From the NCBI GenBank assembly GCA_030625815.1, contig DAOUQF010000023.1, forward strand, positions 1 to 61,324: DNA of 61,324 bases. The letters run 5' to 3'. Positions within the stretch are counted from its first letter, which is position 1. Each line of letters starts with the position of its first letter. The notes below the pieces were generated by a model. It searched no databases. It saw nothing but the letters and a program-made list of their open reading frames with translations, and had not been told where the DNA came from. This stretch comes from Eubacteriales bacterium. Its GTDB lineage: Bacteria; Bacillota; Clostridia; Tissierellales; GPF-1. Both the position numbers and the translations under genes were made by a program. Shown here in pieces: positions 1 to 61,324 of the stretch.

Positions 1-2
1 TC

Positions 3-218
3 TTTGTAGAATTTGTTGCACTTATTTACTTATCGTATGTGAAAAAGAAAATGCAAGATGCCAGTCTTTTTGAAAAATGGACGCTGCAAGGTTTATTGGA
101 TGAACTTGATACAATCGAGCTATTTGAAGCCCCAGAGCATGGTCGTCAATTGGGCGAAGTTACAAAGAAGCAAACAGATCTCTACAAAGCATTGGGTGCA
201 AATCCGCCCTCGTTATAA
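3..218 (+). mobile_element. C-terminal end of an IS1634/IS4-type transposase (partial)
   Basis: An open frame enters from the left edge of the window and ends at the TAA at 216-218, giving 71 residues. The tail (a Lys-rich YVKKKM stretch, then LLDELDTIELFE and an acidic/basic end) resembles the C-terminus of IS1634-family (IS4 superfamily, DDE) transposases. The catalytic core would lie outside the window, so family and completeness cannot be confirmed. The element sits in the outermost visible block of the rlmH-downstream accessory region, which fits a zone that tolerates insertions. A shorter frame starting at 58 in another phase is a shadow of it. Confidence 0.6.
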
Positions 219-280
219 ATTCCGGGAATCTAGGTTTTAAGGGTATTTCTAAATGTGAAAAGCACCCATTAAAACGATCC

Positions 281-1498
281 CTATTGCCAAGTATGTGTCA
301 CAGCCAATGTATCACCATCAACAAGGAAATAATCATAATTGGAAGCATCTGAATTCACGTAACTGTCTCCCCATGTTACGTCTATATAAACATCTTCACC
401 TGCAAATAGGGCTCTCGTCCATATATGATCAATGCCATCTGCAACTCCACCTATGCCTTCAACACGTAAACCTGCACATTTACATAAAGCATTATATGCC
501 GCTGTATATCCTTGACATACTCCTAACCCGTTCGCATATACGCCATAACCTGTATAACTTTCTGCATTAAAATCATTGTCGTACTCTGTATTCTGAACCA
601 CCCAATCGAATAGCACCAAAGCCCTTTCCCTATCTGATTGACCGTCATATAACAAACCCGTATCTTTCAATGTACCAATAATCTCCAAGGATTCCTCGAA
701 GAATGCTTCTCTATACGTTGTCAAAGTCTCTTCATCCATGCCAGTTTCCGAAGAAAGAATGAATGTTAACGTTACTTTATCGCTGTCCCCCTTCGCTTTA
801 TACGTCATGCGATTTGTAAATGACATATATTCAGGATACTTATTGAAGATCGAATCAAAAGCCTCGGCAATATCTTCCTGGTTTTCCTCCGTTAATAAAT
901 CATCGAAACTGATTCCCAAATATTCAATGGAATAAGTAAATGTATTCGTTTCACACATATGCAAAAGAATCGACTCAAACTCCTCTACCGTATCAGGCTT
1001 TTCTACTACATTAATTTCCTCTTTTATAAAGATCTCACTAAAGCTTTCTATTAATGGTGATGTTTCTTCTTTCACAGGTGTTGGCTCAGGATCAACAGAT
1101 TCTTCCTCTACTACAGGCTCTTCTGTCGCTGGTTCTTCTTGATCTGGTTCTTCTTGATTTGGTTCTTCTTGATTTGTTTCATCTTCCGTTTCAATTATCG
1201 GCTCTTCTTCTGTATTTATATCTTGGTCGTCCTCAACATCTGCGGCTTCTTCATCTGCATCATCATGGGGCTCCGTCACATCTGCATTGTCTTGGTCTTT
1301 CAACTCATCACTGTTATCTTTGTCAACCTTGGCTTCTTCCTCGTTCTCATTGCCGTGACTGTAAATGTTTTGGGCCTCATTTACATAATCCTCTGAGCGT
1401 ATGTCTTCAAGCGCCTTCTTTTCTTGTGACCCATATACACTTATACTGCTTAACAATAAAATAAATACACATAGCAATACGATTGTTATTTTCTTCAA
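281..1498 (-). CDS. Secreted protein with acidic repeat linker and transglutaminase-like domain
   Basis: 405 residues, starting at a TTG (1496-1498) preceded by an AAGGA ribosome site. A hydrophobic signal peptide covers about residues 1-23. A very acidic, low-complexity linker (about 30-165) contains tandem QEEP/EEP repeats that are also visible as DNA repeats near 1125-1180. The C-terminal domain is a transglutaminase/protease-like fold with the expected triad: Cys near 328 in GVCQGYT, His near 358 in DHIW, Asp near 373 in YIDVTWGD. Such proteins are usually exported enzymes or peptide-binding domains at the cell surface; the substrate is unknown. The protein ends very soon after the Asp motif, so the domain is at the short end for the family. 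It lies in the outer, incomplete rlmH cassette. Confidence 0.8.
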   Translation of the reverse strand: MKKITIVLLCVFILLLSSISVYGSQEKKALEDIRSEDYVNEAQNIYSHGNENEEEAKVDKDNSDELKDQDNADVTEPHDDADEEAADVEDDQDINTEEEPIIETEDETNQEEPNQEEPDQEEPATEEPVVEEESVDPEPTPVKEETSPLIESFSEIFIKEEINVVEKPDTVEEFESILLHMCETNTFTYSIEYLGISFDDLLTEENQEDIAEAFDSIFNKYPEYMSFTNRMTYKAKGDSDKVTLTFILSSETGMDEETLTTYREAFFEESLEIIGTLKDTGLLYDGQSDRERALVLFDWVVQNTEYDNDFNAESYTGYGVYANGLGVCQGYTAAYNALCKCAGLRVEGIGGVADGIDHIWTRALFAGEDVYIDVTWGDSYVNSDASNYDYFLVDGDTLAVTHTWQ

Positions 1499-1991
1499 CT
1501 AGATTCATTCCTTATTTTTATTATTGTTGGTTCTATCAAAAGATCTTCCAATATCAAAATACCAAGTATATCTTTGAATCCATCTTCATCTATACCGCTC
1601 ACAACGCATAATGCGGTAATTATGTTTCACTTTGCAATGGATTGCATTTATAAATACGAAAAAACACTCGCTGTTTAGTGGGTGTCTCTGCCACTTTTCA
1701 ATTACCGGCAGTATTTTATCTGTCATGCAGGGGCTTGTTTGAGTAAGCAAAACCGCCTAATGATTTTTGTGTGAAATATATGAAATTCTCGTCGCCAAGA
1801 TAGATGAGTCAGTAAAATAGAGAGTGATCAGACGCATCTAAGCACTCTCCATACTTAATTAATTTACTCTGTTCTTCTTTGAAGAAATCATGAATATTAA
1901 ATTTATGCCAATTCACGTTTCAATTTGCTATAAACTTCACTAAACGCCCACAGCACTCCACATGCACAATATGTGAGAATATATAAAATCT
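1499..1991. other. Gene-free AT-rich stretch with small inverted repeats
   Basis: No convincing reading frame with a ribosome site is visible on either strand. Two inverted repeats can be seen: CTGCC…GGCAG near 1687-1712 and GAGAGTG…CACTCTC near 1820-1850. The second may be a weak transcription terminator. The stretch is probably upstream DNA of the transglutaminase gene plus decayed mobile DNA; no element family was recognised. Confidence 0.35.
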
Positions 1992-2091
1992 CAGTTACTT
2001 ATAGTACGGTTCACCGTACTTTACCTAACCCTAAAAACAAATTCGACTTCCTCAATCATGAGAAAATCGAATTCACCATCTATACTTGTAG
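1992..2091 (+). repeat. rlmH-type attachment repeat R1
   Basis: A direct repeat of about 100 bases, shared with R2 (6897 on) and R3 (9743 on). It opens with a copy of the end of rlmH read on the minus strand (GAA-CCG-TAC-TAT-AAG-TAA, so EPYYK-stop instead of EPYHK-stop). Its core is the palindrome GTACGGT-TC-ACCGTAC (2004-2019). A 34-base imperfect hairpin follows at 2040-2073, with arms beginning AATTCGA; the arms pair better as RNA from the minus strand because the mismatches become G:U, and a T-rich tract then follows as in an intrinsic terminator. After about 2075 the sequence diverges from R2 and R3. Confidence 0.85.
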
Positions 2092-2189
2092 CACTGCTCA
2101 GGTTGCCACTTTCGGAGATTTTAAAAAACGCACGTTCTGATAAGGTTCACCCCTAGTGATCCGAAATCCCGAGAAAGACACCCAATAGT

Positions 2190-3194
2190 CTATTCCAAAC
2201 CTTTTCTTATTCTTGGTGCCAATACCAAAAATACCACCACGCTTATTCCGAATACAATGCCTGAATATCTGATGATATCGAGCCACGATCCCTTGTTTGA
2301 CAGAACAAGGGCATTGCCTTTGTAAGTCCAGTAAAATGGTATCCAATAAAATAAAGGCTGCCACTTGTCCGCCAGAAGTTCTTCTCCCGCAATGGATCCA
2401 AACAGCGGTAAAAAAAGCATTTTCATGTTGCCCGCTGCATTCATGACATCATCATTGTTTATCCCTTCAATGAACCCGACAAGTATGCTTATAATGCACG
2501 AGGTCGCCACCATGAGAAGCGCATGGAAGTAGTTGATGTCTCTAAAGCCCGTTATAATTAGAAGCAGCAAGGTGCCCACCACGGGAACAACTACCCCGAT
2601 CATGCTCTTTCCGGCTATAAATCCAATCCTTGACACCGGTGACAAGTGGATTGCGCTTATTGTGTTGTCCGTTTTTTCCTCTACAATATTGAGTGCAATG
2701 ATCATGCCTCCCAGAATTGAGACAAACATCATTGCCGCGTTGACCATGACTTTCTTCAAAGGGGGGATATCCCTGCCATAATCCACGATCTCAACCATTG
2801 AATCCTCCATCCCAATCTCAAAGTGGTCAAAGGCCGTCAGATTCCTTACGTAATCTACAACGTAATCAGGTTCATTCCCCTGCGCCAAAATAAAATATTC
2901 ATCCGTTTGATCCGGGAGTACGGCTACAATATTGTCCCTTTTTCTAACCCTGTCCTCGACATCCTCAAGGGTCGCCTGCAATTCAACCTTTGCAAACTGC
3001 TTGAAGTATTCAATCTGCTGCGGATTTTCCCCTTCCAACAAGACGATTTCAACCGTGGTGTCATTGATGCCGGGTGAAAAAACGTTAATGATCACAGCAA
3101 AAATAACCGGTACAACGAGTATGTACAAGGTTAAAAAATTCCTTACGCTTGTTTTCAAATCCCTCTGAAATATCAAGAATATTTTTTTAATCAT
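2190..3194 (-). CDS. ABC-2 type transporter permease (second permease of the exporter)
   Basis: 334 residues from the ATG at 3194, chosen because AAGGAG lies nine bases upstream; the in-frame ATG at 3212 lies ahead of that ribosome site. There is an N-terminal membrane segment (about 20-40), an extracytoplasmic region of about 130 residues, then five or more hydrophobic segments from about 165 to the end, with an EEKTDNTISA stretch typical of ABC2_membrane_3 permeases. It should pair with the permease encoded just upstream to form the membrane channel driven by the ATPase at 4325. The substrate is not evident. It is the last gene of the four-gene operon and ends about 100 bases from repeat R1. 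Confidence 0.85.
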   Translation of the reverse strand: MIKKIFLIFQRDLKTSVRNFLTLYILVVPVIFAVIINVFSPGINDTTVEIVLLEGENPQQIEYFKQFAKVELQATLEDVEDRVRKRDNIVAVLPDQTDEYFILAQGNEPDYVVDYVRNLTAFDHFEIGMEDSMVEIVDYGRDIPPLKKVMVNAAMMFVSILGGMIIALNIVEEKTDNTISAIHLSPVSRIGFIAGKSMIGVVVPVVGTLLLLIITGFRDINYFHALLMVATSCIISILVGFIEGINNDDVMNAAGNMKMLFLPLFGSIAGEELLADKWQPLFYWIPFYWTYKGNALVLSNKGSWLDIIRYSGIVFGISVVVFLVLAPRIRKGLE

Positions 3195-3208
3195 TTCATA
3201 ACACTCCT

Positions 3209-4324
3209 TCACAGGGACAGCGTCTTTTTAAATCTGTAATTTGCCAGAATGAAAATATCCAGGCCCAGCACAGCAAAGCCGAGGGACGCCACCATCACAT
3301 AGGCCATATTTCCATCAACCGATATGATTTCCTTGAAACTCTGCAGCATGACATAGCTCGGAATGATTTTAACCCAGTAGGGATCCCAGCTGGGTGTAAA
3401 GTAAGAAATATTAGGCATGATCATAATCACAATGACAATGTACATGGCTCCGAAAGCCTCAACGATATCTTGGTAGTAGCTTGTAAGAACCAGTCCCAAT
3501 GAGGCTGCAAAAAATCCTGAAGAAACTACAAACAGCAGCATCGCCAGGTAGTTCGGCTGAAGACCCATGATCGGCACTGTTACGATCAGGGTTGTCACGA
3601 TACTCGTCACAATAATAACTCCAATCTTACTCAGCAGGTAGTGCCAGACTGAAGATGCCGTTATTGCATATGCCTTTATGATCCCTTCTTTCTTATCGAG
3701 GAAGATATAAGCCCCAATAATAAATAGGCTCATCAAGCTTCCATTGAAGGTCAAAAACACAGGAATCATATTCTCTTTGTCATTTAAGGGCTTTACATCC
3801 TGATAAAGCTTTCTAACCTCGATGTTGTCAGAATAATCCTCAATGACGTCATGTCCAGCCAACCTATTGTGATAAACCATTAAAAGATTCCTGAGCTTTA
3901 AGGTTTCATACCCTTGCAGATAGTAGGTATGAATGATCTGACCGTCCTCATTTACACGAACATGCACGACAGGCACTCTTTCCGAGTCGGAAACTGCATC
4001 AAGCGCCTCCATGGTGTCCAGCAAGTAAATCTTCGATTCCTCTGTTTCATAAAGCACAGCAGCAAAAGTACGATCGTCCGTTTCCACTTCCACCAGCTCA
4101 GCGGTCTCATCCAGATCCTCTTCAAGTAAATTCTTCTCGTATCTATCCCTGACAACCTGAGGCAAATCAAGATAGAAATATTCCTTTCCCATGCCGTCAA
4201 ACTCTTCCGGGACCACAAACACAAGTATCAGCAAAAGCACTACGGCCATTCCCAGTTCAATGTAGAAGTACCAACTTTTTGAGGAAAGGCTCAGTTCCTT
4301 TGTAAAACTATACCATAGTTTCAT
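3209..4324 (-). CDS. ABC-2 type transporter permease (first permease of the exporter)
   Basis: 371 residues. There is one N-terminal transmembrane segment (about 20-40), a large acidic extracytoplasmic domain to about residue 190, then about five membrane segments, as in ABC-2/DrrB-type heterodimeric exporters. The start codon directly abuts the end of the ATPase gene (4325) and the stop lies 14 bases before the next permease, so the genes are co-translated. Known members export drugs, lipids or peptides, or act in sensing and detoxification; nothing here fixes the substrate. Identity as one of two non-identical permeases is inferred from the tandem arrangement. Confidence 0.85.
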   Translation of the reverse strand: MKLWYSFTKELSLSSKSWYFYIELGMAVVLLLILVFVVPEEFDGMGKEYFYLDLPQVVRDRYEKNLLEEDLDETAELVEVETDDRTFAAVLYETEESKIYLLDTMEALDAVSDSERVPVVHVRVNEDGQIIHTYYLQGYETLKLRNLLMVYHNRLAGHDVIEDYSDNIEVRKLYQDVKPLNDKENMIPVFLTFNGSLMSLFIIGAYIFLDKKEGIIKAYAITASSVWHYLLSKIGVIIVTSIVTTLIVTVPIMGLQPNYLAMLLFVVSSGFFAASLGLVLTSYYQDIVEAFGAMYIVIVIMIMPNISYFTPSWDPYWVKIIPSYVMLQSFKEIISVDGNMAYVMVASLGFAVLGLDIFILANYRFKKTLSL

Positions 4325-5179
4325 TTAAACCAGTCCCCTTCCAGTTACCTTGATGAATATTTCTTCAAGAGTCGCTTCCTTGGTATGCATGGTCTGGATG
4401 TCATATTTACTGATCACTTCAACCAGTCTGTCCTTTTCCTCTTTTATAACTGTAGAGAAGCTGTCCTTGATGAGTTCCCCATCTTTAAAGTATTCGACTT
4501 CCACCAGCTTTTCACCGTATTTGAGCTTTAATGCCTTCGGAGAATCTATCAGCCTGATCGTTCCATCTACGATAAATGCAACCCGGTCACAGAGTTCATC
4601 GGCAATGTACATGTTATGCGTTGTCAGAAAGATCGTTACACCCTTTTCCTTTTTCCGCCTTATAATGTCCTTTATTTCAGACGCAATTGCAGGGTCCAGC
4701 CCTGTGGTCGGCTCATCGAGGAACCACATCTCCGGGTTATTGATCATGGATCTAGCAAAGGTCAGCCTGTGCTTCATCCCCTTCGAATACTTTCCCGCTT
4801 TAATATTTTCCTTGCCTTCAAGTCCCACAAGTTTTATCAGATCCATGGGATCTTTTGTCTCCACATCGAATAATTTTCTATAGAATTCAAGATTTTCAAG
4901 TCCGGACATTTTGTTATAGACATTGGACTGCTCAAAGGACATTCCGATCTTATTGAACATCTTATTCTTAATGTGCTTGACATCATATCCCGCAACCTCA
5001 ACCTTGCCCTGCTGAAGCTGAAGAAGACCGACAAGAATATTCTGGGTTGTTGATTTGCCAGCGCCTGAAGGACCCAAAAATCCGAATATCTCACCCTTCT
5101 TAATTTCAAAACTAACATCTTTAACTGCATAATTATCATCATTGCTGTATGAATGGTAAAGGTTACTAACTTTTATCAT
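4325..5179 (-). CDS. ABC transporter ATP-binding protein
   Basis: 284 residues from the ATG at 5179 (AAGGG nine bases upstream); an ATG at 5200 or a GTG at 5212 would add a few residues. Walker A is GPSGAGKST (about 36-44), the signature motif is the variant YSKGMKHR, Walker B is FLDEPTTGLDP and the switch His lies in TTHNM. The C-terminal 80 residues are an accessory domain usual in DrrA/CcmA-like exporters. It energises the two permeases encoded downstream. It is preceded by the HlyD-like gene after about 45 bases, so all four genes form one minus-strand operon. Confidence 0.9.
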   Translation of the reverse strand: MIKVSNLYHSYSNDDNYAVKDVSFEIKKGEIFGFLGPSGAGKSTTQNILVGLLQLQQGKVEVAGYDVKHIKNKMFNKIGMSFEQSNVYNKMSGLENLEFYRKLFDVETKDPMDLIKLVGLEGKENIKAGKYSKGMKHRLTFARSMINNPEMWFLDEPTTGLDPAIASEIKDIIRRKKEKGVTIFLTTHNMYIADELCDRVAFIVDGTIRLIDSPKALKLKYGEKLVEVEYFKDGELIKDSFSTVIKEEKDRLVEVISKYDIQTMHTKEATLEEIFIKVTGRGLV

Positions 5180-5224
5180 TTTATTCATCCCTTCATCCAT
5201 ATGCTCACTCACCAGTCATTCTAC

Positions 5225-6430
5225 TTATTCTTCCTGATAATTCAGTATGACCAGTTCCCCTTCTTTTACTCCATCTTTTACCTCAATGCTTCCGTCCACT
5301 TCTATCCCAGTACTGATTTCTCGTTCAACAACTTCCCGGTCTTCGAGAACCTTCACATATTGTTTCGAATTCTTTTGAAAAACAGCACCTGCAGGTACCA
5401 GAAGCACTTCTCTTGGCGACTCAACCATGACCTTCGTTTCCACCTCGAGGCTAAAGGCGAGTGCATCAGCGGACTTCGACAGACCGATCTCTACGGTCTG
5501 CCGATTCTCTTCCACACCGAGCTCCGACAGCGTTACAAAAGCCTTCGGATACACCTTGTCCACCTTCAAGCCATCAATATCAACATCAAGATTCCAGTCC
5601 TGAATTTCAGCCTCCATATTCGGTTTTATGCTTCTTGCATCTTCCACCATAAAATCAACTAGAACAACTTTTTCTGTCGGATCCTGAATTTCTATAATCA
5701 GCATCCCCGGAGACGGAATGTCCCCTTCAAAGGTGTGTATTTCTGTCACGATCCCTTCAATATCTGCATAGATCACATAATTATCTCGATTTTTTTCTAG
5801 CATGTCTAAAGTTAGAAGCAGCACATCGATTTCAGCTTCATATTTCTCCCTGACATTTTCTGAAATTCCTTTAGTGAGCTGATTATATGTGTTTTGAGCA
5901 ATTCCAAGACTGCTCTTAAGCTGTTCCACATGACTCTCTTCCTGCTCGAACTCAATAAGAGATGCGGCCCCGATATTGTAAAGCGACTCGGTTATATCCT
6001 TGTTTTTTGTTGCCAGCGCCATATTTTTTTTGATTCTTGATACTTCTATCCAGGCGCTATTTACACTCTCCATATCCGTTCCTGAAAGGGCTTCATTATA
6101 TCCAGCCTCTAAAGCTTCTATCTGCTTCTCAACTTTTTGAATTTCAAGATCCAGATTGTCTTCATATTTAATCAGGAGCTGTCCTTTTTCCACATGGTCA
6201 CCCAGCTCCAAGGTCATTTCCTCTACCTTGCTTGTGCCACTTCCATAATATCTTCTGATATTTCTTGAACTGATCCTACCTACATCCTGAACGTATTTTC
6301 CCACTTCTCCCTTTGTTACTTCTACTGTATTGTACTTTGCTCCGATGTTGCCCGCTGTTAATAAATAAAATATGCCCGCTCCTATTACTGAAAACACAAC
6401 AATGGCGATGATCAATTTCTTCTTATTCAT
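5225..6430 (-). CDS. HlyD/RND-type periplasmic-adaptor-like subunit of the ABC exporter
   Basis: 401 residues starting at the ATG at 6430, which has a strong GGAGG five bases upstream; a frame extension to 6499 has no ribosome site. A single N-terminal membrane anchor (about 3-25) is followed by a biotinyl-lipoyl-like half motif, a long alpha-helical coiled-coil hairpin (about 85-220), a second lipoyl half and beta-barrel regions, the order seen in membrane-fusion (MacA/HlyD/YknX-like) proteins. In Gram-positive bacteria such proteins work with ABC exporters in resistance to peptides or drugs. It is the first gene of the exporter operon, and the 470 bases upstream hold only inverted repeats and attachment repeat R2. 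Confidence 0.85.
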   Translation of the reverse strand: MNKKKLIIAIVVFSVIGAGIFYLLTAGNIGAKYNTVEVTKGEVGKYVQDVGRISSRNIRRYYGSGTSKVEEMTLELGDHVEKGQLLIKYEDNLDLEIQKVEKQIEALEAGYNEALSGTDMESVNSAWIEVSRIKKNMALATKNKDITESLYNIGAASLIEFEQEESHVEQLKSSLGIAQNTYNQLTKGISENVREKYEAEIDVLLLTLDMLEKNRDNYVIYADIEGIVTEIHTFEGDIPSPGMLIIEIQDPTEKVVLVDFMVEDARSIKPNMEAEIQDWNLDVDIDGLKVDKVYPKAFVTLSELGVEENRQTVEIGLSKSADALAFSLEVETKVMVESPREVLLVPAGAVFQKNSKQYVKVLEDREVVEREISTGIEVDGSIEVKDGVKEGELVILNYQEE

Positions 6431-6499
6431 AGTGACCTCCAATTGCAGCTGGCCTGCCGTTTCTATATTTTTCATGCTCAACTTGATGCTCCATACCAT

Positions 6500-6896
6500 T
6501 AGAGAGCCCAGTTACTCATTATTACTGTTATTAATACCCATTTAAACAAACCTATAAAGCCCTACTAATCAAACGTGTTCAACGCACGTCCCGGCATCCG
6601 GCGGATTCTAGTATCATTCACACAGGGTATGAACAGTTCAATATTCAGAAATGGTTCAATTGGTAAAAAAATATTCGCCCTTTGGTTGAGTGTGTTTATC
6701 AGGGGCGAATGACATATGACACCGACATAATTATAAATCATCGTGCCTTTTCTGCAATTGCGGTATAGTCGAATTCATGACGGACAAATTTAATCGAGAC
6801 AATAGGAACGATAAAGGAAGTTCATCACAGAAATTCCAGACTGTACTTGGTACGTATTGGCTAAATAGTTCAAGTAATCCTAACATTAAAAACCAC
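6500..6896. other. Non-coding upstream region of the exporter operon
   Basis: No supported gene was seen. An inverted repeat (ATTCGCCC…GGGGCGAAT, about 6678-6709) could be a terminator or operator. The promoter for the minus-strand exporter operon should lie in this stretch, but no clear consensus pair could be picked by eye. It is the cassette end that abuts repeat R2. Confidence 0.4.
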
Positions 6897-7084
6897 ACTT
6901 ACTTATGGTACGGTTCACCGTACTTTACCTAACCCTAAAAAGAAATTCGACTTCCTCAGTCATGAGAAAATCGAATTCACCTTATATCTATAGCCCACAT
7001 TATTTATCCCTAGAAAAACATTCCATATTGAGATTCATATTGATTAACGTTCAAGGGAAATTACACACTTTATCGGACTTGACT
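6897..7084 (+). repeat. rlmH-type attachment repeat R2
   Basis: On the minus strand it reads GAA-CCG-TAC-CAT-AAG-TAA, that is EPYHK-stop, identical in protein terms to the end of rlmH. The core palindrome GTACGGT-TC-ACCGTAC is at 6908-6923 and the conserved 34-base hairpin at 6944-6977. Similarity to R3 continues for about 177 bases from the core, ending in a shared TCGGACTTGACT box near 7073-7084. It separates cassettes B and C. Confidence 0.87.
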
Positions 7085-7213
7085 TTTGTAAAACCAAACT
7101 GTTTTGATATACTTATGACAGTTCTTTGATAACCTATACAGTATTAGATGCATTGCCCTTTCTTGCTAGTGATTTATTTCAACAAGTTCAACCGTTTTAA
7201 CTTGTTGAATCTT

Positions 7214-8116
7214 TCATAAGCCTCTACAAGACAAATTCTGTAAATACCTTTTCAGCTCTTTGGCAATGGGTGATAATGCTCTATTCTTATGATACACAAA
7301 GAAGAATTCTCTATTTAGACTTAAATTCTTAATATTATGTATTTTAATTTTCTTTAATTGAACTTCGTTTTGTATTGCCATTTCTGAAATGAAGCTCACA
7401 CCCATCTCAAGAGTTACCATTTGTTTAATTGTCTCGTTGCTTTCAATTGTAGAAACAACGTTTAACTCCTTAGCCAATACCCCTATATCGCTCAATGCTC
7501 TTTCTAGTATACGTCTTGTTCCAGACCCCTCTTCTCTCATTATTATGGGTAGTTGTCTTAAGAAGTTAATATCTAAGTCTTCTTCATTAAGCCATGGAAA
7601 GTCCTTATTATTAGGCGTAGCAAGAACCAATCTATCCTGACAAAACTCAATATATTCTAGCCCTTCTTCGTCATACTTCGCACCGACGATACCACACCCT
7701 ATTTGATCATTTAGTAATTCTCTAATCACTTGTTTTGAGTCCCTGTGCTTTACGTTAAAGATAATCCCTGGGTATAATTCCCGAAATTCCTTCATAATCT
7801 TTGGTAAAATATATTGCTCTGGAATGGAACTAGCTGCAATATTCAGAATACCTTCAATCTTCCCCTCATGTTTACCAATTTCGTACACGGCCTGGTCTCT
7901 CGTGTTTAAAATCTCCTTTGCATATTTGTAGAGAATCTCTCCAGACTCAGTTAGTGTTATATTTCTATTTTTCCTGTTAATTAGAACAGTTTCTAATTCT
8001 TTTTCTAAGTTCATAATATTATTAGAAATCGTTGGTTGAGTCACAAACATTTTTTTTGCAGCATTTGAAAAACTTTTCAGCTCTATTATGTGTACTAAAC
8101 TTTCTAATTGATACAT
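7214..8116 (-). CDS. LysR-family transcriptional regulator
   Basis: About 300 residues; the ATG at 8116 is nine bases from GGTGGAG, and an ATG at 8122 is also possible. The N-terminal winged helix-turn-helix (about 1-60, with SFSNAAKKMFVTQPTISN) and the C-terminal periplasmic-binding-like effector domain are complete. The wording of the linker and effector domain (GILNIAASSIPEQYILPKI, then CGIVGAKYD) is close to the LysR subgroup often annotated as selenium-metabolism-associated; that link is from memory of the family, not shown here. It is divergent from the ECF S-component gene with 133 bases between, the classic layout for a LysR regulator controlling its neighbour. Confidence 0.88.
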   Translation of the reverse strand: MYQLESLVHIIELKSFSNAAKKMFVTQPTISNNIMNLEKELETVLINRKNRNITLTESGEILYKYAKEILNTRDQAVYEIGKHEGKIEGILNIAASSIPEQYILPKIMKEFRELYPGIIFNVKHRDSKQVIRELLNDQIGCGIVGAKYDEEGLEYIEFCQDRLVLATPNNKDFPWLNEEDLDINFLRQLPIIMREEGSGTRRILERALSDIGVLAKELNVVSTIESNETIKQMVTLEMGVSFISEMAIQNEVQLKKIKIHNIKNLSLNREFFFVYHKNRALSPIAKELKRYLQNLSCRGL

Positions 8117-8249
8117 CTCCATAAGCTCCACCTATCCTACTATAAATTTAATCTATCTCACTTCCTCCTATTATAAGTATTTTCGATTTCCATTACAAAC
8201 AAAAGATAGCTATACTGACTAGGGTTTACTAAAATTCTGGAGGTACAGT
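8117..8249. promoter_or_regulatory. Divergent regulatory region between LysR and ECF S-component genes
   Basis: 133 bases that must carry both promoters. A TAGCTATACT stretch and AT-rich inverted sequences are visible; a ribosome site GGAGG stands six bases before the ATG at 8250. LysR proteins usually bind such a region at T-N11-A sites; several candidates exist and none is decisive. Confidence 0.45.
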
Positions 8250-8816
8250 ATGAACAACTCATTTTTTGACACACCTAAGGCCATGATTTTTGCATCAATT
8301 GGTATTGCAATCAACATCGTATTGGGGACTATCACTCAAATCATTCATATTCCCCTATTATTTCTTGACACCATCGGAACTATTCTTGTTTCCGTAGTTC
8401 TAGGTCCCCTAGCTGGTGCCTTAACTGGTGGTTTAACCAATGTCATCCAAGGTTTCATAACAAATCCCAAAGACATTCCATTCGCACTTGTTAATATTGC
8501 TATTGGTCTAATCGTTGGTTTCATTGCTAAAAAACAAGGTTTTAAACTTAAAACAGCTGTCATAACTGGTTTGATCTTAGCTGTTGTTGCACCATTAATC
8601 GGTACACCTATTGCCATATTTATCTACGGTGGCATTACCGGAAGCGGAACTGATCTAATTTTTGCTTGGTTACGTGCTACTGGTTCTAGCATCTTTACAT
8701 CAACATTTATTCCTAGAATAACAGGTAATATCATTGACAAACTAGCTAGTTGTTTACTTGTTTATGTATTGCTTAAACGTATTCCATCTGCTTTACTAAA
8801 AAGTCTTAAAGCATGA
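8250..8816 (+). CDS. ECF-type transporter S component (substrate-binding membrane subunit)
   Basis: 188 residues with about six hydrophobic segments. The stretch LDTIGTILVSVVLGPLAGAL followed by a GGLTN segment is typical of energy-coupling-factor S components, which bind a vitamin, metal or other small molecule and borrow a shared EcfAAT module encoded elsewhere. No ATPase or EcfT gene is adjacent, so it would be a group II system. The substrate cannot be told; the sequence recalls the CD3073-type family of clostridia. The last codons and stop run directly into the truncated IS256 element at 8819, but the length is normal for the family, so the gene seems intact. Confidence 0.8.
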   Translation: MNNSFFDTPKAMIFASIGIAINIVLGTITQIIHIPLLFLDTIGTILVSVVLGPLAGALTGGLTNVIQGFITNPKDIPFALVNIAIGLIVGFIAKKQGFKLKTAVITGLILAVVAPLIGTPIAIFIYGGITGSGTDLIFAWLRATGSSIFTSTFIPRITGNIIDKLASCLLVYVLLKRIPSALLKSLKA

Positions 8817-8818
8817 TA

Positions 8819-9457
8819 AGAAAAAGTCGCTCCAGCTGGTTTCGGATTCGGCAACGCTGAAACCTAGTATTTCGCGTTTGCCATCTTCACGGACACCAAT
8901 GGCAGAGAGCAAACCGTTTGACCGCACACGGCCATTTTCACGCACTTTAGTGTAGAGTGCATCGACGGTAACGAATGGATATTTGTTAGTCAGTTTTCGG
9001 TTCCTGAATTCATACACAATCGGATCTAAGTTCTTGCAAAGATCTGAAAATGTTGACTTGGAATACTGCTTGCCGCATAATTCTTCGGTGATTGCACTGA
9101 CCTTTCGTGTGGACACACCGTTGATGACCATTTCCATCATAGCAAGTACCAGAGCTTGTTCGCTGCGCTGATATTGGCGAAACAGCGTGGTAGAAAACTT
9201 ACCATCACGAAGTCTGGGCACTTGAATTCCAAAGTTGCCAACCCGTGTGGTTATGGTACGCATACGGAATCCGTTGCGATAACCGGATCGCTTATCAGAA
9301 CGTTCGTAGCGTTCAGCTCCAACTTGTTCACTTGCTTGCGCATTCAGCACCTGGTTGAGGATGCATTCCAGCAGTTTGGAAAATGCTTCATCTTTGCCAT
9401 TTGAAGTAAAAAGTCCCTGCAAGTTTTCAGAATCTAGGGTAACATAAAATGAGTCAT
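8819..9457 (-). pseudogene. IS256-family (mutator) transposase, broken
   Basis: The frame reads through the N-terminal half of an IS256-type transposase (GAERYERSDKRSGYRNGFRMRT, then VSAITEELCGK, then the catalytic-core start VTVDALYTKVRENGRV), but ends after about 230 residues where normal members have about 400. The break falls just after the ECF gene. The natural start is probably the ATG at 9457, which has GAGGAGG upstream; it reads MTHFMLP and then hits a stop, while the rest continues in another phase, consistent with loss of one base. The gene therefore has both a frameshift near its start and a deleted 3' half, and is non-functional. Confidence 0.82.
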
Positions 9458-9529
9458 TTGGTATTTCCTCCTCGGGTTGATGGTTTTTCGACAACTCTAT
9501 TTTATCCGAGGTTGAACCCAAGTGGCTCA

Positions 9530-9742
9530 TTTTTTTATTTTTTGAATGTACACCATTGTACGTCCTTTATCCACGTGCTCTTCAAGATTAAATGATTTCA
9601 TTGAAGATCGTTAAATCTTCAATGATCGACTTTAAGTTTCTGTCTATCTGGCAATCACAAATTTCACTTCTCAACAAATAACTTTCTTTAATAATGCCTC
9701 ATTGATTATTGAGCTGCTTAACATCCACTTATTTACAAATTG
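9530..9742. other. Non-coding end of cassette B
   Basis: It holds the outer end of the IS256-type remnant (AT-rich, with a TGTAC…GTACG inverted stretch near 9548-9562) and a perfect hairpin ATTGAAGAT…ATCTTCAAT at about 9601-9624, a possible terminator. No gene was seen. Confidence 0.4.
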
Positions 9743-9930
9743 GTTATTTGTGGTACGGTTCACCGTACTTTACCTAATCCTAAAAATAAATTCGACTTCC
9801 TCAATTATGAGAAAATCGAATTTACCTTATACCTATAGCCCATATTATTAATCCCTGGAAGAAACATTCCCTGTAGATATTTATACTACTTGCCGGTCAA
9901 GTGAAAGTACACACTTTTTCGGACTTGACT
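9743..9930 (+). repeat. rlmH-type attachment repeat R3
   Basis: The minus strand reads GAA-CCG-TAC-CAC-AAA-TAA, again EPYHK-stop with a synonymous His codon. The core palindrome is at 9753-9768 and the 34-base hairpin at 9789-9822. Similarity to R2 extends to about 9930, including the TCGGACTTGACT box. It divides cassettes A and B. Confidence 0.87.
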
Positions 9931-9964
9931 CCAGGCCATCGATTATGTACAGACCGCTCCTTTC

Positions 9965-10019
9965 TTGACATATAAATAGACCAGTAGTACACTAAAATTA
10001 ACAGACTGCCGGTCTATTT
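9965..10019 (+). promoter_or_regulatory. Promoter with TetR-type operators for the hydrolase operon
   Basis: A consensus -35 TTGACA (9965-9970), a 17-base spacer and a -10 TACACT (9988-9993) are visible. Two arms of a perfect 12-base inverted repeat, TATAAATAGACC and its complement GGTCTATTTATA, lie in the spacer and just after the start site. TAGACC/GGTCTA arms are typical for TetR-family operators such as those of LmrA/YxaF, so the downstream TetR protein probably represses its own operon from here. Confidence 0.75.
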
Positions 10020-10060
10020 ATAGAATGCCATGTCATTGTTTTTTACAAAGGAGTGTTATG

Positions 10061-11239
10061 ATGAAAAATATCGATGTTCACAAAGAAATCAAAATCGAGT
10101 TTCCAGTCGGTTATATGGCCTTTCATAAAAATGAGGCATTTAATTTTCAACTCAATAGATTTTACTCTTTTGGTTATGCTGATTATAATGATCTAATGGA
10201 TATTGCTAAACATGTTGAAAATGTGGATGATTGGAAAAGCCAGTTTCTATTGTATGCGAAAAAGATGGAAGCCGTTGACAATATGTTGCGTGCAGCTTAC
10301 TATTACCGAGCAGCTGAATTCTTTATGCCGCCTTACGATCAAGAAAAAGCAGAAATCTACAATACATTCCAAAAGATAATCCATTCAATCATGATGGAAG
10401 ATGGTATTGAATTTATCCAAGTCCCTTATGAAGAGGCTTTCTTGCCATGCCTAAGACGTTATACAGATCAAGAAAAGAAAAAAGGCGATTTACTTATACA
10501 TGGCGGGTTCGATTCATATAAAGAAGAGTTCTATTCTACTATGAAATATTTTACTGATAAAGGATATGATGTTTATGTCTTTGAAGGGCCAGGCCAAGGG
10601 GAGGCAAGCAGAAAATTCAATCTTCCAATACACCATCATTGGGAAAAGCCCACATCAACTGTTTTGGATTACTTTGCATTGGATGATGTGACACTACTAG
10701 GTATGTCAATGGGTGGATACTTATGTTTCCGCGCAGCAGCTTTTGATAAAAGAATTAAAAGGCTAATTGCATCCAGTGTGGCATATGATTATACTGATTT
10801 TCCCCCAAAGCTTTTACAGCCTATCGTTTATTTATTCTACAATGTATTTAAGAAATACACCGCTAACGCAATTCTAAAAGTTATTAAACAAAAGGATATC
10901 AAAAGCTGGTATTTCGCTAACTTACAGTACATGCTTAAAACCAACGATCCAATGGATATGGTAAATTTTCTTACATCTATGACCTCAGATGAACTTCATT
11001 GTGAGAATATCACTCAAGATGTATTAATACTAACTGGTAGAGATGATCATGCATGCCCGTTTAAAATGCATGATAAGCAAGTAAAAGCCCTGATTCATGC
11101 AAATTCAGTAACCGATAAAGTATATTATGAGGAAACCAAGGCAAGCCATCACTGTCAAATCGGGAATATAGGTCTAAGTTTTGACGATATGTCGGATTGG
11201 ATAGATAAAATACGAGGAAACAATCATGTCAAGAATTAG
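10061..11239 (+). CDS. Alpha/beta-hydrolase family protein
   Basis: 392 residues from the second of two adjacent ATGs (10058, 10061), placed seven bases after AAAGGAG. The fold is alpha/beta hydrolase with a helical N-terminal extension of about 140 residues: an oxyanion segment HGGFDSY, the nucleophile Ser near 216 in GMSMGGY, the acid Asp near 328 in GRDDHACP and a His near the C-terminus in ASHH. This layout resembles the FrsA/pseudooxynicotine-hydrolase-like group, whose members cleave C-C or ester bonds; the substrate is unknown. It overlaps the TetR gene by 14 bases and is transcribed from an operator-bearing promoter, so it is probably induced by a small molecule sensed by that regulator. 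Confidence 0.85.
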   Translation: MKNIDVHKEIKIEFPVGYMAFHKNEAFNFQLNRFYSFGYADYNDLMDIAKHVENVDDWKSQFLLYAKKMEAVDNMLRAAYYYRAAEFFMPPYDQEKAEIYNTFQKIIHSIMMEDGIEFIQVPYEEAFLPCLRRYTDQEKKKGDLLIHGGFDSYKEEFYSTMKYFTDKGYDVYVFEGPGQGEASRKFNLPIHHHWEKPTSTVLDYFALDDVTLLGMSMGGYLCFRAAAFDKRIKRLIASSVAYDYTDFPPKLLQPIVYLFYNVFKKYTANAILKVIKQKDIKSWYFANLQYMLKTNDPMDMVNFLTSMTSDELHCENITQDVLILTGRDDHACPFKMHDKQVKALIHANSVTDKVYYEETKASHHCQIGNIGLSFDDMSDWIDKIRGNNHVKN

Positions 11240-11903
11240 AAAACAAGATGAGTATGACTATAAGAAATTAGAGATAACCAAAGTTTCTGTCAAACTTTTG
11301 GATAGAATTGGTTATGATCAGTTCTCAATAAATAAAGTGATTGCAGAAGCAGGTATGACAAAAGGTGCCTTTTTCCATTATTTTAAGTCAAAAAAAGAAT
11401 TGATAGAAGCGATCGTAAATATTATACTTGATCCTATGTCAGAAGCACTTGAGTCCATCGCAATGGACCGTGAGATTAAACCCAAACAGAAAATACTTCA
11501 TATGGCAAAGGCCATAGGCAAAATAAAAGCTGAACATAAAAGTACAAGCCAACAACTTGTACGATTGTTGCAAATGGAAAAGAACAAACAAATAGCAGAG
11601 CTAGTTGTTGAAAAGTCCATAGAAATTTTTCTTCCGCTTTATGAACACGTGTTGATTGAAGGCAATCTTTCAGGCGATTTTGATATTCCTCATCCTCATG
11701 GTTCTGCCTTTATCTACTTCACTGTATTGGCATCATTAAACAAAGAAATTGGTAGAGTTATGACAAGTCCTACCTGCGATGAAAAACGTCTGATGCAGTC
11801 AAAAGAAAAAATCAAAGCCTTTGAAATATATGCAAGAGAATTGTTTGACCTTGAAGAAGATATTAAAGTAATAGACGAGGCAATTTGGAATATCAAAAAA
11901 TAG
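11226..11903 (+). CDS. TetR/AcrR-family transcriptional regulator
   Basis: 225 residues with an N-terminal helix-turn-helix (about 15-60: FSINKVIAEAGMTKGAFFHYFKSK) and a C-terminal ligand-binding region with no close named match. A GAGGAAAC ribosome site lies inside the end of the hydrolase gene, so translation is coupled. It most likely represses the operon at the inverted repeat near 9971-10019, and a substrate of the hydrolase may be the inducer. AT-rich composition matches the rest of the cassette. Confidence 0.88.
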   Translation: MSRIRKQDEYDYKKLEITKVSVKLLDRIGYDQFSINKVIAEAGMTKGAFFHYFKSKKELIEAIVNIILDPMSEALESIAMDREIKPKQKILHMAKAIGKIKAEHKSTSQQLVRLLQMEKNKQIAELVVEKSIEIFLPLYEHVLIEGNLSGDFDIPHPHGSAFIYFTVLASLNKEIGRVMTSPTCDEKRLMQSKEKIKAFEIYARELFDLEEDIKVIDEAIWNIKK

Positions 11904-11948
11904 TTTTGTTCCGATGAAATATCTGAAACAAACATCCTACTATGCATA

Positions 11949-12010
11949 TTTTACTAACTCACCCATCTGCTACACCACCTGGTTCAATAGCAGATAGAGT
12001 GTTAGTAAAA
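11949..12010 (+). terminator. Large hairpin terminator at the end of cassette A
   Basis: A stem of about 22 positions (TTTTACTAAC…GTTAGTAAAA at the base, ATCTGCTA…TAGCAGAT near the tip) followed by further A residues; it can act on both strands. It ends the hydrolase-tetR operon and would also stop rlmH transcripts coming from the right. Confidence 0.75.
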
Positions 12011-12016
12011 AAACGC

Positions 12017-12041
12017 AGTTATTTATGGTACGGTTCACCGG
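12017..12041 (+). repeat. rlmH 3' end, attachment repeat R4
   Basis: The stop codon and last codons of rlmH (12019-12036 on the minus strand: GAA-CCG-TAC-CAT-AAA-TAA) are the sequence repeated in R1-R3. The element-side half (AGTTATTTATGGTACGGT) matches the others; the rlmH-side half is ACCGGAA instead of ACCGTAC. This is what an attachment site with one chromosomal and one element half would look like. Confidence 0.8.
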
Positions 12042-12498
12042 AATTGATCCGGAATGCCCGGTAGATCTGCTCTAGAAGCACCACTTTCATCAACTGATGA
12101 GGGAATGTCATCTTCGAAAAACTCAACTGAAAGTTGGAACGCTTCCTGGCCTCTTCTGAAAGTCCCAAAGATCCGCCAATGACAAATACCAAGTCAGAGT
12201 TTCCTTGCACACCCCACTGCTGAATCTGCTTAGCGAGTTGTTCCGATGATATCTGTTTCCCTTCAATGGCCAAAGCGATAACCGTTTGCTGATCCTTGAT
12301 TTTTGAAAGAATCCGCTGCCCTTCTTTGTCCTTCACCATTTCTTCCTCTTTTGGCGACAGAGTCTCTGGACATTTCTCATCGGGCACTTCAATCATGTCG
12401 ATCTTGCAATATCGAGTCAGGCGCTTGGCATACTCCTGAATGGCGCCTGTAAAGTACTTCTCTTTGATCTTTCCTACGCTAATCACAGTTATTTTCAT
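12019..12498 (-). CDS. rlmH: 23S rRNA (pseudouridine-1915-N3)-methyltransferase
   Basis: 159 residues, the normal RlmH length. It is a SPOUT-class, SAM-dependent enzyme that methylates pseudouridine 1915 in helix 69 of 23S rRNA on the assembled ribosome. The family start [15 protein letters not shown], the trefoil-knot loop [12 protein letters not shown] and the terminal YRAF…EPYHK are all present; a GGGG ribosome site precedes the ATG. The 3' end of this gene is the known insertion site of SCC elements in staphylococci, and here it is followed by copies of its own last codons (R1-R3). The gene itself remains intact despite the insertions. Confidence 0.96.
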
Positions 12499-12611
12499 TT
12501 TGATCCCCTTTCATTTCTTCCATTTTACCACATCATCCCTCTTATGAATTTCCTCACATGTTTTTCCTGAAATTGGGTATTCTTATAGTGAATCTAAACT
12601 GGAGGGCACTC

Positions 12612-13154
12612 ATGAGATACGTACCGAACATCTTAACCATGATACGCATGCTACTGATCCCCGTCTTCATCTGGGTCTATTTATCCGCAATACCAAACCA
12701 TCATCTATGGGCATTATTTATCTTTCTTCTTGCCGGTTTTACCGATTTTTTGGATGGGTACATCGCACGAAAATATGATGCAGTGACAACCGTTGGGACC
12801 GTTATGGATCCCTTAGCCGACAAGCTGATGCTTTTGGCTGCATTGGGCGTTTTATTCTACGATAAAGACCTGCCCGGTTTCATCTTTATTATCATGGTTG
12901 TAAAGGAATCCATCCTTATGATTACGGGAACCATTATGTATTTCCATGACGGTCGGATTGTTATTCCAGCCAATTGGTTCGGAAAAACAGCAACTATCGT
13001 CTTCACTCTTGCTATCATCCTTTTATTCGCAATTCCAACTTCACCCGTCAGTTACACAATTTTAGGCTTGGCTGTCGGTCTAAAACTTCTTGCCTTTTTC
13101 AGCTACTCGAAAATCATGCTGAAAATTCTGCGCGAACGCAAACAGACCCCATAA
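12612..13154 (+). CDS. pgsA: CDP-diacylglycerol--glycerol-3-phosphate 3-phosphatidyltransferase
   Basis: 180 residues from the ATG at 12612, which follows CTGGAGGGC; the frame extension to 12558 has no ribosome site. It catalyses the committed step of phosphatidylglycerol synthesis at the membrane. The CDP-alcohol phosphotransferase signature D-G-x2-A-R-x8-G-x3-D-x3-D is complete (DGYIAR … GTVMDPLAD), and about four to six transmembrane segments are evident. It is transcribed divergently from rlmH with about 110 bases between, and ends in a hairpin terminator at 13143-13175. Confidence 0.95.
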   Translation: MRYVPNILTMIRMLLIPVFIWVYLSAIPNHHLWALFIFLLAGFTDFLDGYIARKYDAVTTVGTVMDPLADKLMLLAALGVLFYDKDLPGFIFIIMVVKESILMITGTIMYFHDGRIVIPANWFGKTATIVFTLAIILLFAIPTSPVSYTILGLAVGLKLLAFFSYSKIMLKILRERKQTP

Positions 13155-13175
13155 TTTGGGGTCTGTACTATTTTT
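13143..13175 (+). terminator. pgsA terminator
   Basis: AGACCCC…GGGGTCT stem overlapping the last codons of pgsA, followed by a T-rich tail. Confidence 0.8.
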
Positions 13176-13269
13176 CATAAATCTTGCGGCTCTAATAGAT
13201 GTATTCATCTTTTTCTAATGATCAACTATGCTATGCTACAATCAAGCATATTCAGTAAGGAGGGGTACC

Positions 13270-13446
13270 ATGCCCAAGAAAAAAGATACCAGTACCGCCT
13301 ATGCGCAAGGCCTGCCTTTTGGCGTCGTCTTCGGCATTATCGCGTCTATCCTTTTTGATTTTAATATTGGACTGGGGATCGCTTTTGGCGCTGCCTTCGG
13401 CGGTGTATTTGGCATGATCTTCTTTGGAAACCAAGAAGACAAATAA
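13270..13446 (+). CDS. Small glycine-rich membrane protein
   Basis: 58 residues beginning MPKKKDTSTAYAQG, after an AAGGAGGGG ribosome site. Two hydrophobic, glycine-zipper-like segments (GVVFGIIASILFD; GIAFGAAFGGVFGMIFF) suggest a small hairpin membrane protein. No family was recognised beyond similarity to short hypothetical proteins. It is a separate unit between pgsA and the nitroreductase gene. Confidence 0.75.
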   Translation: MPKKKDTSTAYAQGLPFGVVFGIIASILFDFNIGLGIAFGAAFGGVFGMIFFGNQEDK

Positions 13447-13503
13447 TTCATTTGACCCTCTGGCAGCTATAAGGTTTATCCTATAGCAAAAGGGGGTTAT
13501 TTT

Positions 13504-14373
13504 ATGCAACCATATTCCAACGAAACAATGAAACTCTTGTATGAACGAAGCAGCATTCGAGTCTTTGAAAATCGTCCCATTCCGCCGGACGTGATGGAAG
13601 AAATATTAGGCGCCGGGCTCCACGGAGCAACCGGAGGAAATCTTCAGCCCTATGCGATTATTCAAATCGAATCGGAAGAAAAGAAAAAACAATTGATGGA
13701 TACAGGGGAAATGCAACCGCTGGTTGGCAAGGCGCCAACCAATCTATTGTTTTGCATCGACTGGCGAAGGATTGGCCGTTGGGCAAAAAGCTCCAACGCA
13801 CCCTTCATTGCTACAAAAAGCTTTCGACATTTTTGGATCGCCTTTCAGGACACCCTGATCGCCGCTCAAAACATATGCACGGCCGCCGATTCTGTTGGAC
13901 TTGGCTCCGTTTACATCGGAACCGTAGAAAGCTGTTTCCTGGAGCTGAAAGAAATCTTCCACTTGCCGGAAGGTGTCTTCCCGGTCGTTCTTCTCAGCAT
14001 GGGGTATCCGGCGCAGCCCATTAAGATTGCGCCCAAGCTTGGATCCGAAATCCTTGTCCATAAGGAAACCTACCAAGATATTCCCATCGAGACTCTCGTT
14101 CAGGCGCAAGAGGAAAAATACGATCACAAAACCTTCCCCGTCAGCATTCAGAATCTAACCCGCATCAAAGAAGTTGCCTTTGATCTTGGAGGAGAAGCAT
14201 ACGAGAAGGAACTGGAAGATTCCATACTGGCGGCAGGCTCTATCAACATGGCTCAGCGCTATTTCGGGCTTCATTATAAAGCCAATTGGTCCGCCAAGAA
14301 CAATATGGATTTACTTCACGCCTTAAAGGCCTATGGATTTCCATGGATTACGGGAGAAAGCTTTCCAAAATAA
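13504..14373 (+). CDS. Nitroreductase-family protein
   Basis: 289 residues. An FMN-binding nitroreductase fold: RSSIRVFENRPIP at the start gives the phosphate-binding Arg-Ser-Ile-Arg cluster, followed by GATGGNLQPY and, near 125-145, the VGLGSVYIG segment. Members reduce nitroaromatics, quinones or flavins with NAD(P)H; the substrate here is unknown. A long C-terminal part of about 70 residues after the catalytic domain resembles the FMN reductase (NfsA-like) layout. The start has AAAGGGGG eight bases upstream. It is monocistronic with a strong terminator. Confidence 0.85.
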   Translation: MQPYSNETMKLLYERSSIRVFENRPIPPDVMEEILGAGLHGATGGNLQPYAIIQIESEEKKKQLMDTGEMQPLVGKAPTNLLFCIDWRRIGRWAKSSNAPFIATKSFRHFWIAFQDTLIAAQNICTAADSVGLGSVYIGTVESCFLELKEIFHLPEGVFPVVLLSMGYPAQPIKIAPKLGSEILVHKETYQDIPIETLVQAQEEKYDHKTFPVSIQNLTRIKEVAFDLGGEAYEKELEDSILAAGSINMAQRYFGLHYKANWSAKNNMDLLHALKAYGFPWITGESFPK

Positions 14374-14376
14374 AAT

Positions 14377-14405
14377 CAAGGGGACGCAAGCGTCCCCTTA
14401 TTTTT
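14377..14405 (+). terminator. Nitroreductase terminator (also serves the convergent merR gene)
   Basis: AAGGGGACGC-AA-GCGTCCCCTT followed by ATTTTT. Confidence 0.9.
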
Positions 14406-15192
14406 GTATCTCCACTTGAATTTGTCTAACCCAGTGCTCAGGATTCGCCGATAAATGCGGATCAATCACAAAGAGTTCCAACGCATTTCCTGTTCTTTCA
14501 TATCCTCTTTGTTCAACATACGAAAAGATTTTTTCATAGGTTGCCATCACCGACTGAGCGATCCCGATATGATCCATCACAGCAAATATCCCCTTGGGCA
14601 TGTGCAATTGCGCGTCTTGAATTGGTTTTTCCGTCAAGGCTCCATAACAGACCAGTTTCGATTTTCCAGTTTCTTCGATTTTCATGATTCTCGACGGCTG
14701 AAACAACACCTCTACATGAAGGGGCTGATTCTTTTGAAAGGATTCAAGCGCCCGAAATCGCTTTTCCATATCGTCCGACTCTTGCACTTCAATCACATAT
14801 CCGGTTCGTTCTGAAATCTCTACGATCCGTGGCTCCCGAATCCAATTTTCTTCATTCCATCGTCGCATCGCGTGAAGACTCCGATTCAAATATCTGAGCA
14901 TCTGCTGCTCGTGTTGAATCTTGCTTTCCAACTCCTTCGAAAGTTTTTGAAAAATTTCTTCCGTATGCGCAAGCTCCGCATCCAACAGCTCTCGAATCTC
15001 TTTCAAAGAAAGCCCCGCAGACTTCAACGCCTTGATCTTCCACAATTGATCGGAAGACTCCTCATTATAAAATCGATAACCCGTCTCCGGATCAATCCAC
15101 GCCGGTTTCAGTATTCCCTTGGAATCATAATGGTGCAGGGTTTGAATTCCAACCCCATGTAGCTTCGCAAACTCTCCAATCAACAATTTCAT
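14398..15192 (-). CDS. MerR-family regulator with GyrI-like effector domain
   Basis: 264 residues. The N-terminal winged helix (about 1-70: IGEFAKLHGVGIQTLHHYDSKGIL…GYRFYNEE) is followed by a dimerisation coiled coil (about 75-115) and a C-terminal GyrI/BmrR-like ligand-binding domain (about 120-264). This is the BmrR/Mta pattern: regulators that bind drugs or lipophilic cations and twist the promoter of an efflux gene. No pump is adjacent; the upstream partner genes are the DUF2785 and cyclase-fold genes, nine bases away and in the same direction, so the three probably form one operon. Confidence 0.88.
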   Translation of the reverse strand: MKLLIGEFAKLHGVGIQTLHHYDSKGILKPAWIDPETGYRFYNEESSDQLWKIKALKSAGLSLKEIRELLDAELAHTEEIFQKLSKELESKIQHEQQMLRYLNRSLHAMRRWNEENWIREPRIVEISERTGYVIEVQESDDMEKRFRALESFQKNQPLHVEVLFQPSRIMKIEETGKSKLVCYGALTEKPIQDAQLHMPKGIFAVMDHIGIAQSVMATYEKIFSYVEQRGYERTGNALELFVIDPHLSANPEHWVRQIQVEIQK

Positions 15193-15201
15193 CGATGACC
15201 T

Positions 15202-16041
15202 CTAATACTTCACATCATAATTTCGCAACACGGAAATCACAGGAAAGGTCCACTTCTGATCGAACCCCAATCGCTGAATCCGTGCAACCAAGCTACGCAA
15301 AAAGATTTTTGCGTTTTCCTGCTTTTGTAGCCGCAAGTGTCCCGGCAGGGATTGATCAATGCCCGTCATTTCTTCTACCAAGATCTCTTCCCAATCTAAA
15401 AATTCGATTTTTTGATGTTTTATCAAGGCACAAGCGGCTTTAGCCATTCGCTCATCTTCCCCATGAATATACACATACTCCTGCACGGCCATCTTCTTAA
15501 GAATCGTGTGGAAAATCAGCTTCGATTGGCTTTCGCTCAATTCTTTGCAGGCGGCCAGTTCCGCAAAAGCATCGGAGAGGTGAGCCGTTGAATGCGCCCA
15601 TCCATATTCCTCCACATAACCTCTCAAGTCCTGTTCTTCCTTAGCATAGCGAATCAAGTTTTCCACCAACTCAACAAAATGATCCTTCCGCATCCAGGAT
15701 CGATGCGCCTTGACATGATCCTCCACCAAGGCGGCAATCACCAGCAAGGCAAAGCTTCGCTTGAAAACCCCATCCCCTTGCACTTCCTCAATGCGGATGA
15801 AGATCCCGTCGCTTTGACTGCGGGCAAGGAGTTCTCGGCAAGTATCCTTCGATAATTTCTCTCGTTCAATCAAGGTCCAAATCAATGACAGAGCGAGGGT
15901 ATCCCGCAATTCTGAATCCAACTCGCCAAGCAAATCATAAAGTTCAAGTGCATAAACATTCGCCTTCACCTCTTTTGGCAATTGCCAATCATTTGCACGT
16001 ATCGCTTGTAGTTCCTCTTTCCAGATCTCTGCCGTCTTCAT
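15202..16041 (-). CDS. DUF2785-family protein
   Basis: 279 residues, all-helical in appearance, with the family's central GYVEEYGWAHSTAHLSDAFAEL motif (about 130-155). The function of DUF2785 proteins is unknown; they are cytosolic, without signal peptide or membrane segment. The start ATG follows GAGGAG and lies inside the preceding gene, with 53 bases of overlap, so translation is coupled. It sits between a cyclase-fold protein and a MerR regulator. Confidence 0.75.
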   Translation of the reverse strand: MKTAEIWKEELQAIRANDWQLPKEVKANVYALELYDLLGELDSELRDTLALSLIWTLIEREKLSKDTCRELLARSQSDGIFIRIEEVQGDGVFKRSFALLVIAALVEDHVKAHRSWMRKDHFVELVENLIRYAKEEQDLRGYVEEYGWAHSTAHLSDAFAELAACKELSESQSKLIFHTILKKMAVQEYVYIHGEDERMAKAACALIKHQKIEFLDWEEILVEEMTGIDQSLPGHLRLQKQENAKIFLRSLVARIQRLGFDQKWTFPVISVLRNYDVKY

Positions 16042-16972
16042 TCTTCATCTCCTCTTCAATTCGATCATAGGCCTGCAACCAATTCAATGCCTTCAATGTC
16101 AATACGCCAATCCATTCATGATAAGCAACCTTCAGCTCACCCGTATAGAATGAATCGCCCCATGGCGGCATCCATCCGCCGTTCTTTTCCATTTTACAAA
16201 CCATCCAATCCAGCTGACGATTCAAGTCTGCCGTGGAAATCCCGAAACTGCTCGCCCTTTTCGGATCCAAAAAATGCAACGGGGTTGGCACATACTCTTC
16301 CCAATCCTCTTCGTTCATTCGAATCAACTCGCGGATCGCTTTTGTCAGGGTTGTCTCCAATCGTTTTTGCAATTCCCCCTTCAATGCATCATAAAGGGGC
16401 AGATAGCAATACAACTCATGTTCAGAACCATACGCTTCTTTCTCTTCCAATTGACGAACTGCAAACAAAACCTGCTGATGAAGATCAAACACCTCCGGCT
16501 GACGTCCCGCCCGCAAAAATTGAGACAAGATTTCTGCCGTGGGGTTTCCCCAACTTTCATCAATTGCCGTGTGTCCTGTTTCCTGATTGATCGACCACCA
16601 TGGCGCATGGGGATAATCCATCACGGTCTTTGGAACGCTATACCAACCGCCTCTCTCGCTCTGATAGGCTTCCTCAAGGTAGGAAAAAGCTTCCGCCATC
16701 ATCTGGCTCCTTTGCTCGCTCTCCGGCAAATCCAATAGCATGCGAAGACCCACCGAGGTTGCCAAAGGGGAAGAATCCGGTAATCGAAAATCAGACTCCA
16801 ATCCATGACCAAACCCGCCATCCGGATTTTGAAATGGAATCAATTCCTGAATCACATCCTCCGCCTCTCCATCGGCAAACAACCAGCAATACAATTTCGC
16901 TTCCAAGGATCGCCCAACAGTTTGTATGGTTCGTGCCATGCAATCCTGTGAGCCTTTCCTCAAAATCCTCAT
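15989..16972 (-). CDS. Squalene-cyclase/prenyltransferase-fold protein of unknown function
   Basis: 327 residues from the ATG at 16972 (GGAAGG ribosome site; the frame start at 16993 lies ahead of that site). The sequence repeats QNPDGGFG- and GGWYSVP-like blocks separated by about 50 residues, the hallmark of alpha/alpha-toroid terpene-cyclase repeats. The catalytic DxDD motif of squalene-hopene cyclases is not seen, so enzymatic cyclase activity is unlikely. It is the first gene of a three-gene operon with the DUF2785 and merR genes. No signal peptide or membrane segments. Confidence 0.7.
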   Translation of the reverse strand: MRILRKGSQDCMARTIQTVGRSLEAKLYCWLFADGEAEDVIQELIPFQNPDGGFGHGLESDFRLPDSSPLATSVGLRMLLDLPESEQRSQMMAEAFSYLEEAYQSERGGWYSVPKTVMDYPHAPWWSINQETGHTAIDESWGNPTAEILSQFLRAGRQPEVFDLHQQVLFAVRQLEEKEAYGSEHELYCYLPLYDALKGELQKRLETTLTKAIRELIRMNEEDWEEYVPTPLHFLDPKRASSFGISTADLNRQLDWMVCKMEKNGGWMPPWGDSFYTGELKVAYHEWIGVLTLKALNWLQAYDRIEEEMKNEDGRDLERGTTSDTCK

Positions 16973-17025
16973 CTCGTCACCTTCCTTTTCCACTCTTTTC
17001 GATCAAATTTTCTATCATACATGCA

Positions 17026-17709
17026 TTACTTGTCGATCTTATTCCAAACGCCATCCCAAATTTTTATCTCTTTGACTTGCCCTTGCGCGTACATCTCCAA
17101 CAATTGCGCCGCTTCCCGGATCCACGACTCCATATCGGTATGGGGATGCACGGAAACCAAGTTGAAAAGTATGGTTTTCGTCTCCTTCGAAATGCAGGTT
17201 CGCGCGGAATCACTAGTCAGGCTGCCAAATGCGCCTGCTTGATCCATAAAGACCGGCAGAAATTCAATATTCAACTTCCCGCGTCCAATCCCTTCATACA
17301 CCGTGCCCTCCGGTGCTGCAGAAAACTGAATATCGGCGTCAATTTTTCCAATATCATAGGCACAAACGGGGCATCGGCTTTTCATGGAGATATAATTATT
17401 GATCTCTACTACATTATTTACCCGATATAAGCCTAAACCTCTTCCAATTCTTCTCAAAAGGGCTTCCGAAGAAACTCGATACTTCGTTGGATCCTTTCCA
17501 ACCCTTCTATAAACTTTTCTCATGGCGGCAATCGCCGCTTCCTTGGCAATGGCTGGAACCGGCAAACTTCCTTCAATTTCTTTCACCAATTGATCCAGTT
17601 CCGCGTTCAAACCCTCACTGCTCTCGTCCACCGAAACCTCTGCAACAATGCTGCCGATTTGAAGATCGGGTGCCCATCCCTTCCATCGCTCGTCGATATT
17701 AATTTCCAT
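17026..17709 (-). CDS. B3/B4 (phenylalanyl-tRNA synthetase beta editing-like) domain protein
   Basis: 227 residues from the ATG at 17709 after AGGGGAAG. It is a free-standing version of the B3/4 domain of PheRS-beta, with the family's KVYRRVGKDPTKYRVSSEALLRR block (about 85-110) and NNVVEINNYISMKSRCPVCAYD (about 120-140). In PheRS this domain hydrolyses mischarged Tyr-tRNA; free-standing copies are thought to be tRNA- or amino-acid-related, but their role is not established. Monocistronic on the minus strand. Confidence 0.82.
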   Translation of the reverse strand: MEINIDERWKGWAPDLQIGSIVAEVSVDESSEGLNAELDQLVKEIEGSLPVPAIAKEAAIAAMRKVYRRVGKDPTKYRVSSEALLRRIGRGLGLYRVNNVVEINNYISMKSRCPVCAYDIGKIDADIQFSAAPEGTVYEGIGRGKLNIEFLPVFMDQAGAFGSLTSDSARTCISKETKTILFNLVSVHPHTDMESWIREAAQLLEMYAQGQVKEIKIWDGVWNKIDK

Positions 17710-17871
17710 CGTTCTTCCCCTCATTTCGTAATCTCATTCTTCTATTCTTAGTTTATAACAAAAAACCTATCATTACTGACAACTTCCTGATTTTGGATAA
17801 AAACTCTGCTATACTGGATATGCAACTATGCTAAAAACAAATCACCTCTGAGGATCAGAAAGGAAAGGCCT

Positions 17872-17958
17872 ATGCGCGATCGACAAATTCAAGGAATAAG
17901 AACAAGTCTTCCCAAAAAAAGTATCAAAGCATTGGAATCGCTAAAATATAGCAAATGA
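17872..17958 (+). CDS. Possible 28-residue peptide or 5' remnant
   Basis: ATG at 17872 is preceded by GGAAAGG at a good distance and opens a 28-codon frame (MRDRQIQGIRTSLPKKSIKA…) ending at 17958 just ahead of the AT-rich gene at 17970. It may be a small peptide or the surviving start of a gene cut by arrival of that AT-rich gene. No family was recognised. Confidence 0.3.
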   Translation: MRDRQIQGIRTSLPKKSIKALESLKYSK

Positions 17959-17969
17959 AGGTGGTAGGC

Positions 17970-18719
17970 ATGAAAGAAAACATGAAAAAGAAATTATTAT
18001 TTTTAGTAAGTCTAATTGTGTTTATATTTATATTCCTTACTATCTTCATATATTTTAAAAATATTAGTAATTCTGATGTTGTTGAAAACTTAGAGGGCCA
18101 AATCTATTACACAAAAAGGATTGATGGCGTAAATACTTTATATAAATCAGATGCTAATTTACAAAACGAAAAACTTATTTATAGCCACAAAGGCAAAGGT
18201 AGAGATAGTTATGGAAGTTATAATGATAATATTTCTGATTATTATTATGATATGAAAAGTGAGGCAATAAGTTTTATTGCCATGAATAATGGAGACTGGA
18301 GTTTGTTTTCGATAAAAGAAGGAGTAGATAATGCTACACTAATCAGTAAAGCAGAATTTGTGGAAACTTCTACATCTTATTTGGCGAATACGGATTATAT
18401 TAAAAAACACACTGAAAAACTTATCGTTACTCAAAGGGAAGGCAGTATTTATATAATTGAAAATGGAGAAGAAAAATGCATTAAAAAGTTTTATGGCATA
18501 TATGATGCTAAGTTTACGGGATATCACCCCATCGGATTTTCACCTGATGGGAAATATTTAATATATCATTCAATGGAACATCTGACTGCTTTCGGAACTC
18601 TTCTTGAAGGATTTATTAATGATTCTTATGGTCATAGTTATATAATGGATTTAAGTAGCGGTAAAAGTACTCGATTTATAGATGCGTCAAATATTCAATG
18701 GATTATGAGTGAAAAATAA
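17970..18719 (+). CDS. Membrane-anchored protein of unknown function (TolB-like ending)
   Basis: 249 residues from the ATG at 17970 (GGTGG five bases upstream). An N-terminal hydrophobic anchor (about 5-25) is followed by an extracytoplasmic, beta-rich domain; GFSPDGKYLIYHS near the end resembles the repeat of TolB/DPP-IV-type propellers, but only one clear repeat is seen. The gene is strikingly AT-rich and uses codons unlike its neighbours, pointing to recent transfer together with its own terminator at 18754-18784. The function is unknown. Confidence 0.7.
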   Translation: MKENMKKKLLFLVSLIVFIFIFLTIFIYFKNISNSDVVENLEGQIYYTKRIDGVNTLYKSDANLQNEKLIYSHKGKGRDSYGSYNDNISDYYYDMKSEAISFIAMNNGDWSLFSIKEGVDNATLISKAEFVETSTSYLANTDYIKKHTEKLIVTQREGSIYIIENGEEKCIKKFYGIYDAKFTGYHPIGFSPDGKYLIYHSMEHLTAFGTLLEGFINDSYGHSYIMDLSSGKSTRFIDASNIQWIMSEK

Positions 18720-18753
18720 CTTTGTCTAACATAGCCCAATATATAAGCCAAAT

Positions 18754-18784
18754 AAAATCTCTGGGAATTTCCCAGAGATTTTTA
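18754..18784 (+). terminator. Terminator of the AT-rich membrane-anchored protein gene
   Basis: AAATCTCTGGGA-AT-TCCCAGAGATTT stem with a T run. Confidence 0.9.
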
Positions 18785-18828
18785 AGTGAAATATTTTAGG
18801 TCACGTACATCAAAATGGAACCCATTGT

Positions 18829-19677
18829 TCAACGAAGAGGTTTTTTTCTTAGCCACTGCTTAAGCCAAACGATCCCAATCACAAAAAGGACCGCCATGGC
18901 CAATTGCCAAGGGTGTCTAAAGACACTGACCTGTTTTGCCAACAATTCCGATGCCCACGGGATCCGCGCCTCAAGAGCATGGAGTCCCTCGATGATCCCA
19001 ACGCCCACCAAGAAGGATAAAAATCCAAAGATCGCAAACAATCCCCGTTTTCTCTTGCCAGCGACCCAGCCCTTGCTGCCGTATTGAATCAGCGGCAGCG
19101 TAATAAATGAAAGCCAGCCAAACAAGACCAGAATCTCCACATCCACGGATGCGCCAAAGTACGCGAATTCATTGCGCCCTCGGCCTCGATACGCCTGCAC
19201 AATCAGTAAATAGAGGATATACCACTGAGTGCTCGTAAGGAAATAGGCAAGAATCCCCGGATGAATTCCGTATGCCTCCAAGAGATCTTTGGCAAAGCTC
19301 TCAACATCCTCGCCAATAACAGACTGCGGCTGTCTTCCCGCTTCTTGTGCTTCCAAAAAGATCGCCAGCAATTCCTGTTCAATCTCTTTCTTTTCCCAAT
19401 TATGCAAAGCGCTCTGTTCCATCTGTTCCATCACCTGATCCAAAGACTCTCGATAGTTTTCACGCAAATTTTTCAACTTTTGATTGCGGCTTTTGGCTTG
19501 ATAGTACACCACAAAGGTGGCAAGCCCCGCCAATGCCAAGACAATAGCCGCGATGATTCCTTGGCCAGATCCGATTTGCCCTTGTTCGCTAATCTGCGAC
19601 CCCCAGAGGAACAAGCCCGTCAATAACACGACCGTGCCCGCAATCACCAGGGAAAAACTCTTCTTCATCTTCTCTCT
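18829..19677 (-). CDS. Integral membrane protein paired with PadR
   Basis: About 282 residues. Two hydrophobic segments near the N-terminus (about 15-60), a soluble helical stretch (about 65-145) with GRQPQSVIGEDVESFAKDLL, which resembles the DUF1048/HAAS signalling module that accompanies PadR regulators, and about four more membrane segments. The ATG at 19677 is likely because the PadR gene ends at 19676; an ATG at 19692 inside that gene is also possible. Such PadR/HAAS pairs usually sense membrane or envelope stress, but the exact role is unknown. Confidence 0.72.
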   Translation of the reverse strand, partial: REKMKKSFSLVIAGTVVLLTGLFLWGSQISEQGQIGSGQGIIAAIVLALAGLATFVVYYQAKSRNQKLKNLRENYRESLDQVMEQMEQSALHNWEKKEIEQELLAIFLEAQEAGRQPQSVIGEDVESFAKDLLEAYGIHPGILAYFLTSTQWYILYLLIVQAYRGRGRNEFAYFGASVDVEILVLFGWLSFITLPLIQYGSKGWVAGKRKRGLFAIFGFLSFLVGVGIIEGLHALEARIPWASELLAKQVSVFRHPWQLAMAVLFVIGIVWLKQWLRKKPLR

Positions 19678-20017
19678 ACGCGTTTTCATCACTTATCCTC
19701 CTTTCAAAGATCTGATCGACACGCCCTTTGGTTTCCGTCCAATGCAGGATAAATTCATTTCGCTCCCGCTCCCCCATTTCAGTTAATCGATAGTATTTTC
19801 GTTTCGGTCCATAAGGCGATGGCCTCTTTTCCGCAAGGAGCCATCCTTTTTTTTCCAACCGAATCAAAATGGGGTACACAATTCCTTCGTTGATATGGGA
19901 GAATCCTGCCTGAACCAATTGCTCGCAAACAGCGTATCCATAAGTCTCTTCCTGAGAAATAATTTCCAAAATGCATCCTTCCAGAACGCCCTTAAGCATT
20001 TGTGTCTGTTTTGCCAT
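19676..20017 (-). CDS. PadR-family transcriptional regulator
   Basis: 113 residues, the size of the short PadR-s2 subgroup: a winged helix (EGCILEIISQEETYGYAVCEQL … INEGIVYPILIRLEKKGWL … YYRLTEMG) and a C-terminal dimerisation helix. It should repress its own operon with the membrane protein downstream, whose start it overlaps or abuts. A GGAGGGAG ribosome site precedes the ATG, and a textbook promoter with an inverted repeat lies 45-75 bases upstream. Confidence 0.92.
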   Translation of the reverse strand: MAKQTQMLKGVLEGCILEIISQEETYGYAVCEQLVQAGFSHINEGIVYPILIRLEKKGWLLAEKRPSPYGPKRKYYRLTEMGERERNEFILHWTETKGRVDQIFERRISDENA

Positions 20018-20060
20018 CTTCTCCCTCCTTTCTATATGGCATTACCTAGTAGCTATCTTA

Positions 20061-20096
20061 ATTATACGCCCGGTACTTGGTATTGTCAAGTAGTGG
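20061..20096 (-). promoter_or_regulatory. Consensus sigma-A promoter and probable PadR operator
   Basis: On the minus strand TTGACA (20084-20089), a 17-base spacer and TATAAT (20061-20066) match the consensus exactly. The -35 region is embedded in the inverted repeat TACTTG-N7-CAAGTA. A perfect promoter covered by a palindrome suggests strong expression that is normally repressed, most simply by PadR. Confidence 0.8.
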
Positions 20097-20100
20097 GACG

Positions 20101-20127
20101 AAAAAAAAGGATCACCCGCTGATCCTT
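20101..20127 (-). terminator. Terminator of the flavin-binding protein gene
   Basis: AAGGATCA…TGATCCTT stem, with eight T residues following on the minus strand. Confidence 0.85.
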
Positions 20128-20608
20128 ATTCCTTGCTTTGCTTCCCTGTTAGGGATTCAATCTTTAATTTAAATATCGTGAGCCCACGAATCGCATCGTT
20201 ATCTCCCTCAAACCGCTTAATCAGATTCTCCGGATGCTCCTCCAGATGAAGAAACATCTTGGTCAACGCTTGGCTTTTCTCATTGATATCCCGAACGATC
20301 TCCATGGTTCCTTCTGCAACAACAGATCGATAGGCATGACTGCACTCCCCGTCAACATATCCGCGATCCTGAATCACGATCCCGCACACCTTTGGATTGG
20401 CTCGAATATAGTCCATCTTTCGACCCATCTTCGCACCATGGAAATAACAAGCATTTTCATCCTCGTCATATCCGTAGCTCAAAGCGACCGTATATGGAAC
20501 GTCCTTATAAGACAATGCCAAAACCATGAATTTCCCTGCCCTTAGAATAGAATGCATGCTTTCCATCGACGTGATCTCTCGCTCTTTTCTTTGCATATGA
20601 TACCGCAT
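20126..20608 (-). CDS. Pyridoxamine-5'-phosphate-oxidase-fold, flavin-binding protein (NimA-like)
   Basis: 160 residues from the ATG at 20608, preceded by GAGGAGG; the frame extension to 20674 is unlikely. A split-barrel flavin-binding fold: YTVALSYGYDEDENACYFHGAKMGRKMDYIRANPKVCGIV is typical of the family of FMN- or haem-binding proteins related to NimA, the 5-nitroimidazole reductase. Possible activity is FMN-dependent reduction; the physiological substrate is unknown. Monocistronic, with a strong terminator. Confidence 0.83.
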   Translation of the reverse strand: MRYHMQRKEREITSMESMHSILRAGKFMVLALSYKDVPYTVALSYGYDEDENACYFHGAKMGRKMDYIRANPKVCGIVIQDRGYVDGECSHAYRSVVAEGTMEIVRDINEKSQALTKMFLHLEEHPENLIKRFEGDNDAIRGLTIFKLKIESLTGKQSKE

Positions 20609-20629
20609 CTTTTCCTCCTCACCACCTCC

Positions 20630-20832
20630 ATGATCCTGTATACCAAGGTCAAAGAGGATGATATAGCAAAACAATTGGTTATTTTATGGACACAAAATAG
20701 TGAAATCACATTCACAGAAATGATTTTACCCTACCTGATGAACCGTAAACGCAAAGGATTGATGTCCGCTATCTGGGAGAATCTTTACCTGATTATTTAA
20801 AGAAAGATGACGTAAAACTTTTATCTGCATAG
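20630..20832 (+). pseudogene. Frameshifted remnant of an unrecognised gene
   Basis: One frame reads KEDDIAKQLVILWTQNSEI and on to FTEMILPYLMNRKRKG; the protein-like sequence then continues one base out of phase as IDVRYLGESLPDYLKKDDV up to a stop at 20830-20832, right before a terminator. The two halves fit together if one base is restored, so this looks like the 3' end of a decayed gene. The second half faintly recalls the ending of cobalamin-binding regulator domains, but no family can be claimed. Confidence 0.45.
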
Positions 20833-20853
20833 CCCACAACCGAGGGCTTTTTT
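20831..20853 (+). terminator. Terminator after the remnant
   Basis: AGCCC…GGGCT followed by six T residues on the plus strand. Confidence 0.7.
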
Positions 20854-21466
20854 AATTGAATACGCGATGGAAAAACGATACTGGAATTTCACGAAGCCGG
20901 CGCTGTCGCCGAGTTTCACCCCATCGTTCCAAGCGAAAATCGCTTAGCCTCCCTTGTCCAACTAAACGCATCCCTTCGATTTCCAAAAAATCCATGGGAC
21001 TAATCAATCCATCGGATCGATCGAAACTATGAATTCCCGCACGGCGAAAGACCGTCGCCACAAATTGCGAACAGAAATACGCGTTGCTTCTCGTTAAAGA
21101 CACCCCTACCTTGGCAAAGGCCATCCCCAAGAGATTATAGCGATAAAGTTTTTTGTTGCGCTCGAAATAGCGGATCTGACGCTTCAACTCATGGTATTGC
21201 TTCTTCGTCACTTCGATCTCATAGAGGGCGAATTGCGCCTCTTGAAATCGCTGATAGACGCCGTCCTTTACGTCCTCTTCCACAAATCCCGCAAAAAAAG
21301 GATTGGAGTGATATTTTCTGCCAAAGGAATAGAAGGTTTGATAAGATTTATCAAAACCGATAGAGATATGAGAATAGGGCATATCCGATGCCTTTCGAAT
21401 GATGTTGCTCAACATCGAACCCGTATATGTGAGTAAAATATATGCATGGTAATTTTCGTTTTTCAT
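20852..21466 (-). CDS. YiiX/YaeF-like NlpC/P60-type cysteine hydrolase
   Basis: 204 residues from the ATG at 21466 (AAGAGG upstream). The permuted papain-like fold is suggested by an early His in MPYSHISIGFD (about 30) and a later Cys in NAYFCSQFVATVF (about 130-140), the arrangement found in the YiiX/lecithin-retinol-acyltransferase-like family. Members act as amidases or lipid hydrolases; the substrate is unknown. There is no signal peptide, so it is probably cytosolic. Monocistronic. Confidence 0.75.
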   Translation of the reverse strand: MKNENYHAYILLTYTGSMLSNIIRKASDMPYSHISIGFDKSYQTFYSFGRKYHSNPFFAGFVEEDVKDGVYQRFQEAQFALYEIEVTKKQYHELKRQIRYFERNKKLYRYNLLGMAFAKVGVSLTRSNAYFCSQFVATVFRRAGIHSFDRSDGLISPMDFLEIEGMRLVGQGRLSDFRLERWGETRRQRRLREIPVSFFHRVFN

Positions 21467-21549
21467 TTTCTGCCTCTTCATTTCAGTAATAGCATTATCT
21501 TACCATATCCAACCCGAATCCCCTAGCAAATTCCCCCCTTACAAGTTCC

Positions 21550-21922
21550 TTAATTACTTCTTTTCCCGTTCTTTTTCTCTTCCCGTCCCTCCCGCTCCTT
21601 GATCTTTTTCTCCATAAATCGTTGCTCCCGCTCTTCACACAAATCTTCCTTGGTAAGGAGAATTTTCGGGCTTGCCCCGCTGCTCCACGCCTGCGTCAGA
21701 TAGCGTTCCAATCGCCACATAATCTCCGACAGCCGGATAATCCGCCGCTGTGCTTGCTTCCTCCTGAAACCGTCCCCTCAATTTCGCAAGAAAATTCCCT
21801 TCGCTTCCTTTCAAATGATAAATGCCTCGATCCACACGGACAACGCGCGCGGTTTTATTTCCGCTATTTTGATTTCCACGATCCGCTTGATCCTCGGATC
21901 GTTTTTTATTTGTTTGATTCAT
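21550..21922 (-). pseudogene. Decayed rsgA-like gene (ribosome-assembly GTPase)
   Basis: The frame starting at 21922 encodes an OB-fold segment (RVVRVDRGIYHL…GNFLAKLRGRF…DYPAVGDYVAIG) typical of the RsgA N-terminus, then stops at 21635. One base out of phase the text goes on as KILLTKEDLCEE, matching the G4-region LLTKxDLC of RsgA, and ends in a Lys/Arg-rich tail at 21550. The P-loop and most of the GTPase domain are missing, so internal deletions plus a frameshift have destroyed it. A functional rsgA presumably exists elsewhere, since this one cannot bind GTP. Confidence 0.72.
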
Positions 21923-21950
21923 TCAGTGCCCTCCACCTAATTTTGGGCAT

Positions 21951-21980
21951 AAAAAAACCCGGACCTGTCACTCCGGGCTT
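21951..21980. terminator. Bidirectional hairpin terminator
   Basis: AAAACCCGGA…TCCGGGCTTTT, with A and T runs on the two sides; it lies between a 23-residue ORF and the rsgA remnant. Confidence 0.75.
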
Positions 21981-22013
21981 TTGGATTCACAATGGGATCC
22001 AGTTCCTCAAGGT

Positions 22014-22085
22014 TTAATTCATACGTTCCAGAGTGAGTAATTTATTGGATTCACTTAATACAATGAGAAGATTAGTTTTCATCAT
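22014..22085 (-). CDS. Possible 23-residue peptide
   Basis: Twin ATGs (22085, 22082) follow AAGGAG at ideal spacing and open a frame MMKTNLLIVLSESNKLLTLE… of 23 codons that ends at 22014, shortly before a strong hairpin terminator. It may be a small expressed peptide with its own terminator or a leader peptide for the now-decayed rsgA-like gene. No homologue is known to me. Confidence 0.4.
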   Translation of the reverse strand: MMKTNLLIVLSESNKLLTLERMN

Positions 22086-22156
22086 TATCATCACTCCTTT
22101 TCCTCGAAGAATTTGAATTTACTATACCATGATCATTCAGAAAATTCAACCATTAT

Positions 22157-23062
22157 TTATGAACGATAGAGAACTGGACTTCCGCCAAAAAAAACCCCCT
22201 GCTTCGCGCCCACGATTTCCATGGCTCTGACGTCCTCCACCAAATGCTTCAACTCTACACATTCGGATGGTTCTGCCGATTCATCAATCTCGATTTTTAG
22301 CTCATTGCAAAAAAAACGATGGCTTTTCCAAAGACTTTCCTCGATTCTTGGCAAACTGGAAGGCTTGCGAAGAAGATCCAAAATCTGCTCTCTTTGATAT
22401 TCCAAATTGGCAATCGGTGTTTTCTTGTCGAACTGCGCAAAGCTTTTACCCATATCCCTCGCTCGCTCGTAGTCAAGCTCTTGACACAAGAACTTCATTT
22501 CATGCCAAGCCTCGTAAAATTCCGCCAAACTGAGAATTGTCTGATCTTGAAACCATAGATAGGCAAAGAGCCGACGACGCCAGTCCCACCATCTCAACGG
22601 ATCCCTTAGGTCTTCCGCCGGAATCAAGAAAAAGCCCTCTCGATACAAAAGCGCGCCAAACACCCCTGGTGGGCGATTGATCTGACCACTCGTTTCCGAA
22701 CCCTGATACACCCCGCAACTCGGGCTTGTCTCTTTAAAGACATAGGTATGGACATCCGCTATCTGCAGCCTTTTCAACCCCTGCAGACAAGCCGCTTTCA
22801 GTTGATCTGTTATATCTCGATCTCCTTGCATGACCGTAGCGCGATCATCCCAAACATCGATGCCGTTTCCTTCCATCACTTGCACCGGTATTCGCGGTGC
22901 GCCAAGTCCCGCTTCAATCTCCGGACAGATCGGATGCCAATCAATTCGATCCGCCTCGCATCCCATTTTCTCCAAGAGATCCCAACCCTCGCGATTATGC
23001 CATACCTTTGACCCGTACATGCACGCGCTAATTCCAATCGATACTTTATCATGAACAATCAT
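22157..23062 (-). CDS. DUF523/DUF1722-type protein
   Basis: 301 residues from the ATG at 23062, which has GGAGGTG upstream; the frame runs back to 23179 without a ribosome site. The N-terminal half is DUF523 (YbbK-like), with GISACMYGSKVW, HPICPEIEAGLGAPR and the KETSPSCGVYQG motif; its conserved Cys residues suggest metal or cluster binding. The C-terminal half resembles a diverged DUF1722 region, often fused to DUF523 and linked to 2-thiouracil (TudS) chemistry. The role here is unproven. Confidence 0.75.
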   Translation of the reverse strand: MIVHDKVSIGISACMYGSKVWHNREGWDLLEKMGCEADRIDWHPICPEIEAGLGAPRIPVQVMEGNGIDVWDDRATVMQGDRDITDQLKAACLQGLKRLQIADVHTYVFKETSPSCGVYQGSETSGQINRPPGVFGALLYREGFFLIPAEDLRDPLRWWDWRRRLFAYLWFQDQTILSLAEFYEAWHEMKFLCQELDYERARDMGKSFAQFDKKTPIANLEYQREQILDLLRKPSSLPRIEESLWKSHRFFCNELKIEIDESAEPSECVELKHLVEDVRAMEIVGAKQGVFFGGSPVLYRS

Positions 23063-23179
23063 GGTTTCACCTCCATCTACAAGAAATATACCCTTTTTTT
23101 CACGGTTTTTGAAAAAAACGAAAATCTTGGGGCATGATATGAATATAAGATAAAAAATTTGATCGAAAAGAGGAAGCAA

Positions 23180-24046
23180 ATGAAGCTGAATTCAGCCCTT
23201 GTTCTCCAAGGCGGCGCCATGAAAAGCATGTTCACCACCGGTGTTTTGGACGCCTTTCTCGAAGAGGGACTTATTTTCCCCTATATCGTTGGTGTTTCGG
23301 CAGGCGCTGCCAATGGAATCGCCTTTCTGGCCCGCGAGAAAGGGCGAACCTGTCGCGTGAACTTAACGTATCTGCATGATCCCCGGTTTATGAGTTTTAA
23401 GAATTATCGAAAGGTCGGCAGCTATTTCAATTTTGATTTTATCTACAAGGAGGTTCCTCATCAAATCGATCCCTTTAATTATGACGCCCTCTTTCAAGCA
23501 GAAGAGGAGCTGGAAATCGGCGCCACCAATTGCGAAACCGGCGAGGTTGATTATTTTTCTTTTCAGGAAGCAAAACGCGGCAACGACTTTCAAACCTTCT
23601 TGAGATCGCTATATGCCTCTTGCAGTATGCCCTGTGTTTGTAAACCGATCACCCTTAACGGGGTTTCCTATCTCGATGGCGGAATCGGAGCTCCGATCCC
23701 ATCCGGGCGTGCAAGAGAGCAAGGGTATCAAAATCAGGTTGTCATCCTGACACAACCCCTCGAACCGAAACAAGCTTCTCGAATCCGAAGCCTTCCTCCG
23801 CACTGGGTTTACCGCAATACCTATCCCAGCATGGTCTCCCTCTGCGATCATTACACAGAGATCTATAATCAAACCATCGACTCCCTGCGCGCTGAGCAAG
23901 AAGAGGGTAGGATCATCGTGATTGCTCCCGATGACACCTTCGGCGTCCGCGGTATCAGCAAAAATCGTACAAAACTTATCAGATTCTATTTCCATGGATT
24001 TGAAAAGGGGCTTGCCTATGCAAAACTCCTTCAGGCAAAACAATAG
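23180..24046 (+). CDS. Patatin-like phospholipase family protein
   Basis: 288 residues from the ATG at 23180. The patatin signature is complete: the oxyanion loop QGGAMKSMFTTG near the N-terminus, nucleophile Ser in GVSAGAANG (about 42-46) and catalytic Asp in DGGIGAPIP (about 170). This is the YjjU-type subgroup (DUF6363-like C-terminal part). A Ser-Asp dyad lipid acyl hydrolase is expected, cytosolic or membrane-associated; the substrate is unknown. Divergent from the DUF523 gene with about 115 bases between. Confidence 0.9.
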   Translation: MKLNSALVLQGGAMKSMFTTGVLDAFLEEGLIFPYIVGVSAGAANGIAFLAREKGRTCRVNLTYLHDPRFMSFKNYRKVGSYFNFDFIYKEVPHQIDPFNYDALFQAEEELEIGATNCETGEVDYFSFQEAKRGNDFQTFLRSLYASCSMPCVCKPITLNGVSYLDGGIGAPIPSGRAREQGYQNQVVILTQPLEPKQASRIRSLPPHWVYRNTYPSMVSLCDHYTEIYNQTIDSLRAEQEEGRIIVIAPDDTFGVRGISKNRTKLIRFYFHGFEKGLAYAKLLQAKQ

Positions 24047-24068
24047 GGAGGCTCAAAAGCCTCCCTAT
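24043..24068. terminator. Shared terminator of patatin and cupin genes
   Basis: ATAGGGAGGC-TCAAAA-GCCTCCCTAT between two convergent genes; it overlaps the patatin stop codon. Confidence 0.82.
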
Positions 24069-24559
24069 CCTCGTGTTAGTTTTTCGATCAATTTTCGATG
24101 CATCGGATATGTTTGAACCAGATCCGCCTTCGGCAGCAATTCAAAATCCTCAAACTCAAACCCCGGCGCTACGGTGCATCCAACCAAGGCATACCCGAAA
24201 TCGACACAACTGCCGAAGATATCCCCTCGTTTTACCACCGCCTGATAAACCTCTCCGGCCTCCAAATTTCTTCCGATGCGAATTTCTTGATAGGTGCCGT
24301 CGGCTTTAATAATATGAACCGACAAGGCGCTCCCCTCATAGAAATGCCAGACTTCGTCTTGCTTCAACCTGTGAAGCGCAGAAAAGTTCCCTTCCGTCAT
24401 CAAAAAATAAATCGCGGTTGATGATGCATGGGGCTGAACCAAATCAATCCCTTGATACCCTTCAACCAATCCATCATCCTTATAGGTTTGTCTGTAAAAT
24501 CCACCCTCCGGATGAGGAATCAATTCCAATCGATTGACTAATTCACTGACACGCTCCAT
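24065..24559 (-). CDS. Cupin-fold DUF985 protein
   Basis: 164 residues, the usual length. DUF985 markers are present: LELIPHPEGGFYRQTY at the N-terminus, AIYFLMTEGNFSALHRLKQDEVWHFYEG in the barrel (with metal-ligand-like His residues) and CTVAPGFEFEDFEL near the end. Members are small cytosolic jelly-roll proteins; some bind sugars or nucleotides, but no general function is known. AGGGG precedes the start. Confidence 0.88.
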   Translation of the reverse strand: MERVSELVNRLELIPHPEGGFYRQTYKDDGLVEGYQGIDLVQPHASSTAIYFLMTEGNFSALHRLKQDEVWHFYEGSALSVHIIKADGTYQEIRIGRNLEAGEVYQAVVKRGDIFGSCVDFGYALVGCTVAPGFEFEDFELLPKADLVQTYPMHRKLIEKLTRG

Positions 24560-24608
24560 AGTTGACCCCTCTTCTTTTCCTCAGCCTATTGTGCTTTCAT
24601 GGCTTTCC

Positions 24609-25121
24609 TTATAATTTCAAAGACATAAAGTCTTGTCGAAGTCTTTTGAAATCGTCGATCCAATCAGCGATTTCTTGTTCGTGCTCCAACTCGTCATTTA
24701 AAATCTGAACTGCCATTTGATGGGTTGCGTGATCTTTTCCCATGGTAAATTCCGCGATTTCTTCATATCGTTGAATCGCGCATCGCTCTCCCTCTAGATT
24801 TTGTGCCAAGATCGCCTCAATGTAAGGATCGGTCGGCGCTTCATACGCGCATCTGGCCTTGTCCATCCATTCTGCCGGTGATAAGATTGGCGTCCCCCCC
24901 AATTGTGTGATTCGATTGGCAACCAATTCCGCATGAGCCAACTCTTCATTGGCATGAACCAATAGTTCCGGTTCAATCTCAGAGCGCATCGGACCAGTCA
25001 TAACCTTGACCCCAATCCAGTATTGGTAATACGCCAGCCATTCTTCCGCCAATGCCTCATTCAGAATACCAATCAATTCTTCTACGTTGACTTTTACAAT
25101 TGCAATGCCTTTTTCACTCAT
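24609..25121 (-). CDS. Ferritin-like (Dps/bacterioferritin-type) protein
   Basis: 170 residues forming a four-helix di-iron bundle: EEWLAYYQY (helix 1), HANEELAHAELV (helix 2), NLEGERCAIQRYEEIAEFT (helix 3) and ILNDELEHEQEIADWI (helix 4), each with Glu or Glu-x-x-His iron ligands. Likely an iron-storage or peroxide-detoxifying protein, suitable for an anaerobe exposed to oxygen. A perfect AAAGGAGG precedes the ATG. It is divergent from the small ferredoxin gene; about 140 bases between them hold both promoters. Confidence 0.85.
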   Translation of the reverse strand: MSEKGIAIVKVNVEELIGILNEALAEEWLAYYQYWIGVKVMTGPMRSEIEPELLVHANEELAHAELVANRITQLGGTPILSPAEWMDKARCAYEAPTDPYIEAILAQNLEGERCAIQRYEEIAEFTMGKDHATHQMAVQILNDELEHEQEIADWIDDFKRLRQDFMSLKL

Positions 25122-25260
25122 TTTAAATTCCTCCTTTATATGGAAGATTCCCCTCTTTTCATGTTCTAATCGGAAACATCAAAAATACTCCCATACCCCT
25201 TGCGGGTATGCGGTGTTCTATGGTAAGATAAGCAGGAAATGTTATTGAAAGGAGTTTCCT

Positions 25261-25443
25261 ATGCAAATTAATGTACTCTCAAATCGTTGCCCGCAAAATC
25301 ATCCGTGCCCTTCGACTCGAATCTGTCCAGTCGGAGCCATCAAACAAGCTGGCTACGGTGCACCCACCATTGATGAAGATTTGTGCGTAAATTGCGGACG
25401 TTGTCTGCGATCTTGCCCTTATGGCGTATTCCAACAAGCATAA
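25261..25443 (+). CDS. Small 4Fe-4S ferredoxin-like protein
   Basis: 60 residues. The second cluster motif is canonical (CVNCGRCLRSCPYG, CxxCxxCxxxCP); the first half has PCPSTRICPVGAI, giving the partner Cys residues of one cluster, so it probably holds one 4Fe-4S cluster with possible extra Cys ligands. An electron carrier or a subunit of a larger oxidoreductase. AAAGGAG precedes the ATG; a clear terminator follows. Confidence 0.88.
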   Translation: MQINVLSNRCPQNHPCPSTRICPVGAIKQAGYGAPTIDEDLCVNCGRCLRSCPYGVFQQA

Positions 25444-25444
25444 G

Positions 25445-25475
25445 AAAACCAGCCAATGGCTGGTTTTTATTTTAC
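25445..25475. terminator. Terminator between ferredoxin and rhodanese genes
   Basis: AAAACCAGCC-AAT-GGCTGGTTTT with T-rich tail; acts on the ferredoxin gene and probably the convergent rhodanese gene. Confidence 0.9.
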
Positions 25476-25864
25476 GCGTGTTTCTTCTTTTTAATCGTTT
25501 TATAAGGCCATTTCTCGATCCCGCCAATATGGTTCACATCCTTGTATCCCATTTTCACCAAATGAACACAAGCTCTCATGGCACGGGAACCGCTTTTGCA
25601 ATATACAAAGATCGTCTTCTCATTATCTGGCAATTCATTCCGCTTTCTGCGGAGCTCCGGAAGTGGAATCAAGTTCGCCTTGGGCAAATGTTTTTGCCTA
25701 TACTCCCCAGGGGTTCTCACATCCAGCAAAAATATCTTTTCTTTATCCAGCCGTAATTTTGCTTCCTCCTGACTCAAATGTTTAAACTTCCTCGTATAGT
25801 AAACACCCATCGCCGTTCGATAGACAACAAAAACGGCTATACCGATCCAAACCCATTGTGACAT
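25472..25864 (-). CDS. Membrane-anchored rhodanese-like protein
   Basis: 130 residues: one N-terminal hydrophobic segment (about 4-22) and a single rhodanese domain with IFLLDVRTPGEY and the active-site Cys in VYCKSGSRA (about 90-98). Single-domain rhodaneses transfer sulfane sulfur; the membrane anchor suggests a role near a membrane sulfur or redox system. The start follows GGGGG. Monocistronic. Confidence 0.88.
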   Translation of the reverse strand: MSQWVWIGIAVFVVYRTAMGVYYTRKFKHLSQEEAKLRLDKEKIFLLDVRTPGEYRQKHLPKANLIPLPELRRKRNELPDNEKTIFVYCKSGSRAMRACVHLVKMGYKDVNHIGGIEKWPYKTIKKKKHA

Positions 25865-26155
25865 CTAGTTTTCCCCCATTTGTTCATTTCCTTATTTATA
25901 TCAAAATTTCGCCATAAATGCAATGATCATTCTTCCAATTGAAGCTCCTGTTCCACTAAAACTTGATAAACCAGCTCATGTTTTTATCGATTCAATCCGA
26001 ACCGCTTTGCATGCAAAACACAGATACCCCCTATAAAACTTCAAATCGTATCATTGTTTTCTGTTTTTCATCGTCCTTTTCACACAGATTCATAAATCTT
26101 TCATCCTTCCGCCGCAGTCAAAACGATCAAAGATAAAAAAGGACTTCCGACCGCC
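25865..26155. other. Gene-free stretch
   Basis: No supported ORF, RNA gene or strong hairpin was seen. It holds the rhodanese promoter and the 3' flank of the M42 peptidase gene. Confidence 0.4.
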
Positions 26156-27223
26156 TTAAAAGCCTTGAATCGTTTCTTTCTTGAGACCACGAACAATCGC
26201 TTCCGCCCACTTTGCGGTCTGCTTCAGGTCACAGAGGTTCGCAAAACAATGCGGCGTATGCGCATAGCGGGTCGGGGTTCCCAACACCAGACAAGGCACC
26301 GCATCGTGCTCCATCTGAATTAATCCGGCGTTGGTTCCGCCTCCCAAGCGAACCGCATCCTGATGAGAAATCTTTTTCTCCGATGCGACGGACTTGGCAA
26401 ATTGAATCACACGAAAATTCGCGACCAGGGATCGATCCCGGTGCCGAATTTGAGGACCTTTCCCCAATACGGATTGCGCCAATGGCGCATCACGAAAAGA
26501 ATCATCGGCAGGGGTTCCCTCAAAAACAACGGCAAAGTCCGGCTCGATTTTTTTTGCATTCACCTTCGCGCCACGCCCGCCAATCTCTTCTTGCACACTG
26601 ATAGCACCCACAACATCAACCGGCAGATTCAAGCCCTCAAGCGCCTCCAGGGTTTGAAGCACACAGGCGCAACCCAAACGATTGTCAAAGGCCTTTCCAA
26701 ACAGGATGCCTCGTTCCTTTTGAAACTCAAACTCCACAGCGGGAACAATCGGCGCACCCAGATCCACTTCATAATGGAACAGGACTTCTTCTCGTGTATT
26801 CGCGCCCAGATCAATCACCATATCATCAATCTCTTGCAGCTTCGTTTGCGCCTCGCCTTTCATAAAATGAGGCGGCGTTGAAGCGACGATTCCCGTCAGC
26901 CATTCCCCTTTCCGGTTTCGCACTTTTACCTTTTGCGCCGCTACGTTTTGCGGATGCCACGCGCCCATGGCCAAGAAATTCATGGTTCCATTGGGATTGA
27001 TCGACTGCACCATAAAAGCAACCTCGTCCGAATGAGCATCCAACATGACCACCGGCTTGTTTCCATCATGATTTTTCCGATAGATTCTGAGATTCCTCAT
27101 GGCATCTTCCTCAATTCGATACCGAGCTGAACAAAATTCGCGAATCACCTCGTTAACCTCGTCTTCAAACCCCGGCGCTCCCGGCGCATTCGAAAGTTTT
27201 TCCACCAATTCCAACCATTCCAT
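26156..27223 (-). CDS. M42-family metallopeptidase (glutamyl aminopeptidase/FrvX-like)
   Basis: 355 residues, the normal length. Two-zinc co-catalytic ligands are visible: His in LDAHSDEVAFMV (about 70), Asp in FDNRLGCAC (about 180), Glu-Glu in VQEEIGGRG (about 212) and a late His in YAHTPHCFA (about 320). M42 peptidases form tetrahedral dodecamers and trim peptides in the cytosol, fitting an amino-acid-using anaerobe. GGAGGT precedes the start. It ends the minus-strand run that begins with the wal genes, though a terminator at 27273-27303 separates it. Confidence 0.9.
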   Translation of the reverse strand: MEWLELVEKLSNAPGAPGFEDEVNEVIREFCSARYRIEEDAMRNLRIYRKNHDGNKPVVMLDAHSDEVAFMVQSINPNGTMNFLAMGAWHPQNVAAQKVKVRNRKGEWLTGIVASTPPHFMKGEAQTKLQEIDDMVIDLGANTREEVLFHYEVDLGAPIVPAVEFEFQKERGILFGKAFDNRLGCACVLQTLEALEGLNLPVDVVGAISVQEEIGGRGAKVNAKKIEPDFAVVFEGTPADDSFRDAPLAQSVLGKGPQIRHRDRSLVANFRVIQFAKSVASEKKISHQDAVRLGGGTNAGLIQMEHDAVPCLVLGTPTRYAHTPHCFANLCDLKQTAKWAEAIVRGLKKETIQGF

Positions 27224-27272
27224 ATCTCGACCTCCTTCATTTTCTGTTTTTATTATAGCATAATTGTTTCCA

Positions 27273-27303
27273 ATAAAAAAAAGTCCGGATTACTCCCGAC
27301 TTT
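27273..27303 (-). terminator. Terminator after the wal/CxxC operon
   Basis: AAAGTCGGGA…TCCGGACTTT with a run of T on the minus strand; overlaps the stop region of the CxxC protein. Confidence 0.78.
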
Positions 27304-27463
27304 CCTCAACAGGCTCATAAAAGAGCCGATATTTCGCTTTTTCTTGGCAGAGAAAACAGACTTCCTCTGTTTCCGCCAATTCGATATTCGGCGCAACTTC
27401 CCATTCGACCACGGTCAAATCAATGATTTCATCCAGATCTTTCTCACAACTCCATCGCTCCAT
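27290..27463 (-). CDS. 57-residue CxxC protein co-translated with walJ
   Basis: The ATG at 27463 lies inside the end of walJ (20-base overlap, different phase) with GGAGG six bases upstream, also inside walJ; the frame runs 57 codons (MERWSCEKDLDEIIDLT…) to 27290 and has a CFLCQEKAKYRLFYEP motif. One CxxC plus an early Cys could bind a metal. An intact frame with a good ribosome site, coupled translation and a terminator right after it support a real gene. No known family; its position as the last gene of the wal operon suggests a link to cell-wall control. Confidence 0.65.
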   Translation of the reverse strand: MERWSCEKDLDEIIDLTVVEWEVAPNIELAETEEVCFLCQEKAKYRLFYEPVEESRE

Positions 27464-28268
27464 CTTCATCCTCCAAAAGTGTAAACACGTCGGTTCGTCG
27501 ATCGCGCCAAGTCATCAGCAATTTCACATCTTCTTCCGGTGAAAACCCTTGGGTTCTCAACACATCGGCAACGGTCCGAAAGGCCAATTCCGGAAAATTA
27601 TTCTCCCCGCTCAGGTGACCCAACAACACGATTTCCTCACGATAATCCAATACCCGCGACATCATCATCCCGCAGTCCTCATTGGACAAATGGCCAAGCT
27701 TACTCTTGATCCGCTGCTTCAGCGGCCAAGGATAGGGCCCCATCCGAAGCATCTCCGGATCATGGTTGGACTCCACCAGGTACAAATTCGCACCCTTGAT
27801 TCGATCCTCGATATTCTGACAAACATAGCCCGTATCGGTCACCAAGGTAACCTTTTTGCCCTTGTAGCAAAAATTATATCCATTGGGTTCCAGGGCATCA
27901 TGATGCACCAAAAAAGCTTCCACCTCCAGGTCCTGAAGGGTGAAGGGTTCTTCCGATGTGAAAATCTGTTGATTCTCCGGAGCTATCTTTCCGATGATCG
28001 ACTCCATCCCGCGCCAGGTGTTGGCATTGGCATAGATCGGCAGCTTGAACCGCCGAGATAAAACCCCGACTCCGTGAATGTGATCCCGATGCTCATGGGT
28101 CACAAAAATCCCCGTCAAGCTTTTTGGATCAACTCCTATAGACTCAAGCCCCGCCTGAACTCGCTTGCCGGAAAGTCCGGCATCGATCAGGTAACGGCTA
28201 GCTCCCGCTTCCAAATAACTGCAGTTTCCACTGCTTCCACTAAATAAATTACAAAATCGAAACGCCAT
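27444..28268 (-). CDS. walJ: WalJ/YycJ metallo-beta-lactamase-fold protein
   Basis: 274 residues. The HxHxDH zinc motif is present (VTHEHRDHIHG, about 56-66), with a second site in LVTDTGYV and a distal His in HLSGENN. WalJ belongs to the wal operon in Bacillota and is thought to act in coordinating cell division and DNA replication or repair; in vitro exonuclease-like activity has been reported for relatives. FSGSSGNCSYLE at the start is characteristic. It is ten bases downstream of murA and overlaps the CxxC gene. Confidence 0.92.
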   Translation of the reverse strand: MAFRFCNLFSGSSGNCSYLEAGASRYLIDAGLSGKRVQAGLESIGVDPKSLTGIFVTHEHRDHIHGVGVLSRRFKLPIYANANTWRGMESIIGKIAPENQQIFTSEEPFTLQDLEVEAFLVHHDALEPNGYNFCYKGKKVTLVTDTGYVCQNIEDRIKGANLYLVESNHDPEMLRMGPYPWPLKQRIKSKLGHLSNEDCGMMMSRVLDYREEIVLLGHLSGENNFPELAFRTVADVLRTQGFSPEEDVKLLMTWRDRRTDVFTLLEDEDGAMEL

Positions 28269-28277
28269 AAACCCTCC

Positions 28278-29552
28278 CTATCCTCGAGACGGTTCCGCAG
28301 AGATTCTTTCGATGTCTGCTCCCAAGGCGCGCAACTTCTCAATAACCTTCTCGTAACCACGATCCACGTGATAAATGTTTTCAATCAGAGTCTCATCCGA
28401 TGCAATCAAACCAGCAATCACACAAGCAGCTCCTGCCCGCAAGTCCATGGCTTCAATCTTCGCGCCGCTCAAAAGACCATTGCCGATGACGACAGCGACT
28501 CGGTGATCCACCTTGATTTCAGCACCCATCTTGATCAATTCGTCGATATATTTAAAACGACCCTCGTAAATATTCTCTGTAATCATGCTCGTGCCTTCCG
28601 CCTGAGTCAGCATAACCGTAATCGGTTGTTGCAGATCCGTCGGAAATCCCGGATATGGCAAGGTTTTCACATCAATGGCTTTCAGCTTCCCGGTTGAAGT
28701 GACCCGGACCGCCTCATCAAATTCCTCGACCTGAACGCCCGCTTCACGCAATTTTGCGATGACCGGCTCCATATGCTTCGGAATGATATTCTTCACCAAG
28801 ACGTCGCCGCCCGTTGCCGCACCTGCGATCATATAGGTGCCCGCTTCAATCTGATCGGGAATCACCGTATAGATGCAGCCCTTCAAGTCTTTTACCCCTT
28901 CGATCCGAATCACATCGGTTCCGGCGCCCTTGATATTGGCGCCCATGGAGTTCAAGAAGTTAGCTGTATCAACGATATGAGGCTCTTTGGCTGGATTTTC
29001 AATAATGGTTTTACCTTCCGCTAAAACAGAAGCCAGCATCACATTAATGGTTGCTCCAATACTAACCACATCCATGTAAATATGGTCGCCAATCAACGCC
29101 TCTGCTTCACAAGCAATCGTCCCATGGGAGATCGTCACATTGGCTCCCAGACTTTCAAATCCCTTAATGTGCTGATCAATGGGCCGCGTGCCAATATTGC
29201 AGCCTCCCGGATAATTGATGACAGCCTTTCGAAAGCGGCCAAGACCCGCGCCCAACAAGTAATAACTCGCCCTGAGTCTCTTGGTCAGATCGAAAATCGC
29301 GTTGCATTCTTCCACTGCTCCCGCATTAATGGTCAAAACCCCGTCATCCGACAGGTTTGCATCTGCGCCGATCTCTTTCATAATATCCACCAAAGTAAAC
29401 ACATCATTGATCAACGGCACGTTCTCAATAATGCAGGTTTCTTTTGACAACAACGTGGATGCGATAATCGGCAACGCCGCATTCTTAAATCCACTGATTT
29501 GCACCTCTCCCTGGAGAGGCTTTCCCCCGCGAATTACAAACATTTCACTCAT
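28278..29552 (-). CDS. murA: UDP-N-acetylglucosamine 1-carboxyvinyltransferase
   Basis: 424 residues. It catalyses the first committed step of peptidoglycan synthesis, transfer of enolpyruvate from PEP to UDP-GlcNAc, in the cytosol. Conserved blocks: SGFKNAALPIIAS (substrate-binding Lys-Asn), the loop with catalytic Cys in PGGCNIGTRPIDQH (about 116) and FPTDLQQPITVMLTQAEG (active-site Asp). The Cys marks it as fosfomycin-sensitive in principle. Gene order walI-murA-walJ places wall synthesis inside the wal operon. The ribosome site is weak; the ATG three codons further in (29543) is an alternative start. Confidence 0.95.
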   Translation of the reverse strand: MSEMFVIRGGKPLQGEVQISGFKNAALPIIASTLLSKETCIIENVPLINDVFTLVDIMKEIGADANLSDDGVLTINAGAVEECNAIFDLTKRLRASYYLLGAGLGRFRKAVINYPGGCNIGTRPIDQHIKGFESLGANVTISHGTIACEAEALIGDHIYMDVVSIGATINVMLASVLAEGKTIIENPAKEPHIVDTANFLNSMGANIKGAGTDVIRIEGVKDLKGCIYTVIPDQIEAGTYMIAGAATGGDVLVKNIIPKHMEPVIAKLREAGVQVEEFDEAVRVTSTGKLKAIDVKTLPYPGFPTDLQQPITVMLTQAEGTSMITENIYEGRFKYIDELIKMGAEIKVDHRVAVVIGNGLLSGAKIEAMDLRAGAACVIAGLIASDETLIENIYHVDRGYEKVIEKLRALGADIERISAEPSRG

Positions 29553-29668
29553 ATTTGATGCCGAAAATCGGCTTTCCCCCTTTACAATCCATCCTCTGAA
29601 TTATTCACTAGCTCTATTATATAAAACTGAAGCCAGAATTCAAGCGAACCCTGCTCATTCACACTTTG

Positions 29669-30541
29669 TTAAAGATCTAAATACCGCACACTTCCGTCGC
29701 TGTACTGGAATCGCCAGGCCGGCAACGCCTCGCCCTCAATAACATCTCCAAAGAAATAGTCATTCTTGTAGGGATCGAAGTTATACGCAACCTCGGCAGA
29801 TACAATCTGCTTATACTGATCTTCCTTGGTGCCGATCAAGATTAAAAGCGCATCCGGCATGCGCGGCAAAGACAATGTCTCGCCCGATGCGCGAACCACT
29901 TCCAAAGCCAAACCATGAGCAAAGATCACCCCGGCCCTCGTCACACTCAGATCAAAGAAACTGCCTCCGATCATATTTTCCCCGTCGGTGCTCAAGAGTT
30001 TCACCTGATAACTGGAAGGCTTCAATCGATAGCCCGTATGGGGTTCCCGGTATTCCACTTCATCCACATAGGCCAATCTCACGTGATCGGATTCGATTCC
30101 CATCTCGCCAAGAAAGCCAAGAGCAATTTCCTCCGCCTGCGCTTCATCCAGGTCCGGATAAACCTCCTCTACCGCTCGGCTGGTATAAAAGAACTCCTTC
30201 CCAAAATTAAAGGTCAGGGTTTCTGATTCCGTCTCATACTTTTCGAAATATGGATCCGTAGTCACCGCATACTCGCTGCCGAATAGGGTATACGCGATAG
30301 TTGGTCCATTCAGTTCCACAAATTGCACCATCACCGGCGCTATCAGCTTGCGGTCCGTATCCATCTCCCCCGAAAATCGAATATGATTCTCCTTTAATTG
30401 TTCCCGAACTGCCACAACATATTCCGCGCTGACATTCGGATCAACTTTTCTCTCCCCTTCTCGTATCCATAGAGAAAACAGCAAGAGATTAGTAATGATA
30501 AAGCCAATAATTAAGATGTTTTTCGCCTTCGACCAATCCAT
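29669..30541 (-). CDS. walI: WalI/YycI regulatory protein
   Basis: 290 residues: one N-terminal transmembrane helix (about 8-25, MDWSKAKNILIIGFIITNLLL is the family start) and an extracytoplasmic region with YycI/PepSY-like repeats. With WalH it forms a membrane complex with the sensor kinase WalK and modulates its activity. The ATG follows GAGGG and lies right after the walH stop. A promoter-free gap of about 115 bases precedes murA. Confidence 0.9.
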   Translation of the reverse strand: MDWSKAKNILIIGFIITNLLLFSLWIREGERKVDPNVSAEYVVAVREQLKENHIRFSGEMDTDRKLIAPVMVQFVELNGPTIAYTLFGSEYAVTTDPYFEKYETESETLTFNFGKEFFYTSRAVEEVYPDLDEAQAEEIALGFLGEMGIESDHVRLAYVDEVEYREPHTGYRLKPSSYQVKLLSTDGENMIGGSFFDLSVTRAGVIFAHGLALEVVRASGETLSLPRMPDALLILIGTKEDQYKQIVSAEVAYNFDPYKNDYFFGDVIEGEALPAWRFQYSDGSVRYLDL

Positions 30542-30543
30542 CC

Positions 30544-31965
30544 TTATCCCTCTTTCTCAACCACGTCCACAAGGTTCCCCGTATGCACATCAAAATAATA
30601 CGCATAGTCATCAATCAAGACTTCCCAGATTCCGATCAATTCCATTTCCCCATTCCTCCGTTGCTCAGGGCAATCAAAATAGGAAAGCTTTACATCCTCA
30701 ATCGCTTGATAGATAGCAACGCCGTAATTCTCCGGTTCCGCTTCTCCCCGGGCTCTCAAAGAACCCTGGTAGCGGGCGACAATGGTGTCAAAGTTCCGAT
30801 CGATCACATCCTGCGGCCCCAAAGTGTCTTGTGGCAAAGGCTGAAAATCAGATTGAACAATCCGAAGCACTCTCCGATAGGTTTTCACCTCGTTGTTTTT
30901 CACCAGCACCACGATGGGAGCGCGAAGATTCCAGCTCTCCTCCATCTCTTTTTTTAACCGCACCGGCGTGTCATTGATAAAGTACGAAAACGCAAACTCA
31001 TAGGTTTCCACCCCATAATGATCCTCTCCGATTTCAACCCCGGTCAAATACACCGGAACGCCGATCTGATCCCGATCCTCAATAAATTGTCCAGCTGCCT
31101 GCAACCCTTCAAATAAACTGCTCGATTGCCAGATCTGTACCGCGGTATTGGAATACTCCAACAATCCACCTTCTGAAATCACCAAGGTATCATTCCCTTG
31201 GACAAAAATCGTGGTATAGTCGCTCTCTATAATTCGTCTGGCATAGGGGTAATTCTCTTCAAAGAATCCTTTGGCAATTTTTTCCAAAGAGGCTGAATCA
31301 TTGACATCAACCGCAGATTGCACCCGCACATTCGGCAATACATCCCCCAGGGTAATCGGCAGATAAAACTCCGCTTCATCGTTCAACAGAACTCCGGGAT
31401 AGTAATGGATATACTCTTTCTCCCTCACCTCGCGAATCAATGCCGACAGATCGCCGGATCCAAGCTTCGGCGAGAAACGAACCGCGGATTTCTCCTGCAT
31501 CAACACAACCTCGCCGTTATCCCCGCTGATCCAGATCCCAGTAATGGCATCCGGCAGTTGCAAGGATTCATCAGGAACAATGCCGTAGGTTCGCAGAAGC
31601 AATTCCGTCGGAACGGGAAAGGGAAACAAATAATCGATGGATTTTTCCGCTTTTTTCTCGCGCAAGACCTCCCAGTCCAGCTCCTCTTGCTTCGTGCCGG
31701 CAGCTTCCAACACCGATTTCAGTTGAAGCTTTCCAGCCTCCCAAAGGTTCGGTTCCTTTGTCGCAGACAAGATGGTGTGGGAATCCTTCGAAAAATGCAG
31801 CACCATACTTTCGGGCAAAACAAAATTGGAGAGCACAAAAAACGACTCCGTAGGCGTCGCTTGTTCCTCTCCAATCAATGGTTTTGTTGTATATAGGACT
31901 TGCGATGACAAGAATACCGACATCGCGAACAGTCCAATAATAATCATGGTTTTTACTCGTTCCAT
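30544..31965 (-). CDS. walH: WalH/YycH regulatory protein
   Basis: 473 residues: a single N-terminal membrane segment (about 5-25) and a large extracytoplasmic part with the YycH-domain PTESFFVLSNFVLPESMVL near the start. It partners WalI and WalK to tune the essential WalRK system. It lies 18 bases after the secreted-protein gene and two bases before walI. Confidence 0.88.
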   Translation of the reverse strand: MERVKTMIIIGLFAMSVFLSSQVLYTTKPLIGEEQATPTESFFVLSNFVLPESMVLHFSKDSHTILSATKEPNLWEAGKLQLKSVLEAAGTKQEELDWEVLREKKAEKSIDYLFPFPVPTELLLRTYGIVPDESLQLPDAITGIWISGDNGEVVLMQEKSAVRFSPKLGSGDLSALIREVREKEYIHYYPGVLLNDEAEFYLPITLGDVLPNVRVQSAVDVNDSASLEKIAKGFFEENYPYARRIIESDYTTIFVQGNDTLVISEGGLLEYSNTAVQIWQSSSLFEGLQAAGQFIEDRDQIGVPVYLTGVEIGEDHYGVETYEFAFSYFINDTPVRLKKEMEESWNLRAPIVVLVKNNEVKTYRRVLRIVQSDFQPLPQDTLGPQDVIDRNFDTIVARYQGSLRARGEAEPENYGVAIYQAIEDVKLSYFDCPEQRRNGEMELIGIWEVLIDDYAYYFDVHTGNLVDVVEKEG

Positions 31966-31983
31966 AAAACCCTCTCCAATGTC

Positions 31984-32655
31984 TTAATACATGGAAAGTG
32001 GCCACTGGATGGGGGCTAATACCGCTGGAGTGATATACGAAGATTCTGCTTCTTCCAGCTTCTCCAAAAATTCGGTTGCCCGCTCCATACTCGTTACGGT
32101 AACAGATAGCGCGTATTCCTCTGATCGCATCATATTGCCTTCTGCTTGGATCAAAAGGATATATCGCCCCGGCTGCAAGGTCAATTCATACAACCAACGT
32201 CCAGTCTGGCCAATGGTTTCCGAAAACATCTTGCTCGGCAAACTGGGAAGTTCAATCGTCTCGGTCGTATTCTCCGCTGCGATCTCTTCGCCAATCTCAT
32301 CCGTTACGGGTTCTTCAACCCTTTCATCCATCATCATCTGCACCGCCGGCAAAACAGCTGCATGGTATTCAACAACCATGTCTCTGACATCCAATCGAAA
32401 GCTTCCCATGGACAAATACTCCGAATCCATCGGATATATTTTCACCGTGACAATGCTTCCTCCAGCAGACTGCAAAGAAATTGGGATTTTTCCAGTCGAA
32501 GACACATAGTTCCCCTCAGGCGAGAGAATCTCCATATCGAGTGGCTCACTATTCACTTGATTGATTGACCCCTCATCAGCAAAACCTGCGCTTGCGCAGC
32601 AGATCAACAAGATGAGCGCCATCCCGACAAGGATGAGTACGGGTGTCTTCTTCAT
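31984..32655 (-). CDS. Secreted protein of unknown function inside the wal operon
   Basis: 223 residues from the ATG at 32655 (GGAGG upstream). A signal peptide (about 1-20) with CCASAGFA near the cleavage region, then a mixed beta-rich domain (EILSPEGNYVSSTGKIPISLQS, reminiscent of Ig-like or Big repeats) and an acidic loop about 110-135. It replaces nothing in the canonical walRKHIJ order but sits between walK and walH, so it may act as an extracytoplasmic partner of the WalK sensor. No family was recognised. Confidence 0.75.
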   Translation of the reverse strand: MKKTPVLILVGMALILLICCASAGFADEGSINQVNSEPLDMEILSPEGNYVSSTGKIPISLQSAGGSIVTVKIYPMDSEYLSMGSFRLDVRDMVVEYHAAVLPAVQMMMDERVEEPVTDEIGEEIAAENTTETIELPSLPSKMFSETIGQTGRWLYELTLQPGRYILLIQAEGNMMRSEEYALSVTVTSMERATEFLEKLEEAESSYITPAVLAPIQWPLSMY

Positions 32656-32737
32656 TGAAATTCCTCCAGAATACACATTACCTACTCATTATATCGACTT
32701 ATCATTACAGGATGGTTACAGATCAATTACGATTAAT

Positions 32738-34555
32738 TTAAACTAGTTCTTGGGGGCTGCCATCCCGGAAACGAATCTCCACAATGGTTCCTTCTCCCAA
32801 TTTGCTTTGAATGATAATGCTGCCCCCGTGCAACTCAATAATTTGCTTTGCAATGGACAAGCCCAATCCGGTTCCACCCATAGCTCGACTTCTTGCCTTG
32901 TTGACGCGATAGAATCTTTCAAAGATTCGATCCAGATCTTCTTTCGGAATGCCGCTTCCATTATCTCGTACACGAATCACCAAATGAGCTGGTTCCGAAT
33001 AGGCGTGAACATCGATGGTGCCTCCCTCTTGCGTATATTTGATGGCATTGGAGATCACGTTCAGCATCACCTGTTCCAAGGCGTCTCGATTCCCAGTCAA
33101 GCAAGGAAGCTCCGGCTCGATTCGAACCCGCAATTGCTGATTATTGCCCTGAGCCGAAATCCGCATCTTCAAATCAACCATTTCCAACAAATCTTGCAGA
33201 CAAACTTCCGTCAATTCCCACTTTGTTTCCTGATAATCCATGGATGACAATTGCAAAAGATCGCGAACAATTCGTGTCATGCGATCACACTCATTGTTGA
33301 TAACGCCCAAGAATTTCGTCGTCATCTCCTTGTCATCCAAAACCCCATCCATAATGGTTTCTGTGTAGCTCTTAATGGTCGTAATGGGAGTTTTCAATTC
33401 ATGAGACACATTCGCAACAAATTCTCGCCGCATGGTTTCGAGCTTGTATTGCTCAGTAATGTCTTGGAAAACCAAAATCAAGCCGCTGCGTTCCCCCTTG
33501 TCATTGAGAAAAGGCGCGTAATGAGCCCGATAGATTTCATCGGGACTGAATTCCAGCATCAACTCGCCCCGTGCATCCTCGGCGGTAATCAGCTGATTCA
33601 GTTGAACATCCGGGCGCAGTTCCTGCAGCATCGGCAATATATTTTGCTCTTCTTTCATCTCATCAATCGCAAACAATTTCCGCGCAATGGGGTTGGCGTG
33701 GAGCAATCTTCCCGCTGGGTCGATGGCGATCAAGCCATCCGCCATATTGGTGAATAGGGCTTCCATCTTGCTGCCCTCTTCCGAAAGCTGCGAAATCGTC
33801 TTTTTCAATTCATCCGTCAAACTATTGAACATCTTGGCTAGCTGACCCAATTCGTCATCAGATTTCACATCCACCTTCTGGTCGAAGTCTCCCGCCGCCA
33901 TTTTGGCTGCCTTGATGGTCACCGCTTGAATCGGCACCGTAATCGATCGAGATAAAATGGATCCCATAATGACCGTAAGCAGCAAAGCCAATGCCATCCC
34001 TTGAAACAGGATGGTTCTCGACGCCAGCAGCACCTGATTGGTCACTTCCAGATCACTGGTTACATAAATCAGACCCTTGATCTCACCGTTGACAGAAAAC
34101 AAAGGAACCACCAAATGCGCCACCGTATCCTCAGGCTGATAGGTTCCCCTCTTGATTTTATCTTCTTTTTCCCCGTTCAGGGCATTAAAAACCAACTCGT
34201 TATCAATCACTTCTGTTTCGTAGGCCAATTTCCCGATCAAATTCTGCGCCCCCATGGAACTGGACAACACCCGTGGCGCCGTTCCGTCCATGCGCAACAA
34301 ATAGGCCTGATCCGTCTGTGCAATGGGCCAGTTGTTAAATGACTCGATCAATTGCGATTCATTCTCCACCCAGTCATCCGCTCGAAGCGACGGCAGCACC
34401 TGCACTTGTTCGGCATATTGCCGCATGTTATTGAGGGTCCACTCTTCCTGCTGCGAACGCAGCCGATCGAGAATAAAAACCCCAACCACGGTAACTGCCA
34501 TAAAAACCAGTAAAAAGTAGATGATCACGAGTCGCCATCGTATGCTTTTAAACAT
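32738..34555 (-). CDS. walK: Sensor histidine kinase WalK
   Basis: 605 residues in the normal WalK order: transmembrane segment (about 10-30), extracytoplasmic Cache/PAS-like domain (about 35-180), second transmembrane segment (about 182-202), HAMP (about 205-255), PAS (about 265-370), HisKA with phospho-accepting His in NVSHELKTPI (about 385) and HATPase with N-box ISNAIKYT, G1 VRDNGSGIP and G2 GGTGLGLSI. It controls wall hydrolases via WalR. It starts two bases after the end of walR. Confidence 0.95.
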   Translation of the reverse strand: MFKSIRWRLVIIYFLLVFMAVTVVGVFILDRLRSQQEEWTLNNMRQYAEQVQVLPSLRADDWVENESQLIESFNNWPIAQTDQAYLLRMDGTAPRVLSSSMGAQNLIGKLAYETEVIDNELVFNALNGEKEDKIKRGTYQPEDTVAHLVVPLFSVNGEIKGLIYVTSDLEVTNQVLLASRTILFQGMALALLLTVIMGSILSRSITVPIQAVTIKAAKMAAGDFDQKVDVKSDDELGQLAKMFNSLTDELKKTISQLSEEGSKMEALFTNMADGLIAIDPAGRLLHANPIARKLFAIDEMKEEQNILPMLQELRPDVQLNQLITAEDARGELMLEFSPDEIYRAHYAPFLNDKGERSGLILVFQDITEQYKLETMRREFVANVSHELKTPITTIKSYTETIMDGVLDDKEMTTKFLGVINNECDRMTRIVRDLLQLSSMDYQETKWELTEVCLQDLLEMVDLKMRISAQGNNQQLRVRIEPELPCLTGNRDALEQVMLNVISNAIKYTQEGGTIDVHAYSEPAHLVIRVRDNGSGIPKEDLDRIFERFYRVNKARSRAMGGTGLGLSIAKQIIELHGGSIIIQSKLGEGTIVEIRFRDGSPQELV

Positions 34556-34557
34556 CG

Positions 34558-35256
34558 CTAACTCCTCTTAAAATAGTATCCGACGCCGCGCTTTGTAAAA
34601 ATAAATTTCGGTTTCGATGAATCATCTTCCACCTTGACGCGAAGCCGACGAACGGTCACATCCACCGTGCGAATATCACCATAGTATTCATAGCCCCAAA
34701 CCTCTTCCAGCAATTGTTCACGAGAGAACACCTGGTCTGGCTTAGCCGCCAAGAACTGCAGCAATTCAAATTCCCGCAGCGTCAACTCAATGACTTGGCC
34801 GCGTTTTTTCACTTCATATTTGGTCAAATTGATTTCCAGATCACTGAAACGAAGTACCTGTTTGTCCTCTGGATTCTCCGCAATCTCTTCCACTTCCATG
34901 CGGCGAAGATTGGCTTTGACCCGCGCCAAAAGCTCTCGAATGCTGAAGGGCTTCGTAATATAGTCATCCGCGCCCAGCTCGAGACCCAGCACCTTGTCTA
35001 CTTCCTCTTCCTTCGCTGTTACCATCAAAACGGGCAATTGTGACCGGTCCCGGATTTCCTTCAACACCTGAAATCCATCTTTCTTCGGGATCATCACATC
35101 CAACAAAACCAGATCCGGTTTCTCGGAAAACGTCTTTTGCAACGCTTCTTCCCCATCATAGGCATTCACGACCAAATATCCTTCACGTTCCAGATTGAAT
35201 TTCAAAATATCCGCTATTGGCAACTCATCTTCTACCACTAGAATTTTATATGTCAT
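34558..35256 (-). CDS. walR: Response regulator WalR
   Basis: 232 residues: receiver domain with phospho-Asp in VLLDVMIPKKDG (about 53), conserved Lys in ITKPFSIRELLAR, and an OmpR-type winged helix (about 135-230: VELTLREFELLQFLA, EQLLEEVWGYEYYGDIRTVDVTVRRLRVK). It is the essential master regulator of cell-wall metabolism. AGAGGAG precedes the start. Only about 40 bases separate it from the terminator of the M23 peptidase gene, so a promoter may lie within that gene's end, or the wal genes may be read through from it. Confidence 0.96.
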   Translation of the reverse strand: MTYKILVVEDELPIADILKFNLEREGYLVVNAYDGEEALQKTFSEKPDLVLLDVMIPKKDGFQVLKEIRDRSQLPVLMVTAKEEEVDKVLGLELGADDYITKPFSIRELLARVKANLRRMEVEEIAENPEDKQVLRFSDLEINLTKYEVKKRGQVIELTLREFELLQFLAAKPDQVFSREQLLEEVWGYEYYGDIRTVDVTVRRLRVKVEDDSSKPKFIFTKRGVGYYFKRS

Positions 35257-35297
35257 TTCACCACTCCTCTTCCTTTCTCCAAAGCCTTTTGAAGAAA

Positions 35298-35320
35298 AGA
35301 ACTCCCCAATGGGAGTTCCT
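35298..35320 (-). terminator. Terminator between M23 peptidase gene and walR
   Basis: GGAACTCCC-ATTG-GGGAGTTC with TTTTCTT following on the minus strand; possibly leaky, since walR starts about 40 bases later. Confidence 0.7.
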
Positions 35321-35322
35321 TA

Positions 35323-36786
35323 TTAGCGATACGCTGATCCGTCCAAGAAGTTATACGGGTTATACGCCACCCCATATTTTCGTACTTCAAAATGCAAATG
35401 CGGACCCGTTGAGTTTCCGGTATTGCCCACTGCACCAATTGACTTGTCCTTATATACTTTTTCACCTTTTTTTACATAAATCGCGCTCATATGCGCATAT
35501 CGGGTTTCAAATCCGCCCCCATGGTTAATGTACACAACATAACCATATCCAGATTTCCATCCGGCAAAGGTTACCGTCCCACCATCCGCCGCTTTTATAG
35601 GCGTTCCTGTAGACTTCGGCCAATCGACTCCCGTATGATAATCAGGCCGTCCCGTGATCGGATGCACCCGGTTTCCAAAACGAGAAGACAAACTACTCAC
35701 TTGCACTGGGTATTGGAATACCCCCGTCCCTTTCAACTGCGGGATCGCTTTGGTGCCCTGGGCAATCAATTTCGATCTCGGCTCATCGATAACGGCCTCT
35801 TCCAGCACTTCCACTTCCACTGCTTTCCCGTTTACTTTCTTAATATTGGCAACAACCTCTTTGGTTCCTTCCTTTCCGCTTCTTACAACCCGATATTCAT
35901 CTTTGTAATAGCTGGATGAGGTCGTATATTCCGTTCCATATTCGATATCCTCTTCGTAGGTCGCTCTTTCATAGGTCGCGACTGAAACAAAGGGCTCCGG
36001 AACAATCAAATTCACATCATCGCCCGCATAAATCAAATTATAATTCATTTCGGGGTTCGCCGCTTTCAGATCGGCAATGGTCATATCATGGTCATAAGCG
36101 ATCTTCTCGAACCAATCTCCTCTTTGCACCACATACGTTTCGTTTTTATTTGTCCCTTTTACAAGGAACTCTTCTACTATTGCTACATTCTTAATGGTTG
36201 TCGGATCCGTTGCGACCGTTTCAAAGGAAACCGTCTCAACCAATCCCACTTCAAAAATCTCCGAACCGTCTTCGCTCATCTTCGCGATATACGGCGCTTG
36301 AATTCCATCGATGATCTGCTGCGCTTCCTCTTCCGTTTTCACCGTTGCCAAAGCGATCCCATCCACCACAATCTGAGTGGCTTGCGCAAGAAACTTGACA
36401 TTACTGTCAACCGCTTGTTGAATCGCTACCGGACTCGTTTCCGCTTCATCTTCAAAGTTCGTTGGTTCATATGTAAATTCCCCATCCGGAATCATTGCGA
36501 GTCCTTCCGCTTTTTCCAGGAACATTGCTTTCTCGTCAATAATTGTCTGAACATCCATGGCGTTTCGAACCTTGGCGAATAAATCGCCGTTGTAATACAC
36601 CTCAAAACCTTGCGTATCGATCAAATGTTGAGTTGCGGCCGCTTCTTGATCGGCTTGCACCTTCATTCCAAATCCAACGGCGCTGAGAATCAGCACGCCA
36701 GATACAATCACAATTGCTTGGGTTTTTCTGGGTATTCGGTTGAGTACTGCTCTAATTTTCGAATAAATCTGCCCTTTAGCTTCCAT
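35323..36786 (-). CDS. LysM/G5/M23 peptidoglycan endopeptidase
   Basis: 487 residues from the ATG at 36786 (GGGGGAAG). One N-terminal membrane anchor/signal (about 22-45), a region related to RlpA/DUF348-like beta repeats, a LysM domain (about 220-265: YVVQRGDWFEKIAYDHDMTIADLK), a G5 domain (about 280-350), and a C-terminal M23/LytM domain with zinc ligands in HPITGRPDYHTGVDWP (His-x3-Asp) and HLHFEV. It should cut peptide cross-links in the wall. Immediately upstream of walR, it is a natural target or co-regulated partner of WalRK. The promoter lies in the divergent region with dnaD (TATAAT on the minus strand at 36839-36844). Confidence 0.92.
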   Translation of the reverse strand: MEAKGQIYSKIRAVLNRIPRKTQAIVIVSGVLILSAVGFGMKVQADQEAAATQHLIDTQGFEVYYNGDLFAKVRNAMDVQTIIDEKAMFLEKAEGLAMIPDGEFTYEPTNFEDEAETSPVAIQQAVDSNVKFLAQATQIVVDGIALATVKTEEEAQQIIDGIQAPYIAKMSEDGSEIFEVGLVETVSFETVATDPTTIKNVAIVEEFLVKGTNKNETYVVQRGDWFEKIAYDHDMTIADLKAANPEMNYNLIYAGDDVNLIVPEPFVSVATYERATYEEDIEYGTEYTTSSSYYKDEYRVVRSGKEGTKEVVANIKKVNGKAVEVEVLEEAVIDEPRSKLIAQGTKAIPQLKGTGVFQYPVQVSSLSSRFGNRVHPITGRPDYHTGVDWPKSTGTPIKAADGGTVTFAGWKSGYGYVVYINHGGGFETRYAHMSAIYVKKGEKVYKDKSIGAVGNTGNSTGPHLHFEVRKYGVAYNPYNFLDGSAYR

Positions 36787-36920
36787 GCTTCCCCCAATAC
36801 TGGTAATTATTATGAAATAGTTTTCATGCACTAGTGTTATTATACCAATTCTCGTCTCTCAGGGCAACCAAAAAGCATTTTGTGTTATAATAGAAAGACC
36901 CAAGAAACGTGGAGGAAATC
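36787..36920. promoter_or_regulatory. Divergent promoters of the M23 peptidase and dnaD genes
   Basis: Consensus -10 boxes point both ways: TATAAT on the minus strand (36839-36844) for the peptidase gene and TATAAT on the plus strand (36886-36891) for dnaD. A WalR box (TGTWAH-N5-TGTWAH) is not clearly visible. Confidence 0.7.
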
Positions 36921-37985
36921 ATGAGTTACCGTATTGAAGAACCAATGATCGATCTGGGAAACACCTCGATCGAAAACATCTTTATTCAGGAATATATGCC
37001 GCAGGGAAACGGGACCGCCGTCAAAGTTTATTTGATGGCTTATTTTTGCGCGAAAGAACCCAAATATCAAGCGAGTTGGGATCATTTCACCATCGCAAAA
37101 AATCTTAACCTGCCGTTGGACGAAGTCCTTCGCGCCTGGGAATTTTGGGAAGAAAAAGAAATCGTCCGCAAACATGTCTGGGGATCCGAACCGGACGAAT
37201 ACGATATTGAATTTATTAATTTAAAACAATTATATTTCGAAAAATTACAACCCAATTCGCAAAACAAGCGGAAAACAGCGTACACCAATGATGTCGCTGC
37301 CATCATCGCAACACGAAAAGACGAAACCACCAATCGCATGTTCAACCAGATTTCCAGTCTCACCAGGCGCCCCTTAGTCGCCGTGGAAATGTCCAGCGTC
37401 CTCAATTGGATCCGCGATTACAATATGGCGCCCGATGTCGTAGTCGAAGCCTTTCGCCTTGCCTACGAAAAGAAAAGCCGGCCGAATATCCGATACGTCG
37501 AGGGGATTATTCGAAATTGGTATGACATGGGCATCACCCATCCAACTGAGCTGGAATCTCACCTCGAGAAAAAAGAGGTTGATTTTTATGCGCAAAATGC
37601 CATTCGAAAAGCCTTGGGGCTTGCTCGTCCTTTGACTCAAAAGGAATTGGGCATGATCAAGGTATGGACAAAGGAATGGGAGCTGGCATTGGAGTTGATC
37701 ATTCGAGCCTGCGATGAAAACATTAAAATCACCAATCCGAATTTCAACTATACCCATAAAATTTTGGAGCGTTGGAAATCCGAAGGATTGACCACTGTGG
37801 AAGCCGTTGAAAAAGCAGCGGAAAAACGAACCCCCGCCGCTTCCAAGTCATCCTCTTCACAGAAAAAGAATAGTTTCCATAACTTCGACGGACGCATGCA
37901 GAAATACTCGCCGGAAGAATTGGAAAACAAATATCTGAATCGCCACCGAAATAAAACCTCCGATCAGAAAGGGGGAAACTCATAA
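36921..37985 (+). CDS. dnaD: DnaD-domain primosomal protein
   Basis: 354 residues from the ATG at 36921 (GGAGG). A winged-helix-like N-terminal part and DnaD/DnaB_2 domains (LSAWEFWEEKEIV-like block; NYTHKILERWKSEG is the typical helix, about 278-292). It is a replication-initiation factor that remodels DNA and helps load the replicative helicase. It shares the stop/start TAATG with the helicase-loader gene, so the two proteins are produced together. Confidence 0.85.
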   Translation: MSYRIEEPMIDLGNTSIENIFIQEYMPQGNGTAVKVYLMAYFCAKEPKYQASWDHFTIAKNLNLPLDEVLRAWEFWEEKEIVRKHVWGSEPDEYDIEFINLKQLYFEKLQPNSQNKRKTAYTNDVAAIIATRKDETTNRMFNQISSLTRRPLVAVEMSSVLNWIRDYNMAPDVVVEAFRLAYEKKSRPNIRYVEGIIRNWYDMGITHPTELESHLEKKEVDFYAQNAIRKALGLARPLTQKELGMIKVWTKEWELALELIIRACDENIKITNPNFNYTHKILERWKSEGLTTVEAVEKAAEKRTPAASKSSSSQKKNSFHNFDGRMQKYSPEELENKYLNRHRNKTSDQKGGNS

Positions 37986-38956
37986 TGAAAGAACAAAATA
38001 TCAAATCACTGCTTCGAAGCTATGAATCCAAACGCGATCGCGCCAACTATGAACGCGAAAAGCGAAAAGCAAGAATTCGAAGAGAGCTTCCCGATTATCA
38101 AGCTGTGGAAGACCGCGCCAACGAATTGAATCTGCAATTGGCTCGACTTGCCCTGGGGAAAAGTAATCCCGCGCGAATTCAAGCGATCCGCTCTAAATTA
38201 GAGAACCTTCAACAGCAAAAAGCGATTCTATTGACAGAAAACAATTATCCCCTGAATTATCTGGACCTGCAGTACGAGTGCGACAAGTGCAAGGATACCG
38301 GCTATACGGATGGAAAGCCCTGCACCTGTTTAAAGCAGGCGCTGATCAATCATTCCTATGCGATGTCGAACCTCTCCCATGTCTTGGAGAAGGAGAATTT
38401 CTCCACATTCAACATCGAGCTTTTCAGCAATGAAACTTTCGAGGGGCACAAAGAAACCCCTCGGCAAAATATGTTTTATAATTTAAGCGTGGCAGAATCC
38501 TTTGTCTCGAACTTCAATAGAAACAACGATGAGAATCTCCTGCTCTACGGGGGCACGGGACAGGGCAAAACCTTTTTATGCAACGCCATTGCAAAGGCTT
38601 TGCTGGACCAATCCAAAGTCGTCTTGTATCAAACCGCCTTCTCCATGCTGGACACGATCCGAACCATCAAATTTTCTCGCGGAGACAAGCAAGCCATTCA
38701 GGAAGACTATCGATTGCTCTTCGATTCCGATCTGTTGATTATCGATGACTTGGGCACCGAGGTTGCTTCCGCCTTTTCCAATGCGGAAATCTTCAACATC
38801 ATTAATACGCGGCTGATAAAAGGAAATAAAACGATTCTTTCCACCAATCTGTCTCCCTCTCAATTGGAGACCGTGTATAAGGACCGGATCGTATCCCGTA
38901 TTTTTCACGCCTATACGCCGCTGGTCTTTTTTGGCCCCGATTTACGATGGGAGTAA
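37985..38956 (+). CDS. DnaI/DnaC-like helicase loader ATPase
   Basis: 323 residues. An N-terminal coiled region (about 1-85), a Cys-rich zinc module (CDKCKDTGYTDGKPCTC, about 99-115) and an AAA+ domain with Walker A GGTGQGKTF (about 185), Walker B LLIIDDLGTE (about 252), and sensor and Arg-finger residues near the end. It loads the DnaB/C-type ring helicase; here it acts with DnaD. Start overlaps dnaD by one base. Confidence 0.9.
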   Translation: MKEQNIKSLLRSYESKRDRANYEREKRKARIRRELPDYQAVEDRANELNLQLARLALGKSNPARIQAIRSKLENLQQQKAILLTENNYPLNYLDLQYECDKCKDTGYTDGKPCTCLKQALINHSYAMSNLSHVLEKENFSTFNIELFSNETFEGHKETPRQNMFYNLSVAESFVSNFNRNNDENLLLYGGTGQGKTFLCNAIAKALLDQSKVVLYQTAFSMLDTIRTIKFSRGDKQAIQEDYRLLFDSDLLIIDDLGTEVASAFSNAEIFNIINTRLIKGNKTILSTNLSPSQLETVYKDRIVSRIFHAYTPLVFFGPDLRWE

Positions 38957-38959
38957 GCG

Positions 38960-39628
38960 ATGAATCTAACCTTGAAAAACGACTGGCAGGAACTGCTGAG
39001 TCCGGAATTTAAAAAGCCATACTTTCAAAGCTTTACCGAGTTTTTATTGGCTGAATACGCGAGCCAAACCATCTATCCCCCGGCGGATGATGTGTTCAAT
39101 GCCTTGCATTACACACCCTATAAGGATGTAAAGGCTGTAATTATCGGACAAGATCCCTATCATGGACCCAATCAAGCCCACGGACTCTGCTTCTCGGTAC
39201 AGCCCGGAGTAAAGATCCCCCCTTCCCTTTTGAATATCTATAAGGAACTCAAAGAGGATCTGGGCATTCCCATTCCAACCCATGGCTATTTGGAGAGTTG
39301 GGCGAAACAAGGGGTGTTGATGATCAATGCCGTATTGACCGTCCGAGACGGAATCGCCGGAGCCCACACCAAAATGGGCTGGGAACCCTTCACCGACAAG
39401 ATCATTGAATTGTTGAACGAACGGGAAAAACCCGTTGTCTTTATCCTTTGGGGCGGATACGCCAGGAAAAAGGCGAAGATGATCACGAATCCGAACCACT
39501 TGGTCTTAGAGGCGCCGCATCCGAGTCCTTTGTCCAGCTATCGGGGATTCTTCGGCAGCAAGCCCTTTTCCAAAACCAATGAATTCCTGCTTCAAACTGG
39601 GCAAACACCCATTGAATGGAGCGTATAA
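38960..39628 (+). CDS. ung: Uracil-DNA glycosylase
   Basis: 222 residues, the normal family-1 UNG length. Removes uracil from DNA. Water-activating motif [14 protein letters not shown] (catalytic Asp, about 62-75) and the Leu-intercalation motif [14 protein letters not shown] (about 187-200) are complete. It follows the helicase-loader gene after only three bases, making a replication/repair operon dnaD-dnaI-ung. Confidence 0.96.
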
Positions 39629-39630
39629 TA

Positions 39631-39662
39631 ACAGCCGAGAGGATTTCCTCTCGGCTGTTTTT
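39631..39662 (+). terminator. ung terminator
   Basis: ACAGCCGAGAGGA-TT-TCCTCTCGGCTGT followed by a T run. Confidence 0.92.
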
Positions 39663-39974
39663 AATGATATACGTCTAATTTTTTCTCAATAAATCAAAAA
39701 ACCGTTTCCCACTACAGGAAACAGTCTTTCACCCGAAGTCCATCGGGCATCTCTATACATACAGTATTCATTGTATTATTGGATTCTCTTAGTTGTCCGC
39801 TTCAACTCCGCTAAATCTTCAAGCTGCTTAATTTCCATTTTCCCGCATTGGTGCTGCTTTCAAGAAATTCAGGAGAGGCGCAATCGGATTTTGCACAACT
39901 GGCTGCGAGAATACGCGCAGGAGCCCTTTGGATAAATGAACATACAAAGAAAGCTTGTATCTTTTAACCAAGTT
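39663..39974. other. Mostly non-coding stretch between ung and the ferredoxin gene
   Basis: Contains a minus-strand hairpin with GTTTCC…GGAAAC arms and T run at 39696-39722 (a terminator for the ferredoxin/SDR unit) and a short minus-strand frame of 20 codons (MEIKQLEDLAELKRTTKRIQ, about 39796-39838) without a convincing ribosome site. Nothing else could be supported. Confidence 0.4.
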
Positions 39975-40325
39975 TTATTTGATGGCGTCAACGGGACAAA
40001 CGGAGATGCATTTTCTGCATCCGGCGCATGCGCTTGGATCAATAACCGCTTTATTCCCGAACATGCTGATGGCGCCAACGGGACAAATGCTGAGGCATCT
40101 TCCACAGCCCAAACATGTTTCATCATTGATTTGAGGTTTACTTGTGTTTCTTTTGCTGATCTCTTCCCGCTTAAGGAGGGATCCGCAGTTGGGACAAGTT
40201 ACTTCATAACACGGGACTCCGCGACCATGCGGAGTTGCATATCCGCAGCTTTCGCATACGCAATTGCCTTGAACGCCGAGTCCGAGATTCTTTCTGTTTC
40301 TTCCATTTCCGCTATTGTTAAACAT
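39975..40325 (-). CDS. 2x[4Fe-4S] ferredoxin with N-terminal rubredoxin-like zinc motif
   Basis: 116 residues. The N-terminal part has paired CxxC motifs (CVCESCGY … CYEVTCPNCGS), probably a zinc ribbon; the C-terminal part has two bacterial ferredoxin motifs (CLGCGRCLSICPVG and CAGCRKCISVCPVD). This layout is common in clostridial proteins that act as electron carriers or accessory factors for metal-cluster enzymes. It lies 50 bases behind the SDR gene and may share its transcript. AAGGGG precedes the start. Confidence 0.88.
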   Translation of the reverse strand: MFNNSGNGRNRKNLGLGVQGNCVCESCGYATPHGRGVPCYEVTCPNCGSLLKREEISKRNTSKPQINDETCLGCGRCLSICPVGAISMFGNKAVIDPSACAGCRKCISVCPVDAIK

Positions 40326-40375
40326 GTATGGCCCCTTCCTTTTGAGTCTCAGTTAAGTTGATGGCTGCTGCACAA

Positions 40376-41152
40376 TTAAATAATGGACATTCCGCCGTCG
40401 ACAAGGATATATTGTCCGGTTACATAGCTTGACGCATCGCTTGACAAGTATACCAGCGTCCCGTTCAATTCCCCTTTTTTTGCGGGTCTTGATGCCGGAT
40501 TCAACGCATTATACATTCCCATAAATTTATCATTGGCAAACAAGGTGCCGGAAGTCATTTCAGATTCGAACAAAGCGGGACCAACCGCGTTAACGGTAAT
40601 ATTGTTTTGCATATACGAAGCGGCCATGCCGGTCGTCAAACCCTTGACGGCAGCCTTTGATGCATTATATGAATGCCGTGCCAACAAAGGGTTCTTATCG
40701 GCAATAATGGCGTTTACGGAAGAGATATTTACAATTTTCCCGTAATTGTTTTCTTTCATATGAGGAACGACATATTTGCTCATCAAATAAATCCCTTTAA
40801 CATTGACGTCCATGGTCCTGTCCCAAGCATCGGCACTTAGTTCTTCGACAGATCCTTTGGTTGCAACGCCGGCATTATTGAGCAGAATGTCAATCTTTCC
40901 ATATTGGCGGATGATTTCATCTACAGCTGCGCTGACGCTTTCTTCATTGGAAACATCGCATTGAACGGCAATGGCATCATTTCCCATCGCTTTCAGTTCT
41001 TCTGCTAAAGCATCCAATTTCTCTTTTCTTCTGGCAAGGATTGCAACTTTTGCACCTGCTTGCGCATAAGCTTTTGCGGCGTCTGCTCCCAATCCGCTTG
41101 ACGCGCCGGTAATTACGGCAACTCTTTTTTTCAAATCAAATATATTATCCAT
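40376..41152 (-). CDS. Short-chain dehydrogenase/reductase
   Basis: 258 residues, classical SDR: NAD(P)-binding GASSGLG (about 15-21), NNAG (about 91), catalytic Ser in NISSVNA and YNASK (about 160-164). SDRs of this branch are often gluconate or sugar dehydrogenases or 3-oxoacyl reductases; the substrate is not evident. GGAGG precedes the ATG. Divergent from a TetR-family gene that probably controls it. Confidence 0.9.
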   Translation of the reverse strand: MDNIFDLKKRVAVITGASSGLGADAAKAYAQAGAKVAILARRKEKLDALAEELKAMGNDAIAVQCDVSNEESVSAAVDEIIRQYGKIDILLNNAGVATKGSVEELSADAWDRTMDVNVKGIYLMSKYVVPHMKENNYGKIVNISSVNAIIADKNPLLARHSYNASKAAVKGLTTGMAASYMQNNITVNAVGPALFESEMTSGTLFANDKFMGMYNALNPASRPAKKGELNGTLVYLSSDASSYVTGQYILVDGGMSII

Positions 41153-41413
41153 ATGCTTCCTCCTGGTTTAATTCGTTCATTTATAAACTATATTTTTTAA
41201 ATACAATTGTAAATAATCAAAGGATGCGGTTTGTGCAAAACTGTTGAATATTTATCAAACTGGTATTCGGCAGTACTTTTGAGAGAAGGATTTGCGGGGA
41301 TTGGGCGGGTAGTGTTTCTAGGTCAATGGAGTAACGGAAGGCTGTTGAACTCCAAAAACAAATAAGATAGAATAAGATAACTTTAGATAAACAGTTTACA
41401 GAAAGGCGAACTA
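41153..41413. promoter_or_regulatory. Divergent region between SDR and TetR genes
   Basis: 261 AT-rich bases with a palindromic ATACAATTGTA centre near 41198-41210, a plausible operator for the TetR-type protein. Promoters for both genes should be here; none could be fixed by eye. Confidence 0.45.
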
Positions 41414-41962
41414 ATGTCGAATTTTACCGAGAAGCTTCTAGCGAGTTCTTTAAAAAAACAAATGCAAACAAAAAAATTGGAAAAAATCACAATCAATGAT
41501 ATTGTTTTGGATTGCCAAATGAACCGACGCACGTTTTATTATCATTTTCACGATATTTATGATTTGGTTGAGTGGATTTTTCGAACGGAAATAACGGAAG
41601 CCTTGAATATTGAAAAAGAACCCCAAACCTGGCAAAATGGTTTTCTGGCGATATTCAAGTATTTGCGAGAAAACAGACGATTGGTCGTCAATGCGTACAA
41701 TTCTGAAGTGAGAGATTATTTGGAGAATCATTTGTATAATGAAATTTGTGTATTGATTATCGAGGTGGTCAATGAATTCTCTGGGAATCTACAGGTAACG
41801 GAAGAAGAGCGAATGTTTATTATTAAGTTTTTCAAACTTGCGTTTATCAGTATTGTAATCGATTGGATAAAAAACAATATGAAGGAAGAACCCGAAAAAA
41901 TCATAGCGCATTTCGATAAAATCATTTCGAGTGATATTTATCGCACATTAGTGGAAAGATAA
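41414..41962 (+). CDS. TetR/AcrR-family regulator (DhaS-like)
   Basis: 182 residues. Short N-terminal helix-turn-helix (about 10-55: LEKITINDIVLDCQMNRRTFYYHF) and a C-terminal TetR_C_8/DhaS-type domain (RLVVNAYNSEVRDYLENHL). It probably regulates the divergent SDR/ferredoxin genes. A strong terminator follows. Confidence 0.88.
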   Translation: MSNFTEKLLASSLKKQMQTKKLEKITINDIVLDCQMNRRTFYYHFHDIYDLVEWIFRTEITEALNIEKEPQTWQNGFLAIFKYLRENRRLVVNAYNSEVRDYLENHLYNEICVLIIEVVNEFSGNLQVTEEERMFIIKFFKLAFISIVIDWIKNNMKEEPEKIIAHFDKIISSDIYRTLVER

Positions 41963-41995
41963 ATCTACAGAGGAAAAGCTCTGTAGATTTTTTTG
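41961..41995 (+). terminator. TetR-gene terminator
   Basis: AAATCTACAGAG…CTCTGTAGATTT followed by a T run; can also stop the convergent MFS transcript. Confidence 0.9.
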
Positions 41996-42008
41996 TCCTA
42001 AGTGGAAA

Positions 42009-43241
42009 TTATGATGATTTTGGCGTAATCAAAAGCATACTGGCCAGCAGCATAATAATTGACACAAGACCAAACGTTAGAAAGTAGCCAAGGGTATTGA
42101 TGAAAAAGCCTCCTAGAATCGGAAGAATTACAACAAAGATATTTAAAGTGCCGCGGATTCCCAAATATTCAGTACGGTGTTTTTCGGGAGCGATATCAAG
42201 AAGATAGGGCTCGAAACCGATTTTCCTGCCGCTTATGATAAATCCGAGCAGAAAGAATACAATTGAAAAATAGTCGGCGCCCAGGAAAGAGGTGGCTATT
42301 GCAACAAGTGGAATAAGCCCTCCAAGCATAATGCAGGTTTTGACAATCTGTTTTGAATCAAATTTTTTTGCAAGATACCCCCACACCAAATTTGAGAGCA
42401 GGGTGCCGGATATTTGAAAAATCAGATAGCGTCCGATATAGGAGTTGTCGATTTGAAAGATGTCTTTCGCAAAAAGCATATAGAAGGGCAAAATCATTAC
42501 ACTGAAGCTTGCCATGTTTTCGACGATTATATATTTTTGAAAAGACAAATCTGATTTTACATAGTATGGTATTTTTTTCAGATAGTCTCGGAATTTTTCC
42601 TTTTCTTCCGGGATTTCTTTTGATTCCGGTTCTTTGAGAATCCAAAATCCCAATGAGGAAAGAAATAATCCGACAAAACCGATCGATAAACTGATGGAAT
42701 AATTGGCAGGAAATAACAGTGTTTTTAAACTGAATATTCGACTGACAATAAGGCCGCCGCCTAAGGCAGCAAGGCTGCTAACAAATTGTTTGACGGCGTA
42801 GAGTTCGGTTCTTTTTTTGCGTGGAATTGTTTTTGCGATCAAATCTGCATAGGCAATTCCTGCGAAACCGGCGCTGACAGAGAATAGAAAGATCCATAGA
42901 AAGAAACTGCGGATGGCGATTGTCGGATTTTTCAATCCATAGAAATACGTGAAGACCGCCATTCCAAGAAATGAAAGAGATCGCATATAGATCCCAATCA
43001 TCAGAAATTTCTTCTTTCGGGAGTAGGTCTTCAAATAATGGCTAAAGATCAGGTTGAAGACAAGCGGTGCGCCCAGCATGATTGAATATAATGAACCGAA
43101 GACAATCTTCGAATCTGTGAATCTGGAAATTAGCGCGGGAAAAACAGTGTTGAGATCAAGCATTGACATGGTCAATGCCAGGAAAAACCCATGCCAGATA
43201 AAAGCGCCATAGGTCTTGATATTATTGTTTTGACTGCTCAT
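42009..43241 (-). CDS. Major facilitator superfamily transporter
   Basis: 410 residues with about 12 hydrophobic segments, as usual for MFS transporters. The loop after the second segment (YLKTYSRKKKFLM) is a weak form of the signature, and DIAPEKHRTEYLGIRG is a characteristic cytosolic loop in the second half. Cargo unknown. GGAGT precedes the ATG. Stands alone, convergent with the tetR gene. Confidence 0.85.
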   Translation of the reverse strand: MSSQNNNIKTYGAFIWHGFFLALTMSMLDLNTVFPALISRFTDSKIVFGSLYSIMLGAPLVFNLIFSHYLKTYSRKKKFLMIGIYMRSLSFLGMAVFTYFYGLKNPTIAIRSFFLWIFLFSVSAGFAGIAYADLIAKTIPRKKRTELYAVKQFVSSLAALGGGLIVSRIFSLKTLLFPANYSISLSIGFVGLFLSSLGFWILKEPESKEIPEEKEKFRDYLKKIPYYVKSDLSFQKYIIVENMASFSVMILPFYMLFAKDIFQIDNSYIGRYLIFQISGTLLSNLVWGYLAKKFDSKQIVKTCIMLGGLIPLVAIATSFLGADYFSIVFFLLGFIISGRKIGFEPYLLDIAPEKHRTEYLGIRGTLNIFVVILPILGGFFINTLGYFLTFGLVSIIMLLASMLLITPKSS

Positions 43242-43597
43242 TTCGATACTCCTTGGGGTATATATTTCAACCTAGCCATTATACCGCAATTTTTTAGTTT
43301 TGCAAAAAGACTGCAGAATCATGAAATTATCCAGAATCAAATGACAAAGGTAAGTCACGATTCAAAATACGCCATGAAGATGATTAAACGAGGCTCCCCA
43401 CCGCCGTTGAAAACCGCTATTTTTTTGGCTTCATCACATTATGTAGTGCTGTTTTGAAATCCTACGACAGATGTTAAATCTTCTACACATTTTCATTTCT
43501 AAATGTTCATTCTTTTAACTGTTTTTTTATGCTGTCTATGTTACTCTACAGGTAGGGAAACCTTTTCATAATCGGAAAATTTTAAGGAGGTACTTCA
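43242..43597. other. Gene-free stretch with glutamate dehydrogenase promoter
   Basis: No supported gene. The region carries the 5' leader of the glutamate dehydrogenase gene, with a perfect AAGGAGG seven bases before its GTG start; promoter elements must be in the AT-rich part near 43490-43560, but no clear pair stands out. Confidence 0.4.
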
Positions 43598-44851
43598 GTG
43601 GCAGAAAAAACGTTAAATCCTTTTGAGATTGCTCAACAGCAAGTTAAGAACGCTTGTGAACAATTACAAGCAGATCCGGCGGTGTATGAATTGCTCAAGC
43701 AGCCAATGCGTGTCCTTTCAGTCCCAGTTCCTGTGAGAATGGACAATGGCAAAATTCGTGTTTTTGAGGCATTCCGGTCGCAACATAATGATGCAGTCGG
43801 CCCAACAAAAGGCGGAATTCGATTCCATCCAAATGTTTCTTTGGATGAAGTTCGCGCCCTTTCCACTTGGATGACATTCAAGTGTGGCGTTGTCGGTCTT
43901 CCATACGGCGGAGGAAAAGGCGGAATCATCGTAGATCCGAAAGAACTTTCCGAAGGCGAATTAGAGCGCTTGTCTCGCGGATATATTCGCGCCATAGGCG
44001 ACTTTATCGGCGATCGCAAGGATATTCCAGCTCCTGACGTAAACACAAACGGAAAAATCATGTCATGGATGGTTGATGAATTCTCCAAAATGCATGGCGA
44101 ACTGATCCCAGGCGTTATCACTGGCAAACCCGTTGAATTCGGCGGATCTCTTGCTCGTACAGAAGCGACTGGCTATGGCGTATTCTTGATGATTCGCGAA
44201 TCAGCCAAGAAAAGAAACATCGATTTGAAAAAAACAACTGTAGCGGTTCAAGGCTTTGGTAATGTTGGTAGCTTCGCTGCTTTCTACTCCATGCAAGCCG
44301 GCGTTAAAGTAGTTACCGTTTCCGATGCGTCTTGCTGCTTATACAAAAAAGACGGTTTGAATATTCCTGCATTGATGGAATACAAGAAAACCAACGAAAC
44401 CATCAAAGGCTTCCCAGGAGTCGATGAAGAGATGGGTCGAGACGGAATTTTCGGAATCGACGTAGAAATCTTCGCTCCTTGTGCCCTTGAAAATGCAATC
44501 ACAAGCGAAAATGCAGATCTGATTAAAGCGAGAATTGTTTGTGAAGGCGCAAATGGACCAACAACTCCGGAAGCAGAAGAAATCTTAAACGGAAAAGGGA
44601 TCTTGATTGTTCCTGATATCCTTGCCAATGCCGGCGGCGTTACGGTTTCTTATTTCGAATGGGTACAAAACCTACAAAACTATTACTGGGGCTTCACTGA
44701 AGTTCAAGAGAAACAAGAGCGCTTGATGGTGGATGCCTTCAATGCAATCTGGGAAATGATGGATCACGCAAACGTAGACATGCGTACAGCAGCTTATATG
44801 ATTTCCATCAAACGCATTGCCGATGCCATGAAACTTCGTGGCTGGTTCTAA
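43598..44851 (+). CDS. gdhA: Glutamate dehydrogenase
   Basis: 417 residues, starting with GTG after AAGGAGG. Catalyses reversible oxidative deamination of glutamate to 2-oxoglutarate; in anaerobes that ferment amino acids it is typically NAD-linked and catabolic. Conserved: KGGIRFHPNVSLDEVRALS and the catalytic Lys in GLPYGGGKGGI (about 105-115), the nucleotide-binding GFGNVGS (about 216-222). The gene symbol could equally be gudB or rocG; coenzyme choice cannot be read reliably. Monocistronic with a strong terminator. Confidence 0.93.
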   Translation: MAEKTLNPFEIAQQQVKNACEQLQADPAVYELLKQPMRVLSVPVPVRMDNGKIRVFEAFRSQHNDAVGPTKGGIRFHPNVSLDEVRALSTWMTFKCGVVGLPYGGGKGGIIVDPKELSEGELERLSRGYIRAIGDFIGDRKDIPAPDVNTNGKIMSWMVDEFSKMHGELIPGVITGKPVEFGGSLARTEATGYGVFLMIRESAKKRNIDLKKTTVAVQGFGNVGSFAAFYSMQAGVKVVTVSDASCCLYKKDGLNIPALMEYKKTNETIKGFPGVDEEMGRDGIFGIDVEIFAPCALENAITSENADLIKARIVCEGANGPTTPEAEEILNGKGILIVPDILANAGGVTVSYFEWVQNLQNYYWGFTEVQEKQERLMVDAFNAIWEMMDHANVDMRTAAYMISIKRIADAMKLRGWF

Positions 44852-44883
44852 AACGGTTAAACCAAACATCCTTTAAATGCAGA

Positions 44884-44924
44884 GGGCTCGCGATACTACT
44901 CCCGCGAGCCCTTTGTTTTGTTTT
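44884..44924 (+). terminator. Glutamate dehydrogenase terminator
   Basis: GGGCTCGCG…CGCGAGCCC followed by TTTGTTTTG. Confidence 0.92.
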
Positions 44925-44932
44925 ATTATGGT

Positions 44933-44975
44933 GCAGACGTCAGCCACACGGCTGAAATTCTGTGCTTTTTTTAAT
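44933..44975 (+). terminator. Second hairpin with T run upstream of nrdD
   Basis: TCAGCC-ACAC-GGCTGA inside a longer interrupted stem (GCAGA…TCTGTGC) followed by seven T residues. It may be a back-up terminator or part of an nrdD leader. Confidence 0.55.
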
Positions 44976-45063
44976 GAAATGAATCAAAATCCCTCAAAAA
45001 TAAAACTTTCAGAAAATTTGAGATTCTTTCTATATCTCGTTTGTTTTTGGGAATAATAAGAAT

Positions 45064-45090
45064 ATGTACACAATATGTTGTTGTTCCATC
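45064..45090 (+). promoter_or_regulatory. Possible NrdR box upstream of nrdD
   Basis: ACACAATATGTTGTTG (45068-45083) resembles the NrdR box consensus (ACACWATATWTWGTGT-like). A second box at the required helical spacing was not found, so this is tentative. Confidence 0.3.
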
Positions 45091-45153
45091 TTGTTTTCCC
45101 ATCTAAAAAAGCATACAATAATTATTGTAAATAGACTTAAGGAGGAAAGAATC

Positions 45154-47253
45154 GTGATAACCCGCATTCAAAAACGAGACGGTTCCATCGTTTCATTCAA
45201 TCAAGATAAAATCGCCATCGCAATTGATAAAGCTTTCCGTGCAACTAACGAAGGCTCCACCGCTGAATCAATCCGACTGGCTGTACATATTGGAGAAATT
45301 CTTTCAGAAGCATATGGGGCCGGAGTTCCCAATGTAGAAAACACACAAGATTTTGTTGAACAAGCCTTGATGGAAGAAGGTTATACCGAAACTGCAAAGG
45401 CCTATATCATCTATCGAAAAAAACATGAAGATCTGCGCGTCGGCCATAAAAATCTATTTATGGACGCCGAACGCTTAATTGAAGAATATATCTCTTTGAA
45501 AGATTGGCGAATCAACGAAAATGCCAATATGGGCTATAGCCTTCAAGGACTCAATAATCATATCGTAGAAGAAATCACGAAGAAATATTGGCTGAACAAG
45601 ATCTATACCAAGGATCAGCGGGAAGCCCATATCAACGGCGACATTCACATTCATGACTTAGGGTTGCTGGCGCCCTATTGCTGCGGCTGGGATCTTGAAA
45701 CCCTTTTACTAAAAGGATTCAGAGGCGCGGCTGGAAAGATGGAGTCCAGTCCATCAAAGCATTTTTCTGCCTTTTTGGGTCAAATCGTCAACTGGCTTTA
45801 TACCCTGCAAGGAGAAGCTGCCGGCGCACAGGCCGTCAGTTCCCTGGACACCTATGCGGCTCCTTTTATCCGCTATGATAACCTGACCTATGATCAAGTA
45901 AAAAAAGCCATTCAAAGCTTTATCTTTAATCTGAACGTGCCGACACGGGTTGGATTTCAAACACCATTCACCAATGTCACATTGGATATCACCCCTCATC
46001 CCTTGCTGAAAAAATCTCCTGTCATCTGCGGAGGAAAAGTCACAGATGATACCTACGGCGATTTCCAAAAAGAGATGGACTGGTTTAACCTGGCCCTATT
46101 CGAAGTCATGATGGAAGGCGACGGCGCCGGCCGAAGTTTCAGCTTCCCGATCCCGACGATTAACATCACCGAAGATTTCCCATGGGAATCTGACGTTGCG
46201 ACAAGATTGATGGAGATGACAAGCAAGTTCGGCACCCCTTATTTTGCCAACTTCTTAAATAGCGACATGAAACCGGAAGATGTACGCAGCATGTGCTGTC
46301 GTTTGCGTCTCGACAATCGAGAGCTTCGAAAGCGTGGCGGCGGCCTATTCGGAGCAAACCCGCTGACGGGTTCCATCAACGTTGTCACCTTGAATATGGC
46401 GAGAATCGGCTATCAATCAAAAACCAAGAAAGAATTCAAAATGCGCATCCGTCCCCTGATGGAATTGGCACGCGATATCTGCGAGCAAAAGCGGGTCTTG
46501 TTAGAAGACTATATGGACGCTGGATTGTATCCGTATTCGAAATACTATTTACAGGGTGTCAAAGACGGTCAAGGCGGCTATTACAAGAACCACTTCTCCA
46601 CCATTGGATTAAACGGCATGAACGAAGCCTGCCTCAACTTGTTTGGAAAAGACATCACCACAGAGGAAGGCCAAGCCTTTGCCATCGAAATTATGGACTT
46701 TATGAACGAAGTCATTCAGGCTTTCCAAATGGAAACAGACAGCCTATACAACCTGGAAGCCTCTCCGGCAGAGGGCGCAACCTACCGTTTCGCCAGACTG
46801 GACAAGCGCATCTATCCAAAGATCCTCACATCGGGCGAGAAAGAGCCTTACTATACAAATTCAACGCAATTGCCTGTTGGGCACACGGCTGACTTGTTTG
46901 AAGCCCTTACCCTGCAAGAAGAATTGCAAACCCGCTATACCGGCGGAACCGTCCTCCATGGATTTATCGGAGAGCAAATCGAGGATCTCGATGTATTGAA
47001 AGATCTCTTATACAAGAGCCTCCAGCAAACGCGGATTCCGTACTTGACCATTACGCCGACCTACAGCATCTGTTCCGAGCATGGATACTTGGCGGGCGAG
47101 CAGTGGAACTGTCCGACATGCGGCAGCCAAACCGAGGTCTGGTCTCGCGTCGTTGGATTCCACCGTCCGGTACAATCCTGGAACAAAGGCAAACAAGAGG
47201 AATTCTCGGAGCGCCAGACCTTCGGCGCCAAAGAAACCTTGAAGGAATCATAG
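45154..47253 (+). CDS. nrdD: Anaerobic ribonucleoside-triphosphate reductase
   Basis: 699 residues starting at the GTG at 45154, which has GGAGG upstream; the open frame further back to 45064 has no ribosome site. Class III ribonucleotide reductase: an N-terminal ATP-cone (about 3-95), the ten-stranded barrel with DIHIHDLG and active-site Cys residues, a C-terminal zinc site (CSEHG … CPTCGSQ) and the glycyl radical in RVVGFHRP (about 675). It makes dNTPs without oxygen, so it marks an anaerobe. Paired with nrdG one base downstream. Confidence 0.96.
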   Translation: MITRIQKRDGSIVSFNQDKIAIAIDKAFRATNEGSTAESIRLAVHIGEILSEAYGAGVPNVENTQDFVEQALMEEGYTETAKAYIIYRKKHEDLRVGHKNLFMDAERLIEEYISLKDWRINENANMGYSLQGLNNHIVEEITKKYWLNKIYTKDQREAHINGDIHIHDLGLLAPYCCGWDLETLLLKGFRGAAGKMESSPSKHFSAFLGQIVNWLYTLQGEAAGAQAVSSLDTYAAPFIRYDNLTYDQVKKAIQSFIFNLNVPTRVGFQTPFTNVTLDITPHPLLKKSPVICGGKVTDDTYGDFQKEMDWFNLALFEVMMEGDGAGRSFSFPIPTINITEDFPWESDVATRLMEMTSKFGTPYFANFLNSDMKPEDVRSMCCRLRLDNRELRKRGGGLFGANPLTGSINVVTLNMARIGYQSKTKKEFKMRIRPLMELARDICEQKRVLLEDYMDAGLYPYSKYYLQGVKDGQGGYYKNHFSTIGLNGMNEACLNLFGKDITTEEGQAFAIEIMDFMNEVIQAFQMETDSLYNLEASPAEGATYRFARLDKRIYPKILTSGEKEPYYTNSTQLPVGHTADLFEALTLQEELQTRYTGGTVLHGFIGEQIEDLDVLKDLLYKSLQQTRIPYLTITPTYSICSEHGYLAGEQWNCPTCGSQTEVWSRVVGFHRPVQSWNKGKQEEFSERQTFGAKETLKES

Positions 47254-47254
47254 G

Positions 47255-47938
47255 ATGATCGTTGATTTCTTAAAATCCAGCATGATCGATTACCCCGGAA
47301 AAATCGCATCCGTCCTATTCACGACGGGCTGCAATTTCCGTTGCCCCTATTGCCACAACGCCCCCTTGGTCACAGGTGAAAACGATGCAAAGGATCTCGA
47401 GCACCTGCTGGAAACCCTGAAGAAACGAAAGCGTTTTGTTGACGCAGTTGTCATCTCCGGCGGCGAGCCCACCCTGCATGAAGAGTTGCTTCCCTTTATG
47501 AAGGAACTGAAAAACGAAGGCTTTTCCATCAAATTGGATACCAATGGAACCAAGCCGAATCGATTGAACCAATGGATCCGAGCAGGCGTGCTGGATTATA
47601 TTGCCATGGACATCAAACAGGCGATCCCGAAATATGGTCACTTGGTCCATATGCCCGTTGATTTGGACGCTATCGAGGAGAGCGTCTCAATCATTCGATT
47701 GAGCGAGATCCCCCACGAGTTTCGTACCACGGTTTATCAAGAAGGCTTTCAGCAAGAAGACTTCCTTTCCATCGCGAAATGGCTCAAGGGAAGTCCAAGA
47801 TATGCCATTCAGAATTTCCATCCTCAGGAGGAGCTCTTGAACTCGGCCGTGAAAATGACGCCGTATCCGCTTGAAACCCTGAAGGAAATTCAAGAAAGCT
47901 TGGCTCCCTATTTCGGGGAAGTCATCCTGCGGAAATAA
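47255..47938 (+). CDS. nrdG: Anaerobic ribonucleotide reductase activating protein (radical SAM)
   Basis: 227 residues. The radical-SAM 4Fe-4S motif CNFRCPYC (CxxxCxxC, about 26-33) and the SAM-binding ISGGEPT (about 69-75) are present. It installs the glycyl radical on NrdD. The start lies one base after the nrdD stop. A strong terminator follows. Confidence 0.95.
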   Translation: MIVDFLKSSMIDYPGKIASVLFTTGCNFRCPYCHNAPLVTGENDAKDLEHLLETLKKRKRFVDAVVISGGEPTLHEELLPFMKELKNEGFSIKLDTNGTKPNRLNQWIRAGVLDYIAMDIKQAIPKYGHLVHMPVDLDAIEESVSIIRLSEIPHEFRTTVYQEGFQQEDFLSIAKWLKGSPRYAIQNFHPQEELLNSAVKMTPYPLETLKEIQESLAPYFGEVILRK

Positions 47939-47953
47939 CGCAATATAACAAAT

Positions 47954-47998
47954 AAGGGACAGCTTCTTCGATTTGATCGAAAAAGTTGTCCCTTTTAT
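47954..47998 (+). terminator. nrdDG terminator
   Basis: AAGGGACA…TGTCCCTT long stem with internal TTCGA…TCGAA and a T-rich tail. Confidence 0.88.
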
Positions 47999-48006
47999 TC
48001 TTTCCA

Positions 48007-49377
48007 TTATTTCATTCGCACCGAACTCTCCGATGCCAACGGCGATCGCTCGCAATCCTCTTCCGACAAGGTCAGTTGATAGCAAAGCGAACTTCCCTTC
48101 ATGCGCTCAGCTGCATAGCAGAGACCATTGGTTCGTTCATCCAAGAATGGATGATCGATCTGCTCCGGATCACCAACCAGAATAATTTTGGTGCCGGCAC
48201 CCGCCCGGGTTATAATCCCCTTCACCTGTCTTGGCGTCAGGTTCTGCGCCTCATCGATAATGACCCACTGCTTGGCGATGGATCGTCCGCGAATAAAGGC
48301 GATCGCTTCTGTCGTGATGATCTTGCGGTCAAAGAGCTCGTCAATCTTATCCTTTAAATCCATCTCGCTTTGATAGCGTTCCGCCTCGTTGCTGTCCACC
48401 AAGATCTCGAGATTGTCGATAATCGGTCGCAAGAACGGTGCAATTTTCTCTTCTTCCGTTCCAGGCAAGAAGCCAATATCCTCATCCAGCTTCACATTGG
48501 GACGACAAACCAGAATCTTTCTATATCCCTGATCCTCTACTTGAAACATCTTATGCAGGCCAACCGCCAAAGAATAGAAGGTCTTCGCGGTTCCAGCAGG
48601 ACCCTTCACAATCACTAGGGGTGCCAAGTGCGCATCCATCATCAAGGCTTCCTGGAAAAATTTCTGCCGCACATTTCTCGGTTTCACTCCAAAGGGTCTC
48701 TCCTCATCATATCGCAAAGGCACAATACTTTTGCCGTTAAATCGTCCGAGGGCTGTTTGCTGCGGATTGTCGCTGGAATGAAGAACCAAGAATTCATTCT
48801 GCACCAAATTTGGTTTTTGATGCACATTATCCTCATGAAACGCTTCCGAAACCGGCAGTCCATGCTCATGATAGAATCGATTCATTCCTTCCCCGGTTGT
48901 CCAGAGATCGGAAACCCCTCTGTACTGTTCATCATAGGTCGGCGCCTGCTCATTAAAGAAATCCTGTGCCGTAATCCCGATCACATCTGCTTTAATCCGT
49001 TCAAAGATGTCTTTCGTAACTAGAAAAACCTGTTTTCCGTCATCCTGCAGTCCCTTGCAAACCCGTAAAATGCGATTGTCGTTTTTCACGTCTTCCCAAC
49101 TTTCCGGAAGCACGACAGCACGATGATTCATTTCAATGCGAAGGGTTCCACCGTTTTCCAATTCCAGCCCTTGTGTCAAATCGCCTTGTTCTCTCAAACG
49201 ATCCAAGAGTCGCGCGACTTGCCGTGCATTGGCGCCCAATTCCGTATTGTCCTTTTTGAATCGGTCCAGTTCTTCCAAAACCACTTCCGGTAAAACGACT
49301 TCATTGTCCTCAAATGTAAACATGGAATACGGAGATTGAAGCAAAACATTAGTGTCCAGTACAAAGGTTTTCTTCAT
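48007..49377 (-). CDS. PhoH-family ATPase with N-terminal PIN domain (YlaK-like)
   Basis: 456 residues. N-terminal PIN nuclease-like domain (VLDTNVLLQSP … with conserved Asp/Glu, about 1-130) and C-terminal PhoH/AAA domain: Walker A KGPAGTAKTF (about 258), Walker B VIIDEAQNLTP (about 373). Relatives couple RNA unwinding with ribonuclease activity. GGAAGG precedes the start. Convergent with nrdG. Confidence 0.93.
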   Translation of the reverse strand: MKKTFVLDTNVLLQSPYSMFTFEDNEVVLPEVVLEELDRFKKDNTELGANARQVARLLDRLREQGDLTQGLELENGGTLRIEMNHRAVVLPESWEDVKNDNRILRVCKGLQDDGKQVFLVTKDIFERIKADVIGITAQDFFNEQAPTYDEQYRGVSDLWTTGEGMNRFYHEHGLPVSEAFHEDNVHQKPNLVQNEFLVLHSSDNPQQTALGRFNGKSIVPLRYDEERPFGVKPRNVRQKFFQEALMMDAHLAPLVIVKGPAGTAKTFYSLAVGLHKMFQVEDQGYRKILVCRPNVKLDEDIGFLPGTEEEKIAPFLRPIIDNLEILVDSNEAERYQSEMDLKDKIDELFDRKIITTEAIAFIRGRSIAKQWVIIDEAQNLTPRQVKGIITRAGAGTKIILVGDPEQIDHPFLDERTNGLCYAAERMKGSSLCYQLTLSEEDCERSPLASESSVRMK

Positions 49378-49453
49378 AATGCGCCTTCCTCTCTGTCTGA
49401 ATTTTTTGAATACTCCTTGCTTTAATTATACTCCTTTCATACCCCATTTACAC

Positions 49454-49491
49454 AAAAAAAGACCCCCACCACAAGATTTAGTGGTGAAGGT
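49454..49491 (-). terminator. Amidase-gene terminator
   Basis: ACCTTCACCAC…GTGGTGGGGGT with seven T residues on the minus strand, overlapping the stop codon. Confidence 0.8.
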
Positions 49492-50278
49492 ACTCTTTCA
49501 TAATGGGCAGCCGCCCACGGATCTCCTCAACTTCACGAAGCTGTACGGTTTGCAGGATGATTCCTTCTTCCCACTTCAACCCACTCACCACTTCGCCCCA
49601 AGGGTTCACAACCAAAGAGTGGCCCCAAGAATGATAATCCGCCTTCGAGTTTAAAGCAGGCGCGCAGCCTACCATAAAAAATTGCTGATCCACCGCCCGC
49701 ATCCGAAAAGTCAATTCCCAATGGGCCGGTCCCGTTGTTTCATTAAATGCCGCCGGAACCACAACCACATGCGCCCCCGCTACGGCCATTTCACGGAACA
49801 ATTCGGAAAAGCGAATATCAAAACAGATCGCCACTCCAATCTTCCCATACACCGTATCGACCACCGTCATCCGATCCCCCGCCGCCAAGCTGTCCGATTC
49901 AAAGAACTGAATCTTCCCCGGCACATCGATATCAAAAAGATGAATCTTTCGATGCTTTCCGATCAAGTGTCCATGGGGATCAAAAATATAGGAGGTGTTG
50001 TAGATCTCGCCCTCATCCGATTCCGGCACCGAACCGGCAATCAAATAGACATTGAATTCCTTCGAAATTCTGGCAAGCCTTTCGAAGACCGCACCGCCTT
50101 CCGGTTGTGCCTCGCGACGAAATGCAGCATGCTCATAGGGACAAATGAACATCTCCGGCAAAACAACCAGATCAGCCCCTTTTTGCGCGGCTTCCGCGAT
50201 CATTGCCTCCGCTTTCTTCAGGTTTTCTTCCGTTGAATCAACCACCGTCATCTGACAAACTCCAATTGTACATTGCAT
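49478..50278 (-). CDS. Carbon-nitrogen hydrolase (nitrilase superfamily, omega-amidase-like)
   Basis: 266 residues with the Glu-Lys-Cys triad: Glu in VLPEMFICPY (about 42), Lys in GKHRKIHLFD (about 112) and Cys in GVAICFDIRFSEL (about 146). The sequence is close to Nit2/omega-amidase and N-carbamoyl-type amidases; 2-oxoglutaramate or related amides are likely substrates, but this is inference. GGAGG precedes the start. It lies just after tRNA-Leu in the same direction. Confidence 0.9.
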   Translation of the reverse strand: MQCTIGVCQMTVVDSTEENLKKAEAMIAEAAQKGADLVVLPEMFICPYEHAAFRREAQPEGGAVFERLARISKEFNVYLIAGSVPESDEGEIYNTSYIFDPHGHLIGKHRKIHLFDIDVPGKIQFFESDSLAAGDRMTVVDTVYGKIGVAICFDIRFSELFREMAVAGAHVVVVPAAFNETTGPAHWELTFRMRAVDQQFFMVGCAPALNSKADYHSWGHSLVVNPWGEVVSGLKWEEGIILQTVQLREVEEIRGRLPIMKEYLHH

Positions 50279-50316
50279 GGCTTCGCCTCCTTTCTTTTAT
50301 TTTACCCGATCCACAT

Positions 50317-50346
50317 AAAAAAACGACATCTCGTAATTGAGATGCC
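50317..50346 (-). terminator. tRNA-Leu terminator
   Basis: GGCATCTC-AATTAC-GAGATG followed by a T run on the minus strand, directly after the tRNA gene. Confidence 0.85.
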
Positions 50347-50351
50347 GCAAT

Positions 50352-50438
50352 TGGTGCAAGCGAAGGGATTCGAACCCTCACAAGCTTTCGCTCACAAGAA
50401 CCTGAATCTTGCGCGTCTGCCAATTCCGCCACGCTTGC
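50352..50438 (-). tRNA. tRNA-Leu (CAG)
   Basis: 87 bases including an encoded CCA. Acceptor GCAAGCG pairs with CGCTTGC; a class II tRNA with a long variable arm (TGAGCGAAAGCTTG), T-loop GGTTCGAATCC and anticodon stem-loop CAAGA-TTCAGGT-TCTTG, which puts CAG at positions 34-36. Decodes CUG. Confidence 0.95.
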
Positions 50439-50536
50439 AAATGAACATTCTCATTATAACATATTTATTGAAATTTTCCATTTCCATCTTAAACTTTTCT
50501 CAACAAAAAGTTGTATACTGATATTAGGAGGCCGAT

Positions 50537-51775
50537 ATGACAACGACACAACAATTGATCAAAAACGACAAACAAATCAAAAAATTCTGCGCCTATGGTT
50601 TTCTCAAAAATCTGAGATTTTTCGAACCCTATTTGGTGGTTTATCTCCTAGGCTTCAATCTGAATCTCTTTGAAATCGGGCTCCTTTACTCTCTGCGGGA
50701 AGCCATCATGTACCTTTTTGAAGTTCCTTCCGGGATTATCGCAGACCACTACGGCAAGAAAAAAGAGCTCATGCTCTGTTTTCTTTTTTATATGGTTTCC
50801 TTTGTCTTTTTCTTTATTGGCGGAAACTTTGCAGTTTTCTCCCTAGCCATGTTCTTTTTCGGTTTGGGCGAAGCCTTTCGCTCCGGCACCCACAAAGCCA
50901 TGATCTACGGCTATCTGGAAAAGAAAAACTGGTTTGATCAAAAGACCTTTATCTATGGACGCACGCGATCCTTCTCCCTTATTGGCTCGTCGATTTCCGC
51001 TCTATTGTCCATCATCTTTGTCTTGAACCTGCCAAGTCTTCGCGGACTTTTCCTCATTGGGATTATTCCCTATTTACTGGACTTTATCCTGATCGCATCC
51101 TATCCTGATTATCTGGACGAACGGCGAGAAACCACCATTTCCGCGAGCATCGTTTTCAAAGAAGGATTCCGGTCCCTCTCTGTGTTGAAAAAGGATCATC
51201 AACTGCGAGGGATTTTACTGAGCTCTTCCAGCTTTGACGCCTTCTTTCGGACCATCAAGGACTATGTGCAGCCCCTGTTGTTGCTACTTTTTGTCGGTTC
51301 CCTTCAAGACGAAGCAACCATGCAGGTCAAGGTTACCCTCGGTGTTTTATACGGAATCATGAACCTCGCCAGCGCCTTTGCTTCACGGAATGTGTACCGC
51401 CTAACGGAAAAATCATCGCCGGTGTCCTGGATGAACCGTCTCTTCGATGGATTCGGCCTAATCGCTGGATTGATCGCTCTCGGTATCTTTATCAAGCAGC
51501 CAATCCTGATCATGATCGCCTTTTTCCTTCTCTTTATTATGAAGGATGCACGACGCCCCCTTTTCGTTTCCGCAGCTGGTGATTTGATTCAAAAAAAACA
51601 ACGCGCAACCATTCTCTCCGTAGAGAGTCAGCTGCGCGCCTTGATGCTCATTGTTTTGGCACCGGTTTTTGGATTCTTTGCCGAGCAATTCAACATTTCC
51701 CTGCTGTTTTTAGGATTGGGAATCCTTATTCTGCTGATAAACCGCTGGCTGGTTGCCAGCCTGACCGACTCATAA
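50537..51775 (+). CDS. Major facilitator superfamily transporter
   Basis: 412 residues with about 12 hydrophobic segments. The signature after segment 2 is clear (GIIADHYGKKKELM). Similar to multidrug or unknown-substrate exporters of Bacillota. GGAGG precedes the ATG. Divergent from tRNA-Leu; ends in a strong shared terminator. Confidence 0.88.
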   Translation: MTTTQQLIKNDKQIKKFCAYGFLKNLRFFEPYLVVYLLGFNLNLFEIGLLYSLREAIMYLFEVPSGIIADHYGKKKELMLCFLFYMVSFVFFFIGGNFAVFSLAMFFFGLGEAFRSGTHKAMIYGYLEKKNWFDQKTFIYGRTRSFSLIGSSISALLSIIFVLNLPSLRGLFLIGIIPYLLDFILIASYPDYLDERRETTISASIVFKEGFRSLSVLKKDHQLRGILLSSSSFDAFFRTIKDYVQPLLLLLFVGSLQDEATMQVKVTLGVLYGIMNLASAFASRNVYRLTEKSSPVSWMNRLFDGFGLIAGLIALGIFIKQPILIMIAFFLLFIMKDARRPLFVSAAGDLIQKKQRATILSVESQLRALMLIVLAPVFGFFAEQFNISLLFLGLGILILLINRWLVASLTDS

Positions 51776-51800
51776 GGGGAAGCATTCTGCTTCCCTTATG
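51771..51800. terminator. Bidirectional terminator between MFS and mutS2-like genes
   Basis: CATAAGGGGAAGC…GCTTCCCTTATG between two convergent genes. Confidence 0.88.
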
Positions 51801-53745
51801 ATTTCACCTTATTCTTTGCCTTATTATACGCCCGGGCTAGATCCGGCAAATCGGAGAATCGCTCATTCAATTCATCTTGATCCTTGAATCTCCCTTTTCG
51901 AATATCCTTTTCCAATTTCCGTTTGGCAAAAGACACAAAAAGCTGACTCATATCATAGTCTGGCGGATAGAGCTCCTCCGCTTTGGCAAGCTGCTTGACC
52001 CGGCGCCGCGGCAGCTTTCTCTCCTTGAAATCCTTCACTACCGTCACCAACCCCTGACCATCCTCATCCATATACACAATCGCCTTCTCGCCCGTATCCA
52101 AACAGCGCACCAGATCACCCTGATCTAGCGGTTCATAGGATTTTTGCTCCTTTATTGTTCGCTCTTTTTTCCGCTTGAATTCCACTTCCTGAACCTGCAA
52201 TATCCGAGATCCTGTCTCTTTATGGACAGCCATCTCCTTGGCGCGAGCCAATACCCGCGGCTTCAATCCCAATTCCTCTGAAATCCAGAAGGCATTGCTT
52301 GCGCCGGAGGCGCCCATTTCCAGTTGATACAAGGGCTCCAACGTCTCCGGGTTAAACTTCATTCGCGCGTTTTCAAAGCCCGGCATCTGCTCCCCGAAAT
52401 CTTTCAACACCCCGTAATGGGTTGTCACTACCGTCAAGGCGCCCTGCTTGTACAAATCCTCCAGGATTGCCATGCCCAAAGCCGCGCCCTCGCGCGGATC
52501 CGTTCCGGTTCCGATCTCATCCAACAATACCAGTACCCCTGGATTTGAACGATTTACGATCCGAACCAAATTCGTCATATGTCCAGAGAAGGTGCTTAAT
52601 GACTGCGACAAATCTTGCTGATCTCCGACGTCCACCAAGATCTCTTTGAAGATCGGCAGTTCAGTTCCTTCCCCGACCGGCAAATGCAGGCCCGATTGGG
52701 CCATTAAAACAAACAAGCCCAAAGTCTTAAGGACAACAGTCTTGCCCCCGGTATTCGGTCCCGTGATGACCAAAGTCCTCGCCTTATCTCCCAATTCAAA
52801 GTGAAGAGGCACTGCATCTTCAATAAGGGGATGCCGCCCAGAGCGAATTATCATCCGTTCTCCTTTATGGAGTTTCGGTCGTCTGCCATCCATTTGAAAG
52901 CTTAGTTTCGCCTTGGCAAAAGCAAAGTCGTACTCCGTCATCACTTCGATATTTTGTCGAATTGTACGCTCTTCCATCATCACCAGTCCCGTTAATGCAG
53001 ACAGGATCTGATACGTCTCCGCTTCAATGCCCCGCTCAATCCCATAGAGTTCTTCCGTGAGTTTTCCCATCACCGTCGGCTCCATAAAGAGAGTTGATCC
53101 CGTTGCACTCTGATCCACCACGGTGCCGGGGAATTTCGACTTATTCATGGCCTTGACGGGCACTACGAACCTTCCATTTCTACGGCTAATAAACTGCTCC
53201 TGCAAAAGCTTCGCCATCTCAGGCCGCTTCAAAAAGGAATTGATCCGCGTCTTGATGTTTTTCTCCACCTGTTCCTTGGATCGGCTGAGTCGCCACAACT
53301 CTTTAGTGGCACGTGGATGCACGCCTTGCGGTCCCACCGTTTGATGAATTTCTTCTTCCAATTCCGCCATGGATTCCAGATTCATGGCATAGCTGGAAAG
53401 TTCCGGTGCCAGGTGCGATTGATCCTCCATAAATTTCTTCATCGATCGACATCCGCGCATGAAATCTGCGATGGCTATCAATTCCTTCGGCTGAAGCACA
53501 TACTCTTTCTCAGCACGATCCAAATCCTGATCAACACCAGAAATTCCGTACAGAGGTACTGAACCCTGCACGTTCAAGATTGCTTTGGCTTCCGTCGTCA
53601 GTCGTTGCCGATGCAATACAATATCCAAACGATCCGATGGCTGCAACTCTTCAATTTTCTTTTTCCCCAAAGAACTATTGGCGCAAGCCATTAAACGCTC
53701 GCGAATAATTTCAAAATCCAGGGTATTATTTCCTATTTCTTTCAT
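51796..53745 (-). CDS. MutS2-family ATPase without Smr domain
   Basis: 649 residues from the ATG at 53745 (AGAGGAG). The core matches MutS2: N-terminal region, coiled-coil clamp (about 140-300), ATPase with Walker A TGPNTGGKT (about 327-335), Walker B LLDEIGTGTDPREGA, and an accessory region. Canonical MutS2 is about 780-790 residues and ends in an Smr nuclease domain (LDLRG…HGKGTG); none is present here, and the last 60 residues are a helical basic tail. MutS2 acts on branched DNA or collided ribosomes; this form should keep the ATPase but not the Smr nuclease. Confidence 0.87.
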   Translation of the reverse strand: MKEIGNNTLDFEIIRERLMACANSSLGKKKIEELQPSDRLDIVLHRQRLTTEAKAILNVQGSVPLYGISGVDQDLDRAEKEYVLQPKELIAIADFMRGCRSMKKFMEDQSHLAPELSSYAMNLESMAELEEEIHQTVGPQGVHPRATKELWRLSRSKEQVEKNIKTRINSFLKRPEMAKLLQEQFISRRNGRFVVPVKAMNKSKFPGTVVDQSATGSTLFMEPTVMGKLTEELYGIERGIEAETYQILSALTGLVMMEERTIRQNIEVMTEYDFAFAKAKLSFQMDGRRPKLHKGERMIIRSGRHPLIEDAVPLHFELGDKARTLVITGPNTGGKTVVLKTLGLFVLMAQSGLHLPVGEGTELPIFKEILVDVGDQQDLSQSLSTFSGHMTNLVRIVNRSNPGVLVLLDEIGTGTDPREGAALGMAILEDLYKQGALTVVTTHYGVLKDFGEQMPGFENARMKFNPETLEPLYQLEMGASGASNAFWISEELGLKPRVLARAKEMAVHKETGSRILQVQEVEFKRKKERTIKEQKSYEPLDQGDLVRCLDTGEKAIVYMDEDGQGLVTVVKDFKERKLPRRRVKQLAKAEELYPPDYDMSQLFVSFAKRKLEKDIRKGRFKDQDELNERFSDLPDLARAYNKAKNKVKS

Positions 53746-53792
53746 GTTGTCTCCTCTCATCGCCAATCCTGATGAAATTTCAAATTCGAGTA

Positions 53793-53823
53793 TAAAAAAA
53801 GGATCGCAGAAATTCTGCGATCC
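53793..53823 (-). terminator. Perfect terminator hairpin upstream of the mutS2-like gene
   Basis: GGATCGCAGAA…TTCTGCGATCC followed by a run of T on the minus strand, about 50 bases before the start codon. It either ends the alaX operon or attenuates the mutS2-like gene. Confidence 0.88.
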
Positions 53824-53980
53824 ACAATTGCAATTTATACAAGGTGGTGTCCCCAGAAGGGACGCGGATGCTAGATTTCATCAGTAACTGGCCGGTTTTT
53901 AAGCATCACAAAATGAGCCTTTTAAACCATTCCAAATTTTCTTTACTGAATGAAACCTCGAACCATAAAATCCTCCTTGT
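53824..53980 (-). promoter_or_regulatory. Structured leader with a 7-codon ORF upstream of the mutS2-like gene
   Basis: On the minus strand an ideal AAGGAGG (53972-53978) stands five bases before an ATG (53966) that opens the tiny frame MVRGFIQ and stops at 53943. It is followed by a stem (GATGCT 53902-53907 with AGCATC 53867-53872) and a hairpin (GTCCC-TTCT-GGGGAC, about 53849-53863), then by the terminator at 53793-53823. A leader ORF, competing hairpins and a terminator are the parts of an attenuator. No known riboswitch or T-box core was recognised. Confidence 0.5.
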
Positions 53981-54006
53981 TCAAAATCATTGTACCTTGA
54001 TCAATT

Positions 54007-55194
54007 TTATTTGTCAATTTTTTCAGAAAACAGCGTCCGTTCAACCTGTTCCATGAACTGTTTCAGATCCTCACCCTCTTGAAAACTGCCTTGCGCGGAA
54101 CTTGCTCCGCCACCGCCGCGGCCATTCACCGTTTGGATGGTTTCTTTAAAGATCTTACCTGCATGGAGCTCTTCGAGATTATGCATCAATATGACCTTTT
54201 TTTCCGACAAACTCCCGAATAGGCAAACCGCTTCTCGTTCCTTCAATACCGTTTTCGCCAGATTCATCATCATACCCGCTTCCATATTTTCAAAGGTTCG
54301 AACCAGAAGCGTCTGCTCCTCTCTTACCAACTCCTCCATCATTCGATCAAGTTCCCGGAGCCGATAAGCTTTCAGCTCCTGTTCCAGACTCGCAAGTTTC
54401 TCCCGCTCCTTCTTCAATCGAGCGACAAGATTTGCGGTTTCCGCTGAGTATTGCTGATTCAATTCCCGCAAAACGCGATGCTCGAAGGTGGAGTATTTTA
54501 CCGCCCGCATCCCGCAGACAAATTGAATCCGGGTCATGCCCTTGTACTTGTCCGCCCGAAGAATTCGCAAGATCCCCACTTCCCCCGTTCGCGACGGATG
54601 CGTGCCACAACAGGCGACACAATCCACCCCCGGAACATTGACTACTCGAATATCAGTTTCCACAGTCGGTTTCTTTCGAAGGGGAACATCCGCCAATTCA
54701 TCCAATTGCTCGGCTATGCGGATTTCGACCGGCAAATTCTCTTGAATCTTACGATTCACTTCCTCTTCGATTTCAAGAACCATCACTTCAGGAATCTCTG
54801 GCAGATCGATATCCACCGTCACCACTTCCGCCCCCATATGAAAACCCTTGTTGTTTCCCTTCAAACGCTCATAAATCACGCCGGACAGAAGATGCTCGCC
54901 GCAATGCTGCTGCATATGGTCGAGTCTCCGTTCCCAGTCAATCTTAATTGTCACCTCTGTCCCAGCAGGAATCGGCTCTGCCACAAGATGGCGAATGGTT
55001 TCCCCATTTTCCCGCACATCGCTGACAGCAATCCCATTGATCCAACCATGATCCGCATCCTGTCCGCCGCCCTCTGGGGCAAAAATCGTCTGATCCAAAA
55101 TCACCCAGACTTTTCCGTCTTTCTCTTCAACCGCCTCGACTCTCGCCTGGGCTTCTTTTAGATATACGTCCGTGTCAAATAATCGTCTTGTCAT
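54007..55194 (-). CDS. alaX: Alanyl-tRNA editing protein (AlaX-L type)
   Basis: 395 residues from the ATG at 55194 (AGGAGAGG). Domains: a Gly-rich beta-barrel like that of AlaRS (FAPEGGGQDADHG), the editing core with HxxxH in HCGEHLLSG (about 97-105) and CxxxH in CCGTHPSRTGEVG (about 203), and a C-terminal DHHA1 domain (GRGGGGASSAQGSFQ). It removes Ser or Gly wrongly attached to tRNA-Ala. It lies 11 bases behind the selenoprotein gene in one operon. Confidence 0.92.
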   Translation of the reverse strand: MTRRLFDTDVYLKEAQARVEAVEEKDGKVWVILDQTIFAPEGGGQDADHGWINGIAVSDVRENGETIRHLVAEPIPAGTEVTIKIDWERRLDHMQQHCGEHLLSGVIYERLKGNNKGFHMGAEVVTVDIDLPEIPEVMVLEIEEEVNRKIQENLPVEIRIAEQLDELADVPLRKKPTVETDIRVVNVPGVDCVACCGTHPSRTGEVGILRILRADKYKGMTRIQFVCGMRAVKYSTFEHRVLRELNQQYSAETANLVARLKKEREKLASLEQELKAYRLRELDRMMEELVREEQTLLVRTFENMEAGMMMNLAKTVLKEREAVCLFGSLSEKKVILMHNLEELHAGKIFKETIQTVNGRGGGGASSAQGSFQEGEDLKQFMEQVERTLFSEKIDK

Positions 55195-55205
55195 TTTCAC
55201 CTCTC

Positions 55206-55505
55206 CTAAAATCGCAAATTCAGCCCCTTAGCAATCACCCGCTTAAAAATCCAAACCCCGGATAGAACAAAGGTCAATTCCTCCGTTCGCTTCATCACAG
55301 GCAAGTGCAAATATACATCAATTCCATCAATAGTGTGCTTTACATATAATTCTTCTTCCGGTGCCGCCGGCACCGCGAGCTGGATCTCCGGCTCGATCAC
55401 AGAGCCCGCTCAGCCGCCACCCGCCATGCGAAGACTCAGGGTAATCACCCGCTTGTCTTTTCTTAGCAAGTGCGCTTTGACACTTTCCTCAATGACGATC
55501 TTCAT
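55206..55505 (-). CDS. Selenoprotein of the HesB-like/'CC-Se motif' type (in-frame UGA = Sec)
   Basis: Read with UGA as selenocysteine, this is a 99-residue protein. The ATG at 55505 has a GGAGG six bases upstream; the frame runs MKIVIEESVKAHLLRKDKR…SLRMAGGG, meets TGA at 55410-55412 (residue 32), and goes on in the same phase (AGSVIEPEIQLAVPAAP … TIDGIDVYLHLPV … LSGVWIFKRVIAKGL) to a stop at 55206. The two halves together match a small IscA/HesB-like (seleno)protein family in which a Cys-Cys or Sec motif occupies this place. A GGCTC-TGTGATC-GAGCC hairpin sits just after the UGA and is a SECIS candidate. Conventional annotation would give only the 64-residue part. Confidence 0.78.
55380..55412 (-). 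promoter_or_regulatory. Candidate bacterial SECIS element
   Basis: Directly downstream of the UGA (55412-55410) a five-base-pair stem GGCTC/GAGCC closes a seven-base loop TGTGATC with a GU near its 5' side, as in bacterial SECIS loops. The distance from the UGA is at the short end of known examples. A second, stronger hairpin (GGTGCC…GGCACC, about 55361-55375) lies further on and could also contribute. Confidence 0.45.
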
Positions 55506-55518
55506 TTCCGTCCTCCAT

Positions 55519-58095
55519 CTATTTTCCTTTTTCCGATAGAATCGTTACAATTCCCGTATTTCCGTCTACCTGAATCCGATCTCCGGTTTGAATCTTGCTC
55601 GTCGCTTGATCCACCCCTACGATGGCAGGGATCCCATATTCCCGAGCGACAATCGCTCCATGAGTCAACAGTCCTCCTACCTCCAAAACCAAGCCTCTGG
55701 CATGAATAAACAGCGGGGTCCAACCCGGATCCGTAAAGGGCGCAACTAAAATTTCACCAGGTTCCATCCTTGCCTCTTCCGGGTGTTCGACAACCCGCGC
55801 AACGCCCTCATAAACACCACTGGAAACGCCGGTACCCCCAAGCTCATTTTCATTCAAGCTTCGATTCGCATCTTCCGGCGGCACGATCCAACCGCGATTG
55901 GTTACAACCCGCGGCACGCGCCGACCTTCTGCTTTCTCGAAAGCAAGTCTTCTTTCTTTGATCCGTTCTTGCATGGCTTGTTTCTCTTTTACCATTTCAA
56001 TAACTTCGTCAAATTCCAAATAGTAGACGTCCTCCACCGCATCCAACCATCCCAGGTCAACCGCCTCTTTCGCGATGCGTAGAATCTCCTTTTTCACCTC
56101 GCCATACACCAAAATCATGCCATACTTTCCATGTTCCCGCGCAGGCATCAAATACAAAACCCGATCCACCATGTCCCGATAAAACCGCCGAAAAATCATG
56201 CGGAATCCCGCACTCATTTGCGCCACAATCTGATCGCCGGCCGCAATCGATGCTTGCGTCAATGCCTCGTACTCACGGCGATGCTGGTCCGGCTTGAATA
56301 CCCGCAAATGATTTTGAACACTCAACACAATGGCTGACGGATCTTCGAACCAGCGGGCATTGGTAATATCGATTTCCCCAATCCCTCGTGATCCGTACCG
56401 GTCCATAACCACTCTCATTTGATCGCCGGTTGATCCCTCTGCGCGCATCAGTTCGGAAACAAAAACCTTTGCGTCCCATTGATCCAAGCGTCGATGCCAC
56501 ACATTGTCTTCCCGAATTTTCTCCGCCAAGTCTCCTATGACGAGTCCCATCTCGGTGGTCACATTGCCGATCAAACCCTTCACCAAGGTCTGCGCCAATT
56601 CATCAGTTCCCAAGAAACGCTCGGTTTTTTTCACAAGAAACCGATAGGACGCCATCCCCGGTCCAATATAGGGAACAAATCGTGTAAAGGCTTCCAACAA
56701 ATACCCCTGTATGCCTGCCTTGCAAATCTCCAACCGCTTAATCGAATCCTCTTCTTTTTCTAGGTCATCCTTCAACTGATTGAGATAGGCACCGATAAAA
56801 ACGTTGCACGCCTCAATCTGTAATTTCTTCGGGCGGCTGGCCTGTCTCATCCCGTGAATCAAAAACTTCACCGTATCCCACAAAGACTTTCCCTGATCGC
56901 TGCGTGGCTGCATGCCTTTTACAAATTCCTTGTCCTTCAATACTCGGCGCATACTGCCCGCCATCACCGCATCGATCACGTCTATTCTAGTTCCGATCGT
57001 CTTTCGAAACAACGGCACGGCCAGATAATCCGTCATATCCACAAACAGGTATCCACCGGCATCATGCATAATTTGTGTCTTTCCCGACTCATCCCTATCA
57101 AAGGGAAAAACCCATTTCAAACAATCCGCTCCTAACGTCCGCATGGGTTTCATCATATTTTGAATATGATGAAAGGAGAGATACACCGCATTTCCTTCCC
57201 GCTCCGGATCAATCAATGGAAATAGCGTCGTAATGGCTCTCGCCTGCAAGATCCAAAGCTTCCCCTCTCGATCAAGCGCCCATTCAATATCCATTGGCAT
57301 GCCGTAAAGATTTTCAACGTCACCCGCGAGACTCGCAAGCCGGTGAATCATGGACTCTTCCAGCATGCCATTTTCTTCTGATTCTTGTTGGTGCGCTAGA
57401 ATCTCTTTTGCTTCACGCTGATAGACGATGGTATTGGGCGTCATTTTTCCCGCTACCAACTCATCTCCCGTACCTCTTACATAGTCCACCGTCAAATTCT
57501 TTCGATTCTCAGATAACGGATCCACGGTAAAGACTACCCCTGAATATTTTGGCGCAATCATCCGTTGAATGACAACAGAGATCGATAAATTCCGATGAGT
57601 GATCTGATTTTTCAACCGATAACTGATAGCACGGTCATTAAACAGAGACGCCCAGCATTTTCGAATAGAAACCATGACCGCTTCAATCCCTTCAACAAAG
57701 AGATAGCTGTCCTGCTGACCGGCGAAGGAGGCTTCCGGCAGGTCTTCCGCCGTAGCGCTGGAGCGCACCGCAAAGGAAGTTCCTTCAACGAATTCTTGTA
57801 AGACTGTCCGCATCTCCGTCTCCAGCGTTTTGCTCAATTCCGTTTGAATAATCAATCCGCGAATCTCTTTGCCCTTTGCTTCAATTCCTTTAATATCCTC
57901 CGGGTCCAATTCATCCAAGGCGAGCAGTTGAGCGCTCCCACCGATCGTGTGAATCATCTCGTCAAATACCCGCGACAAAACACAGAATCCTTCGGGCACC
58001 GGAAAACCCGCTTGCAAAAGAATCCCTAAATTATGCCCTTTTCCACCAACCAAATGAAATTCTTCTTTTGTCAATTCTTGAAAATATTTGATCAT
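55519..58095 (-). CDS. PEP-synthase-like / rifampin-phosphotransferase-type dikinase
   Basis: 858 residues from the ATG at 58095 (GGGAG). An N-terminal ATP-grasp domain (GGKGHNLGILLQAGFPVPEGF, about 14-35; RSSATAEDLPEASFAGQQDS; VFTVDPLSENR), a middle helical domain and a C-terminal phosphohistidine swivel domain (EVGGLLTHGAIVAREYG, His about 825). The order ATP-domain, middle, His-domain and the length match rifamycin phosphotransferases and related pyruvate, water dikinase-like proteins; the PEP/pyruvate barrel of true PpsA is absent. The acceptor substrate is unknown. First gene of the operon with the selenoprotein and alaX genes. Confidence 0.83.
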   Translation of the reverse strand: MIKYFQELTKEEFHLVGGKGHNLGILLQAGFPVPEGFCVLSRVFDEMIHTIGGSAQLLALDELDPEDIKGIEAKGKEIRGLIIQTELSKTLETEMRTVLQEFVEGTSFAVRSSATAEDLPEASFAGQQDSYLFVEGIEAVMVSIRKCWASLFNDRAISYRLKNQITHRNLSISVVIQRMIAPKYSGVVFTVDPLSENRKNLTVDYVRGTGDELVAGKMTPNTIVYQREAKEILAHQQESEENGMLEESMIHRLASLAGDVENLYGMPMDIEWALDREGKLWILQARAITTLFPLIDPEREGNAVYLSFHHIQNMMKPMRTLGADCLKWVFPFDRDESGKTQIMHDAGGYLFVDMTDYLAVPLFRKTIGTRIDVIDAVMAGSMRRVLKDKEFVKGMQPRSDQGKSLWDTVKFLIHGMRQASRPKKLQIEACNVFIGAYLNQLKDDLEKEEDSIKRLEICKAGIQGYLLEAFTRFVPYIGPGMASYRFLVKKTERFLGTDELAQTLVKGLIGNVTTEMGLVIGDLAEKIREDNVWHRRLDQWDAKVFVSELMRAEGSTGDQMRVVMDRYGSRGIGEIDITNARWFEDPSAIVLSVQNHLRVFKPDQHRREYEALTQASIAAGDQIVAQMSAGFRMIFRRFYRDMVDRVLYLMPAREHGKYGMILVYGEVKKEILRIAKEAVDLGWLDAVEDVYYLEFDEVIEMVKEKQAMQERIKERRLAFEKAEGRRVPRVVTNRGWIVPPEDANRSLNENELGGTGVSSGVYEGVARVVEHPEEARMEPGEILVAPFTDPGWTPLFIHARGLVLEVGGLLTHGAIVAREYGIPAIVGVDQATSKIQTGDRIQVDGNTGIVTILSEKGK

Positions 58096-58301
58096 GTTCG
58101 ACTCCCACATTTTGTTTCGGATTTGTTATCTTTTCTTGCCAATTAATCTTAGTTTATTCCAAATTTTCGACTTGTGCAATTCAGCATTTCATTACGATCT
58201 GCAATCTCTGCTACGTTTTGTGATATCCCCTTTTATTATCCAAAATTTAGGCGCATACTGGTGGCAACGCAACACCAAATTCAATCGTAGAGGAGAAAAA
58301 A

Positions 58302-58721
58302 ATGGAAAATTCTTTAGAAAAAGAGCTAAATATGCTACATGACATTGGCAACGATCTTCAAGACCTTGTTGAATCAATCGGACACATTCCCCCCAACTCT
58401 GAGCTTGAAGAAAAAATTACCGTCTTCCTCAATGTCTGTATGAGCAGCTTCAGCAAATTTTACGGTTCCGAAACTGAACGCTATCAAGTCATGCATGATC
58501 TTGCTAATCCAAAAAAATTGACGGGTAAAAGATATGCCCAATTTGTTGAACATATTGACGCCACCTTTAAAGCGTACAAACAGGGTCTCTTAAAAGTCAT
58601 TCCTTCAACCAGACCAGACTTGTTCAGCAATGGATACATCATCATGGACGACGACTTCGATTCGGACAATCCCGATTATGAGGAATCCAATTTAAAAGAC
58701 TCCGTTCTTCCTCTGTCATAA
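58302..58721 (+). CDS. Protein of unknown function
   Basis: 139 residues, after AGAGGAG. Mostly helical with an acidic C-terminal stretch (MDDDFDSDNPDYEESN). No signal peptide, membrane segment or recognised motif. Divergent from the dikinase operon, monocistronic with its own terminator, so probably a real small cytosolic protein; no family could be named. Confidence 0.65.
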   Translation: MENSLEKELNMLHDIGNDLQDLVESIGHIPPNSELEEKITVFLNVCMSSFSKFYGSETERYQVMHDLANPKKLTGKRYAQFVEHIDATFKAYKQGLLKVIPSTRPDLFSNGYIIMDDDFDSDNPDYEESNLKDSVLPLS

Positions 58722-58773
58722 AAATACACTTATCCACAATCTGTTCAAAAAAATCACCTGTTTTCCACAAAGA

Positions 58774-58802
58774 AACGACACTGTCCCCAGTGCCGTTTTT
58801 TT
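58774..58802 (+). terminator. Terminator after the 139-residue protein gene
   Basis: AACGACACTG…CAGTGCCGTT followed by a T run. Confidence 0.85.
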
Positions 58803-58827
58803 CGTCCCACTCTATTCTTCTAACACC

Positions 58828-60186
58828 CTATTTAACTCGGGTAACAAACTCCTCAATTGCGTCAATCACTCGCTCGTCTACATGATTCGGCAATTGGTAT
58901 TCACCAGGATTCGGATCGCCTTCCCCAGGCATCATCAGATGATTCAACTGATCAAAGAGTACGAATTCCGCATGGGCGGCGCCAATGGATTCCTTCCAAC
59001 CTTCAAATTGGGCGACAGGTACCTGATAATCCCGCTCTCCCTGTAAAAACAATTTCGGAGTCGTGTAAAATTTCACCTCTTCCAAAGGCCGATACGCATT
59101 TAGATCAATCCAATAGGCTGGATATGCGCCAAGAATCGGCGACTTTGGATCCAATTTTTCTGGATTATTTACTTGTTCCGCAATCGCTGCAATCTGCGCG
59201 ATTTGATCCGCCTCATCCTGGCTGGTTTCTCCATCCAATTCCGCCAAATAGGTGTACTGGTCCACAATCATTCCCTGCAAAGGTTGGTTGGAGGCTGCCA
59301 TAAAGATCCATCCCGCCACCTCATTGGTGTGCACCATCATCTTGGGAATCAAATAGCCTCCCAGACTATGTCCCAATACAAAGATTTGATTTTCATCAAC
59401 CTGCGGATCCACCTTGGCAATCTCGATAGCCGCCAACACATCCTCTATGGTTTCTTCCCATACGGTAAACTCATAGTTTTCTATAAAGCTCTCTGCGTGG
59501 GCCAATGTCCGTTTGTCATAGCGCAAAGTCGCAATTCCCTGTGCCGCCAAGCCTTCCGCCAAATCCAAGAAGGGCTTGTTCGGTCCAATGGTTTCATCCT
59601 TGTCCGTTGCTCCAGATCCATGAACCAAGATCACAAGGGGAACCTGAGTTTCTTCCGATGCCTCCATGGGAAACATCAGCTGACCCTCCAATTCATAAGG
59701 ACCAACTGAAATGGTGTCGCTGATGGTTTGTGCCGTCGCTGTCGGCTCTTCCGTGTCATCTGGCAGCTTGGCCACATCGCTGTAATTCAGACCCGCAATC
59801 TCTCCAAATTCATTGAAGACCACGTTGATCCCAAACGGCTTATTGACAAAACCAATGGCAATCTGAACAATTTGATACCCTTGGGCTTCCCACTCGGCAG
59901 TCCCCAAAACCTCACCCGGTTCCCCAACCGACTTGTAGAGATCCTCCATAATCTGCTGATAAACCTCGGCATTGACCGCCTTTTGCATGGCTTCGTCATG
60001 GGCATAGCTTGTATAGGCTGCCTTATAATTCCCTGCAGTCAAATCCCCCACATAGGCCTCAGCCGTTGCTTTCATCTCCTCCAAAGTCGCAAGTGTCGGC
60101 GCCTCCGGTTCCACTGCAGTCTCTTTCCCTTTGCAGCCTGTCAATGCAAGCATCAGTATCAAAAATATCCCAATCCACTTTTTCAT
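58828..60186 (-). CDS. Lipoprotein with DUF3887 and alpha/beta-hydrolase domains
   Basis: 452 residues: a lipoprotein signal with lipobox LTGC (Cys at about 18), a DUF3887 module (about 38-130: AYVGDLTAGNYKAAYTSYAHD), and an alpha/beta hydrolase domain with oxyanion segment VHGSGATDKD, nucleophile Ser in GHSLGGYL (about 272), Asp in GERDYQVP and His in LNHLMMP. Expected to be anchored at the outer face of the membrane and to hydrolyse esters or peptides; the substrate is unknown. Monocistronic. Confidence 0.9.
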   Translation of the reverse strand: MKKWIGIFLILMLALTGCKGKETAVEPEAPTLATLEEMKATAEAYVGDLTAGNYKAAYTSYAHDEAMQKAVNAEVYQQIMEDLYKSVGEPGEVLGTAEWEAQGYQIVQIAIGFVNKPFGINVVFNEFGEIAGLNYSDVAKLPDDTEEPTATAQTISDTISVGPYELEGQLMFPMEASEETQVPLVILVHGSGATDKDETIGPNKPFLDLAEGLAAQGIATLRYDKRTLAHAESFIENYEFTVWEETIEDVLAAIEIAKVDPQVDENQIFVLGHSLGGYLIPKMMVHTNEVAGWIFMAASNQPLQGMIVDQYTYLAELDGETSQDEADQIAQIAAIAEQVNNPEKLDPKSPILGAYPAYWIDLNAYRPLEEVKFYTTPKLFLQGERDYQVPVAQFEGWKESIGAAHAEFVLFDQLNHLMMPGEGDPNPGEYQLPNHVDERVIDAIEEFVTRVK

Positions 60187-60323
60187 TTCGTCCTCCTTGT
60201 TATATACACACTATAACAGTTATGTATTCATCTTATACCCCGATTATTTCTCTGTCAACAACTTATCAATCCTTTTACCTTTTTCTTCCTTGCGATACAA
60301 TAAAAGAAAAAAGGAGAAAACCT

Positions 60324-61271
60324 ATGCATATTGTCAGCTATACCGGATACTACGATCCCCAACCGATCCGTGACTTTCTAACCGCCCAGCCAGACGTCGA
60401 CTTTACCATTTGCTCAAGCGAAGAAGAGCTACTGGCCGCTTTGCCGGAAGCGGAGATTCTTATCACCCTTCCCTTTACGAAAGACATGCTTGCCGCGGCG
60501 CCCAAACTCAAATGGGTGCAGTGTTTGCGCGCCGGCGTTGACGGCTATCCTTTTGCAGCCATGAAGGAACGAGGGGTTCTTCTCACCAACGGCAAGGGAA
60601 TCCACAGAAATCATATGGCGGAATACAGCATCGCCATGATGATTCTCTTTGCGAGAAACCTGCATGTTTTTCAACGACAGCAACGAGATTCAAATTGGAA
60701 GCGCAATGTCCCTCAAGATGAAATCTTCGGCAAGACCGTAGGAATCTTGGGCTTCGGCGCCATCGGAGACACCCTGGCTACCCGGGCGCAAGCCATGGGC
60801 ATGCGCGTGCACGCCTTGAAACGCACGCCATTGAATCAAGAAAATGTGGATCAATGGTACACCCCGGATCAGACACAGGAATTCTTGGAAACCGCTGATT
60901 ATCTCGTTAATCTCCTACCCAATACCCCGGCAACAACTCATTCCTTGAATGCCGAATCTTTTGAAGCCATGAAAGCGTCCGCTGTCTTGATCTGCATCGG
61001 AAGGGGCAAAACCGTGGACGAGCAGGCTTTGATCAAAGCCTTGCAAACCGGACAGATTCGCGGATTGGCTGCCGATGTATTTGAAACGGAACCGCTACCT
61101 GAAGACAGTCCGCTTTGGCAGATGGAGAATGTGGTAATCACCCCCCACATCTGCGGCGAAAGCATCCATTACCTGGAGAAGAGCATCGAAATTCTCAAAG
61201 AGAATTTCCCGAAATTCATATCGGATCCCGAGACCTTGATCAACCGGGTCAATCTGGATTTGGGGTATTAA
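60324..61271 (+). CDS. D-2-hydroxyacid dehydrogenase
   Basis: 315 residues from the ATG at 60324, which follows AAGGAG; the frame upstream to 60009 is antisense to the lipoprotein gene. NAD-binding Rossmann motif GILGFGAIGD (about 141-150), Arg in LICIGRGKTVDE (about 229), Glu in ADVFETEPLP (about 258) and catalytic His in ITPHICGE (about 276). Oxidises or reduces D-2-hydroxyacids; the exact substrate is unknown. Confidence 0.9.
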   Translation: MHIVSYTGYYDPQPIRDFLTAQPDVDFTICSSEEELLAALPEAEILITLPFTKDMLAAAPKLKWVQCLRAGVDGYPFAAMKERGVLLTNGKGIHRNHMAEYSIAMMILFARNLHVFQRQQRDSNWKRNVPQDEIFGKTVGILGFGAIGDTLATRAQAMGMRVHALKRTPLNQENVDQWYTPDQTQEFLETADYLVNLLPNTPATTHSLNAESFEAMKASAVLICIGRGKTVDEQALIKALQTGQIRGLAADVFETEPLPEDSPLWQMENVVITPHICGESIHYLEKSIEILKENFPKFISDPETLINRVNLDLGY

Positions 61272-61275
61272 AAAA

Positions 61276-61297
61276 GAAGGGTCCTAACGAACCCTTC
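61276..61297 (+). terminator. Terminator of the 2-hydroxyacid dehydrogenase gene
   Basis: GAAGGGT…ACCCTTC followed by CTGTTTCTT; partly at the window edge. Confidence 0.75.
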
Positions 61298-61324
61298 CTG
61301 TTTCTTCCAATCCTTTTAACGCCA

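Follow-up and report, generated by a model that had tools for sequence, protein, structure and literature searches.

A probable selenoprotein gene of the CC/Se motif family with a distal hairpin as its candidate SECIS element

The model of bacterial SECIS elements (bSECIS) comprises a stem of 4-16 bp, a loop of 3-9 nt with a G in its first two positions, an energy of at most -7.5 and, "for most bSECIS elements", a distance of 16-37 nt between the UGA and the apical loop (PMC13188914). According to the same review, some elements fail this model. Its entry on the family NF041239 gives a high-confidence prediction with a CxxU motif and one Sec, and a hypothetical protein predicted in Moorella thermoacetica (PMC13188914). 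The locus described here lies in a window of 61,324 nucleotides (the whole stretch of DNA that was analysed), from a genome that is 98.5% complete (G000 in the coordinates below). We consider it probable that this locus holds one selenoprotein gene whose UGA would be recoded to Sec via SelB, the hairpin bound by SelB being most likely the distal one at 55375-55359 (Table 1).

The UGA-containing gene and the Sec machinery

A sequence-only reading of this stretch had proposed that a selenoprotein gene is hidden there by an in-frame UGA, and the observation of a hidden UGA-containing gene is confirmed. The gene opens with an ATG (55505-55503, minus strand) behind the strong ribosome site that had been read, and closes with a TAG (55208-55206); its TGA is in phase, within GGG-U-AGS. 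The product (U = TGA 55412-55410) reads MKIVIEESVKAHLLRKDKRVITLSLRMAGGGUAGSVIEPEIQLAVPAAPEEELYVKHTIDGIDVYLHLPVMKRTEELTFVLSGVWIFKRVIAKGLNLRF and has no Cys among its 99 residues. The standard list of ORFs holds 55206-55400, read from a GTG as 64 aa, with 35 N-terminal residues missing; the loss of the first third through this start had been foreseen. The gene also sits as tightly as described between a dikinase and alaX, 13 nt past the stop of the dikinase-like gene and 11 nt ahead of the ATG (55194) of the AlaX-like gene.

Table 1. Features of the locus, in positions of the window
Feature	Position	Strand	Basis or remark
Upstream dikinase-like protein (PPDK_N + PEP-utilizers), 863 aa	55519..58110	-	below the cut-off of 24/24 NCBIfam models listed
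GGAGG ribosome binding site, 6 nt 5' of the ATG	55512..55516	-	sequence read directly
Selenoprotein gene, NF041239, 99 aa + TAG stop	55206..55505	-	frame, family match, two congeneric genomes
In-frame UGA, codon 32, putatively Sec	55410..55412	-	orthologues, Sec machinery, Sec/Cys pairs
Spacer UGA+1 to +34, nearly fixed; possible folds GGCUC-UGURAUC-GAGCC (55390-55406) or stem UGA+1 to +35	55376..55409	-	
Distal hairpin CGGUGCC-GGC-GGCACCG, UGA+35 to +51, best SECIS candidate	55359..55375	-	folds, covariation, strict test
Downstream AlaX-like alanyl-tRNA editing protein (tRNA_SAD, DHHA1)	54007..55194	-	

The genome was searched for selA, selB, selC and selD, as had been advised, and all four are present: tRNA-Sec matches at 75.3 bits, SelB at 342 bits, SelA at 553 bits and SelD at 389 bits, the latter having one in-frame TGA of its own. 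On contig 38, some 2 kb separate the tRNA-Sec from the SelB match above the cut-off, and SelA adjoins SelD on contig 3. The SelD of this genus (G000:C3:1548-2471; L053, L124) is itself a UGA protein with the motif SSGUG, and two hairpins are predicted 3' of its UGA, with loops at +18 and +34.

The gene is kept in two congeneric genomes, G001 (locus L056) and G002 (locus L009, "Clostridiales bacterium isolate GPF-1", counted once), at 79-81% identity, and neither the codon position of the UGA nor the neighbours differ; the window form of the gene is known from these three genomes of one genus only. A block of nearly fixed silent sites begins at the UGA, and the codons upstream drift like coding sequence. 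Of the codons that have synonyms and whose amino acid is conserved in the three genomes, codons 33-50 contain 17, of which 15 are identical; in the rest of the gene, the count is 19 of 52 (one-sided Fisher test, p=2e-4). Between the window and G002, fourfold sites are equal at 12/12 positions in codons 33-50 versus 11/23 elsewhere, and all 54 nt of this block are equal (54/54) in genes whose proteins are 82% identical overall.

These data also bear on the opposite reading, in which the UGA is a true stop, either because the gene is decaying or because its product is the 64-aa ORF from the GTG at 55400. Gene callers would indeed yield this ORF, and TGA terminates six of the 52 non-overlapping ORFs of at least 150 codons in the window. 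However, codons 1-31 stay in frame in the three genomes, where silent-only differences (15 codons) outnumber residue changes (9 codons, with 7 unchanged), the UGA is fixed in three genomes out of three, and the silent-site block opens at the UGA. Furthermore, the family match described below is full-length and includes Sec/Cys pairs, and the Sec machinery is complete. A true stop is thus very improbable. A changed genetic code was considered as well and is disfavoured because TGA still ends these six of 52 long ORFs, i.e., it is still used as an ordinary stop in the window.

The family NF041239 and its distance to HesB/IscA

The window protein matches NF041239, the "CC/Se motif family (seleno)protein", at 46.3 bits with Sec read as Cys, above the membership cut-off of 40 bits, and the alignment places residues 1-94 on positions 1-90 of the 91 of the profile; in the genome search the gene scores 40.6 bits. 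This is the single NCBIfam match of the protein up to E=1, and a Pfam search of it returned no family. The motif loop holds its Sec (U32) and has neither a CxxU nor a CC pair, since it reads GGGUAGS. Many forms of the motif occur among the Sec rows of this family, which is loose at this place.

NF041239 was found in 100 of 199 order-level genomes (74 above the cut-off), many matches having one internal TGA, and in 37 of 391 genomes drawn from the class (27 above the cut-off), some genomes being part of both searches. Part of these matches gave 111 distinct rows whose motif region has a UGA and 28 rows where it has none, the second gene copies L126, L132, L131 and L127 being left out; 26 of the 28 have Cys at the motif. 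The rows nearest to the window are L133 (Sec, GGGUCGS, 35% identity) and L134 (Cys, GGGCCET), followed by L135 and L186 (Cys, GGGCCPT), and one genome (G570) has both the Sec form L133 and the Cys form L134 of this subfamily. In a tree of few columns and unresolved backbone, these four rows make up the clade nearest to the window, which joins them at 84/64. A further clade, PEIFV, is supported at 97/99. The window Sec aligns to the first Cys of the GGGCC loop, and Ala stands where the second Cys was. The alignment of homologues at residue 32, which the sequence-only reading had called for, therefore finds Cys or Sec there: the UGA is conserved in orthologues and exchanged for Cys in homologues.

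The proposed insertion of Sec at the UGA gains support from both sides, namely the sel genes of the genome and the Cys or Sec of the homologues. On these comparisons, recoding of the UGA to Sec in the window gene appears near certain, and we infer that Sec is physically inserted at codon 32. A ribosome initiating at 55505 would arrive at this UGA, where SelB with Sec-tRNA on an mRNA hairpin further 3' would deliver selenocysteine, and release factor 2 would not stop translation. The product would be a 99-aa member of NF041239 in which Sec replaces the first Cys of the loop of its closest relatives.

Elsewhere in the class, nine loci that resemble NF041239, in eight genomes (L216, L217, L219, L220, L221, L222, L223, L224 and L226), carry a tandem in-frame TGA-TGA (Sec-Sec). 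Their motif is GUU in eight cases and TUU in L219, their NF041239 scores are below the cut-off, and the second TGA is followed by a hairpin whose loop starts at +21 or +22, counted from it. The review enters NF041239 with one Sec (PMC13188914).

The sequence-only reading also saw a resemblance to IscA/HesB-like (seleno)proteins. This did not hold in direct searches, which place the protein in NF041239, and it survives only at profile-profile distance. No match of the window protein to TIGR01911 (HesB-like) or to PF01521 was listed up to E=1, so that it falls outside TIGR01911 (cut-off 66.35 bits), and the TIGR01911 matches of its own genome are all on contig C14, the window gene not being among them. 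With hhalign, profile A1 (56 family rows) aligned to 27 HesB-like rows at 95.4% (E=1.8e-8, in a one-against-one comparison), against 2.1% for the reversed profile and at most 0.7% for 20 column shuffles. A profile search of the PDB with A1 gave no match up to E=10. AlphaFold2 reached a pLDDT of 45 on the single protein and of 37.5 on the pair formed by the window and L009, and since both models are too poor for use, hhalign is the one source of the HesB/IscA link. By profile, the window protein would be a distant relative of HesB/IscA.

That it could be a HesB-like selenoprotein proper (TIGR01911) is scarcely credible. The two families do have profile-profile similarity and a Sec in a Gly-rich loop in common, but the window protein gives no direct match to either HesB model within the limit stated above, its motif is UAGS and not UxGP, and two other genes of the genome match TIGR01911 at E 1.0e-13 and 2.6e-12. 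The genome also has a HesB-like pair on C14 (1408-2142; L122), with FGUSGP at an in-frame TGA in one gene and FGCSGP, with Cys, in the other. Both score below the TIGR01911 cut-off (53.2 bits for 1408-1677, the gene with the TGA, and 48.7 bits for 1882-2142, the Cys gene), and they reach 31.7 and 25.5 bits with PF01521, whose cut-off is 26.3.

Hairpins downstream of the UGA

The distal hairpin has 7 bp, a 3-nt loop and an energy of -11.3 kcal/mol; its apical GGC (55368-55366) lies 41 nt past the UGA. It is the likely binding site of SelB. The hairpin AAGCUCC-GGU-GGAGCUU of L133 occupies the same place, and 4 of 7 pairs are changed on both sides between the two, in proteins as distant as stated above. 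Across five hairpins, both partners are changed in 5 of 7 pairs (a figure inflated by the choice of the five sequences, which were taken for forming the hairpin), and pairing is 100%, versus 46-57% when slid by one column. When the codons were recoded synonymously at random 20,000 times, a distal stem of this length arose with a chance of 0.0041 for the window, 0.0074 and 0.0063 for its congeners, 0.0010 for L133 and, in the PEIFV clade, 0.0029 for L091, 0.0050 for L062 and 0.0113 for L065, for which codons were drawn evenly, no long ORF being at hand. Over UGA+10 to +47, this chance is 0.04 for the window and 0.04-0.06 for the three congeners; for the others it is 0.0010-0.0113. Rfam found one tRNA and nothing else in the whole window; on 55100-55700, a loose threshold brought up a sub-threshold sRNA match (E 0.72), which was taken as chance.

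A survey of the Sec rows shows where such hairpins usually stand. The strict test asked for a stem of at least 5 bp and a G[G/U] loop starting at UGA+17 to +37 (proximal) or +38 to +47 (distal). With two clades set aside, 97 distinct Sec rows remain; the hairpin is proximal in 73 of them, distal in one and missing from both places in 23. The proximal loops of these rows are 16-36 nt from the UGA, and a typical hairpin is CCAUC-AGUUAA-GAUGG, with its loop at +21 to +25. The window genus and L133 show the reverse, with 0/4 proximal and 4/4 distal hairpins. The PEIFV clade is mixed: distal in 5/10 (loop +39), proximal in 3/10 (one row having both) and neither in 3/10. Control stretches passed in 5/111 (proximal) and 7/111 (distal) cases upstream, in 35/333 and 6/333 downstream, and in 7/50 and 2/50 for Cys placements.

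Under a relaxed rule (loop of 3-9 nt with a G at its first or second position), the other Sec rows reach 77/97 proximal and 3/97 distal, and the window genus with L133 reaches 1/4 and 4/4; this rule is met by chance far more often (88/333 downstream stretches). The proximal case is the 7-bp AAUUCCU-GAAAU-AGGAAUU of L133 (loop at +22), and L133, having both hairpins, is an unclean case for a distal SECIS. As for the three rows of the window genus, none has a proximal stem of at least 5 bp under this rule (3/3).

Another test was centred on position three of the conserved Pro codon, in rows unselected for the hairpin, and covered 102 of the 111 Sec rows, the other nine having no Pro in place. 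Of 7 pairs, 7.0 are formed in the window genus and L133 (4 rows), 5.8 in PEIFV (10 rows) and 1.9 in the others (88 rows). It is conceivable, although on balance rather doubtful, that the SECIS has moved in the window genus with L133 and in PEIFV. The usual place, about 20-30 nt past the UGA, would have been abandoned and the SelB-binding hairpin re-formed 38-41 nt away, on a near-invariant Pro codon. The gap would be closed up by a spacer hairpin, which is predicted for L133, L091 and the window genus, and the loop would come to lie at an ordinary effective distance from the ribosome. Single-sequence folds of L133 and L091 do show a hairpin ahead of the distal one; for the window genus, it is one of two alternatives. 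Compaction by the spacer is an idea rather than a result, because greater stability than in the recodings is clear in L091 alone of seven rows (fraction 0.002, versus 0.07-0.38 in the other six).

The same spacer opens another possibility, namely that the gene is a selenoprotein gene whose SECIS is a nearer structure, either GGCUC-UGURAUC-GAGCC with its loop at UGA+9 or the long stem UGA+1 to +35, the distal hairpin acting only as a helper or pause signal. The spacer is itself nearly invariant, and within codons 33-50 G001 has two silent changes (+12/+27), which would pair in the long stem, from G-C to A-U. In the same way, the two SelD loops of the genus and the GAAAU loop of L133 show nearer spacings. 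However, with loops at +9 or about +16 these structures would stand closer to the UGA than the consensus range, and the fold predicted for G001 lacks the +12/+27 pair. The lone hairpin of the window that is conventionally placed (+15 to +34, loop +23) is broken in G001 by a change from CAG to AGA and was rejected as SECIS. The missing proximal stems of the window genus, set against the 77/97 of the other rows, also count against a nearer element, which we regard as unlikely. The distal hairpin is thus retained as the preferred SECIS candidate.

If the displacement is real, it would define a class of bacterial SECIS with two hairpins and a long spacing, which searches limited to 16-37 nt miss, and some selenoprotein genes are perhaps still truncated in annotations. 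A family that keeps its protein but seemingly shifts its hairpin would show that the distance rule of SECIS is looser than the consensus. Furthermore, such a relocated hairpin would be natural material on how SelB reaches the ribosome.

Neighbours, possible role and comparison with known systems

The order dikinase - selenoprotein - AlaX is found in all three genomes of the genus. Orthologues of the dikinase at E 1e-100 or better occur in 9 of 150 genomes, at 86 and 77% identity in the congeners and 36% in the next one; since only the three congeneric genomes are close, this neighbour says little beyond the genus. Beyond the genus, the 112 loci examined, some of them holding one and the same gene, gave no further match to AlaX. 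The only further dikinase matches there span 98 residues (38%) of the PEP-utilising mobile domain, at the edge of the Cys loci L181 and L182 (L181:2979-3272 and L182:2895-3188), about 1.2 kb from the Cys members. A link of AlaX to Ser-tRNA-Sec was considered and set aside for want of support, and a search for GrdA (PF04723) in the three congeneric genomes gave no match, the control genomes being equally silent.

Other members of the family have various neighbours. In 12 loci (L019, L021, L023, L025, L031, L037, L039, L088, L090, L092, L093 and L094), the CC/Se gene is of the C(S/A)xUG type and has an SDF symporter gene immediately upstream; four of these loci have a cysteine synthase-like gene directly downstream. 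CstA accompanies the family gene in seven loci (L072 and L079 being one gene), and an unannotated Cys-rich gene is present in 13, several of which repeat one gene. In L013, L014 and L170, with the motif GUCH, an ArsR-like gene precedes the family gene and an arsenite efflux gene, ACR3, follows it (not directly in L170), and an arsenite methyltransferase gene adjoins the Cys member L010. These arsenic genes suggest a metalloid link for part of NF041239.

With its single selenolate and without cysteine, the window protein cannot perform a CxxU reaction internally. For this reason, a role as a single-selenolate site that binds or relays a soft ligand (metal, metalloid or persulfide) for a neighbouring enzyme or transporter is weakly favoured as the most likely one. 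The varied neighbours of the family would fit an accessory protein of small size, binding such a ligand or passing it on. The protein could also be a thiol/selenol redox enzyme, reductase or peroxidase, and not a carrier. In the view of the review, most selenoproteins still uncharacterised have redox functions (PMC13188914), and Cys is found within four residues of Sec in 86 of the 111 Sec rows; on the other hand, the resolving thiol of the window protein would have to be external, and 17 of the 111 Sec rows, the window's included, have no Cys anywhere. A redox enzyme is slightly less than an even prospect, and between ligand binding and redox work with an outside thiol the odds are roughly even. 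The window protein belongs to a family that is catalogued without a function, and its reduction to a single Sec with no Cys limits the chemistry open to it alone.

As regards known systems, the likeness to TIGR01911/PF01521 is a distant profile similarity over 85 columns, with Sec/Cys within one aligned position. HesB-like families have a UxGP motif, in place of which the window protein has UAGS. IscA bears a C-terminal Cys pair motif, which the window protein lacks.

The likeness to NF041239 is much closer: the window protein is small, matches the profile over its full length above the cut-off and has the Sec or Cys of a Gly-rich loop, and its spacing from Sec to the near-invariant Pro equals that of L133. 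It differs from the review table, which gives CxxU for this family (PMC13188914), by a GGGUA without Cys, and from other members by a candidate SECIS hairpin that is distal and not proximal, and by its dikinase and AlaX neighbours. As for the bSECIS model, the distal hairpin agrees with it in loop size, stem length, position of the G (GG first) and energy. The difference is in the spacing, which is 41 nt in the window and L133 instead of 16-37 nt and borderline in PEIFV, at 38 nt, or 37 nt with the closing pair opened.
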